Source of the DNA: Pontiella desulfatans
GTDB lineage: Bacteria; Verrucomicrobiota; Kiritimatiellia; Kiritimatiellales; Pontiellaceae
Length of the DNA stretch: 64,000 nucleotides
Assembly: GCF_900890425.1 (NCBI RefSeq)
Contig: NZ_CAAHFG010000003.1
Location: 744,001 to 808,000, forward strand
Direction of reading: 5' to 3'
The translations under genes were made by a program, and so were the position numbers. The notes below the pieces were generated by a model. It saw only the letters and a list, made by a program, of their open reading frames with translations, ran no database searches and was not told the origin of the DNA. Positions 1 to 64,000 of the stretch are shown piece after piece. Position 1 is the stretch's first letter. The number at the start of each line of letters is the position of its first letter.

Positions 1-2631
1 ACTGCTGTTCAGAGAAAAACCATTAAAACTCAGGGTGGCCCGCTCAACGGGCATTCCCGAAATGCTGGAGAGATCAAAGCGGGCAAAGGCCCGTACTTTT
101 CGTTCGGAGTTACTGGCTCCGCGAACAAACAGGTTTGTAGCAGTGAATGGGGCCTCCGGTTCACTGAATTTATCCAGATTGTTTGATTGGTGTCCGGGTA
201 CAAGCCCATCGCTGTCGACGGTCTGCCCGGCCGTTTGTGGAGGCAGAATATCAACCGTATGTCCTCCGGAACCGGATGGGATGAAGGAGGTGATGAGCGG
301 GGCGGAGGCCGCATTGCCCAGAGCGTCATCGAGATCTGTTACAACGCCGGCCGGAAGCGAAACGGTAACATTACCTGGAACTGCAGGCGTAATGGTTGCC
401 GAATAGCTGTCACCAGTGCCGGTCAGATTGGTGGCGGATCCGTTGAGTACATTCAGGTCGGCGGCATCCAACCCGGTTACATTTTCGCTGAATACAAGGC
501 TGACGGCATATGCTCCGGATGCGGTGGAAGGGCCGGTCAGAACAACCGTGGGGGCGATGGGGGGATCATAGGTAATATTGAGCGGATTGGATGCATTGTT
601 GCCGTTGGATTCACTGTCCTGCACCACGCCGGCCGGTAGGGAAACGGTAACAGTTCCCGGTGTGGCGGGCGTAATCAGCACCGTATAGTTGGTCGGTCCA
701 CCCGAAAGGTTAGAGGCCGCGCCATTGCTGATGGTAAAGTCGGTGGCATCGAGCCCGGTTACGATTTCGGTGAAGAGGGCGGTGACGCTGAAGTTGGTGG
801 TCACCACATTCGTTGGGGTCGAGAGAACCACATCGGGGGCCGAGGCATTGATGTAGGTCACATCCAGTGTTCCGGATGCGGCATTGATGTTTCCGTCGGT
901 ATCAATGGCACTGCCTTCTGGCAGTGACACGTTTACGGTTCCCGGTGCGGATGGGGTAATCGTTACCGTCCAGTTAGTGCCCGAACCGGTCAGGTTTGAT
1001 GGAGTTCCATTGATCACCGCAAATTCACCGGCGTTCAGCTGGGTAACCTCTTTGCTGAAGGTTGCCGTCACGTTAAACGGAGCGGCAACAGAGCTTAACG
1101 GCGTGCTCAGGCTTACGGTCGGCTGGGAGGCGTGCACATACGGGGTGTCGGTGTTGACGGTGCTGATCCACGCATTGTATTCCGACAACATGGTGTTGTA
1201 GATATCCTGTATTTCCTGCGGCTGGGAAGCCACGTTGGTTTCCGTGGCGAGCGGGGTCTGTTCCGGTTCTTCGCCGGGCGCAATGTTTTCCATATCGAAC
1301 AGCAACCATCCGGTGTCCTGATCCACCAGCTTGTAGCGGTCATTCATCCAGGCCGTGTCATTGCCGAGCTTAAAGCCGATTGGTTTGGTCCGCTCCGTGG
1401 CGGTGCCGTTAATGATCGGACGGAGTGAAATGCCATCGAGCGGTTTCTGGTTCGGCACGCTGAGTTCCAGATAGTCAAGAATCGTCGGATAATAATCGCT
1501 GGTCACCACCGGGATATCAGTCGACATCGGCGAGGGAATTACGTCGGGCCATTCCAGGATGCCGGGCACAATGATCCCGCCGTCGAACAGTTTGCCTTTG
1601 CGGTCGCGGTAACGGCCGGAGCGGATCGAGCGGACGGTGTCGGTTTCATTGAACGAATTGACGCCGTTTTCGGGGCCGTTATCGCTGGTGACCCAGAACA
1701 TGGTATTGCTGCGAACTCCCAGTGTGGTCAGTTGATCGCGTAAGCGGCCCAATGCGGTATCGAGATCCTCAATGGAATCTTTGGCGGCATCGCTGGAGTT
1801 GACCCCGCTTACACCGTCGGGATCGATAATCGGCTTATGCGGCGTATGGAACCAGAGCACGAGAAAGAACGGTGTATTGTTGGAGACGGCGTCCTGCATG
1901 AAAGGGATGGCCTGATCAACCAGCAGTTTGGAGTCGTCGCCATCGCCGGCATCATTGACATCTGCCGGAAGAACCACATCACCTTCGCCGGAGGTCTCGT
2001 TCCAGGTGTCCGGGATACGCCAGTAACGCGTGCCGTAAAAATTGGAATCGTCAAAATCGGAAATGAGTGGACTTCCACCGCTGTAAGGATTGTAGGTGGG
2101 CACCTTCGATTCAGTGGCAAAACAGACGTCATAGTCAAAATGCCACGGAGCGCTGTAATCGGCGGTATTGCCAACCGCACCCCGGTTGGCATCGTTACGC
2201 AGCGTAGTCATGGTGCCCATGTGCCATTTCCCATAATGGCCGGTCGCATATCCGGCATCGGATAGAATGGTGGAAAGCGGGGTTTCATCGAAGCCGAGTT
2301 TTCCGCTGTTGGCCCCGCCGATGCCGACGCGGGAGGGGTGGCGACCGGTCAGGCAGCTGGCCCGGGTGGGTGAGCATACGGCCGAGGCGGCATAAAAGCG
2401 GTCAAACCGCAGGCCGCTGGCTGCCATATCGTCCATGATCGGGGTATGAATCCAGCCCTGGTCCGGATGCGGGGTCCCATCGGCATAAACCACATTCGTG
2501 CTGTTATAACTGGGATCGCCCCATCCCATGTCGTCCGCCATAACCAGAATGATATTCGGCCGGGGCGCGGCATGGGCGGAAGCCATTGTGATGAAAAGCA
2601 GGCTGATGAATGACAAAATAGGTTTAAACAT
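1..2631 (-). CDS. Secreted type I sulfatase with Ig-like repeats, cut by left edge
   Basis: Exported sulfatase expected to hydrolyse sulfate esters on a polysaccharide outside the cytoplasm. The leftward frame is open from the ATG at 2631 to base 1 (877 codons), so the C-terminus lies outside the window. A GGAG ribosome site precedes the start. Residues 1-22 look like a Sec signal peptide; the metal-binding stretch MADDMGWGD follows near residue 31, and the formylglycine motif CSPTR has its Cys at residue 86. The sulfatase part ends near residue 500. Three tandem Ig-like repeats of about 90 residues follow, each with the pattern ITP-x-x-PG-x-V-x-VSLP (similar to bacterial Ig-like Big_12-type domains). 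Then comes the start of a beta-sandwich resembling CBM96/DNRLRE modules (residues FARFDLSS). The add-on domains suggest binding to polysaccharide or the cell surface. It is divergent from the sulfatase at 2906. Confidence 0.93.
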   Translation of the reverse strand, partial: MFKPILSFISLLFITMASAHAAPRPNIILVMADDMGWGDPSYNSTNVVYADGTPHPDQGWIHTPIMDDMAASGLRFDRFYAASAVCSPTRASCLTGRHPSRVGIGGANSGKLGFDETPLSTILSDAGYATGHYGKWHMGTMTTLRNDANRGAVGNTADYSAPWHFDYDVCFATESKVPTYNPYSGGSPLISDFDDSNFYGTRYWRIPDTWNETSGEGDVVLPADVNDAGDGDDSKLLVDQAIPFMQDAVSNNTPFFLVLWFHTPHKPIIDPDGVSGVNSSDAAKDSIEDLDTALGRLRDQLTTLGVRSNTMFWVTSDNGPENGVNSFNETDTVRSIRSGRYRDRKGKLFDGGIIVPGILEWPDVIPSPMSTDIPVVTSDYYPTILDYLELSVPNQKPLDGISLRPIINGTATERTKPIGFKLGNDTAWMNDRYKLVDQDTGWLLFDMENIAPGEEPEQTPLATETNVASQPQEIQDIYNTMLSEYNAWISTVNTDTPYVHASQPTVSLSTPLSSVAAPFNVTATFSKEVTQLNAGEFAVINGTPSNLTGSGTNWTVTITPSAPGTVNVSLPEGSAIDTDGNINAASGTLDVTYINASAPDVVLSTPTNVVTTNFSVTALFTEIVTGLDATDFTISNGAASNLSGGPTNYTVLITPATPGTVTVSLPAGVVQDSESNGNNASNPLNITYDPPIAPTVVLTGPSTASGAYAVSLVFSENVTGLDAADLNVLNGSATNLTGTGDSYSATITPAVPGNVTVSLPAGVVTDLDDALGNAASAPLITSFIPSGSGGHTVDILPPQTAGQTVDSDGLVPGHQSNNLDKFSEPEAPFTATNLFVRGASNSERKVRAFARFDLSSISGMPVERATLSFNGFSLNSS

Positions 2632-2905
2632 AAAAACTCCGGATCGTTCAGTTTTATCTTTTTTATGGCCATCTGCAATGGGCAGCGCACCATCTTTTGC
2701 GGTGGAAGTCTGAGTGAATACGAGCTCCATCCAATCGGTAAATGCCGTGCAACAGCTCATTCTTGATCTTTTTAGCGTAAAATATATGAACGACATCAGG
2801 CAGGTATTTTCATTTTTGTTGTGAAATAAGGATTATTCATCAAAACCGGGTGCCGGAGTGACGTTATTATTTTACAGGCATATTAACCAATTTTAAGGTG
2901 TAATC

Positions 2906-4543
2906 ATGAAAAGACGAAATTTTATCGGAAATCTGGCGGTCGGCGCCGCACTCTGCAGTTCGGTTGCCCATGGGGCGGAACCCAAAAACCGGCCGAATGT
3001 GATTCTACTTTTAACGGATGACCAAAGTTACCGCTCCATGGGCTGTTACGGAAATCCGCAGGCGAAAACGCCGCATCTGGATCAACTGGCGGCTGACGGC
3101 GTGATTTTTGACCGCGCTTATGACACCACGGCCATCTGCATGGCGAGCCGCGCTCAGGTGATGACCGGCATGTATGAATACAAAACCGGCTGTAATTTCA
3201 GTCATGGACCGCTGACCGCGGATAAATGGCAGAAATCCTATCCCATTCTGATGCGTCAGGCCGGCTATCATACCGGCTTTGTCGGCAAATTCGGATTCGC
3301 GGTCAAGCCGACGGCCGACGGCAGTTCAAATTATCATCACAACGACGATCTGCCGATTGATTCATTTGATGAATGGTATGGCTGGCCCGCGCAGGGTCAA
3401 TACCGGACCGCCGATAATGAATATGTTGCGCAATATGCCGATAAGTACCCTCATGTCACCCGTGCCTGCGGCGCGGTTTCACAGGATTTTATTAAGAATG
3501 CCGCTAAGAGCGACAAGCCGTTTTGTTTGTCGGTGAGTTTTAAAGCGTCGCATGGTCCGATGTCGCCCGATCCATTTTTCAACGACGTCTACGCCGATAC
3601 CGTGTGGGACGAGCCGCCGAACTATGATGAGGCGGGAGCATCCCTCCGACCGCAACAGGCAAAGAGTGGCCGGCAGTTTATGAGCATCAAGGATTTCCGC
3701 CCGGACAAATATCAGGAAACCATGCGGAAATATAACCAGCTTGTTTACGGCATCGACTATGCCGTCGGTATGATTCGCGAAGAGCTGGAACGTCAGGGAG
3801 TGGCCGATAATACGGTCATTCTGTTCCTGACCGATAATGGCTACAGCTGCGGCGCAAACAGCATGGGTGGCAAAGTCCTTCCCTATGAAGAACCGAGCCG
3901 TTCGCCGATGATTGTTTATGATCCGCGGCATCCGGTTTCCGGCAAAGGCGCCCGCGTCAAAGCCGTGACCGCGAACATCGATATGGCGCCTACGGTGCTG
4001 GATGTAGCCGGCATTCCTGTCCCTGAGAATATGGACGGTAAAAGCCTGATGCCGTTGCTGGATGATCCGAAAGGAAAAGTCCACGACTCGATCCTGCTGA
4101 TTAATGCCTGGGGTAGTGCGCCGACGCATTCGCTGGCGGTGGTGACCGAGGACTATAAATACATCAACTGGCCGTTCAATCATGAGATGGAGGCCGCTGA
4201 AGAGCTGTTTGATCTGTCTAAAGACCGGTTTGAAATGAACAACCTCGCGGCCAATCCTGAAAAACAGGAAATCCTGAACCGTATGCAGAAGAAATACGAC
4301 GGCTCGCTGGCGGTTTGGAAACAGGAGTGCGTGGAATACGGTAACTATCCACTGTTTGGGCAACTCTACGATCGCCATATCCCTTGGGAGGATAAACTCG
4401 CGGCCATGGACACGCGCATGAAGCGCAACTATCTCGAGTGGAACAAAGGGAAAGAAAAGAAAGAAGTCTCCCCCGAAAAAAAGGCCGCCAAATCCGCCTC
4501 CCGCGCCCAGCGTAAAGCCGAACAGGAAGCCGCAGCAAAATAA
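2906..4543 (+). CDS. Sulfatase, CMASR-type, probable Tat export
   Basis: Type I sulfatase of 545 residues. The leader MKRRNFIGNLAVGAAL has the twin-arginine pattern RR-x-F-I, so folded export by Tat is likely. Metal-site residues LTDDQS occur near 36-41. The formylglycine motif is CMASR (Cys78), with Ala where most sulfatases have Pro; this C-x-A-x-R variant is accepted by sulfatase-maturing enzymes. It belongs with the genes at 13419 and 33272, which share AYDTT-x-IC-x-ASR. The C-terminal 30 or so residues are a Lys/Ala/Glu-rich tail of low complexity. AAGGTG lies about 8 bases before the ATG. A terminator at 4581-4616 follows. The substrate cannot be assigned. Confidence 0.95.
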   Translation: MKRRNFIGNLAVGAALCSSVAHGAEPKNRPNVILLLTDDQSYRSMGCYGNPQAKTPHLDQLAADGVIFDRAYDTTAICMASRAQVMTGMYEYKTGCNFSHGPLTADKWQKSYPILMRQAGYHTGFVGKFGFAVKPTADGSSNYHHNDDLPIDSFDEWYGWPAQGQYRTADNEYVAQYADKYPHVTRACGAVSQDFIKNAAKSDKPFCLSVSFKASHGPMSPDPFFNDVYADTVWDEPPNYDEAGASLRPQQAKSGRQFMSIKDFRPDKYQETMRKYNQLVYGIDYAVGMIREELERQGVADNTVILFLTDNGYSCGANSMGGKVLPYEEPSRSPMIVYDPRHPVSGKGARVKAVTANIDMAPTVLDVAGIPVPENMDGKSLMPLLDDPKGKVHDSILLINAWGSAPTHSLAVVTEDYKYINWPFNHEMEAAEELFDLSKDRFEMNNLAANPEKQEILNRMQKKYDGSLAVWKQECVEYGNYPLFGQLYDRHIPWEDKLAAMDTRMKRNYLEWNKGKEKKEVSPEKKAAKSASRAQRKAEQEAAAK

Positions 4544-4580
4544 TATAGCGACGGGTTTTTAACCACGAAGGCAGGAAGGG

Positions 4581-4616
4581 CACGAAGAATTAAATCGGGT
4601 TCTTCGTGTTTTTTTT
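4581..4616 (+). terminator. Rho-independent terminator after the 2906 sulfatase
   Basis: Nine-base arms CACGAAGAA (4581-4589) and TTCTTCGTG (4600-4608) are followed by a run of T (4609-4616). It sits 38 bases past the stop codon. Confidence 0.8.
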
Positions 4617-4690
4617 GATTCATAGAAAAAGGGATTCAGAATCTACGTGCGGCATTTTTCTGACAGGTTCCGCAGGATTAATAAGATTTT

Positions 4691-4716
4691 GGTAGGGACG
4701 GCTGTCCCAGCCGTCC
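4691..4716 (+). repeat. Single class I REP hairpin (GTAG head)
   Basis: After G-GTAG there is a perfect 9-base-pair stem, GGACGGCTG (4696-4704) and CAGCCGTCC (4708-4716), around the loop TCC. Head, stem length and loop match the paired REPs at 34863, 35476, 37086, 40245 and 50180, while the stem sequence differs by compensating changes. No inverted partner is visible nearby, so this is a solitary unit. Confidence 0.8.
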
Positions 4717-4846
4717 GCCCGGTACGCCGCCCATTCGCACTGTCCATCTGCATCCTTACAACGTCGGACAGCCCATCTCGTGAGCCGATTTGAGCACGGC
4801 AACGTGGCCTCAAACGCAGATGACTGGGGTAATACGGTGAAGTTGA

Positions 4847-4951
4847 ATCGCTTTCCCCTTCGGGGTTAAGCGATCTCTACACCCGCCAGTTTTTGCAGAG
4901 AACGTTTACCCGGCAGTATTTGTAGGGAACGTTTACCCGAAGGGAAACGTT
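4847..4951. repeat. Cluster of class II REP hairpins
   Basis: Two GTAG-headed hairpins of a second family point outward or inward around 4847-4951. On the minus strand, GTAG (4880-4877) is followed by arms ATCGCTT/AAGCGAT with an inner CCCC/GGGG stem (4847-4874). On the plus strand, GTAG at 4922 is followed by arms AACGTTT/AAACGTT with inner CCC-GAA-GGG (4928-4951). A degenerate head (GCAGAGAACGTTTACCC) lies between them at 4895-4911. The same family appears as an inverted pair at 48486-48582. Confidence 0.7.
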
Positions 4952-5377
4952 GAAGGGGGATAGGTTTTGGGTTGAGCGCACTTTTATCGTTTATGCATTC
5001 GGACAGCCCGGCGGTCTATCCCGAATGGGGCTAAGTTTAGCAGGATTTGCTTTGCGCGGAGTAGACGAAGATTCGTCGCTATTCGCTCTGAATCACCTGC
5101 GGTACGGTCGTATTGGCAACTCATGGGAGGCCGTGGATATCGTTTTACTCACCAATAGTATCGCAGGCGGCCCGCCTGCCCTTTCGCGCGGAACACCATT
5201 TATAAAATCTTTAACTTAGTACTATTGCGGTCTGTCTCTGCCTTTAACCGTTTTACATTCATTTACGTTTATCCGTGGTTCAAAGAAAAGGGTCAAAAAA
5301 GCTAAGCACAGCGGAGTTTAATCGGTAGATGAACGCATGTTTTATAAATGAACTGCGTAGACATGCAAAAGGATCAA

Positions 5378-6964
5378 ATGAAGAGTTTAAAAATCGCATT
5401 ATGTCTGTTGGTTGCTGCGCAGGTTGCGTCAGCCGCTAAAAAGGTGGATATGGACGTCTGGGGCCCGCTGATGGAACGGGGCGTTCCGCAGTGGGCGAAA
5501 GATGCCAAGTTTGGAATCTATGCGCACTGGGGCGTCTATTCCGTGGCCGGGCAGTGGGATTTCGCGGAACCGAACTGGGGCAATGGATATATCTGTGGCT
5601 ACCAGCGTTATTATTCCACCAGCCCGAAGCAGGATATGCGCGTTCAGTTTGAAAAGAACGTCGGGCCGATTCAGGAAGGCTTCGGCTATAAGGATCTCGC
5701 GAAACAGTTCCAACCCATTGATTTTGATCCCGACTACTGGGCTGACTTGATGGCGCGTTCCGGAGCAAAATATGCGGGCATCTGCGCGATTCATCATGAT
5801 GGTTATGCGATGTGGGACAGCGATGTGATTGACCTCTGCGCGGGCAAGCTCGGACCGAAACGCGATCTGCTGGGTGACATGATGAAGGCCATCGAAAAAC
5901 ACGGTATGAAGACCTTTACCTCTTTCCACCACGCGCGGACCTATAAACATTTTCAGGGTCTTCGTAAAAAGCTTGCGGCCGATCCAGACTATGCCCAGGT
6001 CGATCTGCTCGATCCGAATCTGCGGAACTACTATTGGTATGCGGGCGACGAGGACTACTTTGCGGACATCCGTTACAAGCTGACCAGGGAAGTGATCGAC
6101 AAATATCAGCCGGACGGCATCTGGTTTGACGGCGGTGGCGGAAAATACGGTACGGAGGTCGTGTTGAACGACTTTTTTAATATGGGCGATAAAGCCGGTA
6201 AAGAAGTGGTGGTGCACAACAAAGGCAACTTCCCTGAAAAATTCGGCGTCTATTCCTATGAAAACGGCCATGCCCGTCCGCTCTACATCGAATGGCCGTG
6301 GGAAGATGATACACCATCGGCCACCGGCTGGTGTGACTGGCCCTGGTTCAAGGATATCGAATATAAAAAGCCCCGCGATATTGTCGTGCGCCTCTGCGAT
6401 CTCGTGGCGCGCAACGGCGGGTTGCTGCTTTCCATGAATCCTCGGCCCGATGGAAAACTCGACCAGGGACAGATCGATCTGCTGGAAGGCATCGGTTCCT
6501 GGCTTGATGGGAACGGCGAGGCCATTTACGCAACGGTGCCATGGAAAATTTTCGCGGAAGGCAATACCGGCCATTTAAAATATTATCAGTATAAAGCCGA
6601 TGGAACGAAATCCCGTGGTGTCCAGCCTGATCCGAAGCAGCTGACGCATGAAGACGTACGTTTTACCCGCAACGGCGAGAGCCTGTATGCCACCGTGCTA
6701 GGGGTTCCAACCTCTGGAACTGCGGTTATCCAATCGCTTGGGAATGGAACCTCTGTTTCTGAGTCTAACAAGATAAAATCCATTGAGCTGCTGGGGCATG
6801 GGCCGGTGAAGTGGAGCCGGTCGGAAGATGCACTGAGCATCACGCTTCCGGCGGAACTGCCGAACGAATGGGCGCTCTCCTTTAAGATCAATGTCGATGG
6901 CGAACTGGACAAGAGTAAGCCGGATGTTGACGGTTCAAAAATGAAGTTGCCGAAGCAGACCTAA
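5378..6964 (+). CDS. Secreted alpha-L-fucosidase (GH29 family)
   Basis: Glycoside hydrolase expected to remove terminal alpha-L-fucose from a polysaccharide or oligosaccharide. It is 528 residues from the ATG at 5378, chosen because AAAAGGA lies just upstream and the sequence then starts with a clean signal peptide (MKSLKIALCLLVAAQVASA); ten further in-frame upstream codons are less likely to be used. GH29 hallmarks include FGIYAHWGVYS (about residues 45-55), the HHDGYAMWDSD block (139-149), and DGIWFDGG (246-253), whose Asp251 is the likely nucleophile. A C-terminal beta-sandwich runs from about residue 400. Together with the sulfatases around it, it points to a sulfated fucan-like substrate. 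The stop codon is followed at once by a REP (6966-6990). Confidence 0.93.
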   Translation: MKSLKIALCLLVAAQVASAAKKVDMDVWGPLMERGVPQWAKDAKFGIYAHWGVYSVAGQWDFAEPNWGNGYICGYQRYYSTSPKQDMRVQFEKNVGPIQEGFGYKDLAKQFQPIDFDPDYWADLMARSGAKYAGICAIHHDGYAMWDSDVIDLCAGKLGPKRDLLGDMMKAIEKHGMKTFTSFHHARTYKHFQGLRKKLAADPDYAQVDLLDPNLRNYYWYAGDEDYFADIRYKLTREVIDKYQPDGIWFDGGGGKYGTEVVLNDFFNMGDKAGKEVVVHNKGNFPEKFGVYSYENGHARPLYIEWPWEDDTPSATGWCDWPWFKDIEYKKPRDIVVRLCDLVARNGGLLLSMNPRPDGKLDQGQIDLLEGIGSWLDGNGEAIYATVPWKIFAEGNTGHLKYYQYKADGTKSRGVQPDPKQLTHEDVRFTRNGESLYATVLGVPTSGTAVIQSLGNGTSVSESNKIKSIELLGHGPVKWSRSEDALSITLPAELPNEWALSFKINVDGELDKSKPDVDGSKMKLPKQT

Positions 6965-6965
6965 G

Positions 6966-6990
6966 GTAGGGCGCGATCGCTGAGCGCGCC
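6966..6990 (+). repeat. Single class I REP hairpin directly after the fucosidase stop
   Basis: GTAG (6966-6969) is followed by arms GGCGCGATC and GAGCGCGCC around a three-base loop GCT: nine pairs with one mismatch. It begins one base after the TAA stop (6962-6964). Head, arm length and loop length equal those of the other class I REPs, but the stem sequence is quite different. The 190 bases between it and the next gene show nothing else recognisable. Confidence 0.7.
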
Positions 6991-7181
6991 GCATTAACGA
7001 ACCGAGCCATTGCAACGTTCGATCGTCCGTGCAGCCCGACGGCCTGTCCTTGCCAAATACACCTTTCTTTCTGAAACCGGTCAAACATCCCCGATAATGC
7101 GGCGTTTACTTTGTGATGTGGTATGAGTTTGATGCCATGAAGGTCGGCTGGGCTCATATATTTGCTTTATCAAAAGGGTTT

Positions 7182-8798
7182 ATGAAAAAGATACAGGTGG
7201 TGATGGGGATTCTGTTACTTCATCTTGGTTTGGTCCAGGCCAGGCCGAATATTCTCTATATTATGTCGGATGATCATGCGGCGCATGCCATCGGTGCGTA
7301 TGGAGGGCGGTTGGCATCGGTCAATCCGACGCCGACGCTGGACCGTTTGGCGGCCGAGGGCGTGGTAATGGAAAATACGTTTTGCAACAATGCGGTCTGC
7401 AGTCCGAGCCGGGCATCGATCCTGACCGGGCAATACAGTCATGTTAACGGAGCAAAAAGCCTGGGGGGCAAGGTGGAAAAAGAAAACCAGACCCTTCCCC
7501 TTAAGATGCATGAAGCGGGCTATCAGACCGCGGTCATTGGTAAATGGCATCTGGGGGTTCAGCCGCTGGCTTTTGACTATTACAAAGTTCTGCACAGTCA
7601 GGGAAAATATCATAATCCGGAATTTTTCGAGCGAGCTGCACCGGATGCCGAAGAAACAACGTTTACCGAAGAGGGCTACTGTTCGGATCTGATCGTGGAT
7701 TCATCACTGAGCTGGTTAAAGAATCGGGATAAAACAAAGCCCTTTCTCTTGATGACGCAGTTCAAAGCGCCGCATGGCCCCTGGGATTATCACGAGCGCT
7801 ATGAATCGCTGTATGCGGATGTCGATATTCCGGAACCGGCGAGCCTGTATGATAATCAAAACAACGGTTCTATCGCGACGCGCGGGCATAATGACGAACT
7901 GCTTTTTAACATCGGGTCCTCGGTAGGACGGCGGAATCGATACCGCTCACATATCAAGAGTGTTGATCGGTCGATCAAAAATACCTTCGACGGTTTGAAC
8001 GATGACGAGGTGAAGCATCTTTGCTATCAGGATTATGCAAAAAAATACCTGCGCTGCGTGCGCGGGGTGGATGACAATATTAAACGTCTGGTTGAGTATC
8101 TGGAGGCAGAGGGCGAACTGGATAACACATTGATCATCTATACCTCGGATCAGGGCATGTTTCTGGGTGAACATGATTATGTGGACAAGCGCTGGATGTA
8201 TGAGGAGGGCATGCGCATGCCGTTTATCGTTCGATACCCGAAATCGATCAAAGCGGGCTCCCGTTCCGATGCGCTGGTCAATAATACCGATTTTGCCCCG
8301 ATGTTGTTGGATTATGCCGGAGTTCCAACCCCTGGAACTATGCAGGGTCGCAGCTTCCGCTCCACCATGGAAACCGGTAAGGAACCGTCGGGCTGGCGAA
8401 CCGCCACGTATTACCGCTACTGGATGCATATGAAACATCATTACAACCCTGCCCATTTCGGCATCCGCACCAAGGAGTGGAAACTGATCTTTTTCTATGG
8501 AGCGGATGAAAAAGGGGAACAGGGCAACGGGCGTACGCCGCCGGGATGGGAGTTGTACAGCATGAAGAATGATTCGAAGGAAATGAACAATCTCTACGAT
8601 AATCCGGAATACTGTGAAATTGTTGAAATGCTCAAGGACGAGCTCAAGGCGGTTCGTGCCGAAGTGAAAGATTCGGATGCAGGAAACCCTTATCTGCAGT
8701 CGATTATCGACAAACATTGGGACGGCGGCGAAGATGAAACCGTTCAGATTTCTAATCAGGTAGTGCAGAACCCGGTCGCAGCGAAGAAAAAGAAATGA
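7182..8798 (+). CDS. Secreted type I sulfatase, CSPSR-type
   Basis: Sulfatase of 538 residues. The ATG at 7182 is preferred: AAAAGGG lies 3 bases upstream and it begins a signal peptide (MKKIQVVMGILLLHLGLVQA); a longer frame from 7113 lacks both. MSDDHAAH carries metal ligands near 28-35. The formylglycine Cys is residue 73 (CSPSR). The block SDQGMFLGEHDYVDKRWMYE, with the invariant DQG/GEH pattern, is typical of sulfatases related to choline-sulfatase and heparan sulfatase types. The C-terminus ends in AAKKKK. Its stop overlaps the next start (ATGA), so it heads a translationally coupled run extending to 13331. Confidence 0.94.
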   Translation: MKKIQVVMGILLLHLGLVQARPNILYIMSDDHAAHAIGAYGGRLASVNPTPTLDRLAAEGVVMENTFCNNAVCSPSRASILTGQYSHVNGAKSLGGKVEKENQTLPLKMHEAGYQTAVIGKWHLGVQPLAFDYYKVLHSQGKYHNPEFFERAAPDAEETTFTEEGYCSDLIVDSSLSWLKNRDKTKPFLLMTQFKAPHGPWDYHERYESLYADVDIPEPASLYDNQNNGSIATRGHNDELLFNIGSSVGRRNRYRSHIKSVDRSIKNTFDGLNDDEVKHLCYQDYAKKYLRCVRGVDDNIKRLVEYLEAEGELDNTLIIYTSDQGMFLGEHDYVDKRWMYEEGMRMPFIVRYPKSIKAGSRSDALVNNTDFAPMLLDYAGVPTPGTMQGRSFRSTMETGKEPSGWRTATYYRYWMHMKHHYNPAHFGIRTKEWKLIFFYGADEKGEQGNGRTPPGWELYSMKNDSKEMNNLYDNPEYCEIVEMLKDELKAVRAEVKDSDAGNPYLQSIIDKHWDGGEDETVQISNQVVQNPVAAKKKK

Positions 8799-9658
8799 GC
8801 TTACGAATCTCTATAGGTATCCTGGCTGGTCTGTTGGTCAGTGCAGTTGTCGCAGAACCGTTGAAGGTGATGACCTACAACGTCTGGCTGGGATTTAATA
8901 AGAAACAACACCTGGAAGCCGGTGCGGAATGGATTGCAGCACAGCATGTCGATGTGCTGGCTCTGCAGGAACTGAAGGGATTCAATCAGGAACGTTTGGA
9001 AACTGCGGCAAAATCCTGGGGCCACTGCTATGCGATGATCTTTGATCGTCAAGGCGGTTTCCCGCAGGGGCTGACCTCGAAAACCCCGATAGAAAAAGTG
9101 GAGCAGATCCAGCCTGAAAATAATCCTAAGCTGCGCGGGACGCTTCATTGCAAAACGGCTGGAATGCACTTTTTTGTGGTTCACTTTGATCCGCGAAACT
9201 ATCTCCGGCGGCAGAAGGAGGCGCGGGCCGTGGTGGAACGGGTTGCACCGCTTGTTGAGGCCGGTGAAAAGGTTGTTGTACTGGGGGATTTTAATGCACA
9301 TGCCCTGAGCGATAAGTCACAGTTGGCGAAGCAAGCCGGCCTGTTGGAAAAATGGCTGGCCAAGGAGGGCGGGTCGCATCGTGCGTTTGATGATGCGGGG
9401 AATCTCGATTTTTCTGTTGTGCAGCTGTTTCTGGATGCGGGACTTGTGGATTTATCGGTTAACCCGCCTGCCACGTTTCCGACTCGGCTTCATTTTCCCG
9501 ATATGTCCGCTGAGGAATTTGAGGGACTGGGTCAGCGCATTGATTATATTTTCACGAGTTCCGCATTGGCTGGAGGCTCGATAATTTATCCTCGGGCGGC
9601 TGTGCTGGATACGATATCTGACCATTATCCCTTACTTCTGGAGTTGAAACATGATTAA
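8795..9658 (+). CDS. Secreted endonuclease/exonuclease/phosphatase (EEP) family hydrolase
   Basis: 287-residue member of the EEP superfamily, metal-dependent phosphodiester/phosphomonoester hydrolases. Family residues are visible: TYNVW (Asn29), LALQEL (Glu59), GDFNAH, QRIDYIF and the terminal SDHYP. The N-terminus is a signal peptide ending near AVVA (residue 20), so it acts outside the cytoplasm. It overlaps the upstream sulfatase by 4 bases and the downstream sulfatase by 8 bases, which implies coupled expression with polysaccharide-degrading enzymes. The substrate is unknown; a phosphorylated glycan, phospholipid or extracellular nucleic acid are all possible. Confidence 0.9.
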   Translation: MSLRISIGILAGLLVSAVVAEPLKVMTYNVWLGFNKKQHLEAGAEWIAAQHVDVLALQELKGFNQERLETAAKSWGHCYAMIFDRQGGFPQGLTSKTPIEKVEQIQPENNPKLRGTLHCKTAGMHFFVVHFDPRNYLRRQKEARAVVERVAPLVEAGEKVVVLGDFNAHALSDKSQLAKQAGLLEKWLAKEGGSHRAFDDAGNLDFSVVQLFLDAGLVDLSVNPPATFPTRLHFPDMSAEEFEGLGQRIDYIFTSSALAGGSIIYPRAAVLDTISDHYPLLLELKHD

Positions 9659-11051
9659 GATAAAAACGGGTTTGTTTGTAGGAGCCTTGCTGATTGCCGC
9701 AGCCGCGCTGGCGGAAAGGCCGAACATCATTCTGATGATGGCGGATGACCTTGGCTATGGAGATGCCGGGTTTAACGGCAACGAAATCATCCAAACGCCG
9801 GAGCTCGATCAGATGGCAAAGGACGGCGTGAAGTTAAGCCATTTCTATGCTGCCGGCCCCGTCTGCTCACCGACGCGCGGCACGTGTTTGACCGGGCGGC
9901 ACTATTATCGCTATGGGATCTTTTCCGCAAATATCGGGCATCTGCCCAAACAGGAAATTACGTTGGCCCGCATGTTGAAAGAGCAGGGCTATACCACGGG
10001 GCATTTTGGAAAATGGCACCTCGGTACACTCAGCAAGACGCATTCAACCAAGGGCGAAAAACGCAAGCCGGCTGAAAACTATGCGCCGCCGTGGGAACGC
10101 GATTATGATCGCTCGTTCGTTGTGGAATCTTCGGTGTCCACCTGGGATCCGGCCAGCGATAAAAATCCATTTTATGACGATGGCACACCTTTGCCCGCAT
10201 CCGACGAAAGCCTGCTGGGCGGTGCGGCGCGTGTGGTGGTGGATCGGGCGATTCCCTTCATGGAGCAAGCGGTTCAGGCGGAAACCCCGTTTCTTTCGGT
10301 GATCTGGTTTAATGCCCCGCATGAGCCCATCAAGGCGGGGCCGGATTATCTGAAGATGTATGAAAGTCATGACGAAGCCGCCCACTACTATGGCTGCATC
10401 ACTGAGCTGGATGAGCAGGTGGGCCGCGTTCGTTCCAAGGTGCGTGAATGGGGGGTGGCGGAAAATACCTTGATCTTTTTCTGTTCGGATAACGGTCCCG
10501 AAGGCAAAGCGGCCAAAGGGAAAAAAGCCGGAACAACGGCCGGATTGCGGGGACGTAAACGCAGTCTTTATGATGGCGGGGTGCGGGTGCCGGCCCTTGT
10601 GGAGTGGCCGGGCAAGCTTAAGGCCGGTACAACGATTGAGACGCCGCTCTCCACATTGGACTATTTTCCGACGGCGATGCAGTTGGTCGGATATGACATG
10701 CCCGATGCCCGCCCGATCGATGGACAGGACATTCTGCCTATTCTCTCCGGGGAAACGGATAAGCGCGACAAGGCCATGCCTTTCCGCGCCAAGAGTGGGG
10801 CCACGCTCGTGAAGGATCGCTACAAACTCGTACTGCCGAAAGGTGAGCTCTACGACCTCTCCAAAGACTGGAGCGAGGAAAACAACGTGGCCTCTGCGCA
10901 TCCTGAACGGGTGGAGATCATGACGAAAGAATTGATGGACTATCTCAAGTCCATGGAGGCGAGCCACGCGGGTGGTGATTATAATGATCCGGCGTTTAAA
11001 CCCGTCGACGAGTGGAATGCATTCGGCAGTGGAAAAAAGAACAAGAAGTAA
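9651..11051 (+). CDS. Secreted type I sulfatase, CSPTR-type
   Basis: Compact sulfatase of 466 residues. GGAG lies 7 bases before the ATG, inside the end of the EEP gene. A Sec signal peptide ends at ALA (about 21). MMADDLGYGD (29-38) carries the metal-binding Asp pair and CSPTRG holds the formylglycine Cys72; GHFGKWHLG is the conserved Lys/His block; FFCSDNGPEG carries the C-terminal metal ligands (Asp-Asn). The last residues are the Lys-rich GSGKKNKK. It overlaps the EEP gene and is 3 bases from the beta-helix gene, so it is part of the 7182-13331 operon. It is most like the sulfatases at 1-2631 and 15105 in the region after the formylglycine site (GRHxxRYGI). Confidence 0.95.
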   Translation: MIKIKTGLFVGALLIAAAALAERPNIILMMADDLGYGDAGFNGNEIIQTPELDQMAKDGVKLSHFYAAGPVCSPTRGTCLTGRHYYRYGIFSANIGHLPKQEITLARMLKEQGYTTGHFGKWHLGTLSKTHSTKGEKRKPAENYAPPWERDYDRSFVVESSVSTWDPASDKNPFYDDGTPLPASDESLLGGAARVVVDRAIPFMEQAVQAETPFLSVIWFNAPHEPIKAGPDYLKMYESHDEAAHYYGCITELDEQVGRVRSKVREWGVAENTLIFFCSDNGPEGKAAKGKKAGTTAGLRGRKRSLYDGGVRVPALVEWPGKLKAGTTIETPLSTLDYFPTAMQLVGYDMPDARPIDGQDILPILSGETDKRDKAMPFRAKSGATLVKDRYKLVLPKGELYDLSKDWSEENNVASAHPERVEIMTKELMDYLKSMEASHAGGDYNDPAFKPVDEWNAFGSGKKNKK

Positions 11052-11054
11052 TCG

Positions 11055-13331
11055 ATGGGATATCTGATGATGAAACAAACGGTATGTTTGACGGCTATTT
11101 TTGCACTGGCACTTGCATCGGTTGCAGAACTTAAACTTTATGTTGCTCCGGATGGATCGGATGCGGCGGACGGATCGCTTGAAGCGCCTTTCCAAACCTT
11201 GGAAAAAGCGCGGGATACGATTCGCGGATTATCGCCTGAAGAGCGACGGCAGAACATCCGCGTATTTCTGCGCGGTGGAACCTATACCATCGAACAGCCC
11301 TTTGTGCTGAATGTGCAGGACGGAGCGCCGTTGGGGTTGCGGGTCAGCTATGAAGCTTTTCCGAATGAAACACCCATTCTGGATTCCGGTGTAGAGCTTG
11401 TCGGATGGAAAAAAGCTTCGACTTTACCGGAGGGTGCACCTGCTGAAGCGACCGGTAATGTCTATATGGCCGACATGCCAGATGGGTTGGAGCGGTTTTA
11501 TTCGCTCTTTGATGAAGAGGGTTTTATCGATCGCGCGCGCATTCCGTATGAAAGCGCACCGACCCTGCCGATGGCGATTGACGGAACGCGCACGCGCTGG
11601 GAGGAGCTGGACCTGTTGCATTTTAAACCGGGGCCTTTCCGCAACTGGAACAATGTGGAAGACATCGAGATTTACCTGAAGCCGACCCGCAACTGGGTCT
11701 GCAACTATCTGGGTCTTAAGTCGGTCGATCTGAATGAAAATGTCGCGCGTACCCAGGTGGAGGGCACGTATAAACTCAGTGGACATATTCCGAGAAAGAA
11801 AAAGAGCCATAACATTGAAACCGAATTGGTGGAAGGCGGTGAGCTCTGCAATGTGCCGGAGGGGTTGAGTCGGCCGGGCACCTGGATCGTTAACACCCAG
11901 GAACGCAAGGTGTATCTCTGGCCTGCAAACGAGGCGCAGTTGAAGCAACGTATCGTTGCGCCGTCGCTCGAAGAATATATCCGCATTGATGGTGAAAATG
12001 ATGAGTGGGGCGATTCTGATGTTCCGGTACAGGGCATCTCCATCAAGGGCCTGACCTTTAAGCATGGTAAACGGTTTGTTTTCAAAAAGGAGACACGGGG
12101 CATTCAGCATGACTGGGAGCTGTTTGATGAGGGGAATGCCTATATCCGCATGCGCGGTGCGGAGAACTGCGAAATCAGCGGTAACCGTCTAATCAATGGG
12201 GCAAACAGTGGAATCCGGCTGGATCTCTATTGTCAGAACAACCGGGTGGAAGGGAACCTTATTGAAAATATAGGTTACACCGGCATCCTGCTTTGCGGGT
12301 ATGGACCGGGTACGAAGGACGTGAATAAAAACAACCTGATCACAAACAACGAGATTTCGCGCATCGGTCAACTGTGGTTCCATGGCTTGGGGATCTTTGT
12401 CTTCCAAAGCGGATACAATACGATCAGCCATAACTATATTCACGACACGCTCTACGATGCCATCGTGGTATCGGGGGTACGACCGCGTTTCTTTGGGTAC
12501 CGCTTTAAGGATTTTCCTGATTTTCCAACCGCTTATCCCGACCTGCGTGAAATCATGCGCATCATGCGCTGGAAAGAGATCGGGGGAAAGCCGGCAACGT
12601 TTAAAGGTTGCCTGGATTATGCGCACAGCCGCGGCAATATGATTGAATATAATGAAATCGGCGCCGCCATGGTGGAAGGCGGCGACGGGAATGCGCTCTA
12701 TCTTTCCGGCACCTACGGCAACACATTCCGATACAACATGGTTTATGCCAGCCCAACGCCTCCCGGTATGTTCCGTAATGATGACGAACAGTATGAATCG
12801 GATTTTTACGGCAACATCCTGATCGGCCTTGATCAGCCCCGCCTGAGCGGCGCGAATCTGAAACACGAAAACGCGTTTGAGAATAATATGATTCTCAACT
12901 GGGGACAGGATGCCATCGGCAAGGTGACCTCGCTCGACAAGGAGCATGAGGTCGGCAGCCCCGGGACGCGGGTCAGCCGAAATATTTTCTGGCACCCGAA
13001 AGCCAATACCCAGTTTATCGGAAAGATCGATGTACACTATGGCGACGGGAATGTCTTTTATGCCGCCGGTGATCCAGCCGGATCAGCGGCATGGCTCAAG
13101 CAACGCCAGACGGCGGGGCAGGATGCCAACAGTGTGGCCGCAGCTCCCATGTTCCAGGGGGTGGAAAACTTTGACTTCACTCTGAAGCAAGGTTCGCCCG
13201 CCTTGAAGCGCGGGTTTCTGCAGATTCCGTTTGAGTCGATCGGCTTGCTTGAAAAACCGGCCGTTGTCCGTTTCCGAGAGGAAGGGATCTCTATTTGGGA
13301 TCTAATGGAAGGGAAACGTATGGCAGAGTAA
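11055..13331 (+). CDS. Secreted right-handed parallel beta-helix protein, candidate polysaccharide lyase or glycosidase
   Basis: 758-residue exported protein. The start could be 11055, 11067 or 11070; all lead into a signal peptide ending near ASVAE. The N-terminus LYVAPDGSDAADGSLEAPFQ is the usual opening of beta-helix enzymes. From about residue 350 repeated rungs are visible, for example NRLINGANSGIRLD, NRVEGNLIENIGYTGI and NNLITNNEISRIG. No catalytic residues can be assigned by eye. It is the last gene of the coupled run with two sulfatases and the EEP hydrolase, so a role in degrading the same glycan is likely. A copy of the TTCCA-N5-TGGAA palindrome lies inside at 11190-11204. Confidence 0.85.
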   Translation: MGYLMMKQTVCLTAIFALALASVAELKLYVAPDGSDAADGSLEAPFQTLEKARDTIRGLSPEERRQNIRVFLRGGTYTIEQPFVLNVQDGAPLGLRVSYEAFPNETPILDSGVELVGWKKASTLPEGAPAEATGNVYMADMPDGLERFYSLFDEEGFIDRARIPYESAPTLPMAIDGTRTRWEELDLLHFKPGPFRNWNNVEDIEIYLKPTRNWVCNYLGLKSVDLNENVARTQVEGTYKLSGHIPRKKKSHNIETELVEGGELCNVPEGLSRPGTWIVNTQERKVYLWPANEAQLKQRIVAPSLEEYIRIDGENDEWGDSDVPVQGISIKGLTFKHGKRFVFKKETRGIQHDWELFDEGNAYIRMRGAENCEISGNRLINGANSGIRLDLYCQNNRVEGNLIENIGYTGILLCGYGPGTKDVNKNNLITNNEISRIGQLWFHGLGIFVFQSGYNTISHNYIHDTLYDAIVVSGVRPRFFGYRFKDFPDFPTAYPDLREIMRIMRWKEIGGKPATFKGCLDYAHSRGNMIEYNEIGAAMVEGGDGNALYLSGTYGNTFRYNMVYASPTPPGMFRNDDEQYESDFYGNILIGLDQPRLSGANLKHENAFENNMILNWGQDAIGKVTSLDKEHEVGSPGTRVSRNIFWHPKANTQFIGKIDVHYGDGNVFYAAGDPAGSAAWLKQRQTAGQDANSVAAAPMFQGVENFDFTLKQGSPALKRGFLQIPFESIGLLEKPAVVRFREEGISIWDLMEGKRMAE

Positions 13332-13359
13332 GAGAATCTCCGCTTCGATTGCTTAATTT

Positions 13360-13374
13360 TTCCAAGGAATGGAA
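13360..13374. repeat. TTCCA-N5-TGGAA palindrome, intergenic copy
   Basis: This copy has extended arms ATTTTTCCA and TGGAAAAAT (13356-13378) around AGGAA. It overlaps the upstream box of the promoter-like motif at 13371-13402. Other copies start at 6705, 8323, 11190, 16683, 19760, 20159, 21554, 28739, 31747, 34495, 40695, 46766, 47541 and 55212. Confidence 0.75.
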
Positions 13375-13402
13375 AAATGGAAGCTCCCCTTGCGTCTTAT
13401 AG
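13371..13402 (+). promoter_or_regulatory. Promoter-like motif upstream of the 13419 sulfatase
   Basis: GGAAAAA (13371-13377), 15 bases, then CGTCTTATAG (13393-13402). The spacing equals that of six other sites (19500, 21710, 25478, 26394, 28363, 42203). This copy has a variant first box and lies only 17 bases from the start codon, leaving little leader, so it is the least certain of the set. Confidence 0.45.
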
Positions 13403-13418
13403 CTGGAGGTTATTCTAT

Positions 13419-15098
13419 ATGAGATTTTCGGGGTATGTATTTGTATTGGCTTTATGTCTTGAAATAGGGGCGCAAGGGCAGGTTCTCAAAGTTTTAGGCA
13501 GGAAAACGCAGGTTCAGACCGAGCGGCCGAATATCGTGTTTATGTTATGCGATGATATGCGCTACGACCGCATCGCCGCATTGAACAGCTGGGATGCCGA
13601 TCTTCAAACGCCTCATCTGGATCAGCTGGTCTCTGATGGCATGAACTTTACCCGTGCTTACGATACCACGCCGATTTGTTCCGCCAGCCGCGGGCAGGTC
13701 TTTACCGGACTCTACGAATTTTCCACGGGCTGTAACTTTAACCGCGAAAACGAAAAAAAGATAACGATCGATGATTGGCAGGGCGGGTATGCGGTTCGGC
13801 TGAGAGCAGCGGGGTACCGCACGGCGTTCGGGGGCAAAGAGCACTGCCAGGTGTATAATTATACCGGTGGGAAAAAACAGGATTTTGACCGTTGGTTCGG
13901 TTTTTCCAATGGTTCCGGCGACGGAAACTATTGGATGGACAGTAATCCGAATGCAAGCTGGTGGTTCGAAAATGACCATTGGGCATCGTTGGGCGACGGC
14001 GTGCGCAACGAGCACGAAACCTATGCTCAGGCGCTGTTGGGGCAGGCGTTTATCAAAGAATGCGTGCAGCAGCATTCTGAACAACCCTTCATGCTTTCGC
14101 TGAATTTTAAAGCACCTCACAGTCCGCTGAGTGAGTTTGATCCGCGCTATGCTTCCGTCTACGACGGCACGGAAATTGATCGATCACCCAACGATGGATT
14201 GGCCAGCGCGTTGCATTTGCCACCGCAGGCATTTTGCGGGCGCACGGCATTCAAGGGCGGGTGGAGTGACACCAGTGCCGATCAATACAACACGTTGATC
14301 TATGGAATTGATGCCTGCGTTGGTATGGTGCGCGCTGAGCTGGAGGCACAGGGCGTGGCCGACAACACCATTGTCATCTTCATGTCGGACAACGGCTATT
14401 TTCGGAATTCAAAGGGCTTTGGTGACAAGGTCTATGCCTATGAAGAAGGTTCCCGTACGCCCATGATTGTTTATGATCCGCGCAAACCGGTCTCGCACGG
14501 ACAGAGCTGCGGTGCGGTGGTGGGAAACATCGATGTGGTGCCTACCATGCTTGATCTTGCGGGTGTGGATTATAAAGTGGCCTACGATCCCGACGGCACC
14601 ATCGGCAACCGTGGCTACCATGGCCGCAGCATACTGCCGCTGCTGGAAAATCCGGCATTGGACATCCACGACTCGATGTTGGTCATGGACATTTGGAATT
14701 CGCGTGCCGAGCAGCATTTGGCACTGATTACGCGCGAATGGAAATATATCCACTGGTTCTACAGCGCCAATGGCTTCAGCCAGTCTGAGGAACTCTACCA
14801 CAAGGATGATACCTTCGAAAACAGCAATGTGAAGGCGGCCAACCCGGTCGTGATGACGGATCTCTATTCCAAATATGATGCATGGCTGGCACAGTGGACG
14901 TCCGATGCCACAACTCGGGATCGCTATGCCGATTATCCGGAGCTGATGGAGCGCGGGCTGAATATGAGCACGTTGGTCGAGGCGGACGTGAAAGCCGTGA
15001 TGAGCCCCAAGGCCACAGCCGACTACATCGTGCACAGCGAAAATACACCGAATTATCCGGTGGGATACACCAATCAAGTCACCATCGGAAGCTGGTAG
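13419..15098 (+). CDS. Secreted type I sulfatase, CSASR-type
   Basis: 559-residue sulfatase. The ATG at 13419 is chosen because GGAGG lies 9 bases upstream and it opens a signal peptide (MRFSGYVFVLALCLEIGAQG); the longer frame from 13377 adds 14 residues without a ribosome site. After the leader comes the short motif VLKVLGRK, also seen in the next gene (IIKILGRK). The formylglycine motif CSASR has Cys87 and Ala in place of Pro, as in the genes at 2906 and 33272, with the shared block STGCNF downstream. SDNGYF carries later metal ligands. The C-terminus is ordinary, not Lys-rich. It is 6 bases from the next sulfatase, which is likely cotranscribed. Confidence 0.94.
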   Translation: MRFSGYVFVLALCLEIGAQGQVLKVLGRKTQVQTERPNIVFMLCDDMRYDRIAALNSWDADLQTPHLDQLVSDGMNFTRAYDTTPICSASRGQVFTGLYEFSTGCNFNRENEKKITIDDWQGGYAVRLRAAGYRTAFGGKEHCQVYNYTGGKKQDFDRWFGFSNGSGDGNYWMDSNPNASWWFENDHWASLGDGVRNEHETYAQALLGQAFIKECVQQHSEQPFMLSLNFKAPHSPLSEFDPRYASVYDGTEIDRSPNDGLASALHLPPQAFCGRTAFKGGWSDTSADQYNTLIYGIDACVGMVRAELEAQGVADNTIVIFMSDNGYFRNSKGFGDKVYAYEEGSRTPMIVYDPRKPVSHGQSCGAVVGNIDVVPTMLDLAGVDYKVAYDPDGTIGNRGYHGRSILPLLENPALDIHDSMLVMDIWNSRAEQHLALITREWKYIHWFYSANGFSQSEELYHKDDTFENSNVKAANPVVMTDLYSKYDAWLAQWTSDATTRDRYADYPELMERGLNMSTLVEADVKAVMSPKATADYIVHSENTPNYPVGYTNQVTIGSW

Positions 15099-15104
15099 AA
15101 GTCG

Positions 15105-16601
15105 ATGAAGAAACCATTGTTTATTTTGGGACTGGTGGTCATTGCCGGCATCTCGAACGCACAAATTATCAAGATCCTGGGGCGCAAACCGAACGCTTCG
15201 ACGGCACCGAACATCATCATGATGATGGCCGACGATATGGGGCCGGGCGATGTGGGCTATTATGGATGGAATGATAAGATGGAGGATCCCGTCTTGACGC
15301 CGCATCTTGATGCGATGGCCTCGTCCGGCCTGCGTTTCGACCGTTTCTACGCGCAGTCGCCGGTCTGCTCGCCAACGCGCGGCAGTTGCATTTCCGGCCG
15401 CCACGCCTTTCGCTATGGCATCTGGGAGGCCAACCAGGGCGGCGGACGCGTGGAGGAAATTACGCTGCCCGATGTGCTGAAGAAACATGCGGGCTATACC
15501 ACCGGGCATTTTGGAAAATGGCACCTGGGTCGAATGGTGCCGCACCAGGACTGGGGGCAGGCCACGCGGATGGATCACTACACGCCGGGCATGGCCGGTT
15601 TCGATGAATGGTTTTCGGTGACGCATTCCGTAAAGACCTACGATCCCTACGGCCCAGCCGGGGTCGATGATCCGCCCGAAATGGATTCCGACTATAATCC
15701 CTATTACCACAACGGCGTCGAATACACCGATCCTTTGTTTGGCGATACTTCCGAAATCATTATGGATCGGGCGATTCCTTTCATGGACCGCGCGGTCAGC
15801 CAGGGTAAGCCGTTCATGGCTTGCATCTGGTTCCATACGCCGCACAAGGATCTGGATGCCAGCGCCGCCGACCAGGCGCTCTATCCCAGCGGAAGCGATG
15901 GCGAGAAAAAATACTATGGCTCCATCACGGCGATGGATCGGCAGATCGGTCGCCTGCGCACGTGGCTCCGAGCAAAGGGCATCGAGAACAACACGATTCT
16001 GTGGTTCACCACCGACAACGGCCAGACCACCGGCTCGTCGGGCCCCTATCTCGCTTCGAAGCGGCATTTGTTCGATGGCGGGATTCGCGTACCCACCGTT
16101 CTCGAGTGGCCGGCGAAGGTTCCGGCTAATCGCACCACCGGTTTCCTGGCCAGCACGAGCGACTATTTCCTGACGCATCTCGATGCGGCAGGGATCGACT
16201 ATGTTGATCCGCATCCGCGCGACGGGATCAGCCTCGTGCCTTGCATCGAGGGGGCCATGTCCGCGCGCGCTAACTCGATTGCGTTCCAGTCGCACGACAC
16301 CTCGGTCATTATGAGTCAGGCCTTCAAGGCCATGAAGGTGCGCCCGGGGGCCTATTCCGACGGGTTTACCGAAAGGCAAGGGTTTCCTATTGATGAATGG
16401 CTGTTGTTCGACATGACGCTCACCAATCAATATTTGATCGAGCGCGAGAACATTTCCGCTGGCAATGCGACCGTCCTTTTCTCTCTTACGACGGAGTATG
16501 ACCTTTGGAACCTTTCGTGCAGCAACAGCTACCACGGCGCGGACTATGATGCTCCGTTCACTGCCAGTGGCGACTACAAGGGATTGGCTAGCGATGATTG
16601 A
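15105..16601 (+). CDS. Secreted type I sulfatase, CSPTR-type
   Basis: 498-residue sulfatase with signal peptide MKKPLFILGLVVIAGISNAQ followed by IIKILGRK. MMADDMGPGD gives the metal site and CSPTRG the formylglycine Cys88; GHFGKWHLGR is the conserved Lys/His block; TTDNGQT carries late metal ligands. It resembles the sulfatase at 9651 in GRHAFRYGI. The ribosome site is weak (GTAGAAG), consistent with coupling to the sulfatase that ends 6 bases upstream. A very long open frame on the opposite strand (14409-16535) is a codon-bias shadow. Confidence 0.94.
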   Translation: MKKPLFILGLVVIAGISNAQIIKILGRKPNASTAPNIIMMMADDMGPGDVGYYGWNDKMEDPVLTPHLDAMASSGLRFDRFYAQSPVCSPTRGSCISGRHAFRYGIWEANQGGGRVEEITLPDVLKKHAGYTTGHFGKWHLGRMVPHQDWGQATRMDHYTPGMAGFDEWFSVTHSVKTYDPYGPAGVDDPPEMDSDYNPYYHNGVEYTDPLFGDTSEIIMDRAIPFMDRAVSQGKPFMACIWFHTPHKDLDASAADQALYPSGSDGEKKYYGSITAMDRQIGRLRTWLRAKGIENNTILWFTTDNGQTTGSSGPYLASKRHLFDGGIRVPTVLEWPAKVPANRTTGFLASTSDYFLTHLDAAGIDYVDPHPRDGISLVPCIEGAMSARANSIAFQSHDTSVIMSQAFKAMKVRPGAYSDGFTERQGFPIDEWLLFDMTLTNQYLIERENISAGNATVLFSLTTEYDLWNLSCSNSYHGADYDAPFTASGDYKGLASDD

Positions 16602-16682
16602 ACACCGGGGAGGACTTGCTCTCCGAGCGTGCCGCCCACTGGAATCGTTCTAACCAGGGCTGCCATTGTGCGGCCTCTGCTT

Positions 16683-16697
16683 TTCCAAAGCTTGGAA
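16683..16697. repeat. TTCCA-N5-TGGAA palindrome upstream of the kinase
   Basis: TTTCCA-AAGCT-TGGAAA sits 10 bases before the kinase start and abuts its ribosome site. It is one of two intergenic copies of the dispersed palindrome. Confidence 0.7.
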
Positions 16698-16706
16698 AGG
16701 GAGGCC

Positions 16707-18785
16707 ATGGAAGGTATAAGTTCTCTTATGAATGAATTCAATCAGCGGGAAGCCGAGTCCCTGAAGGATGCCGGGACACTGGTATCCCAGTTCCTTGATT
16801 CCGGCAATGATGTACTGACTGAGGAGGAGCTGGCAGCGACGTCGCCGATCCTGAATTCGCTGGACGAATCCCGCTACCACTTTACCAACGAAAACTTCAT
16901 GGTGGCCGGCGGTGAAAAAACCATTTCCAAGGTCTACGATTCGCAGGCCGACCGCTATGTGGCGATCGCCCGTCCTCGAAAGCGGGAGACACGTTCGGAT
17001 ATGGAGCAGTTCCTGCGGGAGGCGCGCCTCACCGCCAAACTGCAGCATCCAAATATTCTGCCGGTCTACGAGATTGGACTCGACGGCGAAGGCATTCCGT
17101 ATTTTGTGATGCGCCTGCTCACGGGCGAGGGGCTCCGGCAGATTGTCCACCGGCAAAAGGACAACGAAGACGACTATCGTGAGAAATATCCGATGGATCG
17201 CCTGCTCTCGATTTTTCTCGATGTATGCGATGCCGTCACCTATGCCCATTCGCGCGGGGTGCTGCATCTTGACATTAAGCCGTCCAACGTGCGCGTCGGG
17301 CGTCACGGGCAGACCATTCTTTACGACTGGGGTTTGGCCAAGGTGGTGGGTGGCGATGAAACGCAGCTGGACGATGACGCCGAGGAATTCGATTCGGACG
17401 TGCTGAACGACATGACCCTGTCGGGCATGATGAAGGGCACCCCGGGCTATATGGCACCGGAGCAAACGGTGGCCAAGGGCTTTGTCAGCACGCGGGCGGA
17501 TGTCTATGCGCTTGGCGCATTGCTCTATTTTATCCTCACCGGTCGGGTTCCAGTGAAAGGTGACACGGTCCAGGAAATTGTCCGAAACACGCGGGAGGGC
17601 CGCATTCTGAACCCGCGGGTGCGCCTGCCGGCCTCCAAGGTGTCCACAAGCCTTGCCGCCGTTTCCCTCAAGGCGTTATCGCTCGATCCCTCCAACCGCT
17701 ATGGAACGGCTAAAGAACTGGCGGACGAGGTTACACGTTATCTGCGTGGGTATGCCACCCGAGCCGAACGGGCGGGGCTCTTCAAGCAACTGCAGCTCTA
17801 TGGTCGCCGTCATAACAAGATGCTGACCGTGGCGCTGCTCTTTTTCATTGTGTTGGCGGCTGTGGTTGGCTTTTCGCTGGTCAAGGTGAGTGTTCAGCGG
17901 CGCGCGGCCGAAACCAATTTTTCGTTGTATCGCGCCGAGGCCGAACGCTCGGGTAAGCTCTATGAAGATATGAAGGCCTTCATGCTGCGTTCGGCTTCAT
18001 CCGGCGATTTCTGGGATGTCGGTCTGATGGAAGAACTGGTGCTGGCTGAAATGGGTAAAACTGTCAGCGGGGACTACCGCAAGGAGTTGCATTGGATGCT
18101 GGGGGTCATTGCCTTTATTCGCGAGGAATACAACACCGCCGAAGGCCATTTTGAAGAATCGGGAACTGCTTTAAACAGTGTATTTCGTAAGCAGGCACGG
18201 CTGGGCATCGAACTCAAGGCCGATGACTCGGTCCTGCTCAGTGATGCTCAGTTTGCGCAGATGCTGGAAATGCCCGTAACCAAAGCCAAGTTCCGCAAGC
18301 AGATTCTTTATTACGCCTATTACGAACGTAAGAACCGTCCTTCAACGATTAATCCGGAGGAGCATCTGCCTGTGGCGATCGCCATGCTGAACCTCATCAA
18401 CGACACTCCGGGATGGGGCGGTAAGCTGAAACTGAAGCCGTTGGAGGGCGGGGGCTATCACCTGAATCTCAGCGGTGCGCCCTATATGATGTTCAGTCCG
18501 CCTCAGTACACGGGAGAAGGGTTTGTTAGCATCCTTCGGCCTTTAAACCTGAAAACGATCGATATCAGCAATACCGAGGTCCGCGATTTTTCTGAATTCC
18601 GTCGTCTTCGCAATCTCGAAACACTGATTGCACGTAATGTGGAAATTTATGATCAAAAAGATGCCGTTTATCGCCTGAGCAACCTGGACATTCGCAAGTT
18701 GATTATTTCGGAGGGGATGCTGTCGGAGAAAAACCTGAAGAAGCTGCGCAAGGCCCTGGATGTGGATGTGGTTCCCGCCAGTTAG
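16707..18785 (+). CDS. Transmembrane Hanks-type Ser/Thr kinase with WNK-like lysine placement
   Basis: 692 residues from the ATG at 16707, chosen for the purine-rich AAAGGGAGG just upstream; a GTG at 16629 in frame is less likely. Kinase domain about residues 62-350. The loop is VAGGEKTI (66-73). The beta-3 position reads VAIA (Ala88), so the usual VAIK lysine is missing, while Lys71 aligns with the third glycine of GxGxxG, the place of the catalytic Lys in WNK kinases. Also seen: helix-C Glu105 (FLREAR), HLD in place of HRD (187-189) with Lys191 and Asn194, DWG in place of DFG (207-209), and MAPE (249-252). A transmembrane helix spans about 372-392. The outer 300 residues end in leucine-rich-like strands (IDISNTEVRDFSEFRRLRNL). 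It converges on the sigma gene at 18815. Confidence 0.9.
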   Translation: MEGISSLMNEFNQREAESLKDAGTLVSQFLDSGNDVLTEEELAATSPILNSLDESRYHFTNENFMVAGGEKTISKVYDSQADRYVAIARPRKRETRSDMEQFLREARLTAKLQHPNILPVYEIGLDGEGIPYFVMRLLTGEGLRQIVHRQKDNEDDYREKYPMDRLLSIFLDVCDAVTYAHSRGVLHLDIKPSNVRVGRHGQTILYDWGLAKVVGGDETQLDDDAEEFDSDVLNDMTLSGMMKGTPGYMAPEQTVAKGFVSTRADVYALGALLYFILTGRVPVKGDTVQEIVRNTREGRILNPRVRLPASKVSTSLAAVSLKALSLDPSNRYGTAKELADEVTRYLRGYATRAERAGLFKQLQLYGRRHNKMLTVALLFFIVLAAVVGFSLVKVSVQRRAAETNFSLYRAEAERSGKLYEDMKAFMLRSASSGDFWDVGLMEELVLAEMGKTVSGDYRKELHWMLGVIAFIREEYNTAEGHFEESGTALNSVFRKQARLGIELKADDSVLLSDAQFAQMLEMPVTKAKFRKQILYYAYYERKNRPSTINPEEHLPVAIAMLNLINDTPGWGGKLKLKPLEGGGYHLNLSGAPYMMFSPPQYTGEGFVSILRPLNLKTIDISNTEVRDFSEFRRLRNLETLIARNVEIYDQKDAVYRLSNLDIRKLIISEGMLSEKNLKKLRKALDVDVVPAS

Positions 18786-18814
18786 GGCGTGCCCCCCGTC
18801 CGTGAGGAGTTGCG

Positions 18815-19426
18815 CTACCCCAGATAATCATTAAGGCTCTTGATCTGGGCGATCAGGCGTTCCTTCATGCGGCTTTTCAGTCGGTAGGCGGTGCTGAGTC
18901 CCATGCCCAGTTTCTCGGCCAATTCTTTGATGTCCTGCTCCGCCATGAGTCCCTTGAAAAGGTCGATCGCTTCGTCCGAAAAATCCTGCGAGATATTCTT
19001 GAGGGCAAGGCCGGCAATGTAGTTGTTCCACTCCTGCTCAGCAATGCGGTTGATATCGGGCATGGTAATGGAATCGAAATATTCCAGCTCGTTAGACTCG
19101 CGTAGTTTTTCGTGCTTGTTGCGGTCGCTGATTTTTTTGCGAACATAGTCGTGGGCACAGTTGCGGGTGGTGACGGCGAGATAGCTGCGGAAGCGCTTGA
19201 GCTTGTGAATTTCGATCTCCGGCAGCTTTTTCCAGAGCTTGAGCAGCACCTGTTGGAGCAGGTCGCCGGCATCCTCGTAGGGAATGTTCAAGTGGCGCAG
19301 CACGCCATAGATATAGTCCTGATACGACGCGGCAAACTCGTCCCATGCCTGATTGTCGTATTGGTTTTGCACCTTTTCAAGCAGGGTGATCCGGGTGCGG
19401 TAGGTTTCTCGTTCTTCCTGATTCAT
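18815..19426 (-). CDS. Small sigma-70 family (ECF-type) sigma factor
   Basis: 203 residues from the ATG at 19426, which has AAGGG 8 bases upstream; a longer frame to 19516 lacks a ribosome site. Region 2 is visible as DEFAASYQDYIYGVLRHLNI and DLLQQVLLKLWKKL, followed by the DNA-melting part FRSYLAVTTRNCAHDYVRKK. Region 4 is a helix-turn-helix, KELAEKLGMGLSTAYRLKSR. There is no region 3 and no anti-sigma gene nearby. The gene ends 29 bases from the convergent kinase gene at 16707, and a second sigma/kinase pair lies at 55895-58562. The arrangement suggests kinase control of sigma activity, as known for some ECF groups linked to Ser/Thr kinases; this is inference. It is divergent from the secreted protein at 19558. 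Confidence 0.92.
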   Translation of the reverse strand: MNQEERETYRTRITLLEKVQNQYDNQAWDEFAASYQDYIYGVLRHLNIPYEDAGDLLQQVLLKLWKKLPEIEIHKLKRFRSYLAVTTRNCAHDYVRKKISDRNKHEKLRESNELEYFDSITMPDINRIAEQEWNNYIAGLALKNISQDFSDEAIDLFKGLMAEQDIKELAEKLGMGLSTAYRLKSRMKERLIAQIKSLNDYLG

Positions 19427-19499
19427 AGGTTGCCCTTTATACATATAGAATGCCGTGGGTTGAATGTTTTGGATGAAAAAATTCAAATTCTCCGGATAT

Positions 19500-19531
19500 G
19501 AGAAAGCAACGGCCAAGGTTGCGTCTCATTG
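19500..19531 (+). promoter_or_regulatory. Promoter-like motif upstream of the 19558 gene
   Basis: GAGAAAG (19500-19506), 15 bases, CGTCTCATTG (19522-19531). The first box is identical to that at 42203. The second box ends 26 bases before the start codon. It looks like a -35/-10 pair for an ECF-type sigma factor. Confidence 0.6.
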
Positions 19532-19557
19532 ATATCCATTTAATCAGAGGGAACTAT

Positions 19558-21609
19558 ATGCCGTTTCACAAACATGCTTTCGCTTTATCAATTCTCGCAG
19601 TTGCGGGGTCGGTCGCTGCGGTGGATACAAACAGTGTTCCATTCGTAGAGTCATTCGAAGACTATTCATCAGGCACCATGCTGAATAATACCAATGGCTG
19701 GAGCGGAAGTGCGGTGGTCACTAATCTGGCCTACATCTACGATGGTGCAAATAAGGGCTTTCCAGTGGTTGGAACCCACACCAAGGTGCTCGACGTCGCA
19801 GGCGGCGCAACCAACGCGATTGATGGGGCGTCTTCATCGGTTGTTTGGGTTGATTCCATCATCAACGCCGAAGCTTTTTGGTCGGAGCCGGGGCATCCCG
19901 AAGTGGACACCAACGCCAACGCCTGTGTTTACGTAAACGCCAACGGCAACTTGGTGGCCGGGCACACCGAATATGGCTCGTCCAACCTGATCTGGAGTGT
20001 TTTCGATGCCGTGGCCATTTCTTCTAATGATTGGAACCGCGTGGCCCTCCAGCTCGACTACCGCACGCACTATTATTCCATCCTGCTCAACGGCGTTATG
20101 CTTGAACACGCCGTTGGTCGCACCACACCGAACGGATCGGGCGCAGGCGGTGTGTGGTTTCCAATGATTGGAACTTTCCCGTTCGTCGGCATTGCGCTCG
20201 AAGGTGATGCGTTTGTTGACGATCTCGTCGTTTCAGAAGACGCGCCGTATGTTTCCATCACCGTGGCCGATGCCGGAGCTGTGGCTGAAGGCGACAGGGG
20301 GACCACATTCGCCAGCTTCACTATTTCGCTCTCCAGCACCAGTTCTGTCCCTGTGAGGTTCGATTATGCCACTTCCGATGGAACCGCCGTTGCGGGAACG
20401 GACTATATCGCAAAATCCGGAATACTCGTTATTCCCGCAGGCGTTTTGCAGGCCGTGGTTGATGTGGAAATCTTCGGCGATACCGAAGAGGAATCGGATC
20501 TCGATTTTTTCCTGGAAGTCAGCAACCTGGTCAACGCGCTGATCGTCGATGCGCATGGTTCCGCAACCATCGTGGATGACGATGTTGTGATTAGTGCGGA
20601 TCTGGTTGTTACGGGAACCACATCGAAAATTACCGATGGCGCACTGAGCAATCCAAGCGGTGGTGTAACAAACCATTTCTCTGCCTCAGAAACGGTGGAC
20701 TGGGTGGTTTGGAACGGCGCATCCATCACGCCAGCCGAACGTAAGAACGGTGGAATGGCCTTTACGGGCTTCAGCTCCATCCAATCGTGGTCAATAGGCA
20801 CTGGCAACCGAATCTTCACCGCGTGGGAAGATGGAACGGTGGTTCCCGCCGCAACCAACTTCAGTGGGCTCGCCATGACTGATGTGGGGCAGGACGTGCC
20901 ATACACCGCGGTGGACTTTTCGATCGGTCTTCAGCCCGTCACCGCCGGAAGCTACTACAGGCTGAAGATCTATTCGACCGACAAGCGGAACAACTCATCC
21001 GTCAAATACTGGGATGTTGACAGCCGTTCCCATGTGGTTGCTACATCGGAAACGGATAACGATGCTGCGGATTTGCGCATCCATGAAATCATCATTTCGA
21101 ACGTAACAGCCAACGCAACCCTGCCGTTGCAACTTGCCGGCGAGCGCACGGGCAGCGGATTCCCGGTGGTACTCGGTGGCATGGAACTGATCTTGGTGGG
21201 TTCGTTGCTTCCGCCTCCGGAAGAGGGCGGATACGCTGGATGGACGGGCGACTTTCTCCTGAGCGGAACGAATGCTTTGCTGATTGCTGATCCAGATGGC
21301 TCTGGATACAACAACCTCTACGAATACGCCTTCGGCGGCAACCCCACCAATGCGGACGATAACGGTGCCGATCCGACCTACGGGCTGAATGGCGACCAGA
21401 TTGAATATGTCTACCTGCGCCGCAACGATACCAACCTGAATTATGCAGTTGTGGTTGGCACCAACCTGTTCTCCGGAAGCTGGAGTAGCAATGACGTTCT
21501 CGAAGTGGGTTCCGCCACCAAAGATGGAAATTATGATTCGGTTACCAATTATATTCCAACGGTTGGAAAAACCAACGGATTCATACGCGTCCAGGTGGAT
21601 GTGCTCTAG
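19558..21609 (+). CDS. Large secreted protein with Calx-beta domain and shared C-terminal module
   Basis: 683 residues from the ATG at 19558, with GAGGGA 6 bases upstream and signal peptide MPFHKHAFALSILAVAGSVA; a frame from 19498 is longer without support. Residues 25-225 look like a concanavalin/LamG-type beta-sandwich (VESFEDYSSGTMLNNTNGWS). Residues about 230-345 form a Calx-beta domain (FDYATSDGTAVAGTDY, DGSATIVDDD-like end). A third region (about 350-560) resembles part of the protein at 51509 (TVDWVVWNG against NIDWVLFNI). The C-terminus has a calcium-loop-like PDGSGYNNLYEYAFGGNP and ends TNGFIRVQVDVL, the same module as in the proteins at 21916, 28413 and 51509. Three copies of TTCCA-N5-TGGAA lie inside. 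The function is probably surface or glycan binding; no enzyme motif seen. Confidence 0.85.
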   Translation: MPFHKHAFALSILAVAGSVAAVDTNSVPFVESFEDYSSGTMLNNTNGWSGSAVVTNLAYIYDGANKGFPVVGTHTKVLDVAGGATNAIDGASSSVVWVDSIINAEAFWSEPGHPEVDTNANACVYVNANGNLVAGHTEYGSSNLIWSVFDAVAISSNDWNRVALQLDYRTHYYSILLNGVMLEHAVGRTTPNGSGAGGVWFPMIGTFPFVGIALEGDAFVDDLVVSEDAPYVSITVADAGAVAEGDRGTTFASFTISLSSTSSVPVRFDYATSDGTAVAGTDYIAKSGILVIPAGVLQAVVDVEIFGDTEEESDLDFFLEVSNLVNALIVDAHGSATIVDDDVVISADLVVTGTTSKITDGALSNPSGGVTNHFSASETVDWVVWNGASITPAERKNGGMAFTGFSSIQSWSIGTGNRIFTAWEDGTVVPAATNFSGLAMTDVGQDVPYTAVDFSIGLQPVTAGSYYRLKIYSTDKRNNSSVKYWDVDSRSHVVATSETDNDAADLRIHEIIISNVTANATLPLQLAGERTGSGFPVVLGGMELILVGSLLPPPEEGGYAGWTGDFLLSGTNALLIADPDGSGYNNLYEYAFGGNPTNADDNGADPTYGLNGDQIEYVYLRRNDTNLNYAVVVGTNLFSGSWSSNDVLEVGSATKDGNYDSVTNYIPTVGKTNGFIRVQVDVL

Positions 21610-21915
21610 CTCAGGTTAAATTCGTTTCTTTTTTCACCCATAAACCATCAAAGCACCATCCTGTGGTGGTATTACATTCAGTAATGAAGCGTATAAATTT
21701 CAGCTTGGAGAGAATCGTCGTTGATCACTCCCGTCTTATAGGAGAGCGCAAGGAAATCTGACCGGGAGGTTCAATGAATCGCGACCGATCATATGACCTG
21801 AATATGGGCTGTCGGACCAAAAATCCGTAGTAGGGAAAATAGGAGGATGCAACGCCGGTGTAACAGCGTATCGGGGAAGCATCCATGATACAGGAAATAC
21901 AACTGAGGAGGAACC
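21610..21915. other. 306-base leader region, no gene
   Basis: It holds the promoter-like motif at 21710-21741 and then about 175 bases of possible untranslated leader ending in GAGGAGG before the GTG start at 21916. A weak hairpin (CACCA/TGGTG) lies near 21653-21670. Nothing else is recognised. Confidence 0.5.
21710..21741 (+). promoter_or_regulatory. Promoter-like motif upstream of the 21916 gene
   Basis: GAGAATC (21710-21716), 15 bases, CGTCTTATAG (21732-21741). The first box is identical to the one at 28363 and the second to the one at 13393. It lies 175 bases before the start codon, implying a long leader. Confidence 0.6.
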
Positions 21916-24900
21916 GTGAAAAAATCATTGATAGCCTTGCTTATGGGCGCGGGCATGATCACCGCAGCATCGGCACAAACCAGCAGTATCATCAATACCG
22001 ACTTTAAGGCGATTGAAGGATATTCCGATGGAACCATTGTCGGAAAACCTACAGCCTCTCCGAAATGGGAGCATGTTGAGAATACGGCACCGAATGCATT
22101 TGAAATTACTGATTCGGCAGGCGATGGATATGCTGATCAAACCTTGACGATTGATGATTTTGGTACCAATAACCTCGGGCAATATGTCTATCTCGATGCC
22201 ACATCGGCCGGTAACGAGGTGGATGATGAGTGGTCGGGCATTATGGATTTTAAGCTTGAGCTGAATGATGCTTTTGCCGGGGCTCCGGTCACGCTGACCC
22301 GTACGAAAATCTTCAACATCGGTTTATCGACGGTGAATAGCAATAACCTGCGGGATGTTCATCTGGAAGATGCATTTGTGACGGTAAAAACCGACAATGA
22401 TGGATCCTTGCAGTTCCAGTTTAACGGAAGTGATAATATGGTGGTTCTGCCGGTTGAAGATACCGGATGGGATCCCGAAGACGGCCTTGGCGGAGGTGCC
22501 GACTTTGTCACGGACGATCTGCGCCTTTCCTGGACGATGCGTAAAACCGCAAATGAAGGGGTTTATGGTGCATGGGCATCCATCGAGAACCTTGGTACAG
22601 GATCGAATTATACCAGCGCTGCGACGCTCCACCATTCGCGTATCGATGTGTACACCAATACGGCTCCGTACTTTCTCATGGGTCGTGTTGAAAATGCCGA
22701 CTTTAATGGCGGCACCAATGTTCATAGCGTAATTGTCGATAAGCTGAGTTTCGAAAAGGTATCGAATGTTGCACCGATGCCGGTGCCGCCGGCGGTTTCC
22801 GTTCTTTCGGGGGATCAGCAGGCAACCCTCTCCTGGGGATTCCTATACGATGTGGACAGCTACAAGGTTGAGGTATCCGATTTTTCGACCGGGCCCTGGG
22901 CTGAAGCAACCAATGGCCTGTCAAATACGGTTGCTGAGTATACCGACACCGATCTCGTAAACAATCAGGTCTACTATTATAGAGTCACGGCATTTTATGG
23001 GGCCGCGGAGGCGCTTTCCGAGGTTGTGATCGCTAAACCGCTTTCCGTGGTTACCGGCCCCATATTTGCAACTTCGTTTAAAGCGTCCGAAGGGTATGTC
23101 GGTGGTGACTTGGCGAACCAGAAAAATTGGGTTGCACTGTCTGGAACCGGCGCAAATGCATTCGAGGTGGATGCCGCAGGCGACGGCTATGCCGATACCG
23201 CGCCCAACGGTGCAACCTGGAACACGACCAATGGAAACACGGTATACTGGTCTTCGGCCATGTCGAACGGGGTGAATGCCACCTGGAGCGGCACGGTGGA
23301 CTTCCAGCTCTCAGCCGTTGCCTTTCCGGGAGCCTATAAAACCAACGCGTGGTACGAGTACGATATCGTGGAAGGCATCACGAACAGCATTGCTACCAAT
23401 GAAGTGGTTCGTAATATCGGAACGGCACAGAATCAGAACTTTATTGCTCTTGATCTGGCACTGACCCTGTCGGATGCGGATCCTCTGGACGTAAACGACA
23501 CGAATCAGGTCAACCTTTGTGTACAGTCCCGTTCTGCTTTTGGGTTAAGGACGGCCTTCAACTCCGCGGGCAACAATCGTGCGCTGAACACGGCCATGGA
23601 GCCTGAAAAGCTTGGATGGGATCCCGCTTGGAGCAATCCGACCAATCTGCTGGCCGACGGTCCGGATTTTGAATCCGATAGGATCCGTTTGACCTATACC
23701 ATCCAGAAAACAGCGGGGCAGGACTTTTACGTGGCATTCGCTACGTTGTCGAATCTGGTGACCGGTGCAGTATCTTCTAACGACGGTACGAACCCTTCAA
23801 AAGTTGCTGATTGGTGGGAATATGAAAAGCCCGGAGCCTATGCTGCTCCGTTGCTTCGTTTTGCCATGGGAAAATCCAAGCTCGCGGACGGAACGCAAAA
23901 TCCCGGGGATGTTGCAGTCAGCAGCGAGCTGGACGTCAAGATCGATTCCGTCAGCCTGACCCATTCCAACGGCGCGGCACCGCTGCTGTTTCCGCCGAGC
24001 TGGTCGGAAGCCACACCGGTTGCATCTTCGTCAACCGCCAACGAACTGACTTGGCAAAGCGGTATGTCGGCGACCGAAGGCTATGTCGTTCTCCGCTCGC
24101 TCTACGATGGAGGCCCCTATGCAACGAATGCGGTGGTTTCCAATGCAACCTCGTATGTGGATACAGACGTCAACGATGTTTGGACCTATTACTATGTGCT
24201 CCGTTCCTACCAAGGTGCATTCCACAGTGCCAACTCGTCGCAGGAAAGCGGAACCATCATCCCGGTTTCCAGTATCTTGAAACTGGGAGGAACCGGAAGC
24301 ACCTATGCTAATTTGGAAACCCAGAACAAGCCGAAGCTGGATAATACGGACTCGGGGACAACCCTAAGCAACATTACGGTTCGGTCGGGAATATTCATCG
24401 AAAACGGAAATCCGGCGACCCTGCAAAGTATGGGCACCTTGGACAACACCCTTCGGGGCTATATCCAGACGCATGAAACGGATTATAATCGTTCCCGCGT
24501 GTTCAACCGAATCGATCCGCAGTTAGTCAAATATGAACTGAGTGGTGGAACCGCCACCAACAGCGCGATTTTGACCTACGTTCTCGCGTCGGAAATGGAC
24601 GACCCGGACGTCGTTGCCGCAGGCGAGGTGGATCTGACGGCGGCCGCATACGAATACGCGCTCTCCATGAATAACTTCAGTTTGATGGACAACGCGACCA
24701 CCGGCAAATACGCCCGCGCCTTGGTTCGTCAGGATTCGACCTGGTACGTCAGCGAAGCCTACATGGAAGATGCTTCCGTGCTGTCGATCGCGGATATTGG
24801 AAATGCCGCCACAAACTGGCTGACGCTGGATATCACCCCGGTCGACACATTCTGGACTGCGCTGGGCCAGCCGGTCGTGAACCCGACTCTGGATCATGTC

Positions 24901-25380
24901 GACGCCATCGGCTGGTACATTGAAAACGGTAAGGTGGTGCAGGTGCTCACGCTAAGTGTTTCCGCTCAGAATGCTTCGGCTATCTCGGAATATAAATGGT
25001 GGGGAGCTGAACACCTGCTGCTCGATGACGACATGGCTTCCGACCCGGATGGCGATGGCGCGCTTAATCTGCTGGAGTTCGGGTTGAACGGTGATCCGAA
25101 TAACCCTGCCGACACCGGTGTTGATCCAGAGTTGGATGTTGTGAACGTGGGGGGAACAAACTATATGCAGTATGTCCATCTCCAGCGGATTGGCGATAAT
25201 CTAGGCGTTGATTACTCGATCAAGGATACCTACAACCTTGTTTATATCCCGATCACGAACGAAACGGAAATCGCCGCGCAATACATGGGCGACTACGACG
25301 AGAGCTACGAAACGGTCACCAACCTGATCCCGGCAGAGGGCAGTGTTAAGTTCCTCCGCCTTGAGCTCGAAGAACTATAG
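21916..25380 (+). CDS. Very large secreted protein with duplicated beta-sandwich and FN3-like domains
   Basis: 1154 residues. The start is GTG at 21916 with a strong GAGGAGG site 5 bases upstream; the signal peptide ends near SAQ (residue 21). A domain of about 250 residues occurs twice: TDFKAIEGYSDGTIVGK (about 28) and TSFKASEGYVGGDLANQKN (about 385), each with NAFE(V/I)...AGDGYAD and a W-S-G-(I/T)-(M/V)-DF strand. Each copy is followed by a fibronectin-III-like domain (ATLSWGFLYDVDSYKVEVSD; ELTWQSGMSATEGYVVLRS). The C-terminus has DPDGDGALNLLEFGLNGDP and ends KFLRLELEEL, the module shared with the genes at 19558, 28413 and 51509. No catalytic motif was recognised; a glycan-binding or structural role is likely. 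A clear terminator follows at 25404. Confidence 0.85.
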   Translation: MKKSLIALLMGAGMITAASAQTSSIINTDFKAIEGYSDGTIVGKPTASPKWEHVENTAPNAFEITDSAGDGYADQTLTIDDFGTNNLGQYVYLDATSAGNEVDDEWSGIMDFKLELNDAFAGAPVTLTRTKIFNIGLSTVNSNNLRDVHLEDAFVTVKTDNDGSLQFQFNGSDNMVVLPVEDTGWDPEDGLGGGADFVTDDLRLSWTMRKTANEGVYGAWASIENLGTGSNYTSAATLHHSRIDVYTNTAPYFLMGRVENADFNGGTNVHSVIVDKLSFEKVSNVAPMPVPPAVSVLSGDQQATLSWGFLYDVDSYKVEVSDFSTGPWAEATNGLSNTVAEYTDTDLVNNQVYYYRVTAFYGAAEALSEVVIAKPLSVVTGPIFATSFKASEGYVGGDLANQKNWVALSGTGANAFEVDAAGDGYADTAPNGATWNTTNGNTVYWSSAMSNGVNATWSGTVDFQLSAVAFPGAYKTNAWYEYDIVEGITNSIATNEVVRNIGTAQNQNFIALDLALTLSDADPLDVNDTNQVNLCVQSRSAFGLRTAFNSAGNNRALNTAMEPEKLGWDPAWSNPTNLLADGPDFESDRIRLTYTIQKTAGQDFYVAFATLSNLVTGAVSSNDGTNPSKVADWWEYEKPGAYAAPLLRFAMGKSKLADGTQNPGDVAVSSELDVKIDSVSLTHSNGAAPLLFPPSWSEATPVASSSTANELTWQSGMSATEGYVVLRSLYDGGPYATNAVVSNATSYVDTDVNDVWTYYYVLRSYQGAFHSANSSQESGTIIPVSSILKLGGTGSTYANLETQNKPKLDNTDSGTTLSNITVRSGIFIENGNPATLQSMGTLDNTLRGYIQTHETDYNRSRVFNRIDPQLVKYELSGGTATNSAILTYVLASEMDDPDVVAAGEVDLTAAAYEYALSMNNFSLMDNATTGKYARALVRQDSTWYVSEAYMEDASVLSIADIGNAATNWLTLDITPVDTFWTALGQPVVNPTLDHVDAIGWYIENGKVVQVLTLSVSAQNASAISEYKWWGAEHLLLDDDMASDPDGDGALNLLEFGLNGDPNNPADTGVDPELDVVNVGGTNYMQYVHLQRIGDNLGVDYSIKDTYNLVYIPITNETEIAAQYMGDYDESYETVTNLIPAEGSVKFLRLELEEL

Positions 25381-25403
25381 ATCCCGCCTGTATGGGAAAT
25401 ATG

Positions 25404-25431
25404 AAAAGCCCCGGTTTGCCGGGGCTTTTTT
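25404..25431 (+). terminator. Rho-independent terminator after the 21916 gene
   Basis: AAAAGCCCCGG and CCGGGGCTTTT arms around TTTG, ending in a T run. It lies 24 bases past the stop codon. Confidence 0.9.
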
Positions 25432-25477
25432 GCATTGGGTAGGACGAATAATTTATTGGTTAAAAAAAGAAACGGGT

Positions 25478-25509
25478 GAGAAAACGATGAATTTTGTTTC
25501 GTCTGCATA
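25478..25509 (+). promoter_or_regulatory. Promoter-like motif upstream of the PEP-CTERM gene
   Basis: GAGAAAA (25478-25484), 15 bases, CGTCTGCATA (25500-25509). It lies 70 bases before the start at 25580, between a terminator and the gene, where a promoter must exist. Confidence 0.6.
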
Positions 25510-25579
25510 GTATAAAAACCTGCACAAAATAGGCCGTTTATGATGAAGAGCAGGGGGAATCCGTAAAAAAGGAAGAGAA

Positions 25580-26320
25580 ATGAAAAAGCATGCTGGAACA
25601 TTAGTTGTTTTCGTGGCGTTGGGAATGGGGGCTGTAGCGATGGCGGGTGTAACTTTGTCGTTCGATAACGATGCGTCCGACTACTATGGCGACTCCAATG
25701 ACCGTACCTTGGCATTCAACCTCAGTATGGGCTCGCCGAGTGTCATACCCGATAACCTGTCGTTCACCAATGCGTTGGGTATTACCGGTTCCTCCACCGG
25801 TGCCGGTTCGGTTGTGCTGACTGCAACAGCGGGATTCGGTTTTACATCGACCAATGCGAGCTGGGATAATACCGACTATGGGACGCTAGGCGGGAACAAT
25901 ACGCTGGTCATGTCGCAGAACAAAGGGACGATCCAGGGCCTGAATCCTCGTGGTGACAGCGAAAAATTTAATCTGAATGAAATCTTATGGTTCGAAGTCA
26001 GCGGGTTGGGTGACGGGCAAACCATGGAGCTGTCTGGGTTTACCCAGTTGGATAATAATGCCAACCGCGTGGATTTCTATGTGGGGGATAGCAGCACGAT
26101 TGTATTGCAGCATGTCGGCATGGTATCCACCAATTATGCCACGGCCTATTCCTTGGAAAACGGCGACCGTTTTGGTTGGGGATGGCGGGATACGGGGAGT
26201 GCTACCAGAACCGGTATAACGTCGATCACCTTGGATGTCATCCCGGAACCGGCGACACTCGGTATGATTACTTCGATGGGCATTGGCATACTTTGGGTTC
26301 GGCGCAGGTTCACGATCTAG
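25580..26320 (+). CDS. PEP-CTERM surface protein
   Basis: 246-residue exported protein with signal peptide (MKKHAGTLVVFVALGMGAVAMAG) and a classic C-terminal sorting signal: VIPEPATLG, a hydrophobic segment, then WVRRR. Such proteins are processed and anchored by an exosortase; none is in the window. The central region (TLSFDNDASDYYGDS...) is a beta-rich domain of unknown function. AAGGAAGAG precedes the ATG. It is transcribed alone: a promoter-like motif lies upstream and terminators flank it at 25404 and 26343. A second PEP-CTERM protein with nearly the same sorting signal is at 58704. Confidence 0.92.
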   Translation: MKKHAGTLVVFVALGMGAVAMAGVTLSFDNDASDYYGDSNDRTLAFNLSMGSPSVIPDNLSFTNALGITGSSTGAGSVVLTATAGFGFTSTNASWDNTDYGTLGGNNTLVMSQNKGTIQGLNPRGDSEKFNLNEILWFEVSGLGDGQTMELSGFTQLDNNANRVDFYVGDSSTIVLQHVGMVSTNYATAYSLENGDRFGWGWRDTGSATRTGITSITLDVIPEPATLGMITSMGIGILWVRRRFTI

Positions 26321-26342
26321 CCCCCACGGAGATACAATGTTG

Positions 26343-26368
26343 AAAAGGCAGCCGCAGGTGGCCTTTTT
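26343..26368 (+). terminator. Rho-independent terminator after the PEP-CTERM gene
   Basis: AAAAGGC and GCCTTTT arms with an inner CC/GG pairing, ending in T5, 22 bases past the stop codon. Confidence 0.8.
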
Positions 26369-26393
26369 CATTTTCAATGATTGGACGTTCGGT

Positions 26394-26425
26394 GGGAATT
26401 TCCGGGCTTTGGAATCGTCTATTCG
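26394..26425 (+). promoter_or_regulatory. Promoter-like motif upstream of the 26462 sulfatase
   Basis: GGGAATT (26394-26400), 15 bases, CGTCTATTCG (26416-26425), in the 93-base gap after a terminator. The first box is a variant of GAGAA but close to the common ECF -35 element GGAA. Confidence 0.55.
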
Positions 26426-26461
26426 ATAACTTTCAGCGATTGGAAACCTAGAGGGATTCGT

Positions 26462-28078
26462 ATGAAGCGTCGTAATTTCATGAAATGCGTATCGGCTGCA
26501 GTAGGCGCGGCCGGGGTGGCCAGCGCCTATAAGCTGACCGTGGTGGGCAAAAAGCCGCCGGAACGGCCGAATATAATCTACATCATTTCTGATGACCAGG
26601 GGTGGGGCGATGTTGCCTACTATGGCCACCCGACACTCAAGACGCCCGAACTGGATGACATGGCGGCAGAGTCGCTGCGTTGCGACCGCTTCTATGCCGC
26701 TGCTTCGGTTTGCAGTCCCACGCGCGCAACGGTGCTGACCGGGCGCAGCAACTGGCGCATGAACATTACCTCGCCCCTCAATCCCGGCGAGGCCGCCATC
26801 CCGTACAGTAACAAGACGCTGGCGGAATATCTTCAGCCGCTAAACTACTACACTGCACACGTCGGCAAATGGCATATTGGGGGATTTGAACAGGCCACTG
26901 CGGGGGCGTATTATCGCCCTCCATGGACGTGTGGATTCGATCATTGCCACTCCACCTACAACGTGGTTAACACCGGTGATCCCTATGCCGCACTGGTTGA
27001 TGACTACAACGCCGCGCAGGCTGGAACGCCGAATGTCGATAAGAACAATATCGTGCATGATATGGACTATATCGAGGACACGGTCCGGCATGACCTCTAC
27101 TGGGTCTATCCGCCGCCCGCAGGAAAAGAGGCAGAGGCTCTTGGCGGCGCGTGGAACATACCTATAGAAATTGCCAAGGACGATGCGTTTTTACGCAGTG
27201 GAAACGATGCGGCCACGACGGGGCAGAAAACCATCGACTTCATTCGCGAGGCAAACCGGCAAAACAAGCCGTTCTTTATCTATTCCTGTTTCCACAGCGT
27301 CCATACGCCGCTCTCTGAAATCCTGGAATATAAAGACGATTACGCTGATATCGATCAGACGATCTATGAGGCCTGTAAAAAATATTTTACCAGCCTCACC
27401 GCCATGGATTTTGAGATTGGTCGAATTCGTGACGAGCTTCGAACGTTGGGCATTGCCGACAACACCATCGTCGTTTTTTCAAGCGATAACGGACCCAATA
27501 AAAAGGACGCGCCGAAAACCTATGTGCCCGGTCTTCAGGGCGGTCGATTCTACTACACTCACATTGGTTCGCCCGGCGGCTACCGAGGCTACAAGCGTGA
27601 CGAACACGAAGGCGGCCTGCGCGTTCCCGGCATCATTGAATGGCCTGCTGTCATCACCACACCGCGTAGTACCAAATACCCCGTCGTTACCTACGATTTT
27701 GTTCCGGCCATGCTGGAGCTGCTCGGCATCGAACCCGAGATGCCGATGGATGGCGACGGCACCAAGCTGCTCAAGCTCTTGCGCAACCAAATTGCCGAAA
27801 ATCCCAATGGTACACTGGTCAATCCCGCCGATGAGCGCAAGCCGATGGGGTTTAAGGATTCCAAGGACGACGCTTGGATGACACACACTCACAAGCTCGT
27901 TCGCACCGACTGGACGGATCTTCCCGGTGGTGCCTATCAGTGGGAACTATACAACATGGTCAACGACGAGTTCGAGGAAACCGATCTCTCTACAACCGAT
28001 CCAACCCTGCTCAATTCCATGATCGCCGACTGGACTGCCTGGGCGGCCGATGTGCAGAATGATATTGATGATCTTTAA
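26462..28078 (+). CDS. Type I sulfatase, CSPTR-type, probable Tat export
   Basis: 538 residues from the ATG at 26462 (GAGGGA 6 bases upstream), giving the Tat-like leader MKRRNFMKCVSAAVGAAGVA; an in-frame start at 26381 would hide it. A post-leader motif YKLTVVGKK resembles VLKVLGRK in the 13419 gene. IISDDQGWGD carries metal ligands and CSPTR the formylglycine Cys84; VGKWHIGG and FSSDNGP are the other conserved blocks. Between the formylglycine site and SSDNGP there is an insertion with PPAGKEAEALGG. The stop codon is 2 bases before an expanded REP cluster. Confidence 0.95.
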   Translation: MKRRNFMKCVSAAVGAAGVASAYKLTVVGKKPPERPNIIYIISDDQGWGDVAYYGHPTLKTPELDDMAAESLRCDRFYAAASVCSPTRATVLTGRSNWRMNITSPLNPGEAAIPYSNKTLAEYLQPLNYYTAHVGKWHIGGFEQATAGAYYRPPWTCGFDHCHSTYNVVNTGDPYAALVDDYNAAQAGTPNVDKNNIVHDMDYIEDTVRHDLYWVYPPPAGKEAEALGGAWNIPIEIAKDDAFLRSGNDAATTGQKTIDFIREANRQNKPFFIYSCFHSVHTPLSEILEYKDDYADIDQTIYEACKKYFTSLTAMDFEIGRIRDELRTLGIADNTIVVFSSDNGPNKKDAPKTYVPGLQGGRFYYTHIGSPGGYRGYKRDEHEGGLRVPGIIEWPAVITTPRSTKYPVVTYDFVPAMLELLGIEPEMPMDGDGTKLLKLLRNQIAENPNGTLVNPADERKPMGFKDSKDDAWMTHTHKLVRTDWTDLPGGAYQWELYNMVNDEFEETDLSTTDPTLLNSMIADWTAWAADVQNDIDDL

Positions 28079-28080
28079 AT

Positions 28081-28312
28081 GGTAGGGAAGGCTCTCCGAG
28101 CCGTCCGCCCTGTCGCACCGCCCGCCCGCCGAGCTCGCCCGCCGAGCCATGCCGCCGAGCGGCGCGCCGAGCCGTCCGCCCTGTCGCACCGCCCGCCCGC
28201 CGAGCTCGCCCGCCGAGCCATTCCGCCGAGCGGCGCGCCGGGACGGCAAGCCCTACCGCTCCGCCCGCCGAGCCATGCCGCCGAGCGGCGCGCCGGGACG
28301 GCGAGCCCTACC
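28081..28312. repeat. Expanded class I REP cluster
   Basis: It opens with the standard head GGTAGGGAAGGCTCTCCGAG and ends with inverted tails reading (minus strand) GTAG, arm GGCTCGCCG, loop TCC, arm CGGCGCGCC. The interior has grown by tandem duplication: a 71-base unit occurs at 28098-28168 and again at 28169-28239 with about one difference, and a unit containing a tail REP is repeated with a 55-base period (tails ending near 28257 and 28312). It is over 80% GC and produces spurious open frames on both strands. Confidence 0.85.
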
Positions 28313-28362
28313 GCTGCGCCCGTCGCACCGAGATTCCGAAAGCAAAGCTTTTACCCGTAGAA

Positions 28363-28394
28363 GAGAATCGGCAACTTCAATTCTCGTCTTATGA
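28363..28394 (+). promoter_or_regulatory. Promoter-like motif upstream of the 28413 gene
   Basis: GAGAATC (28363-28369), 15 bases, CGTCTTATGA (28385-28394). The first box is identical to the one at 21710. It lies between the REP cluster and the gene, 18 bases before the start codon; the ribosome site GAGG begins at 28401. Confidence 0.55.
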
Positions 28395-28412
28395 GTAAAT
28401 GAGGAAGCATTG

Positions 28413-31400
28413 ATGATTAAATACACACTATCCTTATGTATATGGTTTGGATGCATTGCGCAGGCATTCGCTTCCAATATCTACGTGGCGACCAATGGGA
28501 ATGCCGGAGCGACCGGATCGCTTACCGATCCTTTCGACAGCATCCAGGAAGCAGCCGATGCTGCGAATCCGGGGGATGCGGTTTCTATTTGCGGCGGAAA
28601 ATACCATGAATCTATCACCCTGGACGGTCTCGTAGGCAATTCAACCAACCGCATTGTTTTCCAGAACCACGCTGAAGAAGAGGTCGTCATTGCCGGAACC
28701 CTTCCCGTCACGAACGGTTGGACGCAGTGGAGCCAGAATTCCAAGGTCTGGAAAACAACGGTTTCCGAAGATGTGTGGCAGCTATTCGTGGACGGCAAGG
28801 CCATGACCGGTGCGCGCTGGCCGAACGTGCAGAAGGACTGGATGGAGCCGGACAGCGGCGACGGCCACAACCCAACTCCGTTCAGCTATTGGGATCAGGA
28901 AACCACCTGGGCGAAAATCACAGACGATTCATCGTGGGGACATATGGTGAACGATGATCTGAAATTTGATCTCAGCGGCCAGAACAAAAGTTATGAAGGC
29001 GGCATTTTTGTCGGCTTCCGCTGCCTCGCGACCGGGAACGATATTTTCAATGCCCTCATCACGAATCATGTGGCAGGCACTGCAGATCTGCATCACACCA
29101 AAGATCCGTATGGGGAATCGCCTAATGAATCGCAACCGGCCGACGGCGCGCGTTATTTCATTGAGGGGCACATCAACTGCCTGGATGCACCGGGCGAATG
29201 GTTCTTCGATAAAGGTACCGGCGAACTCTATGTTTGGTTCCGTGACAGCGGATCACCGGTCGGCCGCTATATCGAAGCCAAGAACCAGAACTTTGCGCTA
29301 ACGCTCACCAATTGCGAATTTCTGGAATTCAACGGCATCAACCTATTCGGCGCGGCGTTCAAGCTCGACGAAACCTACGACACCACGTTTGAAAACTGCA
29401 ACTTTCGCTATAGTTCCTATCTCAAGAAAATGCTCGGCATCTATCAGGGCGGCGGCGTACAGGATAGTTACTCCGCACCGTTCAATCACACGCTGGGCGG
29501 ACGCGAACCGGCAAACCTGATCTGGCGCAACTGTGCGTTTTTTGGCTACGAGGGCATCGGTCTCTATATCCGCACCTTTGGAAGTAACCTGGTTGAAAAT
29601 TGCTGGTTCCATAACGGCCAGTTCGGCCGCACACTCTTCGGTGCGGTCTCCGATAAGAAGGGAGCCGGCACTACGCTTCGCCGAAATACTTTTCATACGC
29701 TCGGCCTCGGCAACGCCACCAAGAACGGTCCGCATGGAGTCATTGAATATAATCTGGCCTACAACTTTATGTTTGAGGGCGACTTTTCCGTTTATCAGAT
29801 TCCTATGCCGACACAGCCGACAACCGAAGTCCGGTATAACTGGGCGTTGAATGGGGCAGGGCGCAACGGCGTCCGGTTCGATGGTGATTATGCCAATACC
29901 AACTGCCTGGTCCACCACACCGTTTCCATGAACAATAACCGTGGTTTCCGCATCAAGGGTGACCAGCACCGCGTCTACAACATTACCGGCCTCGGTAATG
30001 GTCCCAAGAGCGACATCAATATTGCCCTTGAAAAATTTTACGGCTACGACGAAGACGGCAATATCATCGAAGGCCGCCGCGGCGACTTCCCTTACCACGG
30101 CAACGAAAACTCCATCGTTCGCAACATTGCCGGCGATGTGATTGACAACTGGCCGCTCATCCCCACCAATGTTGTCGGCGTCTGGCACGGCAATCTGCTC
30201 GGCAAAACCCTGTTCGAAGAACTGCGCGATCCGCTCAATTGGGACTTCCGCCCCAAGGCCGGTTCCGACTTGGAAGATGCGGGCATCGATGTTCCGGGGT
30301 TCACCGAAGGTTATGCCGGCACCGCGCCCGATCTGGGTGCCTACGAAACGGGCTGCACCAACTATTGGATTCCCGGCCGCATTTTTCCGCAGGCTTCCGT
30401 GCCGATTCCGCTGGATGAAACGCTGAACGCCCGTCCCGATGCCGACCTGATCTGGCAACCGGGGCAGGAGGCGCTGTCGCACGAGGTCTATTTTGGAACG
30501 GAAGCCGATCTGCTTGTGTTTCAGACCAATCAGGTGAACAACATCTTTATTCCCGGGGCACTGCAAACCAACCAGACCTACTATTGGCGCATCGATACCG
30601 TTACAGGCACCGGCACCACAACCGGCGAGGTGTGGCACTTTACAGTGGCCGATCCCGCCAACCCGACCCCGATCAACCATGCACCCTATTTTACCTCGGT
30701 AACTTTCGGTGCCCCCGCCGCCATTGCGGATGCGCCCTACGCGGATTCCATCGCGGGGCAGGCGGTCGATCCCGACGGAGACGCCATCACCTACACTAAA
30801 TCAGCGGGCCCCGATTGGCTGAACATTGAAACCAACGGCGTGCTCTCCGGAACCCCCGGTGCGATGGATGCCGGCGTTAACACCTGGACGGTGGAAGTGT
30901 CCGATGGCAACGGCGCGACGGATACGGGCTTCCTGTCGATCGGTGTCATCCAACGGCTCATCCTGAACTTTGATGTGATGGATGACGCCTATGTGGACGA
31001 TGCGTATCCAACCGCTAACTATGGGGCCAGCGCGGAGATTGAGCTCCGCACGCCGAACCTGGAAACCAATGGCGCGACGCGGGTGGGCTATATGAAATTC
31101 GAGGTGGCCGTGCCGACTCCGCTCATTTCCGCCAAGCTGTGGATTTATAAAGGGACCAACGTGCTCAGTGGCGGATTGAATATTTATGAGGTCGAGAACC
31201 ATGCGTGGTCCGAGGATTCAATCACCTGGAGTAATCGCCCGGCGCTGACATCAAATCTATTGGGAAGCGCGGTACTGGACGGGAACTGGTTCTGGACCGA
31301 TGTCACCAGCCATGTTGTTTCGAACGGGACCTATACGTTCGGGCTGGTGCGCGGGCCGAAGATTTCCAATCGCAGTGTCAAAAGCAAAGAAAACGGAACG

Positions 31401-31826
31401 TCGGCCTATCTCGCTTTGGAGCTGGAGGCCATTCCGGCAAACTCCTATCTGGAATGGGTGTCCGGCACGGTGTCCAACGCGTTGGAGTGGAACCCGAAGG
31501 ATGATCCCGATGCGAATGGGCTGGATAACCTGTTTGAATATGCGGTGGCCGAAAGGCCAGACCAACAATTCCAAGGTGAAGTCTACCTCTACGCCTACCG
31601 TCGGCGAACCGATGCAGCCTCGCGCGGTCTTACCTACGAACTGGAACGGTGCGATAATCTGGTTTCCAATCGTTGGACGACCCATGGAATCAGCGAGGTG
31701 GCAAGCGGGCCTGCGGAACCGGGCTTTATCATGGTCACGAACGCGATTCCAATGATTGGAACAACGAATCGCTTTGTGCGGTTGAAAATAGAATTGAGTG
31801 CACATTCATCCCATAGGTGGTGCTGA
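28413..31826 (+). CDS. Large secreted parallel beta-helix protein, C-terminus altered by IS insertion
   Basis: 1137 residues from the ATG at 28413 (GAGGAAG upstream; a TTG one codon earlier is also in frame). Signal peptide, then YVATNGNAGATGSLTDPFDS and a beta-helix to about residue 640, including the block KVWKTTVSEDVWQLFVDGKA shared with the proteins at 51509 and 61926. Next come an FN3-like region (DADLIWQPG), an Ig-like putative domain (PDWLNIETNGVLSGTPG) and a CBM96/DNRLRE-like beta-sandwich (DDAYVDDAYPTANYG). The C-terminal module has DPDANGLDNLFEYAV and FVRLKIELS. Its last residues AHSSHRWC are encoded by the IS element at 31801: joining the two 10-base target copies restores an end ELSE followed by TAA directly before the sulfatase ATG at 33272. 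A lyase or glycosidase role is possible but unproven. Confidence 0.87.
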   Translation: MIKYTLSLCIWFGCIAQAFASNIYVATNGNAGATGSLTDPFDSIQEAADAANPGDAVSICGGKYHESITLDGLVGNSTNRIVFQNHAEEEVVIAGTLPVTNGWTQWSQNSKVWKTTVSEDVWQLFVDGKAMTGARWPNVQKDWMEPDSGDGHNPTPFSYWDQETTWAKITDDSSWGHMVNDDLKFDLSGQNKSYEGGIFVGFRCLATGNDIFNALITNHVAGTADLHHTKDPYGESPNESQPADGARYFIEGHINCLDAPGEWFFDKGTGELYVWFRDSGSPVGRYIEAKNQNFALTLTNCEFLEFNGINLFGAAFKLDETYDTTFENCNFRYSSYLKKMLGIYQGGGVQDSYSAPFNHTLGGREPANLIWRNCAFFGYEGIGLYIRTFGSNLVENCWFHNGQFGRTLFGAVSDKKGAGTTLRRNTFHTLGLGNATKNGPHGVIEYNLAYNFMFEGDFSVYQIPMPTQPTTEVRYNWALNGAGRNGVRFDGDYANTNCLVHHTVSMNNNRGFRIKGDQHRVYNITGLGNGPKSDINIALEKFYGYDEDGNIIEGRRGDFPYHGNENSIVRNIAGDVIDNWPLIPTNVVGVWHGNLLGKTLFEELRDPLNWDFRPKAGSDLEDAGIDVPGFTEGYAGTAPDLGAYETGCTNYWIPGRIFPQASVPIPLDETLNARPDADLIWQPGQEALSHEVYFGTEADLLVFQTNQVNNIFIPGALQTNQTYYWRIDTVTGTGTTTGEVWHFTVADPANPTPINHAPYFTSVTFGAPAAIADAPYADSIAGQAVDPDGDAITYTKSAGPDWLNIETNGVLSGTPGAMDAGVNTWTVEVSDGNGATDTGFLSIGVIQRLILNFDVMDDAYVDDAYPTANYGASAEIELRTPNLETNGATRVGYMKFEVAVPTPLISAKLWIYKGTNVLSGGLNIYEVENHAWSEDSITWSNRPALTSNLLGSAVLDGNWFWTDVTSHVVSNGTYTFGLVRGPKISNRSVKSKENGTSAYLALELEAIPANSYLEWVSGTVSNALEWNPKDDPDANGLDNLFEYAVAERPDQQFQGEVYLYAYRRRTDAASRGLTYELERCDNLVSNRWTTHGISEVASGPAEPGFIMVTNAIPMIGTTNRFVRLKIELSAHSSHRWC

Positions 31827-33256
31827 CGGAGAGTAAAACCCCGTTTTTGTTAAGGTTTCTGATGTCCGATTCATTTAGTCAATTCCGATTTTTTGTTGAA
31901 GGTTAACCATGGTTCCGCGCTTTGTGCATATGGCTGTCCCACAGCTCTTAGACAAACCCCGGCAGATACGCCTGTTCCGGCGCACCCCGTATGCGGCCGG
32001 GCGGTTTGGCTGTCCCATAGGAATCCAGCAAGGCGGGCAGGTTCCACCGGCGCCAAAGCACCGCGCGCACAACAGTGAACTGCCGCTTGAAGCTGTGCTC
32101 CCATCCGTGCATGAACGCGAGGCAGCGCATCAGCAGGTGGACCAGCAGCCCCATCCAGATCTGCCAGCGCACGGCGTTGGCGCTGTAGCCCAGGAAGTCG
32201 GAGAGTTGGAGCGTCTGCTTGATCTCCTTGAAGAACACCTCGATGTCCCAGCGGCAACGGTAGAGTTCGGCGACCGTCCACGCGCTCCACTCCAGGTGAT
32301 TGGTGATGAAGGCGATTTCGACATCCTTGCCGTTAATCTCGACCAGCGCCACGACCCGGCGCAACTCGCACGGATAGGCTTTCTTCGATGCTTCGACCAC
32401 CATCTCGATGACCTCGTCGCGCAGGATGCGCTTGTGCCCGGTGGTTTCGAGGGTGCGCACCACCTTGTACTGCATGTTGTCCTTCGCCCGGCCAACCCAC
32501 CAGACACCGCGCACCGTCAGCTCGAAAAGATGCTTGAACTTGTTGTAGGCCTTGTCGAACACGGCGATTTCACCGGGTTTGAGCTCGGCGCACAGGCTTT
32601 GGGTCATCGTGCTGTCATGGTGCTTCGCCGTGTCGATGATGGCGCACCGGGGCAGGAAGCTTTGCAGGTCGAGGCGCAGGTGGCACTTGGCCGCAGCCTT
32701 GCGGCGGCGATGCTTCGCCCAGTCCATGCAGTTGGCGACGAGCTGGATCGTGGTCGAGTCCAGCGCATGGATCGTCTTGCTGAAGCGCCGGAGGTATCCG
32801 CGCCGAACCTTGCCCTTCGCGAAGCCCGGGACTGTATCCATCAGATGCTTCATCATGCACCAGTAGAGCTCTTCGGCCATGTCCGCGTTGCGGATCTTGT
32901 TCGCGTGGCTCAGGTTGTTACGCGACGGAGGAACCGCGCCGCGGATGGTAGAGAGCGCCGCCGCGTTCATCTGGAGCGCGTCGCACACATCGTTGAGTCC
33001 GAGTGCATGGGAGAAGTGGGCGTACAGCAAAGAAACCACATGGCTCCACGGCGTGTACGTCCGGCTTTGAATGTCCACGCCATGCTTCTGCGCAAGGCTC
33101 GACACCATGTGTCCGGGAATCAGATTGCACAATTGTTTCAAGGTTGTATACCTATGTCCGGCTGGCTTGTGTTTATGTTGTTTTTTCATACCCTCCGAGT
33201 GGAGGATTTCAACGGCACATGCCAGCCTTTTTTTTCAATATCTATGGGATGACAAT
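31801..33256 (-). mobile_element. IS4-family insertion sequence with 10-base target duplication
   Basis: A 1456-base element carrying one transposase. It is flanked by the direct repeat GAATTGAGTG at 31791-31800 and 33257-33266. Near its ends is an 11-base inverted repeat TCATCCCATAG (31806-31816) against CTATGGGATGA (33242-33252). Ten-base target copies fit the IS4 family. The exact ends could shift by a base because the outer few bases of the two termini differ. Confidence 0.9.
31948..33189 (-). CDS. IS4-family DDE transposase
   Basis: 413 residues, apparently intact; GGAGGG lies directly before the ATG. The N-terminal part (RYTTLKQLCNLIPGHMVSSL) matches the helper domain common in this IS4 subgroup. 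Catalytic residues can be placed: Asp144 (ALDSTT), Asp212 (VFDKAY) and Glu317 in the YREK signature, which is perfect here (Tyr310, Arg313, Glu317, Lys324). The C-terminus ends AYLPGFV. The gene is oriented opposite to the host operon. Nothing suggests decay, so the insertion may be recent. Confidence 0.95.
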   Translation of the reverse strand: MKKQHKHKPAGHRYTTLKQLCNLIPGHMVSSLAQKHGVDIQSRTYTPWSHVVSLLYAHFSHALGLNDVCDALQMNAAALSTIRGAVPPSRNNLSHANKIRNADMAEELYWCMMKHLMDTVPGFAKGKVRRGYLRRFSKTIHALDSTTIQLVANCMDWAKHRRRKAAAKCHLRLDLQSFLPRCAIIDTAKHHDSTMTQSLCAELKPGEIAVFDKAYNKFKHLFELTVRGVWWVGRAKDNMQYKVVRTLETTGHKRILRDEVIEMVVEASKKAYPCELRRVVALVEINGKDVEIAFITNHLEWSAWTVAELYRCRWDIEVFFKEIKQTLQLSDFLGYSANAVRWQIWMGLLVHLLMRCLAFMHGWEHSFKRQFTVVRAVLWRRWNLPALLDSYGTAKPPGRIRGAPEQAYLPGFV

Positions 33257-33271
33257 GAATTGAGTGAATAA

Positions 33272-34867
33272 ATGAAACGAAGAGATTTCCTGAGTACGGT
33301 TACGGTGGGCAGCGGAGCGATGGCTTTTGCTCGTGGTTCGGCCAAGCGCCCGAATCTGGTTTTTCTGCTGGCCGACGACATGCGGTTTGATGCCTGCGGC
33401 TTCATGGGAAATAAGGATGTGAAAACACCGAACCTTGACCGGCTTGCCGATCGGGGCGTGGTCTTTGATCGGGCCTACGACACCACCGCCATCTGCATGG
33501 CGAGCCGCGCCCAGCTGATGACCGGGAAACTTGAGTTCAGCACGGGATGCAATTTTGAACATGGCCATATGTCGATGCCGATCTGGGAGGAGTCCTATCC
33601 CATGCTGCTGCGTAAGAGCGGCTACTTCACGGGCTTTGCCGGAAAATTCGGTTTCGATGTTGAACCGCAGGGCAAGGCCAAGGGGGCCCATGTGGTGCGG
33701 CCGTGTTTTGACTGGTGGGGCGGCTGGATGGGCCAGGGCAGCTATGAGGTGAGTGCCAATAAGGATGCTGTGGCCTGGCACGAAAAACACGCCGGTGAAA
33801 AAGAACATACCACGCGGGCGCTCGGTGTGCTCGGGCAGGATTTTATTCAGCAAGCCAACGATTCGGGGAAACCCTTCTGTCTCTCCATCAGTTTTAAGGC
33901 TCCGCACACGCCCTATGCGACCGATCCGCGCTATGACGAGGTCTATAACGGGGCTACCTTTGCCAAACCGGAAAACTTTGGCCCGGAGGCCGCCGCGCAT
34001 CTGCCGAAGCAACCCTTCGCGGGACGACCGCCGACCAAGGGCAAGGGCTGGGTGAAGGATTTTGACGGGACGTCGCGCCAGTATCACCAGATGGTCTATG
34101 GCATGGATCAGGCCGTCGGGATGGTGATGGACGAATTGGAAAAACAGGGCGTGGCCGATAATACGGTCATTATCTTTACGTCGGACAACGGCTATTTCAA
34201 CGGATCGAAGGGATTTGCCGGAAAGATTTATGCGTATGAAGAGGCCTCCCGTGCACCGCTGGTTGTTTTTGATCCGCGCCATCCGAGTGCAGGGAAAAAG
34301 CAGCGGGTGGATCAGTTAACCGGGAATATCGACATCGCCCCGACGCTGCTGGATCTGGCAGGCGTCAAGGTCCCATTCGGTATGCAAGGCAAGAGCATGC
34401 TTCCCATGCTTGGAAATCCAGGGCATGTCAACCACCAGACGCTTCCGTTGATCAATGTCTGGGGGGCGCGGCCAGCGCATTCGCTCGCCGTCGTTTCCAG
34501 GGATTGGAAATATGTGAACTGGTTCTACGGCGCCGATGGGTATGCGCCGACCGAAGAGCTGTATTCCATGCAGCACGACCGCCTGGAAAATCGCAACCTC
34601 GCCACCAGCCCCGAGCAACGCCGCACACTCGATGCGCTGAGAAAGCAATACGATGCCTGGCTCGGTGTCTGGGCCCAGGAAGGCGTGCCGAACAACGGCT
34701 ACCGGAAATACATTAGACTCGCTGACCGTACTTTTGACTGGTCATCCGCCGACCCCGAACTCGTTGAAACCATGGGGGCCATTGATGAAGCTGCGCGGAA
34801 CGGTGCCGGCAAAAAAGTGAACGAGAAGAAGGCGCAGAAGAAAGCCCGAAAAAAAGGCATGGGGTAG
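33272..34867 (+). CDS. Type I sulfatase, CMASR-type, probable Tat export
   Basis: 531 residues with Tat-like leader MKRRDFLSTVTVGSGAMAFA. LLADDMRFD gives the metal site; CMASR holds the formylglycine Cys75; TSDNGYF carries late ligands. It is closest to the sulfatases at 2906 and 13419. The C-terminal 20 residues are Lys-rich (KKVNEKKAQKKARKKGMG). The ATG abuts a TAA that was the stop codon of the upstream beta-helix gene before the IS inserted, so it was translationally coupled; now its upstream region is the IS end, and no good ribosome site is visible. The stop codon TAG is part of the GTAG head of a REP. Confidence 0.94.
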   Translation: MKRRDFLSTVTVGSGAMAFARGSAKRPNLVFLLADDMRFDACGFMGNKDVKTPNLDRLADRGVVFDRAYDTTAICMASRAQLMTGKLEFSTGCNFEHGHMSMPIWEESYPMLLRKSGYFTGFAGKFGFDVEPQGKAKGAHVVRPCFDWWGGWMGQGSYEVSANKDAVAWHEKHAGEKEHTTRALGVLGQDFIQQANDSGKPFCLSISFKAPHTPYATDPRYDEVYNGATFAKPENFGPEAAAHLPKQPFAGRPPTKGKGWVKDFDGTSRQYHQMVYGMDQAVGMVMDELEKQGVADNTVIIFTSDNGYFNGSKGFAGKIYAYEEASRAPLVVFDPRHPSAGKKQRVDQLTGNIDIAPTLLDLAGVKVPFGMQGKSMLPMLGNPGHVNHQTLPLINVWGARPAHSLAVVSRDWKYVNWFYGADGYAPTEELYSMQHDRLENRNLATSPEQRRTLDALRKQYDAWLGVWAQEGVPNNGYRKYIRLADRTFDWSSADPELVETMGAIDEAARNGAGKKVNEKKAQKKARKKGMG

Positions 34868-34955
34868 GGAAGGCTCTCCGAGCCGTCCGCCCTGTCGCAT
34901 TGCCCGCCCGCCGAGCCATTCCGCCGGGCGGCGCGCTCGGAGAGCGGGCCCTACC
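34863..34955 (+). repeat. Class I REP pair, copy A (left flank of RAYT)
   Basis: 93 bases, an inverted pair of GTAG-headed hairpins. Left: GTAG, arms GGAAGGCTC/GAGCCGTCC, loop TCC. Right, on the minus strand: GTAG, arms GGCCCGCTC/GAGCGCGCC, loop TCC. Each stem has nine positions with one mismatch. It is identical in sequence and direction to copy B at 35476. The TAG of its left GTAG is the stop codon of the sulfatase ending at 34867. Confidence 0.92.
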
Positions 34956-34968
34956 GATATTTCCATTT

Positions 34969-35415
34969 TTACTCGTCGCGAAATGTCCATGCGTACGGCC
35001 ACTTTTCGGGAGCATCAACCAAGCTGGCCCGAACGGGATTCATGCGGATGTAGTGTGCTTTTTCCACGAAACTTTCGTCTTTCCGTAATCGGTGGTCAAA
35101 GAAATCGCGCTGCCACTGGATTCCTTTCATCCGGGCATTATACCGCTTCCATGTTGAGATGGATTTTTGCATTCCAATGGTTGGGGAAAAGGAAAGGATT
35201 GCATGTAGGTGGTCGGGCATTAAAACTAAGAGGTGAACCCATAGATCCCCGCGTGTTTGGTAGAACAGCAGCGAATCTTTGAGAACGGTGGCAGTTTCCG
35301 GTTGGCAGAGTTGGTTGGTTCCCCGGGGCGTGGTGCAGATGGTAATGAAGTATTCCGAACCGTCCGTAACCCACGAAGGAATTCCGTGCGGCAGGATTTT
35401 TCGTTCGGGAAGCAT
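34969..35415 (-). CDS. REP-associated tyrosine transposase (RAYT, Y1_Tnp/IS200-like)
   Basis: 148-residue single-strand transposase of the HUH/Y1 type. It has the HUH pair in LMPDHLHAIL (His69, His71) and the catalytic Tyr122 in AHYIRMNPVRA, plus the RAYT-typical WQRDFFDHRLR and the terminal EKWPYAW. The opening GIPSWVTDGSEYFITICT also fits the group. Length is normal for a compact RAYT. No strong ribosome site is seen before the ATG at 35415. It is flanked by identical REP pairs and is the likely source of the class I REPs across the window. Unlike insertion sequences, RAYTs usually stay single-copy and act on REPs. Confidence 0.93.
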   Translation of the reverse strand: MLPERKILPHGIPSWVTDGSEYFITICTTPRGTNQLCQPETATVLKDSLLFYQTRGDLWVHLLVLMPDHLHAILSFSPTIGMQKSISTWKRYNARMKGIQWQRDFFDHRLRKDESFVEKAHYIRMNPVRASLVDAPEKWPYAWTFRDE

Positions 35416-35475
35416 GGATAGGATGATGTGTTTGTGGACTTGTTAGCGCAAGGTTAAATCAGGGCAGTTTCAGGT

Positions 35476-35568
35476 GGTAGGGAAGGCTCTCCGAGCCGTC
35501 CGCCCTGTCGCATTGCCCGCCCGCCGAGCCATTCCGCCGGGCGGCGCGCTCGGAGAGCGGGCCCTACC
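35476..35568 (+). repeat. Class I REP pair, copy B (right flank of RAYT)
   Basis: Identical over all 93 bases to copy A at 34863-34955. Its right end touches the stop codon of the leftward sulfatase: the G of TAG (35570-35568) is the first base of the element. Confidence 0.92.
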
Positions 35569-37064
35569 TAATCGGTTTCGTCGTACACCTTGTAGTCGGC
35601 GTGGTTGTAGAGTTGCTTTTCTTTGATGTTGAATTTGTTCAGCTCGATTTCGATCCACTTTTTTCCATCCTTGGAACTCCAGAATGGATGGTCTTTCGGC
35701 AGATGCGGCGGCAGGCTGTCGATCACATCGAACAGTTTCTTTTTTGCTGCTGCGTGTTCCGGATCCTTGTCGGCGCGGACATAGTTTTCGCGGAATCGCC
35801 CTTCGCCGCAATAGTAGAAGCGCCCGTCGGGTTTATCGTAGAACGGCGCACGTGCTTCGAGCAGGTGGTGTTTGGTGCGCAGCACCTGAACGGGGCCGGT
35901 GTAGGCATAGATCCAGTCCCGGTGCGTTTTGCTCTTCCCCGTCAGGAAGGGCAGCTGGCTTTGTCCATCAAATTCTACATCGCTTTTCACGCCGCCCATG
36001 TCGAGCAGGGTCGGCGCGATATCGGAAAAGTCCGTCAGTTCGGCGGTGATGCCGATTTTTTTAACGCCGGGGCCACAGACGACAAAAGGCACATGCACGC
36101 CGCGCTCCACGCCGCGGTCCTTGGCGGTGGATGCGGTTCCGTTGTCAGCGCAGAAGATAAAGTAGGTGTTATCATAGATGCCCAGTTCTTTGGTTGTGGC
36201 CACCATCTTGCCGATGAGTTTATCCATATATTCGATCAGGTTGATGAAACGCTCGGCCTGCGCTTTTTCATACGCACCAATGACCTGGTTTTTTTCTTCT
36301 TTGGACATCCCTTTAATGTTGGGCTTCTTCAGTTCGATGTCCATCGGCGCGCCGGCGTCCGGTGTGGTGGAATAGGGCCCATGCGGAATGGCGGTGGGCC
36401 AATAGGCCACAAACGGATTTCCTGCCTTCGCGTTGCGCTCCATAAAGTCGATCAGGAAGTCACAGCGCTGATCCGGGCCGAAGTCATTTTTGGTGACGTC
36501 GACATAGTCCCCGTTCTGGATCATCGATGAATACCAGTAGCGTTCATCGTCGAGCTTGATATCCTCGCGCCGCCCGTCGGCAATCACGTCGATTCCGAAA
36601 TGATCCTTGATTTTGGAGGGCCCGTAATACATGCAGTATTCATCGAAGCCGGAGACTTCCTCCCAGGGTTCGCTGGAGACATGCCATTTCCCGGCCACAG
36701 CGGTTTTGTAGCCGCCTCCCTGCATCAGTTTGGCCCAGCTGGGAAACTTTTCAAACAGGTTGCGCTTCGAACCGTCCAGCCAGATGTTATTGCGGTAGGC
36801 TCCGCTGTGGTTGGCATAAACGCCGGTCATCAGCAGGGCGCGCGAAGGTCCGCAAATGGCCGGAGCAAAGGCGGTCTTAAACTGCACGCCTTCCTTCGCG
36901 ATGCGATCGATGTTCGGGGTCTGTGCCGTTCCGGGCTGACCATAGCACGAAAACATATCGGCGCTGACATCGTCGGCCAAGATGAGTACGATATTCGGTT
37001 GGGTCGCCATCGAGATTGTAACGAAGCCGGACAGGAGGATGGATGCTAGCAGTGTCTTTTTCAT
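35568..37064 (-). CDS. Secreted type I sulfatase, CGPSR-type
   Basis: 498 residues with Sec signal peptide (MKKTLLASILLSGFVTISMA). ILADDVSADMFSCYG is the metal-site region, and CGPSR holds the formylglycine Cys71, followed by ALLMTG. CADNGTASTAKDRGVERG is a late conserved block. It forms a subgroup with the sulfatases at 38750 and 46227, which share DDVS-x-(D/E)M, RGVERG and a closing pattern NH-x-D-(Y/F)-x-x-YDE. It is the last of four leftward sulfatases and ends at the REP next to the RAYT. Confidence 0.95.
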   Translation of the reverse strand: MKKTLLASILLSGFVTISMATQPNIVLILADDVSADMFSCYGQPGTAQTPNIDRIAKEGVQFKTAFAPAICGPSRALLMTGVYANHSGAYRNNIWLDGSKRNLFEKFPSWAKLMQGGGYKTAVAGKWHVSSEPWEEVSGFDEYCMYYGPSKIKDHFGIDVIADGRREDIKLDDERYWYSSMIQNGDYVDVTKNDFGPDQRCDFLIDFMERNAKAGNPFVAYWPTAIPHGPYSTTPDAGAPMDIELKKPNIKGMSKEEKNQVIGAYEKAQAERFINLIEYMDKLIGKMVATTKELGIYDNTYFIFCADNGTASTAKDRGVERGVHVPFVVCGPGVKKIGITAELTDFSDIAPTLLDMGGVKSDVEFDGQSQLPFLTGKSKTHRDWIYAYTGPVQVLRTKHHLLEARAPFYDKPDGRFYYCGEGRFRENYVRADKDPEHAAAKKKLFDVIDSLPPHLPKDHPFWSSKDGKKWIEIELNKFNIKEKQLYNHADYKVYDETD

Positions 37065-37085
37065 AATATGGTTCCTGGGTTTTAG

Positions 37086-37177
37086 GGTAGGGATGGCTCT
37101 CGAGCCGTCCGCTCTGTTGCCGAGCCTGCCCGCCGGACTGTTCCAGCGGGTGGCGCGCTCGGAGAGCGGGCCCTACC
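37086..37177 (-). repeat. Class I REP pair, copy C (divergent)
   Basis: 92 bases between two sulfatase genes. Left hairpin GGATGGCTC/GAGCCGTCC with a two-base loop TC. The right hairpin is identical to that of copy A. The middle differs from copies A and B at many positions, so it is older. The TAG of its right GTAG (37175-37173) is the stop codon of the sulfatase at 37173. Confidence 0.88.
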
Positions 37178-38738
37178 TTTTCTTTTCCTCCGATTTTTTC
37201 TTTTTCCTTTCGCCCTCGGCTGGGGGCGGCGCACCCGTCTTGACGGCGGAGCCGCCGGGCAGTTGGTTGGAGGAGAGTTTGATCGATTTCATTTCGTCGA
37301 CCAGTTTCTTTTCCATCTGTTTACGAACCTCGGCATATTCGGGGTCGTCGAAAACGCTGACCATTTCGTTCGGGGCTTTTTTCAGGTCGAACAGGTCGGA
37401 GCCGATGACATCGGAGGCTTTCTTTCCGACATAGTGCAACAGCTTGTAGTCCTTGGTGCGGACGCCGTAATGCCGCGGTGTGGAGGAACTGTAGAAATAA
37501 TAGATGGTGGCTTCCCGTTTCCAGGAGGCTTTATCGTCCTGCAGCAGTTTGCGGAAGCTGTATCCGGACATTTCTTCAGGGATTGGAAGGTTTGCGTAAT
37601 CGATCATGCTTTCCGCAAAATCGACGTTGTTGACGACTTCGTCGACCACGGTTCCGGGTTTAATCTCTTTCGGATATTGGATGATCAGCGGCATGCGCAT
37701 GGCTTCATCCAGGCCGAGGCGTTTGTCGAAAAAGCCGTGCTCTCCCATAAAGAAACCCTGATCGCCGGTATAGATGATTACGGTATTTTCCAGTTCCCCG
37801 ATTTTGGCCAGATGATCGATCAGTTTTCCGACATTTTCATCCACGGCCGCGATACAGCGCAGGTAATCTTTGGCGAGATCCTGATAGGCCGCTGAGCGGA
37901 TTTCCTTTGGATCAGAAAGGTGGGAATAATCTTTATTTCCATTTGGGTTGCCGCCTTTACCCTTCTTGCCTTTTTGCTGCCAAAGGGATTGGCTCATGGC
38001 GAGGTCTTCGGGGTTATGGATCTTGGCCCGGTTTTTCGCGACGCCTTCGGCAAAACGGTTTTGATAGTCATCGTGCAGGGTGGGCGGTTCCGGCAGGGTT
38101 ATACCCTTGAACAGATCCTTGTGCCGTTCAGCATACTGCCAGGGGCCGTGAGCCGCCTTAAAGTGGCACATCGCAAAAAACGGACGGGAAGGATCGCGCT
38201 TATCGATAAACTTAATGGTCTCATCGGCGGCAACATCGACGGCGTAGCCTTTGAACGAACGTTTGCCTTCGGGCGCTCCGTAGCCGGGATTGAAGTAGGA
38301 TCCCTGCGAGAGCGATACCGCATAATCATCAAAACCAAGCAGGTTGTTGCCATGCAGATGCCACTTGCCGTAGACGCAGGTCTGGTAGCCGCCCTGTTGC
38401 AGGACCTTCGGCAGTGAAGGGAAGTCTGCTACGTTCAGGTGCTCACGGAGGGTATAGACTCCGTGTTCATGACTGTACTGTCCCGTGATGATGGTCGAGC
38501 GGCTGGGCGCACAGAGCGAGTTGATGGCAAAGCAGTTTTTAAACAAAGCGCCGTCCTTTGCCATCTGGTCGAGGCGCGGTGTGGGGCAATGGTCTTTTAT
38601 AAAACTGTTGTAGCAACCGATGGTGTTGGCATCGTGGTCGTCGGACATGATGAACAGGATGTTGGGTTGTCGGGCCTGGGTATTGATGCATACCGCGCCC
38701 GCAATCAGAGCGAATGCAAGAATGTACTGTTGTTTCAT
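37173..38738 (-). CDS. Secreted type I sulfatase, CAPSR-type
   Basis: 521 residues with signal peptide MKQQYILAFALIAGAVCINT. IMSDDHDANTIGCY carries metal ligands and CAPSR the formylglycine Cys76; GDQGFFMGEHGFFDKRLGLDE is the DQG/GEH block also found in the sulfatase at 7182, so the two are of the same type. An insertion rich in Lys/Gly (KKGKGGNPNGN) lies near residue 255. The C-terminal tail is Lys-rich (GERKKKKSEEKKR) and is terminated by the TAG inside REP copy C. It starts 11 bases after the stop of the 38750 gene and is likely cotranscribed. Confidence 0.95.
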   Translation of the reverse strand: MKQQYILAFALIAGAVCINTQARQPNILFIMSDDHDANTIGCYNSFIKDHCPTPRLDQMAKDGALFKNCFAINSLCAPSRSTIITGQYSHEHGVYTLREHLNVADFPSLPKVLQQGGYQTCVYGKWHLHGNNLLGFDDYAVSLSQGSYFNPGYGAPEGKRSFKGYAVDVAADETIKFIDKRDPSRPFFAMCHFKAAHGPWQYAERHKDLFKGITLPEPPTLHDDYQNRFAEGVAKNRAKIHNPEDLAMSQSLWQQKGKKGKGGNPNGNKDYSHLSDPKEIRSAAYQDLAKDYLRCIAAVDENVGKLIDHLAKIGELENTVIIYTGDQGFFMGEHGFFDKRLGLDEAMRMPLIIQYPKEIKPGTVVDEVVNNVDFAESMIDYANLPIPEEMSGYSFRKLLQDDKASWKREATIYYFYSSSTPRHYGVRTKDYKLLHYVGKKASDVIGSDLFDLKKAPNEMVSVFDDPEYAEVRKQMEKKLVDEMKSIKLSSNQLPGGSAVKTGAPPPAEGERKKKKSEEKKR

Positions 38739-38749
38739 AATGATGATCC

Positions 38750-40231
38750 TTAATCCCGGTCCAGAGCTTCGTCGTAGAACTGAAAGTCCTTGTGGTTATG
38801 TAAATGTTTGCCGGCCGCTCGCGGATCTTTCCATCCGGTCAGCCAATCTGCGGCCCTCTGATCCTGGAAATACGGGTGTTCGTTGGTAATGTTCGGATAT
38901 TTTGCCATGGTCTTTTCAAAGTAGGCGCGCTGGCTGGCGTGTTCAGGATCGTTGTCGACGCGTTTGTATCCCTTGCCGAAGCGGTGATTGCCGCAATAGT
39001 AAAAGCGGCCGTCCGGTACATCGAGGATGGGGTTGACCACTTCGAGCATGTGGGTTTTGGTTCGCATCAGCTGTGAGGTTCCAGTGCACGCGAAGATATA
39101 ATCGCGATGGGCATCGCTCGCACCCGACAGGAAGGGTTTCAGGCTCTGTCCGTGCAGTTCATAATTTTCCGGCGGTGTTCCACCTGCATAGTCGAGCAAC
39201 GTTGGAAGAATGTCGGAAAAGTCAGTCAGCTCATCGGTGGTTCCGCGTTGTTTGACGCCGGCGCCTTTGGCAATGAACAGGACATGGCATCCGCGCTCGA
39301 CACCGCGCGATTTTGCGATGCTCGCGGTTCCGTTGTCGGAGCAGATAATGAAGACCGTGTTGTCGGCAATGCCGAGTTCATTGACCTTCTGTTCCACTTT
39401 GCCGACAAGAATATCGATATAGTCGTTCAGGGCGCGGAAGCGGTTGCGGTCATCCGCTTTGTCTTTGTCCATGGTGCCGGGTTTTCCATAGATTGGACAG
39501 GTGGGCGAACCCTTACGTGTTCCGTGCGGGGCGACGCATGCCCAGTAGGCCAGGAAGGGTTTATCTTCCTTCACCTTGCGCTCCATGAAACCGTTGAGGA
39601 AATCGACGGAAATATCGGGGCCGAAGTCACCCTTGTTCGGCGGGCGGTAGTTACCGTTGATGACGAAACACGGATCCCAATAGCGCGAGGGCGTTTTTTC
39701 GTCTTCCCACAGTCCGGTGTGTTCGGGTTTATCCGGTAGTTGGCCGAGTTCTTTCGGGCCTTCCCATAGGCAGTATTCATCGAAACCGACGTGTTTGTGG
39801 TGCGGGGCTTCGGCGGAACCCACGTGCCATTTTCCGACGACGGCGGTGGCATAGCCCTCCTGCTGCATCAGTTTTCCAAAGCTGTGATGGTGTTTAAACA
39901 GGTCGTTGGTTCCATCTTTTTGCGGGACGGCAAAGCCGTTGTACCAGAAGCCGGTGGTGGTGGCATAGCGTCCCGTCATGATCAGTGCGCGCGATGGTGT
40001 GCAGACGGCCGATCCCCACGCGGTGCGGAACATGACCCCTTCTTTCGACCAGCGGTCGATATTCGGCGTTTTGGCATCCTTGCTTCCATAGCACCCGTAC
40101 ATTTCGGGGCTGACGTCATCGAGCATAATCAGCACAATATTGGGCTGCCTGGGCTTAGCGGCCCGGGCAGCGGGGAGCGCTGCTGCGGTGGCGAGCAACG
40201 CGCCGGATCGGAGTAGATTTCTTCTGTTCAT
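38750..40231 (-). CDS. Type I sulfatase, CTPSR-type, probable Tat export
   Basis: 493 residues from the ATG at 40231, with AAGGA 6 bases upstream (a TTG one codon earlier is in frame). Leader MNRRNLLRSGALLATAAALP has a twin-arginine pattern. LDDVSPEMYGCYG is the metal-site region; CTPSR holds the formylglycine Cys77, followed by ALIMTG; CSDNGTASIAKSRGVERG is the late conserved block. It groups with the genes at 35568 and 46227. It lies in the leftward sulfatase run, 11 bases before the 37173 gene, and REP copy D is 13 bases upstream of its start, filling nearly the whole gap to the previous gene. Confidence 0.95.
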   Translation of the reverse strand: MNRRNLLRSGALLATAAALPAARAAKPRQPNIVLIMLDDVSPEMYGCYGSKDAKTPNIDRWSKEGVMFRTAWGSAVCTPSRALIMTGRYATTTGFWYNGFAVPQKDGTNDLFKHHHSFGKLMQQEGYATAVVGKWHVGSAEAPHHKHVGFDEYCLWEGPKELGQLPDKPEHTGLWEDEKTPSRYWDPCFVINGNYRPPNKGDFGPDISVDFLNGFMERKVKEDKPFLAYWACVAPHGTRKGSPTCPIYGKPGTMDKDKADDRNRFRALNDYIDILVGKVEQKVNELGIADNTVFIICSDNGTASIAKSRGVERGCHVLFIAKGAGVKQRGTTDELTDFSDILPTLLDYAGGTPPENYELHGQSLKPFLSGASDAHRDYIFACTGTSQLMRTKTHMLEVVNPILDVPDGRFYYCGNHRFGKGYKRVDNDPEHASQRAYFEKTMAKYPNITNEHPYFQDQRAADWLTGWKDPRAAGKHLHNHKDFQFYDEALDRD

Positions 40232-40244
40232 CAATTTTCCTTGT

Positions 40245-40337
40245 GGTAGGGAAGGCTCTCCGAGCCGTCCACTCTGTCGTACGGCCCGTCTGTCGAGCCA
40301 TTCCGCTGGGCGGCGCGCTCGGAGAGCGGGCCCTACC
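40245..40337 (-). repeat. Class I REP pair, copy D
   Basis: 93 bases with both terminal hairpins identical to copy A and several differences in the middle. On the minus strand its GTAG provides the TAG stop (40335-40333) of the sulfatase at 40333, and its other end is 13 bases from the start of the next gene. Confidence 0.9.
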
Positions 40338-42087
40338 TTTTCAATACATATACATAATAGGCAGAGGTCTTTTTGCCTTTGCTATCCATTAAAGTTGCAT
40401 CCATTTCGACAGGGCCGGCTTTGAGATCAACGGTAAAGGTCACTTTACCGGATTCCATATCGACCTGTTTTTTCTCGTGGATTTTTCCGATATTCAGTTC
40501 TGCAGAAATATATTCGACCGATCCGCCTTTTGGAGGGGTATTGCTGAATTTCAGGCCGGACTCTTCGGGGAAACGGCGCAGAGCGATTTCATAGGTGCCG
40601 GCCTGCGCGACGTTGAGTTTCCAGAGTCCGTGATACGGTTCGCCTTTTTTGACCGCTTTCTGGTTCCAGACGGTTTTACCTTTTTGCTTTTGTTTTCCAA
40701 CCTTTGGAAAAGGATGCAGGTCCATGCAGTAGAGCCGGGCCGGGTTGCAGCGTGGATCGCCAATCACACTGCGGGACTCTTTTTGGAATCCTTTGGCCAT
40801 TTCAGCGTACCACGTTTCATAACCACCGCGCAGGCGCTCAACGATTTCCGGGTTGGCCTGGGCCACGTCGTTTTCCTGGCCCGGATCGGCCGAGATGTTG
40901 AACAGTTCTTTTCCCTTCACCAATCGCCAGTCACCCTGTATCACGCAGGAGGAGGCATACATTTCGGATCGGTCGCCCACCTTGCCCTCGGTCACCAGCA
41001 TGCGGTCGAGCTTCGCCGTGGGTTTCTTCAGCAGCGGCAACAGGCTGGTACCATCGGAATCCACGTCAGATTTCAGGTTGCAGGCATCCACAAAGGTGGG
41101 CAACAGGTCGATGTGCGCCGTGACCGGCTCTATATCGGCGCCCTTCGGAAAGCCGCCCTTCGGCCAGTAGATGAAGCAGGGCACGCGGTGGCCACCGTCA
41201 TAGTCGGAGCCTTTTTTGCCCCGCATACCGCCGTTGAAGGAATCGTATGCATTCTTTTTGTCGCAGGCTGAACCGTTATCGGTCATGAAAACAAGGATCG
41301 TATTTTCATCCAGTCCGTTTTCCTTCAGGAAAGTGCGGAGGCGGCCGACATTCCAGTCGAGGTTGCTGACCATACCGTAGAAGGTTTGGATTTCTTTAGA
41401 CTGTCCTTCATACATCGCCAGATATTCATCCGGCGCACCGATGGGAGAATGCACGGCGGTGCAGGAGATGTAGGTGAAAAACGGTTGGTTCTTATTGCGG
41501 CCGATAAAGTCGATGGCGGCGTCAAACTGCGTGTCGGTGCAGAAGCCTTTGGACTGCTCCCAGGTTTTTCCGTTCCAGTAGTGCATGTCGAACAGGCTGT
41601 TTTCCCAATAGTCGGCCACCTGGCCGGGGCTGCCACCGCCAATGCGGTAGACTTCTTGAAAGCCGCGGTCTTCCGGGCGGTAGGGGAAGGAGTCGCCGAT
41701 ATGCCATTTTCCGACCATCTGTGTTGCGTAGCCGTTATCAGCAAATAGCTGCGGCATCATCGTTTCGTCGGGATAGACCATGTCGCGCCCGCCCAGCGTG
41801 TGCCAGACACCCACGTGTGTGGAATATTTTCCGGTCATAATCGCCGCCCGCGACGGCGAGCAGACATTGTTTACATGGAAATTCACCAACCGAGCACTTT
41901 CATCATGCAGCCGATCTAGTTCCGGTGTCTTGATCCGTTGGTTGCCGTGTGCGCCGATTTCGCCGTAGCCCTGGTCGTCGGTCAAAATCAGCACCACGTT
42001 GGGCTGCCGGGCCGCGGTCACGCTCTGAAAAGCGATGAGGATGAGCCCCCCCGCGAGTCCTTTTAAAAAATGTGGTTTGTTCCGCAC
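40333..42087 (-). CDS. Secreted type I sulfatase with C-terminal beta-sandwich
   Basis: 584 residues, the longest complete single-module sulfatase here. Signal peptide MRNKPHFLKGLAGGLILIAF. LTDDQGYGEIG is the metal site; CSPSR holds the formylglycine Cys76; GKWHIGDSFPYRPEDRGFQE and MTDNGSACD are further conserved blocks. From about residue 455 a short beta-sandwich follows (GLWKLNVAQAGTYEIALRRF), resembling the C-terminal domains seen in some arylsulfatases. It heads the leftward run of four sulfatases. Its ribosome site is AAGGAGCAC before the ATG. A copy of TTCCA-N5-TGGAA lies at 40695-40709. Confidence 0.95.
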   Translation of the reverse strand: MRNKPHFLKGLAGGLILIAFQSVTAARQPNVVLILTDDQGYGEIGAHGNQRIKTPELDRLHDESARLVNFHVNNVCSPSRAAIMTGKYSTHVGVWHTLGGRDMVYPDETMMPQLFADNGYATQMVGKWHIGDSFPYRPEDRGFQEVYRIGGGSPGQVADYWENSLFDMHYWNGKTWEQSKGFCTDTQFDAAIDFIGRNKNQPFFTYISCTAVHSPIGAPDEYLAMYEGQSKEIQTFYGMVSNLDWNVGRLRTFLKENGLDENTILVFMTDNGSACDKKNAYDSFNGGMRGKKGSDYDGGHRVPCFIYWPKGGFPKGADIEPVTAHIDLLPTFVDACNLKSDVDSDGTSLLPLLKKPTAKLDRMLVTEGKVGDRSEMYASSCVIQGDWRLVKGKELFNISADPGQENDVAQANPEIVERLRGGYETWYAEMAKGFQKESRSVIGDPRCNPARLYCMDLHPFPKVGKQKQKGKTVWNQKAVKKGEPYHGLWKLNVAQAGTYEIALRRFPEESGLKFSNTPPKGGSVEYISAELNIGKIHEKKQVDMESGKVTFTVDLKAGPVEMDATLMDSKGKKTSAYYVYVLKR

Positions 42088-42202
42088 ATGTGCTCCTTGG
42101 TAAATCCGTTCAATGTCCTACCTGTATTTGACGATGGCAAGGCGGGGATTTCCTCGAAATTCACTAAAAAATGTGGAAAAATTCCGGTTCAGTTTGGCAG
42201 AA

Positions 42203-42234
42203 GAGAAAGTCGCAGGGTGGATTTCGTCTATTAG
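42203..42234 (+). promoter_or_regulatory. Promoter-like motif upstream of the 42275 gene
   Basis: GAGAAAG (42203-42209), 15 bases, CGTCTATTAG (42225-42234), ending 40 bases before the start codon in the 187-base divergent gap. The first box is identical to that at 19500. Confidence 0.6.
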
Positions 42235-42274
42235 CTTGTCAATCGATTAAATAAGACGAAAAAAGGAGCGGTAA

Positions 42275-45200
42275 ATGAAACGATTGAATGCAGGATGGGG
42301 AATTTCAGTCTTTCTCGTTGGTTTCGGCATAATGGACGGATACGGGGCTGTGCAGGGCGGCGGCGATTTCAGTTATTCGATTCCGGGGGTATATAAAAAG
42401 GTTACGCTGGGCGATCGAACGGGGATTAATGCGCATAGCGGGCAGCCGATCACTTTCGGAACCTATGCCACGACGGTGACCGATCCCAAGAACGGCCAGA
42501 CGCACAATGCGGGGGATCCCATCACATTCACGGAAAAGTGGTCAGGAAATATCAATTACGGGATTGATCTGGATCATGATGATACCGAGTACACCATCTA
42601 CGTGCCGGAGAGTTATGGCACCGACCATAGTGACCCGCATGGTATCATCCTCTTTTATTCATCCAATGACTCCGGCAGTCCTTCAAGCACACTCATACCG
42701 TTGCTGGAAGAAAGGAAGCTGATTCATATCGGCGCGCTGTCTAATGGAAATGGAACCGGCACTTCCCAGCGAATCGGCATGGGGCTGATGGGGCTGCTGC
42801 GGGCCATGGAGCTGTTTAATATTGATACGGATCGTATCTATCTGACCGGTAATTCCGGCGGATCGCGCACCTTGCATTCATTGAGCTTCTACCATCCGGA
42901 GCTCTTTACCGGGGCCTTCGGTGTCGTGGGTTCGGGCTACCCGGAATATTTGCCCAACTGCTATGAAACTTCATCGGATAACAGTCATTATGAAGTGGGC
43001 TATATCAGCCATTTCAGTAACTCGGCCCAGAAATATTATCCGCGCGACGTCGGCTTTCGCTATTTCTGTAATACGGGGTATGGCGACTGGCGTCAGGGCG
43101 ATAACATGAACGTCTATCACTTTGGGTTGGAACGCAATGGCTTTATTAACCGACTCTATACCGCCGAAGGGGGACATGCCAACGGTCGCACCACGATGGA
43201 CTTTAAGGCCGGGATTGATTTCCTGGAGCATCCGCGGGCGGCGTTCGATGCGTCTACCGCTGATTTGAGTGCTTCCGGGGCTTCAGCCGTTGAGTCCGGA
43301 CAGACGCTAACGCTGACACCGAACGCTTCGGCCACGGCCGCCGCGCAAACTGCCAACCAGTTTAACTGGTGCGATCCATATGGTGCGGAAATCCGCTTGC
43401 AGTATAAGCCGAATAATAATGCGGGTGGTGTGCTGAATCAGAAGATCGACATCGGTATCTGGAGTAAACCTTTCGCTCCGACGGATGCATTGCCGACAAG
43501 CGGCTATGCGGCCAATGACCGCGCAGGACTGATATTGTCGCTCTCGCATGATGGAAGCTCAGAGACGTATAGTCTGCGTCTAGTGCAGCCGAATCATTCG
43601 GATCCGACGATGCGTGATATTACGGTCTGTACCGGTGAGTTTACTGACTGGCCCAATCAGTCCGCGCTCTGGGACAGCGGAGGGTGGAACAGTAAAGTCA
43701 ATCAGTCCATCAACACCAGCAGTTTGGATATCCGTATCAATGCGTGGGAAGACGAAGTCGACCTGGTCTTCGGGAAGCATCTCACCGTAGAGAATGACAA
43801 GAATCTGGAATATGTAGACCGTCTGGACGATGAACGAACCATTCGTTTGCGCTTTAATGCTGACGATCATCACAATGCAACAAACGATGTGTTTCATACC
43901 CTGATGCTTTCCCCGTCGGACTGGTTCCAAAAGAATCAGGCGGTTCTGACCTTTGCCTCGCAGGCCGCTTCAGGTGTTGGCGACCCCGGTACCGCAACCA
44001 TTCAGAATCTTTCGATGATTCATTCGGGAACCGTTGAGGTCACGGGCGTGCCTGCGACCAGCGCCGATCCGATCCTGCGTGGTCCGGTGAATGCGACGGT
44101 GGCTTACAGTAATCTGATTACTGAGATTACCGATCCAACGAATGAAGAACTGACGTTCTTGAAACTCGAAGGGCCCGCCTGGTTGACGGTGGCGACGAAT
44201 GGGCTGCTCCACGGGACGCCGGGCTACACCAACGCTGGAGTAAATAGTTTCATGATAAAAGCGACGGATCCCGGTGGCCTATTCGTAGAGGTGGATCTGG
44301 AAATTGACGTGGTTCCGTATTTTACGGATCCGGTCGATCTTTCGGCCACGGTGGATGTGTCCTTTTCGGATGATCTCTCAACGTATGTAACCGGCACCTT
44401 TGACTATGCGCTGGGCGATGGGCCTGCCTGGCTGACGGTGGGCACAGACGGCAGCCTGTCCGGTACGCCGTTGGATCAGGATATCGGCAGTAACCGTTTT
44501 TACATCCTGCTTTCGTCGGGCGGGTTGGTTCAGCACGTGCTTGCATTGACCATATCGGTCGCCATGGACGGCGTGCTGATGGTTGATACGAACATGGATG
44601 ACGATGATACGGCGGCAGCTCAGGCCGAGCTTGACGGTGCCGGCGGTATGCCCGGGGCCATCGCTGCGCTGGAAGATGCAGACGGATTTTCGCTGCGAGA
44701 GGCCATCTGGCTGGCCGAAGCCGTTGCTGGGCCGGATACGATTAAGTTTGATCAGCAGGCGGCGACCTGGCAGAGCGATACGATCCTGCTTTCGACGCAG
44801 CTCCTGATTTCTTCGAGCCTTGAGATTGATGGCGGTAGTGGCGTGACGGTGGATGCCGGTGCTCAGACCTTCCGCGTATTTGAAGTGGATGGGGGGGCGG
44901 CCGGTGCTGATCTGGACGTGCTGCTTAAAAAACTGACGATCCAGAACGGGCGGATCGACAAGGCAACGGGACGTATTGATGGCGCCGGTGTTTTCAATAA
45001 GGAAAAACTGACGATGAGTCACTGTATCGTGCGTGGAAATTCGACCATCGGTGCGGCTGCAAACTGGGCCAAAGGGATCGGAATCAGCAACGAAGACGGT
45101 GTGTTGCAGCTGGAGCACTGTCAGGTGGTTGACAACTTCAGTATGCTCAACCGTTCGGTGGGTATAGGGGTCTATTCCTACGACAGCGGAACCGTACGCA

Positions 45201-46126
45201 TCATCAATTCGGTGGTGGCCAATAACACCACTGCAGGCGGGACGCGCAGCGACAAACCGGGCGTCTGGATGGACGACAGCTCTTCTCTGGTTATGCTGAA
45301 CTCCAGTGTATACGGCAATTCAACCGTTGAAGTGACCGATACCCCCGGGCTGTTTGTTTCGGTCAATGCTTCGGCAAAGGTGATCAGCTCTGTGATTGCC
45401 GGCAATCTGGTGGGAAGCAGCACGGTTGGCGCAACCAATGTGATGGGCCCGGCAACGCTCTACAACTGCCTGATCTCCGACGACGTGGGCTTTGGCGGTG
45501 ATATTGTTGATGGAGGCGGAAACCTGACCGGTGCGGCCTATGCTTCTGAAGTGTTTGACGGTTCTGTTGCAAACAGTGGGACCGATGTCGGAGCCGTTGC
45601 TTATACGGATGGTGGCGACTATTATAATCATGATGGTTCGGGAGCTCATACCCGCGTTACGCCCGCCACGGACAGCAATGGAAACGGTCGAGAGCAGGGG
45701 AGCAGTATTGATATCGGTGCTTACGAAATCGTGGTCAATTCCAATCCTGATTCAGACGGCGACGGCATCCCGGATGCCTGGGAGTTGGCGCACGGTCTTT
45801 CTCCTTCCGATCCGTTGGATGCAGACGGTAATGCAGATGGCGACGGCTTGACAAACCTCGAGGAATTCCAGGCGGATACGAACCCGACGAACGCCGGCTC
45901 CTGCCTGATGATTTCCGCTGTGCAGGTGATCAACGGGAATTTTAATATCCAGTGGCAGGGGGGGCGGGAGGCGGTTCAGCATTTGGAACATGCCTCGAAC
46001 CTGTGGTCCAACGACTGGACGGTGCTGCATACGCTCAATCCTCCGACAGATCCTGATAATTCATGGGTCGTCACTAATGAGGCGGCCTCGCCAGTTGGTT
46101 TTTTCCGTATTCGCTCAGGGCGTTAG
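42275..46126 (+). CDS. Giant secreted alpha/beta-hydrolase fused to Ig-like, CSLREA-type and beta-helix regions
   Basis: 1283 residues, signal peptide at the N-terminus, AAAAAGGAGCGG before the ATG. Residues about 95-325 are an esterase-like hydrolase: the nucleophile motif GNSGGSR places Ser at 194, and GGHANGR near 310 may give the His. Residues 330-600 look like a beta-sandwich. Two putative Ig domains follow (PAWLTVATNGLLHGTPG; PAWLTVGTDGSLSGTP). Near 800 the pattern DADGFSLREAIWLAEA matches the CSLREA-type entry into a beta-helix that runs to about 1160. A calcium-loop segment (DSDGDGIPDAWE, DADGNADGDGLTNLEEF) and a short beta-domain ending VGFFRIRSGR close the protein. It could be a surface-held esterase or lyase fusion. 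The promoter-like motif upstream supports a sigma-controlled gene. Confidence 0.85.
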   Translation: MKRLNAGWGISVFLVGFGIMDGYGAVQGGGDFSYSIPGVYKKVTLGDRTGINAHSGQPITFGTYATTVTDPKNGQTHNAGDPITFTEKWSGNINYGIDLDHDDTEYTIYVPESYGTDHSDPHGIILFYSSNDSGSPSSTLIPLLEERKLIHIGALSNGNGTGTSQRIGMGLMGLLRAMELFNIDTDRIYLTGNSGGSRTLHSLSFYHPELFTGAFGVVGSGYPEYLPNCYETSSDNSHYEVGYISHFSNSAQKYYPRDVGFRYFCNTGYGDWRQGDNMNVYHFGLERNGFINRLYTAEGGHANGRTTMDFKAGIDFLEHPRAAFDASTADLSASGASAVESGQTLTLTPNASATAAAQTANQFNWCDPYGAEIRLQYKPNNNAGGVLNQKIDIGIWSKPFAPTDALPTSGYAANDRAGLILSLSHDGSSETYSLRLVQPNHSDPTMRDITVCTGEFTDWPNQSALWDSGGWNSKVNQSINTSSLDIRINAWEDEVDLVFGKHLTVENDKNLEYVDRLDDERTIRLRFNADDHHNATNDVFHTLMLSPSDWFQKNQAVLTFASQAASGVGDPGTATIQNLSMIHSGTVEVTGVPATSADPILRGPVNATVAYSNLITEITDPTNEELTFLKLEGPAWLTVATNGLLHGTPGYTNAGVNSFMIKATDPGGLFVEVDLEIDVVPYFTDPVDLSATVDVSFSDDLSTYVTGTFDYALGDGPAWLTVGTDGSLSGTPLDQDIGSNRFYILLSSGGLVQHVLALTISVAMDGVLMVDTNMDDDDTAAAQAELDGAGGMPGAIAALEDADGFSLREAIWLAEAVAGPDTIKFDQQAATWQSDTILLSTQLLISSSLEIDGGSGVTVDAGAQTFRVFEVDGGAAGADLDVLLKKLTIQNGRIDKATGRIDGAGVFNKEKLTMSHCIVRGNSTIGAAANWAKGIGISNEDGVLQLEHCQVVDNFSMLNRSVGIGVYSYDSGTVRIINSVVANNTTAGGTRSDKPGVWMDDSSSLVMLNSSVYGNSTVEVTDTPGLFVSVNASAKVISSVIAGNLVGSSTVGATNVMGPATLYNCLISDDVGFGGDIVDGGGNLTGAAYASEVFDGSVANSGTDVGAVAYTDGGDYYNHDGSGAHTRVTPATDSNGNGREQGSSIDIGAYEIVVNSNPDSDGDGIPDAWELAHGLSPSDPLDADGNADGDGLTNLEEFQADTNPTNAGSCLMISAVQVINGNFNIQWQGGREAVQHLEHASNLWSNDWTVLHTLNPPTDPDNSWVVTNEAASPVGFFRIRSGR

Positions 46127-46226
46127 AGTGAATAATCAGGGTTAAATGAATAAAGTTCGTCAAAAAGGATGCTTCAGCAGTGTTTACTGTTTGTTCATAC
46201 TCACCAAAAACAAGGATTCCTGAATA

Positions 46227-47696
46227 ATGAAATATGGTAAGACACTGCTGTTCTTTATCTTACTGACCATGGGTCTTCGCGTAACTGCGGGGAAAAACAT
46301 TGTGTTGGTGATGGCGGACGATGTGAGTCCGGATATGTTTTCCTGCTATGCACCGCTGACGCCGCATGGCATGAAGCTTTCGGCCACAACACCGAACATC
46401 GATAAGCTGGCCGAAACCGGCGTGGCGTTTAAAACCGCCTATGCCTCGGCCATGTGCGGGCCGAGTCGGGCGCTGATCATGACCGGAAAATATGGCGCCA
46501 CTACCGGGGCGCTGCAGAATGCCATGTGGCTGAATAACTGCCGCGATACGGTATACATGGATCATTTGGCCTTCGGAAAAATGCTGTCCGAGGCCGGCTA
46601 TGCCACGGCCATTGCCGGAAAATGGCACGCCGGTTCCCAGATGCCCTATGAACCGGAAGTTGGTTTTCAGGAATACTGTCTCTGGGAAGGGGCGAAAGAA
46701 GTGCTGCACGCCACCGGCAAGGAGCTTCAGAAGGAAGACTGCCTGTGGGAAGATCCGACCACGCCTTCCAGATATTGGAAACCCTGCCTGGTTCAGAATG
46801 GGGAGCTCCTGGATGTAAAAGACGACGATTTCGGTCCAGATCTCTGTTGTGACTTTCTGCTCGATTTTATGGAGCGTCAGACCAAAGCGGGGAAACCGTT
46901 TCTGGCCTACTGGCCGACGGTTTCGCCGCACGGCACCCGTACCGGACAGCCGTCTAATCCAAACTATGGAAAACCCGGCGATCTAGGCACCAAAGGGCAG
47001 AAGGATGATCGCGATCGCTTCCGCTCATTGAATGAGCACCTCGATTCAACCATTGGACGAATCATGGATAAAGTGACCGAACTCGGAATTGAGGACGAAA
47101 CCATCATCATGTTCTGTTCCGATAACGGCACTGCCGTCACCGCAAAAACACGCGGAGTTGAACGCGGATGCCACGTGGTCTTCATGGCGGCAGGCGGCGG
47201 AATCAAGCAACGAGGACTGACCGACGAGTTGATGGATTTTACGGATATAGCGCCGACCTTGGCCGATTATGCCGGTGTTAATCCGCAGCAGGACGTGCCG
47301 TTTGACGGCAAAAGCCTCAAGCCGTTTTTCGAAGGGAAGACCGATTCCACTAAACCGCTGATTCTAGGTTATATCTCCACCTCCCAGATCGTGCGTTCCA
47401 AGGATCATTTGCTGGAAGTTTATAATCCAATGCTGGGTATGCCCGAAGGCCGATTTTTCTACACCGGGGAGAATCGATTCTGGAAAGGCTACAAACGGGT
47501 GGATAAAAACCCGGAACATGCCCAGGCAAAAAAACAGTTTTTCCAATTCCTGGAACACTATCCGGTGGTTACCGAAACAGACCCCTTCTGGGAAACGAAG
47601 TCCGGCCGGAAATTCCACAAGGCCTACACCAACCCGCAGGCGGTCGAAAAACACCTCTTCAATCATAAAGACTACAAGTTTTACGACGAAGAATAG
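46227..47696 (+). CDS. Secreted type I sulfatase, CGPSR-type
   Basis: 489 residues with a signal peptide ending near VTA (21). MADDVSPDMFSCY is the metal site; CGPSR gives the formylglycine Cys77; CSDNGTAVTAKTRGVERG is the late conserved block; the end NHKDYKFYDEE matches the subgroup of the genes at 35568 and 38750. Compared with these it has a longer loop (PLTPHGMKLSAT) after the metal site. Two copies of TTCCA-N5-TGGAA lie within (46766, 47541). It starts a rightward run with the acetylesterase, another sulfatase and an esterase. Confidence 0.95.
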   Translation: MKYGKTLLFFILLTMGLRVTAGKNIVLVMADDVSPDMFSCYAPLTPHGMKLSATTPNIDKLAETGVAFKTAYASAMCGPSRALIMTGKYGATTGALQNAMWLNNCRDTVYMDHLAFGKMLSEAGYATAIAGKWHAGSQMPYEPEVGFQEYCLWEGAKEVLHATGKELQKEDCLWEDPTTPSRYWKPCLVQNGELLDVKDDDFGPDLCCDFLLDFMERQTKAGKPFLAYWPTVSPHGTRTGQPSNPNYGKPGDLGTKGQKDDRDRFRSLNEHLDSTIGRIMDKVTELGIEDETIIMFCSDNGTAVTAKTRGVERGCHVVFMAAGGGIKQRGLTDELMDFTDIAPTLADYAGVNPQQDVPFDGKSLKPFFEGKTDSTKPLILGYISTSQIVRSKDHLLEVYNPMLGMPEGRFFYTGENRFWKGYKRVDKNPEHAQAKKQFFQFLEHYPVVTETDPFWETKSGRKFHKAYTNPQAVEKHLFNHKDYKFYDEE

Positions 47697-47753
47697 TAAA
47701 TTGCGCATCCGGATTTCGTCTCCTTCTTAGAGTAGTTGGTAGAAAGGAGCGAA

Positions 47754-48458
47754 ATGCGCAATTTTATAGTTATCCTGCTGGGGTTCAGCATGCTGCTGAA
47801 CTCAGCGGCCACAGCGAAAAATCTATTTATCCTGTCCGGGCAGTCGAATATGGCACGCCTGAAGCCTGAAAAGGTTTTTCAGCCTGCGGTGGAGGCGGAG
47901 TTCGGAAAGGACAATATCATTGTCGTAAAGGAAGCCCAGGGCGGGCAGCCGATCAGTCGCTGGTACAAGGATTGGAAATCCGCCGTGGATGAAAAGTCGG
48001 AATCCACCGGTGATCTTTATGATTCGATGATGAAAAAGGTTCTGGCTGCAGTTCAAGACGATAAACTTACCTCTGTGACGTTTATATGGATGCAGGGCGA
48101 AGCGGATGCAAAGGCCAGTAATGGCGAAATCTATGCCGCCAGCCTCGAAGGCGTTGTTGATCAACTTCGCACAGACCTCGGTTTTCAACATATTAATGTG
48201 ATTATCGGAAGACTCAGCGATTTCGGCATGGACAATAAAAAATGTCCGCACTGGACCATGATCCGTGATGCACAGGTGAGGATGGCCGAAGCACACCCGC
48301 GTTATACCTGGGTGGATACTGATGATCTGAATGATGGTGCGGATGGAAAAGGCCGCATTCGTCCCAACGCCCTGCATTATTCGGTGGAAGGATATGATGT
48401 GCTGGCAAAGCGATATGCTGAGAAAAGTATCGCACTCATTCGAGAAAACGAGAGATAG
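47754..48458 (+). CDS. Secreted SASA-domain carbohydrate acetylesterase
   Basis: 234 residues from the ATG at 47754, which has AAAGGAG 4-5 bases upstream; an in-frame ATG at 47736 is weaker. Signal peptide MRNFIVILLGFSMLLNSAAT. It carries the sialate-O-acetylesterase-like (SASA, SGNH-type) blocks FILSGQSNM with nucleophile Ser31, WMQGEAD with the oxyanion Gly/Asn-type residue region, and LHYSVEGY with the catalytic His. Such enzymes remove O-acetyl groups from sugars. Placed between two sulfatases, it may deacetylate the same glycan. At 47717 a CGTCT box exists but the upstream box is poor, so no promoter is called. Confidence 0.9.
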   Translation: MRNFIVILLGFSMLLNSAATAKNLFILSGQSNMARLKPEKVFQPAVEAEFGKDNIIVVKEAQGGQPISRWYKDWKSAVDEKSESTGDLYDSMMKKVLAAVQDDKLTSVTFIWMQGEADAKASNGEIYAASLEGVVDQLRTDLGFQHINVIIGRLSDFGMDNKKCPHWTMIRDAQVRMAEAHPRYTWVDTDDLNDGADGKGRIRPNALHYSVEGYDVLAKRYAEKSIALIRENER

Positions 48459-48485
48459 GTAAACCACATTGATCAAGTGTTGAAT

Positions 48486-48582
48486 GTGTAGAGACCGCTT
48501 ACCTGAAGTGAAACGAAGGAAGCGGTGCCGGGCGGATCAGGCAACGTTTCCGTCCCGTTGGTCAGGTAAACGTTCGCTACAC
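48486..48582. repeat. Class II REP pair
   Basis: 97 bases with terminal inverted repeats of 21 bases matching at 18 positions, starting GTGTAGAG and GTGTAGCG. Each end is GTAG-headed. Left: arms ACCGCTT/AAGCGGT. Right, on the minus strand: arms AACGTTT/AAACGTT. The architecture equals the class I pairs but the sequence is unrelated, and it matches the hairpins at 4847-4951. It fills most of the gap between the acetylesterase and the next sulfatase. Confidence 0.8.
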
Positions 48583-48602
48583 CACAGTGGATAAAGATAA
48601 TA

Positions 48603-50147
48603 ATGATTAGAAGAACCATTACTCTGATTTTGCTCGTCGGTGCCGCGTATGGAGCGAAGCCGAATATCGTTTATATCCTTGCCGATGATATGGGTTATGG
48701 CGATGTGGGTGCGCTGAACCCGGAGTGCAAATTTCCAACACCAAACCTCGACCGCATGGCGGGCGAGGGCATGATCTTTACCGATGCGCATACGAGCTCC
48801 TCGTGCTGCACGCCGACGCGCTATGGGATCCTGACCGGGCGCTACGCGTGGCGTACACCGCTGAAGAGCGGCGTGTTGAGTGGATACAGTGAATTGATGA
48901 TTGATACGGAGCGGACCACGGTTGCGTCGTTTCTGAAGGAACAGGGATATCAAACCGCCTGCATCGGCAAGTGGCATATGGGCGTCGATTGGCCGACGAC
49001 CGATGGCAAACCCGTGAAAAGCCGCGCCACGGGGCCCAATGTCGACTACTCCAAGGAAATTACCGGCGGCCCGCTGGATGTCGGATTCGACTATTGGTAC
49101 GGACTCGCGGGGTCGCTCGGCATGCCGCCGCACGGCTTCATCGAAAATCGCCGTCTGACGGGCGAGCTCGGAGAATTCGCGAAAGGCAAAGGCAAGGATC
49201 GGGAAAGTCCCTTGTTCCAGTGCCGTCCCGGCCAAAGCGTGAAGGGCTTTAGCGTTCACGAGGTTTTGCGCCGAATCACGGAACGCGCGGTGGGCTACGT
49301 CGCCGAAGCCGCGAAAAAGCAGGAACCCTTCTTTCTCTACTTTTCGCTCAACTCGCCGCATTCGCCCGTGGCGCCCGGCACCGAATGGATGGGAAAGAGC
49401 GGTATCAGTCCCTACGCCGACTTCATGATGGAAACCGACTGGAGCGTCGGAGAAATCTACGCGGCGCTGGAAAAAGCCGGGATCGCGGAAAATACACTGG
49501 TGATTTTTACGGCGGATAATGGTTGCTCGCAGACCGCGGGATTCGACACGCTGGCAGAAGCAGGGCACCGCCCGGGAGGCATTTACAGGGGATTAAAGGG
49601 CACGCTCTATGAAGGCGGGCACCGCGTTGCGCATCTCGCGAAATGGCCCGCGACCATTCAAGCGGGATCCGTCAGCGACGACACCATCTGCACCACCGAT
49701 CTGCTCGCGACCGTGGCCGAGATGCATGGGAAGACGTTGGCCGATACCGAAGGTGAGGACAGCGTTTCGTTTTATTCCGCCTTTCGCGGGAAGCCAGTCG
49801 ATGCGTCCCTGCGCGAGGGTGTGGTTCATCATTCATCGGATGGTCATTTTGCGATTCGTCGTGGAAAGTGGAAACTCGTTCTTCATCCCGGAAACGGCAT
49901 GAAAAAAACGAAGGACACCGGTGATATGCCGCCCGTCAAAAATCCCGCGGATATTCAATTGTTCGACCTCGATGCCGATCCAACGGAAACCGTTAATATC
50001 CAAGCCGATCATCCCGAAACCGTCCAGTCCATGAAAGTCGTGCTCGCGAAAAACATCAACGACGGGCGTAGCACACCGGGCGCGCCTCAGCTCAATGCCC
50101 CCGCGAAAAAGGGATGGAAACAGATTGGATGGATGAAGGAGCTTTAG
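48603..50147 (+). CDS. Secreted type I sulfatase, CTPTR-type
   Basis: 514 residues with a short signal peptide (MIRRTITLILLVGAAYG). LADDMGYGDVGALNPE is the metal site; SSSCCTPTR places the formylglycine Cys at 69; GKWHMGVDWP and FTADNGCSQ are further blocks. The segment DYSKEITGGPLDVGFDYWYG marks a sulfatase type not otherwise present here. The ribosome site is weak. The end KKGWKQIGWMKEL contains AAGGAG, which also serves as ribosome site for the esterase starting 2 bases after the stop. Confidence 0.95.
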   Translation: MIRRTITLILLVGAAYGAKPNIVYILADDMGYGDVGALNPECKFPTPNLDRMAGEGMIFTDAHTSSSCCTPTRYGILTGRYAWRTPLKSGVLSGYSELMIDTERTTVASFLKEQGYQTACIGKWHMGVDWPTTDGKPVKSRATGPNVDYSKEITGGPLDVGFDYWYGLAGSLGMPPHGFIENRRLTGELGEFAKGKGKDRESPLFQCRPGQSVKGFSVHEVLRRITERAVGYVAEAAKKQEPFFLYFSLNSPHSPVAPGTEWMGKSGISPYADFMMETDWSVGEIYAALEKAGIAENTLVIFTADNGCSQTAGFDTLAEAGHRPGGIYRGLKGTLYEGGHRVAHLAKWPATIQAGSVSDDTICTTDLLATVAEMHGKTLADTEGEDSVSFYSAFRGKPVDASLREGVVHHSSDGHFAIRRGKWKLVLHPGNGMKKTKDTGDMPPVKNPADIQLFDLDADPTETVNIQADHPETVQSMKVVLAKNINDGRSTPGAPQLNAPAKKGWKQIGWMKEL

Positions 50148-50149
50148 AG

Positions 50150-51184
50150 ATGAAGGGTTGCAGGGAGAAAGGGTTACCAGGTAGGGAAGGCTCTCCGAGC
50201 CGTCCGCACGGTGGAATGGTTTGGATGCTCGGCCGGGGTGCTTTTCGTGCGTGCGGCGCGCTGGGACAGCACGCCCTACCTGTTTTCCTCGTGGTGGCGA
50301 CTATCTGTACGGCGTCCGCAAAAGATAAATCAGCGATTTATTCGGAAGGCGGCGGATTTGATCCTGACCGGGTGGTGGACTACAGGGATCATCCGAAGCA
50401 ACCCCTTCAACTGCACATTTTTCATCCGTCCGGATTTAAGTCTACGGATCGTCGGCCCGTCATCGTGTTCTTTTTCGGCGGCGGTTGGTCGGGCAGTAAT
50501 CCGAAGCAGTTTTATCCGCAGTCAGCATATTTTGCATCACGCGGCATGGTGACGATTTGCGCGACGTATCGCACGACCAGTAAATATAAAACGGAACCCT
50601 ACGACTGCGTCGCGGACGCGAAGTCGGCCATTCAATATGTGCGTAAACACTCGGTGGAACTGGGTGTTGATCCGAATAAACTGGCGGCTGGCGGCGGCTC
50701 AGCGGGCGGGCATATTGCCGCGGCTACCGCCACGGTTAAACGGTGGGATCATCCTGAAGATGATAGGACGGTCTCGGCAGTGGCGAATGCCCTGATTCTT
50801 TTTAATCCGGTTTTCAATAACGGGCCGGGTGGGTATGGGAATAATGCAAAGGACAGGCGGGTTTCTGAATATTGGCAGGATTTCTCACCCCTGCATAATC
50901 TGGATGGAACTCAACCGCCGACCCTGGTCCTGATGGGCAGCCGCGATAAACATACGCCGGTCAAAATCACTGAAGAGTATGATCGCCGGATGAAGGCCAA
51001 CGGGAATCGCTGCGATACCATCATTTACGAGGGCCAGAAGCACGGTTTCTTCAACCTCGGCAAAGGCGGGAAGGACTATTTTATCAAAACGATTATCGCG
51101 ACGGACCGGTTCCTCGTCTCGTTGGATTATCTCGAAGGCGAGCAGACAGCGGACGCGTGGTTCGCGGAACAGGAGCGACGGTGA
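50150..51184 (+). CDS. Secreted alpha/beta-hydrolase esterase with REP-encoded insertion in its leader
   Basis: The ATG at 50150 is chosen because AAGGAG lies 8 bases upstream, giving 344 residues. The enzyme resembles carbohydrate esterases of the hormone-sensitive-lipase/BD-FAE type: FFFGGGW oxyanion region, GGGSAGGH nucleophile elbow, SRDKHTP acid and QKHGFFN histidine. Residues 11-44 are encoded by a REP pair (50180-50280). Removing 102 bases in frame joins MKGCREKGLP to VFLVVATICTASA, a plausible signal peptide, so the REP appears to have entered the leader without breaking the frame. Whether export still works, or translation now starts at the ATG at 50216, is open. Its stop overlaps a GTG start at 51181. 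Confidence 0.88.
   Translation: MKGCREKGLPGREGSPSRPHGGMVWMLGRGAFRACGALGQHALPVFLVVATICTASAKDKSAIYSEGGGFDPDRVVDYRDHPKQPLQLHIFHPSGFKSTDRRPVIVFFFGGGWSGSNPKQFYPQSAYFASRGMVTICATYRTTSKYKTEPYDCVADAKSAIQYVRKHSVELGVDPNKLAAGGGSAGGHIAAATATVKRWDHPEDDRTVSAVANALILFNPVFNNGPGGYGNNAKDRRVSEYWQDFSPLHNLDGTQPPTLVLMGSRDKHTPVKITEEYDRRMKANGNRCDTIIYEGQKHGFFNLGKGGKDYFIKTIIATDRFLVSLDYLEGEQTADAWFAEQERR
50180..50280 (+). repeat. Class I REP pair, copy E, inside a coding region
   Basis: 101 bases. The left hairpin equals copy A. The right hairpin on the minus strand is GTAG, arms GGCGTGCTG/CAGCGCGCC, loop TCC, nine pairs with one wobble. The middle is diverged and slightly longer. It is read in frame as part of the esterase leader and contains no stop in that frame. 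Confidence 0.88.
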
Positions 51185-51503
51185 ATTGCATTAAAAAGAT
51201 CAACGGGTTGCTCTCGGTGATGGCGCTGACCGCGCTTTCGGCGAGCGCGATGAAGGCCGATGTGGTGGTCTATGGCGGAACGTCGGCCGCGGTTACGGCC
51301 GCGGTTCAGGCGAAAAAGCTACGGCAATGCGGAAGGCGGCGCTGGAATTTATTGCCTCGTGCGAACAAAGCTACGCCGGCAAGGATTATCTGCGAGATTT
51401 CGGCTACAACCCCGGAAAATGGAAAGCTATGAAAAATATGTCCTGGGAAATTCCCGCATCGGGTAAGAAAAAAGAAAAGAAGGCCGGGAAGAAAAAGAAG
51501 TAG
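51181..51503 (+). pseudogene. Chimeric remnant: FAD oxidoreductase N-terminus joined to an unrelated C-terminus
   Basis: A GTG start at 51181 with AGGAG 5 bases upstream opens a signal peptide and ADVVVYGGTSAAVTAAVQAKK, the dinucleotide-binding start of secreted FAD-dependent oxidoreductases. Similarity stops near 51315. In another frame the sequence continues to TAG at 51501 as a C-terminal piece: ALEFIASCEQSYAGKDYLRD, then FGYNPGKWKAMKNMSWEIP and a Lys-rich end GKKKEKKAGKKKK. In the first frame a stop occurs at 51430. The simplest reading is a deletion that joined the start of one gene to the end of another, out of frame. The Lys-rich end resembles several sulfatases of the window, but the second partner is not identified. 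Confidence 0.75.
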
Positions 51504-51508
51504 GCCTG

Positions 51509-54500
51509 CTATTCCTTCAGCTCTATGCGGAGCCGGATGAACCGGTTGGTTTCCGTGGTGGGTATTTCATTGGTGACGGTTTCGAACCCGGGAGCGGATG
51601 ATCCTGTGCCGGAGGTAAAATAGCTGTTGCTGTTCCAGTTTCCGGTGAGCAGGTTGGTGTTCGATTCCAACCAATAGGTCAGGCCTCGGATAGCGGCGTC
51701 GGTTCTGCGTCGATAGACATATTCCATCGAAACCCCGGTGTTGCTCAGGGTTGGTTCCACCGCATCGTTGCTCACGTTTGGGATTCCCCCCAGCCCGTAT
51801 TCCGTCAGGTTGTCGAGACCGTCGGCGTCGGGATCCGCGTTCCACGCAGCATCCGTCCCCGTCAATTCATATGAATCAAGCCAGGCAGCGAAGGGGGCGG
51901 AACCAAGGGTTCCAACCGTAATGGCTCCGATACCGATCCAGCGATTGTTCGAAGAACTGACCATCTTCAGGCGGAAGGGAACTACAACACCGGATGCCAC
52001 ACCTTGGATATCGGCTTGCAACAGCCAACTGCTGGAGGTCGCCGGATCCGTTGCGCCGGGAACGGCCATCCAGTCGCCGCCGCTATAGTATTCGAGGGTG
52101 GCTGTCGATTTTAAATCCTTTCCGGCGATGGTTAGCCGGTAATCCTCCGAGGAAGCCGGCAGTGCAAGCGAAAACTCGAAATGGTAGTCGGTGTCCTTCA
52201 GCATGCCGGTATTCTTGACACAGGAAATTCCAACCGCATTGGTTGCGCTTTCGGTTGCCGCTGAGAGAAAGTTCCGGTTGTTCGACGGTTCGCTTAAGTT
52301 GATGGTCGATTTGAGTACGTTGGACTGGATCACACCGCTCCCGAAAAACTGTGCGGTTGCCTCAATGCTGTTGGTGTCAGAAGGAATATTGAATAAAACC
52401 CAGTCGATATTTCCAAGGCGATCAAGGTCAATGGCATTGGTGTTGATGGTTGTTCCATTCGCAATGGTGAAGCTCGCGTCCGAATTCTCATTTACGTGGA
52501 TCGCCATGGTCGACGTGTCCGCACGCCCTATGTCATCGGTGACCAATAGTGAAACGGTATGGTGTCCCAAATCGGTTATGCTCGGAGTTCCGGATACGAT
52601 GCCGAAGTCCGAGACGGAGATCCAGGCGGGGCCTTCAATCTTGGTGATGGTCAAATGGTCGTCCTCCGGGTCGATGGCTTGGTCGATGATTGAATAGGTG
52701 TAGGGAATGTCTGTCGTTGCGGATGGGATATCGAAAGTGACCTGCTGGAAGTAGGGCGGTAAGTTGGGCGGTGGCGCGGTAGTGGTGAGGTGCAGTACCG
52801 TACCCACACCCAATTCTTTTGCCTTGATGTAGGAGTTTCCGCCATTGACCGGATCGTTGATGGCGAAGGCATGGATGCCCCGGTTGGTAACATGGGCGGA
52901 TACATCAATAAAATAGGAGCTCCAGATGGCAAACGGGCCATTGTTGGTTCCGATGATATCTGCCGGATCCAGGGACGGGGCGTTTTGACCATGGATGGTC
53001 CATTCATTCCAGTTGGAGTCGGCAACGGAATAGAGCAGGATTTGGTCGGGCATGCGGTTGGGCGGGTTCGCGGTTTTGAATTCGAGCTGCGCACTCAGGA
53101 TCTCGACTTGCGTATGGACATCGACATCGAACTTTAGCCAGGTGGTATTGCCTGCGCTGAACTTGAGCTCCTGTTCTGCGCCATGGTTGTTGGTGCTGGC
53201 ATCCGTCCATGCATCTTCGAGCACGGGGATTTGGATGGTGGCGGTAGGAATGACGGTCGCGGCGGGAGTGAATGTCCAGACGTTACCCGTTACCACGATT
53301 CCGCCTTCTTTCACCACGTCTACACGCCAGAAATAGTTGCTTCCGGTTTCGAGAGTGCCTGGAGTACAGATGTTATTGGTAAAGTTGCCTTGACTCAGAA
53401 GGTTGGATGGAGTGGAGCCAAGGTAAACGTTGTGCGAAAGCCAGTCTCGGCCTTCCAGCCACATTAGATCAGCGTCAGTCTTGACTGTGGTTGATCTGTC
53501 CGGGGGGATCGGGGTGGAGGCTTCCCTGAATCGGCAACCGGGAATCCAGTAATAGTCGGCATCGGATTCGTAGGCGCCCATATCCGGTGCAGAACCTGAA
53601 AATCCATCGGTTATGTTGGGGACAGTGACGCCGCCATCCTCCAATAAACTTCCAGCCTCAGGACGGAAATCCAGATTGTCTGGATCGCGCAACATGGTTT
53701 GGAGCGTCATGCCGGCATCGGAGGCGTTCAGGTTTGCGAGGGCGTCGGCCGGATTGAGTATGGGAAAGGGCCAGGCATCAACACGCTGGCCGGCATTGTT
53801 TTTAACAACCGAGTTCTCGTTTCCATGGTAGGGCAGATTGCCGCGCCGACCATAGGCAATCGGCCAGCCCAGCGAGGGGTTGTTCGTGACATATTGCGGG
53901 TCGATCGGTTCGTCGTCTTTATGGTCGGGATGCACATAGCCATAGAACTTGTGGTGGGGCACGTTGAGGTCGGTTTTGGGTGTATTATCCAGCCCGGTAT
54001 TATTAAAGATTTTATGCTGATCGCCCTTCAGGCGAAATCCGCGCTGGGTATGCATGGAGACGCAATGGTTAACCTGCGCCTGAATGCCGGCTGGGTCGCC
54101 ATCGAAACGGATGCCGTTTCGGTTGGGTAGATGCCGCATCCAGTTGTAGCGCAAAACGGTTGATTTCTGGGTATAGGCCGGAGCCTGGTGTCCGGAAAAA
54201 TCGGCGGAACCGAAAAAGTTATAGGTGTGATTGTATTCAATCAGCGCATTGGATCCATTTCTCGTTCCGCTGGCCCAGTCCACCGTGTGGATCGTGTTTC
54301 GGCGGTAATCGGTGTTGCTGCCCCAGTAGTCGGTTATAACCGCTTTAGCATTGGCCAAAAACTGGCAGTTGTGGAACCAGTTGTTTTCAACGGTGTTGGG
54401 GCCGTCGGTGCCGATCCAAAGCAGGCTGGTGGGCGAATAGGCAAATTCACAATTTCTTACTGTAAGTGATCCGCTGCCGTCGGATTTACAGATGCCGAAG

Positions 54501-55558
54501 TTTTTGGAGGTGTCGCCGAGCATATATTTGGGCCAGGCGGGATACAGTATGCGACAGTCGTCGATTTCCACATGATCCGAATTCCAGGACTGAAAAATAC
54601 CACCCCTCATGTTGATGCCGTGAATGGTCAGGTGGGACGAAGTCCCGATATGTAAAACCTGATCACCTGTTTTGCCTTCAATGTAGCGTCCATCCGGTGT
54701 TCCGCCGTCTGGAAAATAGACCAGTAATTCTTTGGTGTCAGGATCGAAGTGCCATTCCCTGGGGGCATCCAGGCAATTCGTGTGGCAGCTTATCCAGAAG
54801 CGGCCGTTTGTACCGAGATCTTTTCCAACGCTGTCGGGCAGCACCTGGGCGGTTGTTCTAAAGACATTACTTCCGGCCGTATGGTTCGTGATCACTTCGC
54901 CCTTTGGAGTTTTTCCCAGGGTCGAATCATACATGGAAAGAATGGCGCCTTCGAAACTCAGACCGGTTGCGGCGGGCGCGTTGCTCCAGGTGGCATCGGC
55001 TGTGAGTTGTCCTCCGTAGATTCCTCCCGCTGCGATTTTGAATGTAGGGCTCTGTTCCGTTTTTTTATCCCAATAGCTTCCCGGGGTCGGTGCAAAACCG
55101 CTGCTGTCGTCAGGATCATTATAATGATTCGAAGTAATATTCGGCCAGCGCGCTTCAATCATCGCCTCGCCATTAACAAACAACTGCCAGATATTTGTCG
55201 AAAGGGTCGTTTTCCAGACATTGGAATGCTGGTTCCAGGAGGTCCAGCCAGTGGATGAAATGGGTTCGGTGGCCGCAAGCGTCACGGCTTCATTGCTGTA
55301 GGCGGCGATGAGGGTCGGGGCATTGGACGCGGCATTCAACCCAGTGATGGAGACATATTCGTGATAAGTTCCGCCGCGGATGAGGAGGGTATCGCCGGCA
55401 GACAGTTCATCAATGCCGCGCTGTATGGTTCGGAAAGGATATTCCATACTACCAAACGCACCATCGTTTCCGTTGGTGGATGTGTAATATTTCGCGGCCC
55501 GGAGCGGCAATGCCGTTCCGATCAGCAGATAGAAGGTCAAGCGCGTAAACGAATTCAT
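51509..55558 (-). CDS. Giant secreted parallel beta-helix protein
   Basis: 1349 residues with signal peptide (MNSFTRLTFYLLIGTALPLRA) and opening YYTSTNGNDGAFGSMEYPFR. The beta-helix to about residue 660 contains NVWKTTLSTNIWQLFVNGEA, shared with the genes at 28413 and 61926. Next: an FN3-like region (DADLMWLEGRDWLSHNVYLG), a CBM96/DNRLRE-like sandwich (EDAWTDASTNNHGAEQELKF), a putative Ig domain (PAWISVSDFGIVSGTPS), a domain related to one in the 19558 gene (NIDWVLFNI), and the C-terminal module DPDADGLDNLTEYGLGGIP ... NRFIRLRIELKE. A candidate polysaccharide lyase or glycosidase, but no active site was assigned. It is transcribed alone, leftward, and converges on the 51181 remnant. Confidence 0.88.
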   Translation of the reverse strand: MNSFTRLTFYLLIGTALPLRAAKYYTSTNGNDGAFGSMEYPFRTIQRGIDELSAGDTLLIRGGTYHEYVSITGLNAASNAPTLIAAYSNEAVTLAATEPISSTGWTSWNQHSNVWKTTLSTNIWQLFVNGEAMIEARWPNITSNHYNDPDDSSGFAPTPGSYWDKKTEQSPTFKIAAGGIYGGQLTADATWSNAPAATGLSFEGAILSMYDSTLGKTPKGEVITNHTAGSNVFRTTAQVLPDSVGKDLGTNGRFWISCHTNCLDAPREWHFDPDTKELLVYFPDGGTPDGRYIEGKTGDQVLHIGTSSHLTIHGINMRGGIFQSWNSDHVEIDDCRILYPAWPKYMLGDTSKNFGICKSDGSGSLTVRNCEFAYSPTSLLWIGTDGPNTVENNWFHNCQFLANAKAVITDYWGSNTDYRRNTIHTVDWASGTRNGSNALIEYNHTYNFFGSADFSGHQAPAYTQKSTVLRYNWMRHLPNRNGIRFDGDPAGIQAQVNHCVSMHTQRGFRLKGDQHKIFNNTGLDNTPKTDLNVPHHKFYGYVHPDHKDDEPIDPQYVTNNPSLGWPIAYGRRGNLPYHGNENSVVKNNAGQRVDAWPFPILNPADALANLNASDAGMTLQTMLRDPDNLDFRPEAGSLLEDGGVTVPNITDGFSGSAPDMGAYESDADYYWIPGCRFREASTPIPPDRSTTVKTDADLMWLEGRDWLSHNVYLGSTPSNLLSQGNFTNNICTPGTLETGSNYFWRVDVVKEGGIVVTGNVWTFTPAATVIPTATIQIPVLEDAWTDASTNNHGAEQELKFSAGNTTWLKFDVDVHTQVEILSAQLEFKTANPPNRMPDQILLYSVADSNWNEWTIHGQNAPSLDPADIIGTNNGPFAIWSSYFIDVSAHVTNRGIHAFAINDPVNGGNSYIKAKELGVGTVLHLTTTAPPPNLPPYFQQVTFDIPSATTDIPYTYSIIDQAIDPEDDHLTITKIEGPAWISVSDFGIVSGTPSITDLGHHTVSLLVTDDIGRADTSTMAIHVNENSDASFTIANGTTINTNAIDLDRLGNIDWVLFNIPSDTNSIEATAQFFGSGVIQSNVLKSTINLSEPSNNRNFLSAATESATNAVGISCVKNTGMLKDTDYHFEFSLALPASSEDYRLTIAGKDLKSTATLEYYSGGDWMAVPGATDPATSSSWLLQADIQGVASGVVVPFRLKMVSSSNNRWIGIGAITVGTLGSAPFAAWLDSYELTGTDAAWNADPDADGLDNLTEYGLGGIPNVSNDAVEPTLSNTGVSMEYVYRRRTDAAIRGLTYWLESNTNLLTGNWNSNSYFTSGTGSSAPGFETVTNEIPTTETNRFIRLRIELKE

Positions 55559-55894
55559 CCATATCCTCTTTATTGCAAATACACGGTTCTATTCTTTATA
55601 CAGGTTGCGCTATCCAATCCTGCAAAAAGAGAATTAATAGTTCCGTGATGCGTCCTGTGAAGAGAACAGCGTGTTCACTGTGGACCGGACCGTTTGAGAA
55701 TTCGGTTCCTTAAAACCCATGATGGTTAGACCATTCAGCGGCTTTAACTTTCACGCCTCCCTGTTTTTTTAGTCAAAGCCTGAAAAAATCGTAAAGCATG
55801 GGCGGCGCACGGGACTGCAACGTGGTATACAGAAGGAGTCGGCTGGTTGGTTTTCAGGTCGGCCGTTTGCGGTAAACCACTTTATGGAGAGGTT
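55559..55894. other. 336-base divergent gap, promoter region of two genes
   Basis: It separates the leftward beta-helix gene from the second sigma factor. No copy of the GAGAA-N15-CGTCT motif was found on either strand, and no hairpin or gene. The sigma gene's ribosome site is GGAGAGG at its right end. Confidence 0.5.
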
Positions 55895-56494
55895 ATGGGC
55901 GAAGAATTTTTAACCCGGAATACACTTTTACAAAGGGCGAAGGATCCTAAGGATGAACGTGCCTGGTCGGAGTTTGTTTCGTATTATGAAACGTTTATTT
56001 TTATCCTTCTGCGCCAGATGAATGTTCCTCAGCAGGATTGCGACGACCTGACGCAAGCGGTGCTGGTGAAAGTCTGGAAAAAGCTGGCCATGTTCGATCG
56101 GGAGCGGGCCAAATTCCGCACCTGGCTTTCAACCCTGATTCGTAATACGGTCATTAATCACTGGGATGTGCAGACGCGCCGCTGGCGGCGCGAGGAAAAA
56201 TATGGCGAGGTGCAGACCGAACCGCCGCCGGGCTTGCCGTCGTCTCCCGAATTCGATGTGATCTACCAGAAGGAGTGGGAAGCCTATATCACCAATCTCG
56301 CGATGAAGAATGTCCGAGGCGAGTTCAAGGACAACGCCATGCAGGTGTTCGAAATGGCGCTGAATAATAGTTCGACCGCCGAAATTGCCGAACAGCTTGA
56401 TTTGCATACAGCCACCGTGACCCGCCTGAAAAACCGTGTGCGAGACCGACTGATTCTTGAAGTCCGCAATTTGCGCGAAGAGCTGGAATTGTAG
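55895..56494 (+). CDS. Small sigma-70 family (ECF-type) sigma factor
   Basis: 199 residues from the ATG at 55895 (GGAGAGG upstream); a frame from 55847 adds 16 residues without support. Region 2: WSEFVSYYETFIFILLRQMN, DDLTQAVLVKVWKKL, then FRTWLSTLIRNTVINHW. Region 4: TAEIAEQLDLHTATVTRLKN. It is a paralogue of the sigma factor at 18815 with the same overall plan. It is one base upstream of a kinase gene, which strongly implies cotranscription and functional pairing. No anti-sigma factor is adjacent. Confidence 0.92.
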   Translation: MGEEFLTRNTLLQRAKDPKDERAWSEFVSYYETFIFILLRQMNVPQQDCDDLTQAVLVKVWKKLAMFDRERAKFRTWLSTLIRNTVINHWDVQTRRWRREEKYGEVQTEPPPGLPSSPEFDVIYQKEWEAYITNLAMKNVRGEFKDNAMQVFEMALNNSSTAEIAEQLDLHTATVTRLKNRVRDRLILEVRNLREELEL

Positions 56495-56495
56495 A

Positions 56496-58562
56496 ATGGA
56501 ACCCCGCGAAACAGAGGGCTTGAGGGTCGATTCCGTGGATTACCGGTTAAACCAGTTCTACGATGCATTGCTGACCAGCGAGGACCACGAAGCAGAAAGC
56601 TCCATTCAGTCCCAGTTGCGCACACTGTCGGAGCGCTACGAGTTCAATGAAGAGATCGCGGTGGGCGGCGTGAAGAAAATCGATCGTGTGCTGGATCGCA
56701 AAACGAACGCCCATGTGGTCATGGCGCGGCCGCGGGATGACCAGCCGGAAAGGGTTTTCGAAACCTTCCTGCGTGAAGCCCGGTTGACGGCCATGCTGAA
56801 CCATCCGAACATCATCACCGTCCATGATATAGGGATCGATGAAAAGCAGCGCCCCTATTTCACGATGGAGTTGAAACGGGGCGATTCGCTCTCGACGATC
56901 ATTCGCAAGCTGGGGGAGGGCGATCCCGACTACCGCATTCGCTACAGTCGCGAAACGTTGCTGGGGATTTTCGTGCGCCTGTGCGATGCCGTGGCCTATG
57001 CCCATTCCGAAAAGGTGCTTCATCTCGATCTCAAACCCGCGAATGTGCAGATCGGCCGCTTCGGCGGGGTGCAGCTGTGCGATTGGGGGCTGGCCAAGGT
57101 GCTGGGCACGCCGCCCGAAATGGAATCGCGCATATCCGAACCTTCCGAGCTTCAGCCCAACGACACCATGGATGGCCGGATCAAAGGTACGCCGGGGTTC
57201 ATGGCACCCGAGCAGGTGCTTCAGCAGCAGCCCACGCGACAAACGGATATCTATTCGCTCGGGTGCATTCTTTTTTCGCTACTGACTTTCCAGGAACCAC
57301 TTACCGGTTCGGTTGAAGAGGTCATGCAAAAAACCCAGGAGGGAGAGGTTCGTTCGCCGATGCATGCCTTTCCTAAGCTCCACGTACCCGAGAGTCTGGA
57401 TGCGGTCGTGATGAAGGCGATGGCGCAGTATCCGGCCGGTCGATATGCTTCGGTAGAGGAATTGCAGCAAGAGGTGCAGCGTTATCTGGCGGGTTATGCC
57501 ACCAGTGCGGAAAATGCCGGTTTCCGAAAGCTGCTGCGCCTGCTCTATCGCCGTAATCGCACGGCAAGCTGGAGCATAGGCACTGGCTTGGCCGTGGTGG
57601 TTTCGGGGACAACGGTTTTTGTTCGTCAGCTCCAGCAAAGTGAGGGTAGGGCGGTTTCGCAAAAGCTGCTGGCCGACGACGCGCGGCTAGATGCCGAGGA
57701 AAAACTGCAACTCTATCTGGAAGAGCGTGAACGCCGCAACGAGCTGGATCGGGTGTATACCGAAAACGTGATCGACAGCACGTTCGAGTTTATCCGCCGC
57801 GGGCTCTATTTCGAGCCACGTACCGTTTATGGGCACGGCCAGGCGATTGCCCATCTCGACAAGGTGCTGGAGCGCTATCCGGGCAACGAAACGGCCTTGG
57901 CGCACAAAGGATTCCTGCTGTTTATTATGCAGCGCTTCAACGAAGCGCAGGCCTGCCTCGAGGTTTCGCCGGGAAGCCACCGTTACATGATTGAGCTGTG
58001 CCGGACATATGGGAATAAAGCAGATGCCGATATGCTCCCGCCTGCTGAAATGGCGCAGTTACTTTTCGATATCAAGAGCCTTAAAGGGGAAACCCGCCTG
58101 TCGCTGATTGAAAAACTGATGTCGCATAATGCGGGCCGTCGGGCAAACCTGCGGCAACTTGGAACGCCCATGGAGGCCATGTTGCAAACATGGAATCCCG
58201 ATTGGGAAGACCGCAATTTTCGATTTGACGGGAAAAAACGCCATCTGGTTCTGGGCGGGCGGGGATTGAACCGCTTGATCATTAAACCGCCGCAGACCCA
58301 GACTTCCGGCGAGTGTATTTTGCGCCTGGTTCGACCCATTACCCTGGAATTACGATTTGCCGACGAATTCGATCTGCTCCAGCTGGCAGGCCTCTCCGTA
58401 TCCACCCTTGATATCCGCGGAACCACCGTGAACGACATCAAGCTGACGCAGAAAATGGGTATGTTGCATGAACTCATTGTCGAGCCGGGGCGTTTAACTC
58501 CTGCAGAAAAAGCCAAGCTCTCCGCCCATGTTTCCGTGACCGAGCTTCCGCTTCCGGAATAG
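56496..58562 (+). CDS. Transmembrane Hanks-type Ser/Thr kinase with WNK-like lysine placement
   Basis: 688 residues from the ATG at 56496, one base after the sigma stop; an in-frame start at 56457 overlaps the sigma gene. Kinase domain about 50-340. Loop IAVGGVKKI (54-62) puts Lys60 at the third-glycine position, and the beta-3 motif is VVMA (Ala77) with no lysine, exactly as in the kinase at 16707. Glu94 (FLREAR), HLDLKPAN (176-183, HLD for HRD), DWG (196-198) and MAPE follow. A transmembrane helix lies near 355-375 (LAVVVSGTTVFV). The outer part contains a predicted helical, TPR-like stretch (YPGNETALAHKGFLLFIMQR) and ends with LRR-like strands (LSVSTLDIRGTTVNDIKL). A terminator follows. 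Confidence 0.9.
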   Translation: MEPRETEGLRVDSVDYRLNQFYDALLTSEDHEAESSIQSQLRTLSERYEFNEEIAVGGVKKIDRVLDRKTNAHVVMARPRDDQPERVFETFLREARLTAMLNHPNIITVHDIGIDEKQRPYFTMELKRGDSLSTIIRKLGEGDPDYRIRYSRETLLGIFVRLCDAVAYAHSEKVLHLDLKPANVQIGRFGGVQLCDWGLAKVLGTPPEMESRISEPSELQPNDTMDGRIKGTPGFMAPEQVLQQQPTRQTDIYSLGCILFSLLTFQEPLTGSVEEVMQKTQEGEVRSPMHAFPKLHVPESLDAVVMKAMAQYPAGRYASVEELQQEVQRYLAGYATSAENAGFRKLLRLLYRRNRTASWSIGTGLAVVVSGTTVFVRQLQQSEGRAVSQKLLADDARLDAEEKLQLYLEERERRNELDRVYTENVIDSTFEFIRRGLYFEPRTVYGHGQAIAHLDKVLERYPGNETALAHKGFLLFIMQRFNEAQACLEVSPGSHRYMIELCRTYGNKADADMLPPAEMAQLLFDIKSLKGETRLSLIEKLMSHNAGRRANLRQLGTPMEAMLQTWNPDWEDRNFRFDGKKRHLVLGGRGLNRLIIKPPQTQTSGECILRLVRPITLELRFADEFDLLQLAGLSVSTLDIRGTTVNDIKLTQKMGMLHELIVEPGRLTPAEKAKLSAHVSVTELPLPE

Positions 58563-58566
58563 GCGT

Positions 58567-58602
58567 GGGATGGAATTTCGATTCCGCCCCGCAATTTTTT
58601 TC
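58567..58602 (+). terminator. Rho-independent terminator after the second kinase
   Basis: GGG-AT-GGAAT, a TTCG tetraloop, ATTCC-G-CCC, then GCAA and a T run. It begins 5 bases after the stop codon. Confidence 0.8.
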
Positions 58603-58703
58603 CAATTTCGTGCAGGATTCCGATTTTCCCTCTGTATGTAGTCTATGAAGGTTGGATTATTCATTGGTTTTCATGCGTATACAAAAAAGGAGATAGGACC
58701 GGG

Positions 58704-59501
58704 ATGCGATTTTTAGCGATAATGATACTTTTGGCCGGAAGCGCCTGTTTGGCGGGGGCAACGGTGGTGTTCGACGCCGATTTTCAAGGCTCTTCGGCTG
58801 GTTCTTCGAATCTGTTCAATGCAACGGTGCTCGGGCGGAATGCTATTTTGGATAATGGCACCTCCGTTGGTTCGTGGGCTGATAACGATTCCAATGTAAA
58901 CACCCTGTATGAAATTGCGGATGATGAGGCAGGAAACAACGTGATGGTGTTTTCTTCGGTGAATAATTCCCCGACCGTGGCCAATGCAAATTTTAGTTCG
59001 GTGGCCAGTCTTGCAGGTAATGCTCTTACCTTAAGTTGGGACTGGATGCATACCGATGAAGGCGGCGGGGGCAGCGGGCGGGCATTCATAGATCTGTTGG
59101 ATTCTGCCGATGCGGTCGTGGCAACGGTGCTTTGGGAGGATGGAGGAGCGCTCACGGTGGCCGGAACATCGATTGGCAATTTTAAAAAGGAGCTACTCGG
59201 CAAGTCCTCCACCGATTTGAGCACGGCCAATTGGGATCCGCTGGCGCTGCAACTGACGATGACCAGCACCAGTCTTGAAGTCGTAACGGATGGAACCGTT
59301 CAGACGACGCTGGCGGGATCGTTTACGGAAGTGGCAGGCCTCCGCTTCAGAAGCTCATCAAATCGAACTTATTCGCAGGGCGGCATGTGGATCGACGATA
59401 TCCATGCGGATGTCTCGGTCATCCCCGAACCGGCCACACTGGGTCTGTTTTGCGCCATGGGCGCGGGTATGTTTTGGGTGCGGCGAATCATGAGTTTGTA
59501 G
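58704..59501 (+). CDS. PEP-CTERM surface protein
   Basis: 265 residues with signal peptide (MRFLAIMILLAGSACLAGA), a beta-sandwich domain of about 200 residues (VVFDADFQGSSAGSSNLFNA) and the sorting signal VIPEPATLGLFCAMGAGMFW followed by VRR. AAAAAAGGAG precedes the start. The N-terminal domain is closely related to that of the next gene, 29 bases downstream, which lacks the sorting signal. The partner exosortase must be elsewhere. It follows the sigma/kinase pair, so it may be under its control, but no shared promoter motif was found here. Confidence 0.92.
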   Translation: MRFLAIMILLAGSACLAGATVVFDADFQGSSAGSSNLFNATVLGRNAILDNGTSVGSWADNDSNVNTLYEIADDEAGNNVMVFSSVNNSPTVANANFSSVASLAGNALTLSWDWMHTDEGGGGSGRAFIDLLDSADAVVATVLWEDGGALTVAGTSIGNFKKELLGKSSTDLSTANWDPLALQLTMTSTSLEVVTDGTVQTTLAGSFTEVAGLRFRSSSNRTYSQGGMWIDDIHADVSVIPEPATLGLFCAMGAGMFWVRRIMSL

Positions 59502-59530
59502 GAAATAAAACAACAACGGGAGAACGGACA

Positions 59531-61849
59531 ATGATGAAACAAATGAAGTTAATGGCCGCGTTGGCGGTAATGCTAGTCGGAAGCGCCCTCGTGGCGAATG
59601 CAACCGTGGTTTTTGAGGCGGATTTCCAAGGTTCGGCAGCAGGGGCATCGAACCTGCTCAACGCGACGGTGGTGGATCGGAATGCTATCCTCGACAACGG
59701 AACCTCCGTGGGTTCGTGGGACGACAACGATTCGAGCGTAAACATGCTCTATGAAATTGCGGCAGATGAAACGACCAATAAAGTGATGGTGTTTTCTTCC
59801 GTTGATAATACTCCCAATGTGGCCGATGCCGATTTTTCATCCAGCGTCAGTCTTGCCGGAAATGAGTTGGTTGTTGGCTGGGACTGGATGCATACGGATG
59901 AAGGGGGCGGAGGCAGTGGCCAGGCTATCATTCAATTGCTTGACGCTGCTGATGCTGTTGTGACCGCGGTGGTGTGGCAGGACGGCGGCGCATTAACGGT
60001 GGACGGAGTCAATCTTGGTGTCTTCAAGAGAGAGTTGCTTGGTACGCCGTCCACGGTTTTGAGTACCAATAACTGGAATCCGTTAGCCATGGAGCTGGTG
60101 ATGGCTGCGGATGGTCTGCAAGTGTCGGTTGGCGGTACGGTACAGACCAACCTGGCCGGAACCTTTAATGAGGTGGCTGCGCTGCGCTTTAAAAGCCTTT
60201 CCAACCGATCCTACAGCCAGGGCGGGATGTGGATTGATAATATTCAGGTAGAGAGCGTGCCTGCTGCCTCGGCCAGTGTGGTGCTCGATCCTTCTACTCA
60301 ACTCAATATTTCACTGGACGCGCCGAACAGCACAGCTGTTGAAACCGTCGATGCATCCTTCTTTTATGGGCCGGGATCCAATGATGTTGATATCACTTCA
60401 GTTTCATTCAGTGCGCTTTCTCACGGTGCTGGATCGTTTGCCTGCACGAACGGATTTCCGGTCTCCCTGACCAGCCCATCACCGGCCTTCGAGTCGTTGG
60501 GTATTCAGTTTGATAACGCGGTGGCCGGGCTTTCTCACGCAGAAACAGCTACCGGAACCATCGATGTTCATTGGACGGAAATCGGCAGTGGTGTTACCAA
60601 TTCAACCGCACTTTCCGTGGCGGCGACCTACAACGATACGCCTGCAACCTTTGTTTTTGGCCAGACGACTGTTAGTCTGGTGGCGGCTGCGCCGAACACG
60701 GCGGCCACGGGAACGGTAACGGTGGCGTATACCGAAAGTACGGCACTGAAAACCAATGTCGTCATCACCGGAATCTCGTTTACCAATACGACCGCTTCGG
60801 TCTTTTCCGGGGCTTCAACCAATCTGCCGTTGACGATTATGAATCCATCTCCTGAGACAGACACGATCAGCATTGCATTCGATGTCAGTGGCATGGTTAG
60901 CGGCGATACCGCTACAGGAAACGTGGTGGTGACTTGGAATGAAGTAGGGGATGCAACGCAGTATCAAAGCCTGCTTCCGATTCATGCCGCCTATTATGAT
61001 CTGACTCCGGGATCCGGTGCCATTGCCAATAAAGGAACCACTTTCCCGACCAACAATATTGTTTTCGAATCCAGACCTCCGCTGGGAAATAAAGGTATTA
61101 CGGTGCGTCGTCATGGCGTCTATGATGCCAGTGGCTACTCTAAGGTCGGACAGGAAATCAAGGGGTCGGCTCTGTCTGCAGGGAACTCGGAATTTGACAG
61201 CATTTACCTCAAAATGCGGCAGGGACAGAGTTTTGAAAATGCATCCGGTGCCAACCAGTTGCAGATGTGGTTTGGAAAGATTAATGAAACCACCGGCGGA
61301 ACGAATGAAACGCTGGCCATTGAAACGTTTGACTGCGTTGGAAAGTCATTCACGAAAAATAGATATTATCAGTTCTCATTCAGCGATGCGGTCGATTTTG
61401 AACCGACCAACCTGGCAAGTAATGAAGCCTATGCTATCCAACTGTGGTTTACGACCGACGATCCGGACAACGTAATCCAGTTCTGGTGCGGAGCAACCAA
61501 TATCATTGCCGGTGGATTGCATGAAGAGGTCGATGTGACCTCTATGGATGCAGCCTTCCCGATGAGCATGAGCAGCAATCGGGTGGAAAACGCGGATCTG
61601 CATTTTGCGCTGGCCAATTCGGCGGGCACCTCAATCCCGGACATCGGCAACATCTCGGTCGAGATCGATGGCACGAACATCGTGATGGGGTGGACGGGTG
61701 AGGCCGGCACGGACTATCTTATGCTGAAGACGGACGACCTGGTGGAAGGGCTGTGGACGACCAATGTGATTCCGGGTGAGGATGGACAGATGTCCGTTAC
61801 AAACGATACAGCAGCTCCAAAACTTTTTTACAGGGTGATTGTAGAGTAG
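59531..61849 (+). CDS. Large secreted paralogue of the 58704 protein with a different C-terminus
   Basis: 772 residues from the ATG at 59531 (GGGAGAACGG upstream), signal peptide ending near VANA. Residues 25-240 repeat the 58704 domain nearly word for word (VVFEADFQGSAAGASNLLNA; WDWMHTDEGGGGSG). Instead of a PEP-CTERM signal there are two related beta-domains of about 120 residues (TQLNISLDAPNSTAVETVDA; TTVSLVAAAPNTAATGTVTV), a further beta-sandwich (TTFPTNNIVFESRPPLGNKG) and a C-terminal module WTGEAGTDYLMLKTDDL ... KLFYRVIVE of the kind found at the ends of PVC secreted proteins. It is read from the same operon as 58704 and is followed by a terminator. No enzyme motif. Confidence 0.87.
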   Translation: MMKQMKLMAALAVMLVGSALVANATVVFEADFQGSAAGASNLLNATVVDRNAILDNGTSVGSWDDNDSSVNMLYEIAADETTNKVMVFSSVDNTPNVADADFSSSVSLAGNELVVGWDWMHTDEGGGGSGQAIIQLLDAADAVVTAVVWQDGGALTVDGVNLGVFKRELLGTPSTVLSTNNWNPLAMELVMAADGLQVSVGGTVQTNLAGTFNEVAALRFKSLSNRSYSQGGMWIDNIQVESVPAASASVVLDPSTQLNISLDAPNSTAVETVDASFFYGPGSNDVDITSVSFSALSHGAGSFACTNGFPVSLTSPSPAFESLGIQFDNAVAGLSHAETATGTIDVHWTEIGSGVTNSTALSVAATYNDTPATFVFGQTTVSLVAAAPNTAATGTVTVAYTESTALKTNVVITGISFTNTTASVFSGASTNLPLTIMNPSPETDTISIAFDVSGMVSGDTATGNVVVTWNEVGDATQYQSLLPIHAAYYDLTPGSGAIANKGTTFPTNNIVFESRPPLGNKGITVRRHGVYDASGYSKVGQEIKGSALSAGNSEFDSIYLKMRQGQSFENASGANQLQMWFGKINETTGGTNETLAIETFDCVGKSFTKNRYYQFSFSDAVDFEPTNLASNEAYAIQLWFTTDDPDNVIQFWCGATNIIAGGLHEEVDVTSMDAAFPMSMSSNRVENADLHFALANSAGTSIPDIGNISVEIDGTNIVMGWTGEAGTDYLMLKTDDLVEGLWTTNVIPGEDGQMSVTNDTAAPKLFYRVIVE

Positions 61850-61878
61850 ATCGTCAGACCAGCTCATCGTATATAAAG

Positions 61879-61913
61879 AAGCCCCGCTCTGATTTTCGGA
61901 GACGGGGCTTTTT
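61879..61913 (+). terminator. Rho-independent terminator after the 59531 gene
   Basis: AAGCCCCG and CGGGGCTT arms with an inner CTC/GAG pairing, followed by T residues, 30 bases past the stop codon. Confidence 0.85.
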
Positions 61914-61925
61914 AAAGAGGATGAT

Positions 61926-64000
61926 ATGAATAAACATTGCATTCTATTTTCGGTGGGAGTTCTAGCCGCTTCCACGGTGCTTGGGGCCGACTGGTTTGTG
62001 GCAACAAACGGCAGCGATGCCGCCGCCGGGACGATCGGCGCTCCGTTTGCAACGATCCAGCATGCGGTGTCGACCGCGGCAACCGGCGATACCTGCTTTG
62101 TGCGGGCCGGCATCTACCATGAAGAGGTCAGTCTGTCCGACATTGAAAGCATTACGATTGCGGCCTGGTCGAACGAGGCGGTCACGCTTGACGGCTCGGT
62201 CGCGGTTTCCAATGCCTGGGACCTGCATACCAACGGCATCTATAAAACGACGATGGGCGAGGAGGTCTGGCAGCTGTGGGTGGATGATGCCCCGATGACC
62301 GTGGCGCGTTTTCCGAACACGGAGGTCTGGTCGGAGCACATGTGGGACCGGTATGCCGCCCGGCGTTACGAAGGAGCAACCGGAGTCAACGGAACCATGG
62401 TGGATGATCCGGATGTCGGCGCGGATGTTTCGCTTGCGGAAGCCGGTGTGTCGTTCAACGACTGCGTGGCGGTCATGAATTTGCGCAACTGGAACACCTA
62501 TGCCCGGTTGGTCGAAAACCATGTCGCCGGCTCAAACACCTTCACCTATGTTCCGGCCCCCGCCTACAAAAGCACACGCGCGGCCTATTTTATGGAAGGC
62601 GGTGTGGGGGATGCCGAGCTGGTGATGCTCGACCAGCCGAATGAATGGGCCTTCGATGAAACGAGCGGGGTGCTCTATTTAAAAACGGAGGACGGCCTGT
62701 CGCCGTCCGGCCGCGTGGTGCGCGCGCGCAACCAGGACTATTTCTTTTCCGGCACGGGCACATCGAAACATATTGTGATCGATGGGTTCGATTTTTTCGG
62801 CACCACCTTCAGTTTTGTGAATTCGGAAGGCATCACCGTCAAAAACTGCAACTTCCGCTATCCGAGTTTTTCCAAGCGGGTGCTCGGGAGCACCGCGCCG
62901 CCAAGCCCGACGCGATTTCAGAGCACGGTCGACTGCACGCTTTATAACTGCGACTTCCGCTACATTGACGGGCCGGCGCTCTACTATAAGTGGGCGGAAA
63001 ATACCGTCATCGACAACAACTATTTCTACATGGTGGATTACGGCTGCCTGGCCGAGGGCTATTCGCTCAACGGAAACTCGATCAAAGGCGTGGTCTATCG
63101 ACGCAACACACTGGAAATCACGGGGGGCTCCGAAGGCTGCCGCATCGGTAACGATCAGACCACCCACGCAATTGTTGAATATAACTACCACACCCGCTGC
63201 GGCTCGCAGCAGACCGATGGGTCGAGCGTCCAGTTTGCACCCAGCTCGGTTTCCAACTCGGTTGGCCGCTTCAACTGGTTCATCGATAACGAGCGCTATT
63301 CCTATCGTTGGGACGGCGATCCGGGGGGGCACCACGGGCAGTTTCACCGCAATGTGTCCCGTTGTCCTCTGAAAACGGCATTCCGCCTCAAAGGAGACCA
63401 CCACCAAATCCACAATAACACCTCCATCTATGCCTCGGGCGACATGAACATATCCATTGATAAGGGCGGCAATCCCAACTCTATTTCGCGCAACAACGCC
63501 GCCGACAAATTTACCACCTGGCCGATTCCGGGCACGGCCAGCCATAACTATAATGCCCATCTTGAAACCAATGCCCTGCATGATCTGCTGCGCGATCCCG
63601 ATAACTTCGATTTTCGTCCGAAATCCGGCGCGGTTATCGTCGATGCCGGAACGAACGTGGCGGGAGTGACGGAGGGTTTCCTAGGGGCTGCGCCCGACAT
63701 CGGGGCCTATGAACTGGGCGCTACGAACTATTTTATCCCCGGCCGCATCTGGCCGCAGGCATCGCGCCCGGTTCCGCCCGATGGTGCAGCGGATGTGAAG
63801 TCCGACGCCAGCCTGATGTGGTTGCTGGGCATGGACGCGGTTTCGCACAATATTTATCTGGGCCCGTCCGCCGACAGTCTGGTGCTGCAGACCAATCAGC
63901 AAAACAACATTTTCGAACCCGGTGAGTTGCTGAGCGGGAAGGATTATTTCTGGCGGGTGGATGCGGTGTTAGCTGACGGCATGGTGGTAACGGGCGACGT
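61926..64000 (+). CDS. Secreted parallel beta-helix protein, cut by right edge
   Basis: AGAGGA lies 4 bases before the ATG at 61926; the frame stays open to the window end (691 complete codons). Signal peptide MNKHCILFSVGVLAASTVLG, then DWFVATNGSDAAAGTIGAPF. The block IYKTTMGEEVWQLWVDDAPM matches the proteins at 28413 and 51509. Beta-helix rungs are visible (NCDFRYIDGPALYYKWAENT, NTLEITGGSEGCRIGNDQTT) and the conserved RLKGDHHQIHN region; then DASLMWLLGMDAVSHNIYLG begins the FN3-like domain of the paralogues. The remaining C-terminal modules are outside the window. It lies right after a terminator and probably has its own promoter. Confidence 0.9.
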   Translation, partial: MNKHCILFSVGVLAASTVLGADWFVATNGSDAAAGTIGAPFATIQHAVSTAATGDTCFVRAGIYHEEVSLSDIESITIAAWSNEAVTLDGSVAVSNAWDLHTNGIYKTTMGEEVWQLWVDDAPMTVARFPNTEVWSEHMWDRYAARRYEGATGVNGTMVDDPDVGADVSLAEAGVSFNDCVAVMNLRNWNTYARLVENHVAGSNTFTYVPAPAYKSTRAAYFMEGGVGDAELVMLDQPNEWAFDETSGVLYLKTEDGLSPSGRVVRARNQDYFFSGTGTSKHIVIDGFDFFGTTFSFVNSEGITVKNCNFRYPSFSKRVLGSTAPPSPTRFQSTVDCTLYNCDFRYIDGPALYYKWAENTVIDNNYFYMVDYGCLAEGYSLNGNSIKGVVYRRNTLEITGGSEGCRIGNDQTTHAIVEYNYHTRCGSQQTDGSSVQFAPSSVSNSVGRFNWFIDNERYSYRWDGDPGGHHGQFHRNVSRCPLKTAFRLKGDHHQIHNNTSIYASGDMNISIDKGGNPNSISRNNAADKFTTWPIPGTASHNYNAHLETNALHDLLRDPDNFDFRPKSGAVIVDAGTNVAGVTEGFLGAAPDIGAYELGATNYFIPGRIWPQASRPVPPDGAADVKSDASLMWLLGMDAVSHNIYLGPSADSLVLQTNQQNNIFEPGELLSGKDYFWRVDAVLADGMVVTGD

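Follow-up and report, generated by a model that had tools for sequence, protein, structure and literature searches.

A 148-residue RAYT between identical 93-bp REPINs: a very probable REPtron in a Pontiella-type Kiritimatiellota genome

REPINs are inverted pairs of REPs that act as small non-autonomous mobile sequences. Biochemical work on three TnpA-REP proteins showed that they recognise foot and hairpin in single-stranded form and cut at CT or CA sites close by (PMC8266576). Among PVC bacteria, GTAG REPs and RAYTs were published in 2013 for Opitutus terrae, which is highly GTAG-enriched, and for Rhodopirellula baltica, in which several families of GTAG REPs accompany a very large number of tyrosine transposase genes (Di Nocera 2013, PMC3733652). 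As R. baltica also holds 109 sulfatase genes (PMC7356697), the remark in our first-pass annotation that such a unit had no description in a sulfatase-rich PVC genome has to be withdrawn. In the literature searched we found no REP-RAYT description for Kiritimatiellota, which does not prove that there is none.

Here we describe a unit from a 64-kb stretch (the window, to which coordinates refer unless a contig is named) of the 8.66-Mb genome of Pontiella desulfatans, which is in all likelihood a REPtron composed of a 148-aa RAYT (TnpA-REP) and its 93-bp cognate REPINs. The RAYT reading frame (34969-35415, minus strand) is intact and retains all catalytic residues, with the HUH motif H69-L70-H71 and the catalytic Tyr122 in YIRMNPVRA exactly where the first-pass annotation had placed them. 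The protein consists of a single small HUH/Tyr domain with a RAYT rather than an IS200 profile: it scores 89.8 bits on NCBIfam NF047646 (REP_Tyr_transpos, cut-off 80) and matches no IS200 model at E<=0.001, while, for comparison, the IS200-type TnpA of the same genome (L017) gives the opposite picture (IS200 model 75.6, RAYT model 28). The Pfam Y1_Tnp score is 22.7, just under the cut-off of 23. Both sequence and predicted fold point to 4er8, the E. coli TnpA-REP with a REP hairpin, as the closest structure solved (TM 0.68, model pLDDT 91). In an alignment of seven family RAYTs, which share 63-71% identity with the window protein and have GGTAGGG hairpins nearby, HUH and Tyr are invariant, and so are W101, Q102, D107, H108 and R111, which lie downstream of the HUH in a W-Q...D-H..R motif and are the counterparts of the GTAG-contacting W, Q, E/D, H and R residues in E. 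coli (compared with PMC6006769).

The gene is enclosed by two 93-bp REPINs of the same sequence and orientation, the left at 34863-34955 and the right at 35476-35568 (both plus strand, spacing 613). Such an exact repeat within 64 kb is not attributable to chance. The sequence beyond the two copies is unrelated, and their alignment shows that the identity ends exactly at GGTAGGG and CCCTACC, i.e. at the REPIN boundaries, so that the copied unit is the repeat itself. Each 93-mer forms one long hairpin, the folding of which beats every one of 200 shuffled sequences on both strands (z -3.2 for one, -4.5 for the other). What had been read as palindromic pairs, base-identical and in direct orientation, can be refined to REPINs of two inverted and unlike REPs with a spacer of about 41 bp, namely an A head (GTAGGGAAGGCTCTCCGAGCCGTCC; 34863-34888, plus strand, in the left copy) and a B head (GTAGGGCCCGCTCTCCGAGCGCGCC; 34930-34955, minus strand). 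The A head reads GTAG-GGAAGGCTC-TCC-GAGCCGTCC and the B head GTAG-GGCCCGCTC-TCC-GAGCGCGCC; each has a GTAG foot, a TCC loop and a stem of 9 bp with a mismatch at the fourth pair. An Rfam scan of the window returned no match.

The foot and palindrome are kept by compensatory changes. In 37 pattern-selected head sequences from the host genome and one relative (G002), 87.7% of stem cells were paired (65.5% when shuffled), with 69 double changes (27 shuffled) and a covariation of 0.514 (0.175 shuffled), values that none of 500 shuffles reached. Seven of the nine stem pairs changed on both sides, the remaining two being fixed by the search pattern. In the eight aligned REPINs of the contig the two heads remain similar and the spacer diverges.

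Related copies nearby have diverged, as had been noted at the outset. They comprise REPINs of 90% (40245-40337), 84% (37086-37177, with a 1-nt deletion in the A head) and 73% identity (50180-50280, with a GCTG-TCC-CAGC stem variant in the B head), a compound array of one A and two B heads just past a sulfatase stop codon (28081-28312), all on the plus strand, and a further 84% copy outside the window at contig position 717141. Single plus-strand heads are found at 4691-4716 (the GCTG-TCC-CAGC variant) and at 6965-6990, immediately past a TAA stop codon. In the genome-wide search suggested by the first-pass annotation, the heads recur as dispersed extragenic copies; the full 93-bp pattern was found only on the RAYT's own contig, within 77 kb. 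We counted 17 exact GGTAGGGNNNGCTCTCCGAGC cores and 61 pattern matches (21 in the control) genome-wide, and 63 GGTAGGG-hairpin heads in the genome regions read. The family, at about 60 heads, is low-copy, far below the well-known REP-rich genomes. Earlier work has already described repeats multiplying locally around a rayt gene (PMC2817692).

We also considered whether the unit could be an autonomous IS200/IS605-type insertion sequence that moves whole and has ends that are palindromic by chance. It shares the HUH/Y1 fold class with these elements and occupies the entire gap between two convergent genes, but the protein fits the RAYT model and not the IS200 model, the hairpins are dispersed and far outnumber the gene, and inverted pairs with a GTAG foot are typical of REPs. 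Moreover, several near-identical copies of gene plus ends, as expected of IS200/IS605, were not found in the host genome, where there is one copy at 100% and the sole close paralogue is 72% identical and sits in another neighbourhood. In the tree (rows own_L032 and own_L033 corrected or left out), the window protein groups with Pontiellales RAYTs inside a PVC-wide RAYT clade (bootstrap 97/97 or 98/98), and the bootstrap keeps RAYTs apart from IS200/IS605 (100/99), but an AU test did not reject joining the window protein to the very long IS200 branch (p 0.35). With this reservation on the tree, neither of the outcomes that the first-pass annotation had named as refuting, a lack of further repeat copies and a grouping with autonomous IS200/IS605 elements, was observed. 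RAYT membership therefore rests on the models, the fold and the flanks and not on the AU test. On this evidence an IS200/IS605-type element is very improbable, and the window RAYT is probably not an active insertion sequence.

Related RAYTs are widespread in Verrucomicrobiota, Kiritimatiellota and Lentisphaerota, and many of them, like the window RAYT, lie between inverted GT[AG]G-footed REPs. Of 80 named relative loci, mostly from Verrucomicrobiota but also from Kiritimatiellota and Lentisphaerota, 48 carry a GT[AG]G hairpin at most 250 bp from the gene on both of its sides; the single flanks give 53 and 58, about two thirds per side, compared to 9-21 for three non-overlapping control tetranucleotides (GGTA was excluded since it overlaps GGTAG). 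Direct-repeat flanks, with best matches 75-100% alike, were present in 17 of 20 RAYT loci (window included), so this layout is usual for the PVC RAYT group. The excess of GGTAGGG hairpins per Mb had a median of 4.9 in genomes with a close RAYT orthologue and 0.9 in those without (one-sided p 0.09), several REP-rich draft genomes being among the latter. Four drafts rich in these hairpins (G005, G013, G018 and G024) had no close RAYT orthologue detected, for which incompleteness, loss or another RAYT are possible reasons. The REP-RAYT-REP layout is supported by the family model, the fold, the GTAG foot, stem covariation, heads across the genome and the same arrangement in related RAYTs.

The identical flanks, together with the prevalence of direct-repeat flanks among these loci, raise the question of whether REPIN-RAYT-REPIN is a composite element that moves whole, bounded by the two REPINs, and came to this site recently. 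The sulfatase region has no orthologue in the family, and a second RAYT of the same clade, the 72% paralogue, adjoins mfd in the host genome (with its own REPs and three tandem REPINs on one side), both of which would agree with such movement. However, transposition as a unit is reportedly not a property of REPtrons (PMC6006769), another identical unit did not turn up, and gene conversion or repeated REPIN insertion beside the gene yields the same picture. The identity of the flanks does not discriminate between recent arrival and homogenisation, the two possibilities raised in the first-pass annotation. We consider recent arrival as a composite element unlikely, and it is similarly doubtful that the PVC-wide RAYT group owes its regular direct-repeat enclosure to composite transposition, which would set it apart from the REPtrons known to date, all immobile. 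Movement was not observed, as a single genome represents the species and the flanking sulfatase, with no relative above 51% identity in the family, led to no empty site. A RAYT adjoins mfd in G000 and likewise in G002, at differing positions. Across 24 related genomes, the 3' end of mfd is followed in at least four species by REPs or REPINs beginning no further than 6 nt from the stop codon, which in some cases they supply themselves, and in other species by none; the site is recurrent or ancestral, and no clean empty site could be derived from these 24 genomes.

The position of the repeats at gene ends bears on a further explanation. The unit lies between two convergent sulfatase genes, the upstream one encoding 531 aa (33272-34867, plus strand) and the downstream one 498 aa (35568-37064, minus strand). 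The stop codon of the former is the TAG (34865-34867) of the left REPIN's GTAG foot, and the right REPIN end overlaps the stop codon given for the convergent sulfatase (35568-35570). The TAG of the 84% REPIN at 37086-37177 is the stop of the sulfatase at 37173-38738 (minus strand), and that of the 90% REPIN the stop of the sulfatase at 40333-42087 (minus strand), such that a REP supplies the stop in three of seven Pfam-tested window sulfatases (34867, 37173 and 40333). Among the 63 heads, 14 have a GTAG whose TAG is the stop codon of the incoming open frame (0.4% for intergenic positions) and 23 begin no more than 10 nt past a stop codon (3.9% for intergenic positions), both against a rough null, as an insertion in a gene end supplies a TAG stop in one of three frames and every open frame of >=100 codons was counted as a putative gene. 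We had considered REP-supplied TAG stops as a novelty and rejected this, since GTAG REPs were already reported to provide TAG stop codons frequently (Di Nocera 2013, PMC3733652). In such a genome, the sulfatase neighbourhood is probably incidental. The enrichment just past stop codons would suit repeats selected as transcription terminators or mRNA stabilisers, with the adjoining RAYT a relic, and the literature does propose that REPs act at mRNA 3' ends (PMC3733652); yet survival of harmless insertions alone would likewise leave the repeats near stop codons, and the intact frame and complete catalytic residues of the RAYT argue against a relic, which makes this explanation quite unlikely.

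The genome holds further REP/RAYT loci. A second REP-like family has the foot GGAG instead of GT[AG]G, in the forms GGAG-CGGGGACA-TTCC-TGTCCCCG and GGAG-CGGGGGCT-TTCC-AGCCCCCG, often as head-to-head pairs about 1 bp apart. It has 53 matches in the host genome, 42 of them exact (e.g. C1:14472-14520; reversed control 0), and with another pattern 43 in the host genome, three in G028, one in G019 and none in 26 others, apparently a species-level expansion and possibly the more unusual system of this genome. GGAG REPs flank a 204-aa RAYT-like protein (C1:14577-15191; L020 1183-1797) that scores 79.2 bits against the cut-off of 80. At L033 (C2:336959-340165) an ORF (1243-3153, minus strand) joins the cobyric acid synthase CobQ and a RAYT (86 bits) in one frame with GGAG-footed hairpins inside, which could be a real fusion or simple read-through. 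At L029 (C1:3934592-3936430) a 612-aa frame encodes a RAYT and, after it, an IS1-like zinc-binding region, and itself contains GGAGTGCG-footed hairpins; in subclass 2.4, tnpA-REP genes are known to contain REPs (PMC6006769).

Returning to the probable REPtron at 34863-35568, the window RAYT may cut and move its REPINs if it works like its counterparts from E. coli, Stenotrophomonas and Marinomonas: it would attach to the GTAG foot and the hairpin of single-stranded REP DNA, Tyr122 would cut near the bound REP and the ends would be rejoined, whereby REPINs might occasionally excise or turn up at new sites. The unit adds a Pontiella-type Kiritimatiellota genome to those with a REP-RAYT system and leaves the picture of what REPtrons are unchanged. 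A RAYT clade with matched hairpins across Verrucomicrobiota, Kiritimatiellota and Lentisphaerota should be useful for studying RAYT/REP coevolution outside Proteobacteria.

Compared with the REPtrons of RAYT groups 2 and 3 (E. coli rayT, Stenotrophomonas, Pseudomonas and Marinomonas), the locus has an HUH-Tyr protein of similar size, GTAG-footed hairpin REPs as inverted pairs on both sides and the same W-Q...(E/D)-H..R contact residues. It differs in the low copy number of its repeats and in its protein, which falls in a PVC-wide clade, shares about 21% identity with E. coli RayT when the two are aligned by fold, and has D for E in the contact motif, as in subclasses 2.5 and 2.7. With the IS200/IS605 elements IS608 and ISDra2 it has the protein fold and catalytic core in common, but its hairpins are dispersed without the gene, its protein carries RAYT signatures and multiple identical copies of gene plus ends are lacking. 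As in the Pseudomonas fluorescens REPINs (Bertels and Rainey 2011, PMC3116915), two inverted REPs and their spacer are duplicated as one unit, although here each unit combines unlike REPs (A and B heads) and the full copies are clustered within 77 kb. The GTAG families of Opitutus terrae and Rhodopirellula baltica (PMC3733652), likened by description and not by repeat sequence, are likewise PVC REPs with RAYTs that supply TAG stops and lie near gene 3' ends; those come from Verrucomicrobia and Planctomycetes, whereas the present unit belongs to a Pontiella-type member of the Kiritimatiellota.
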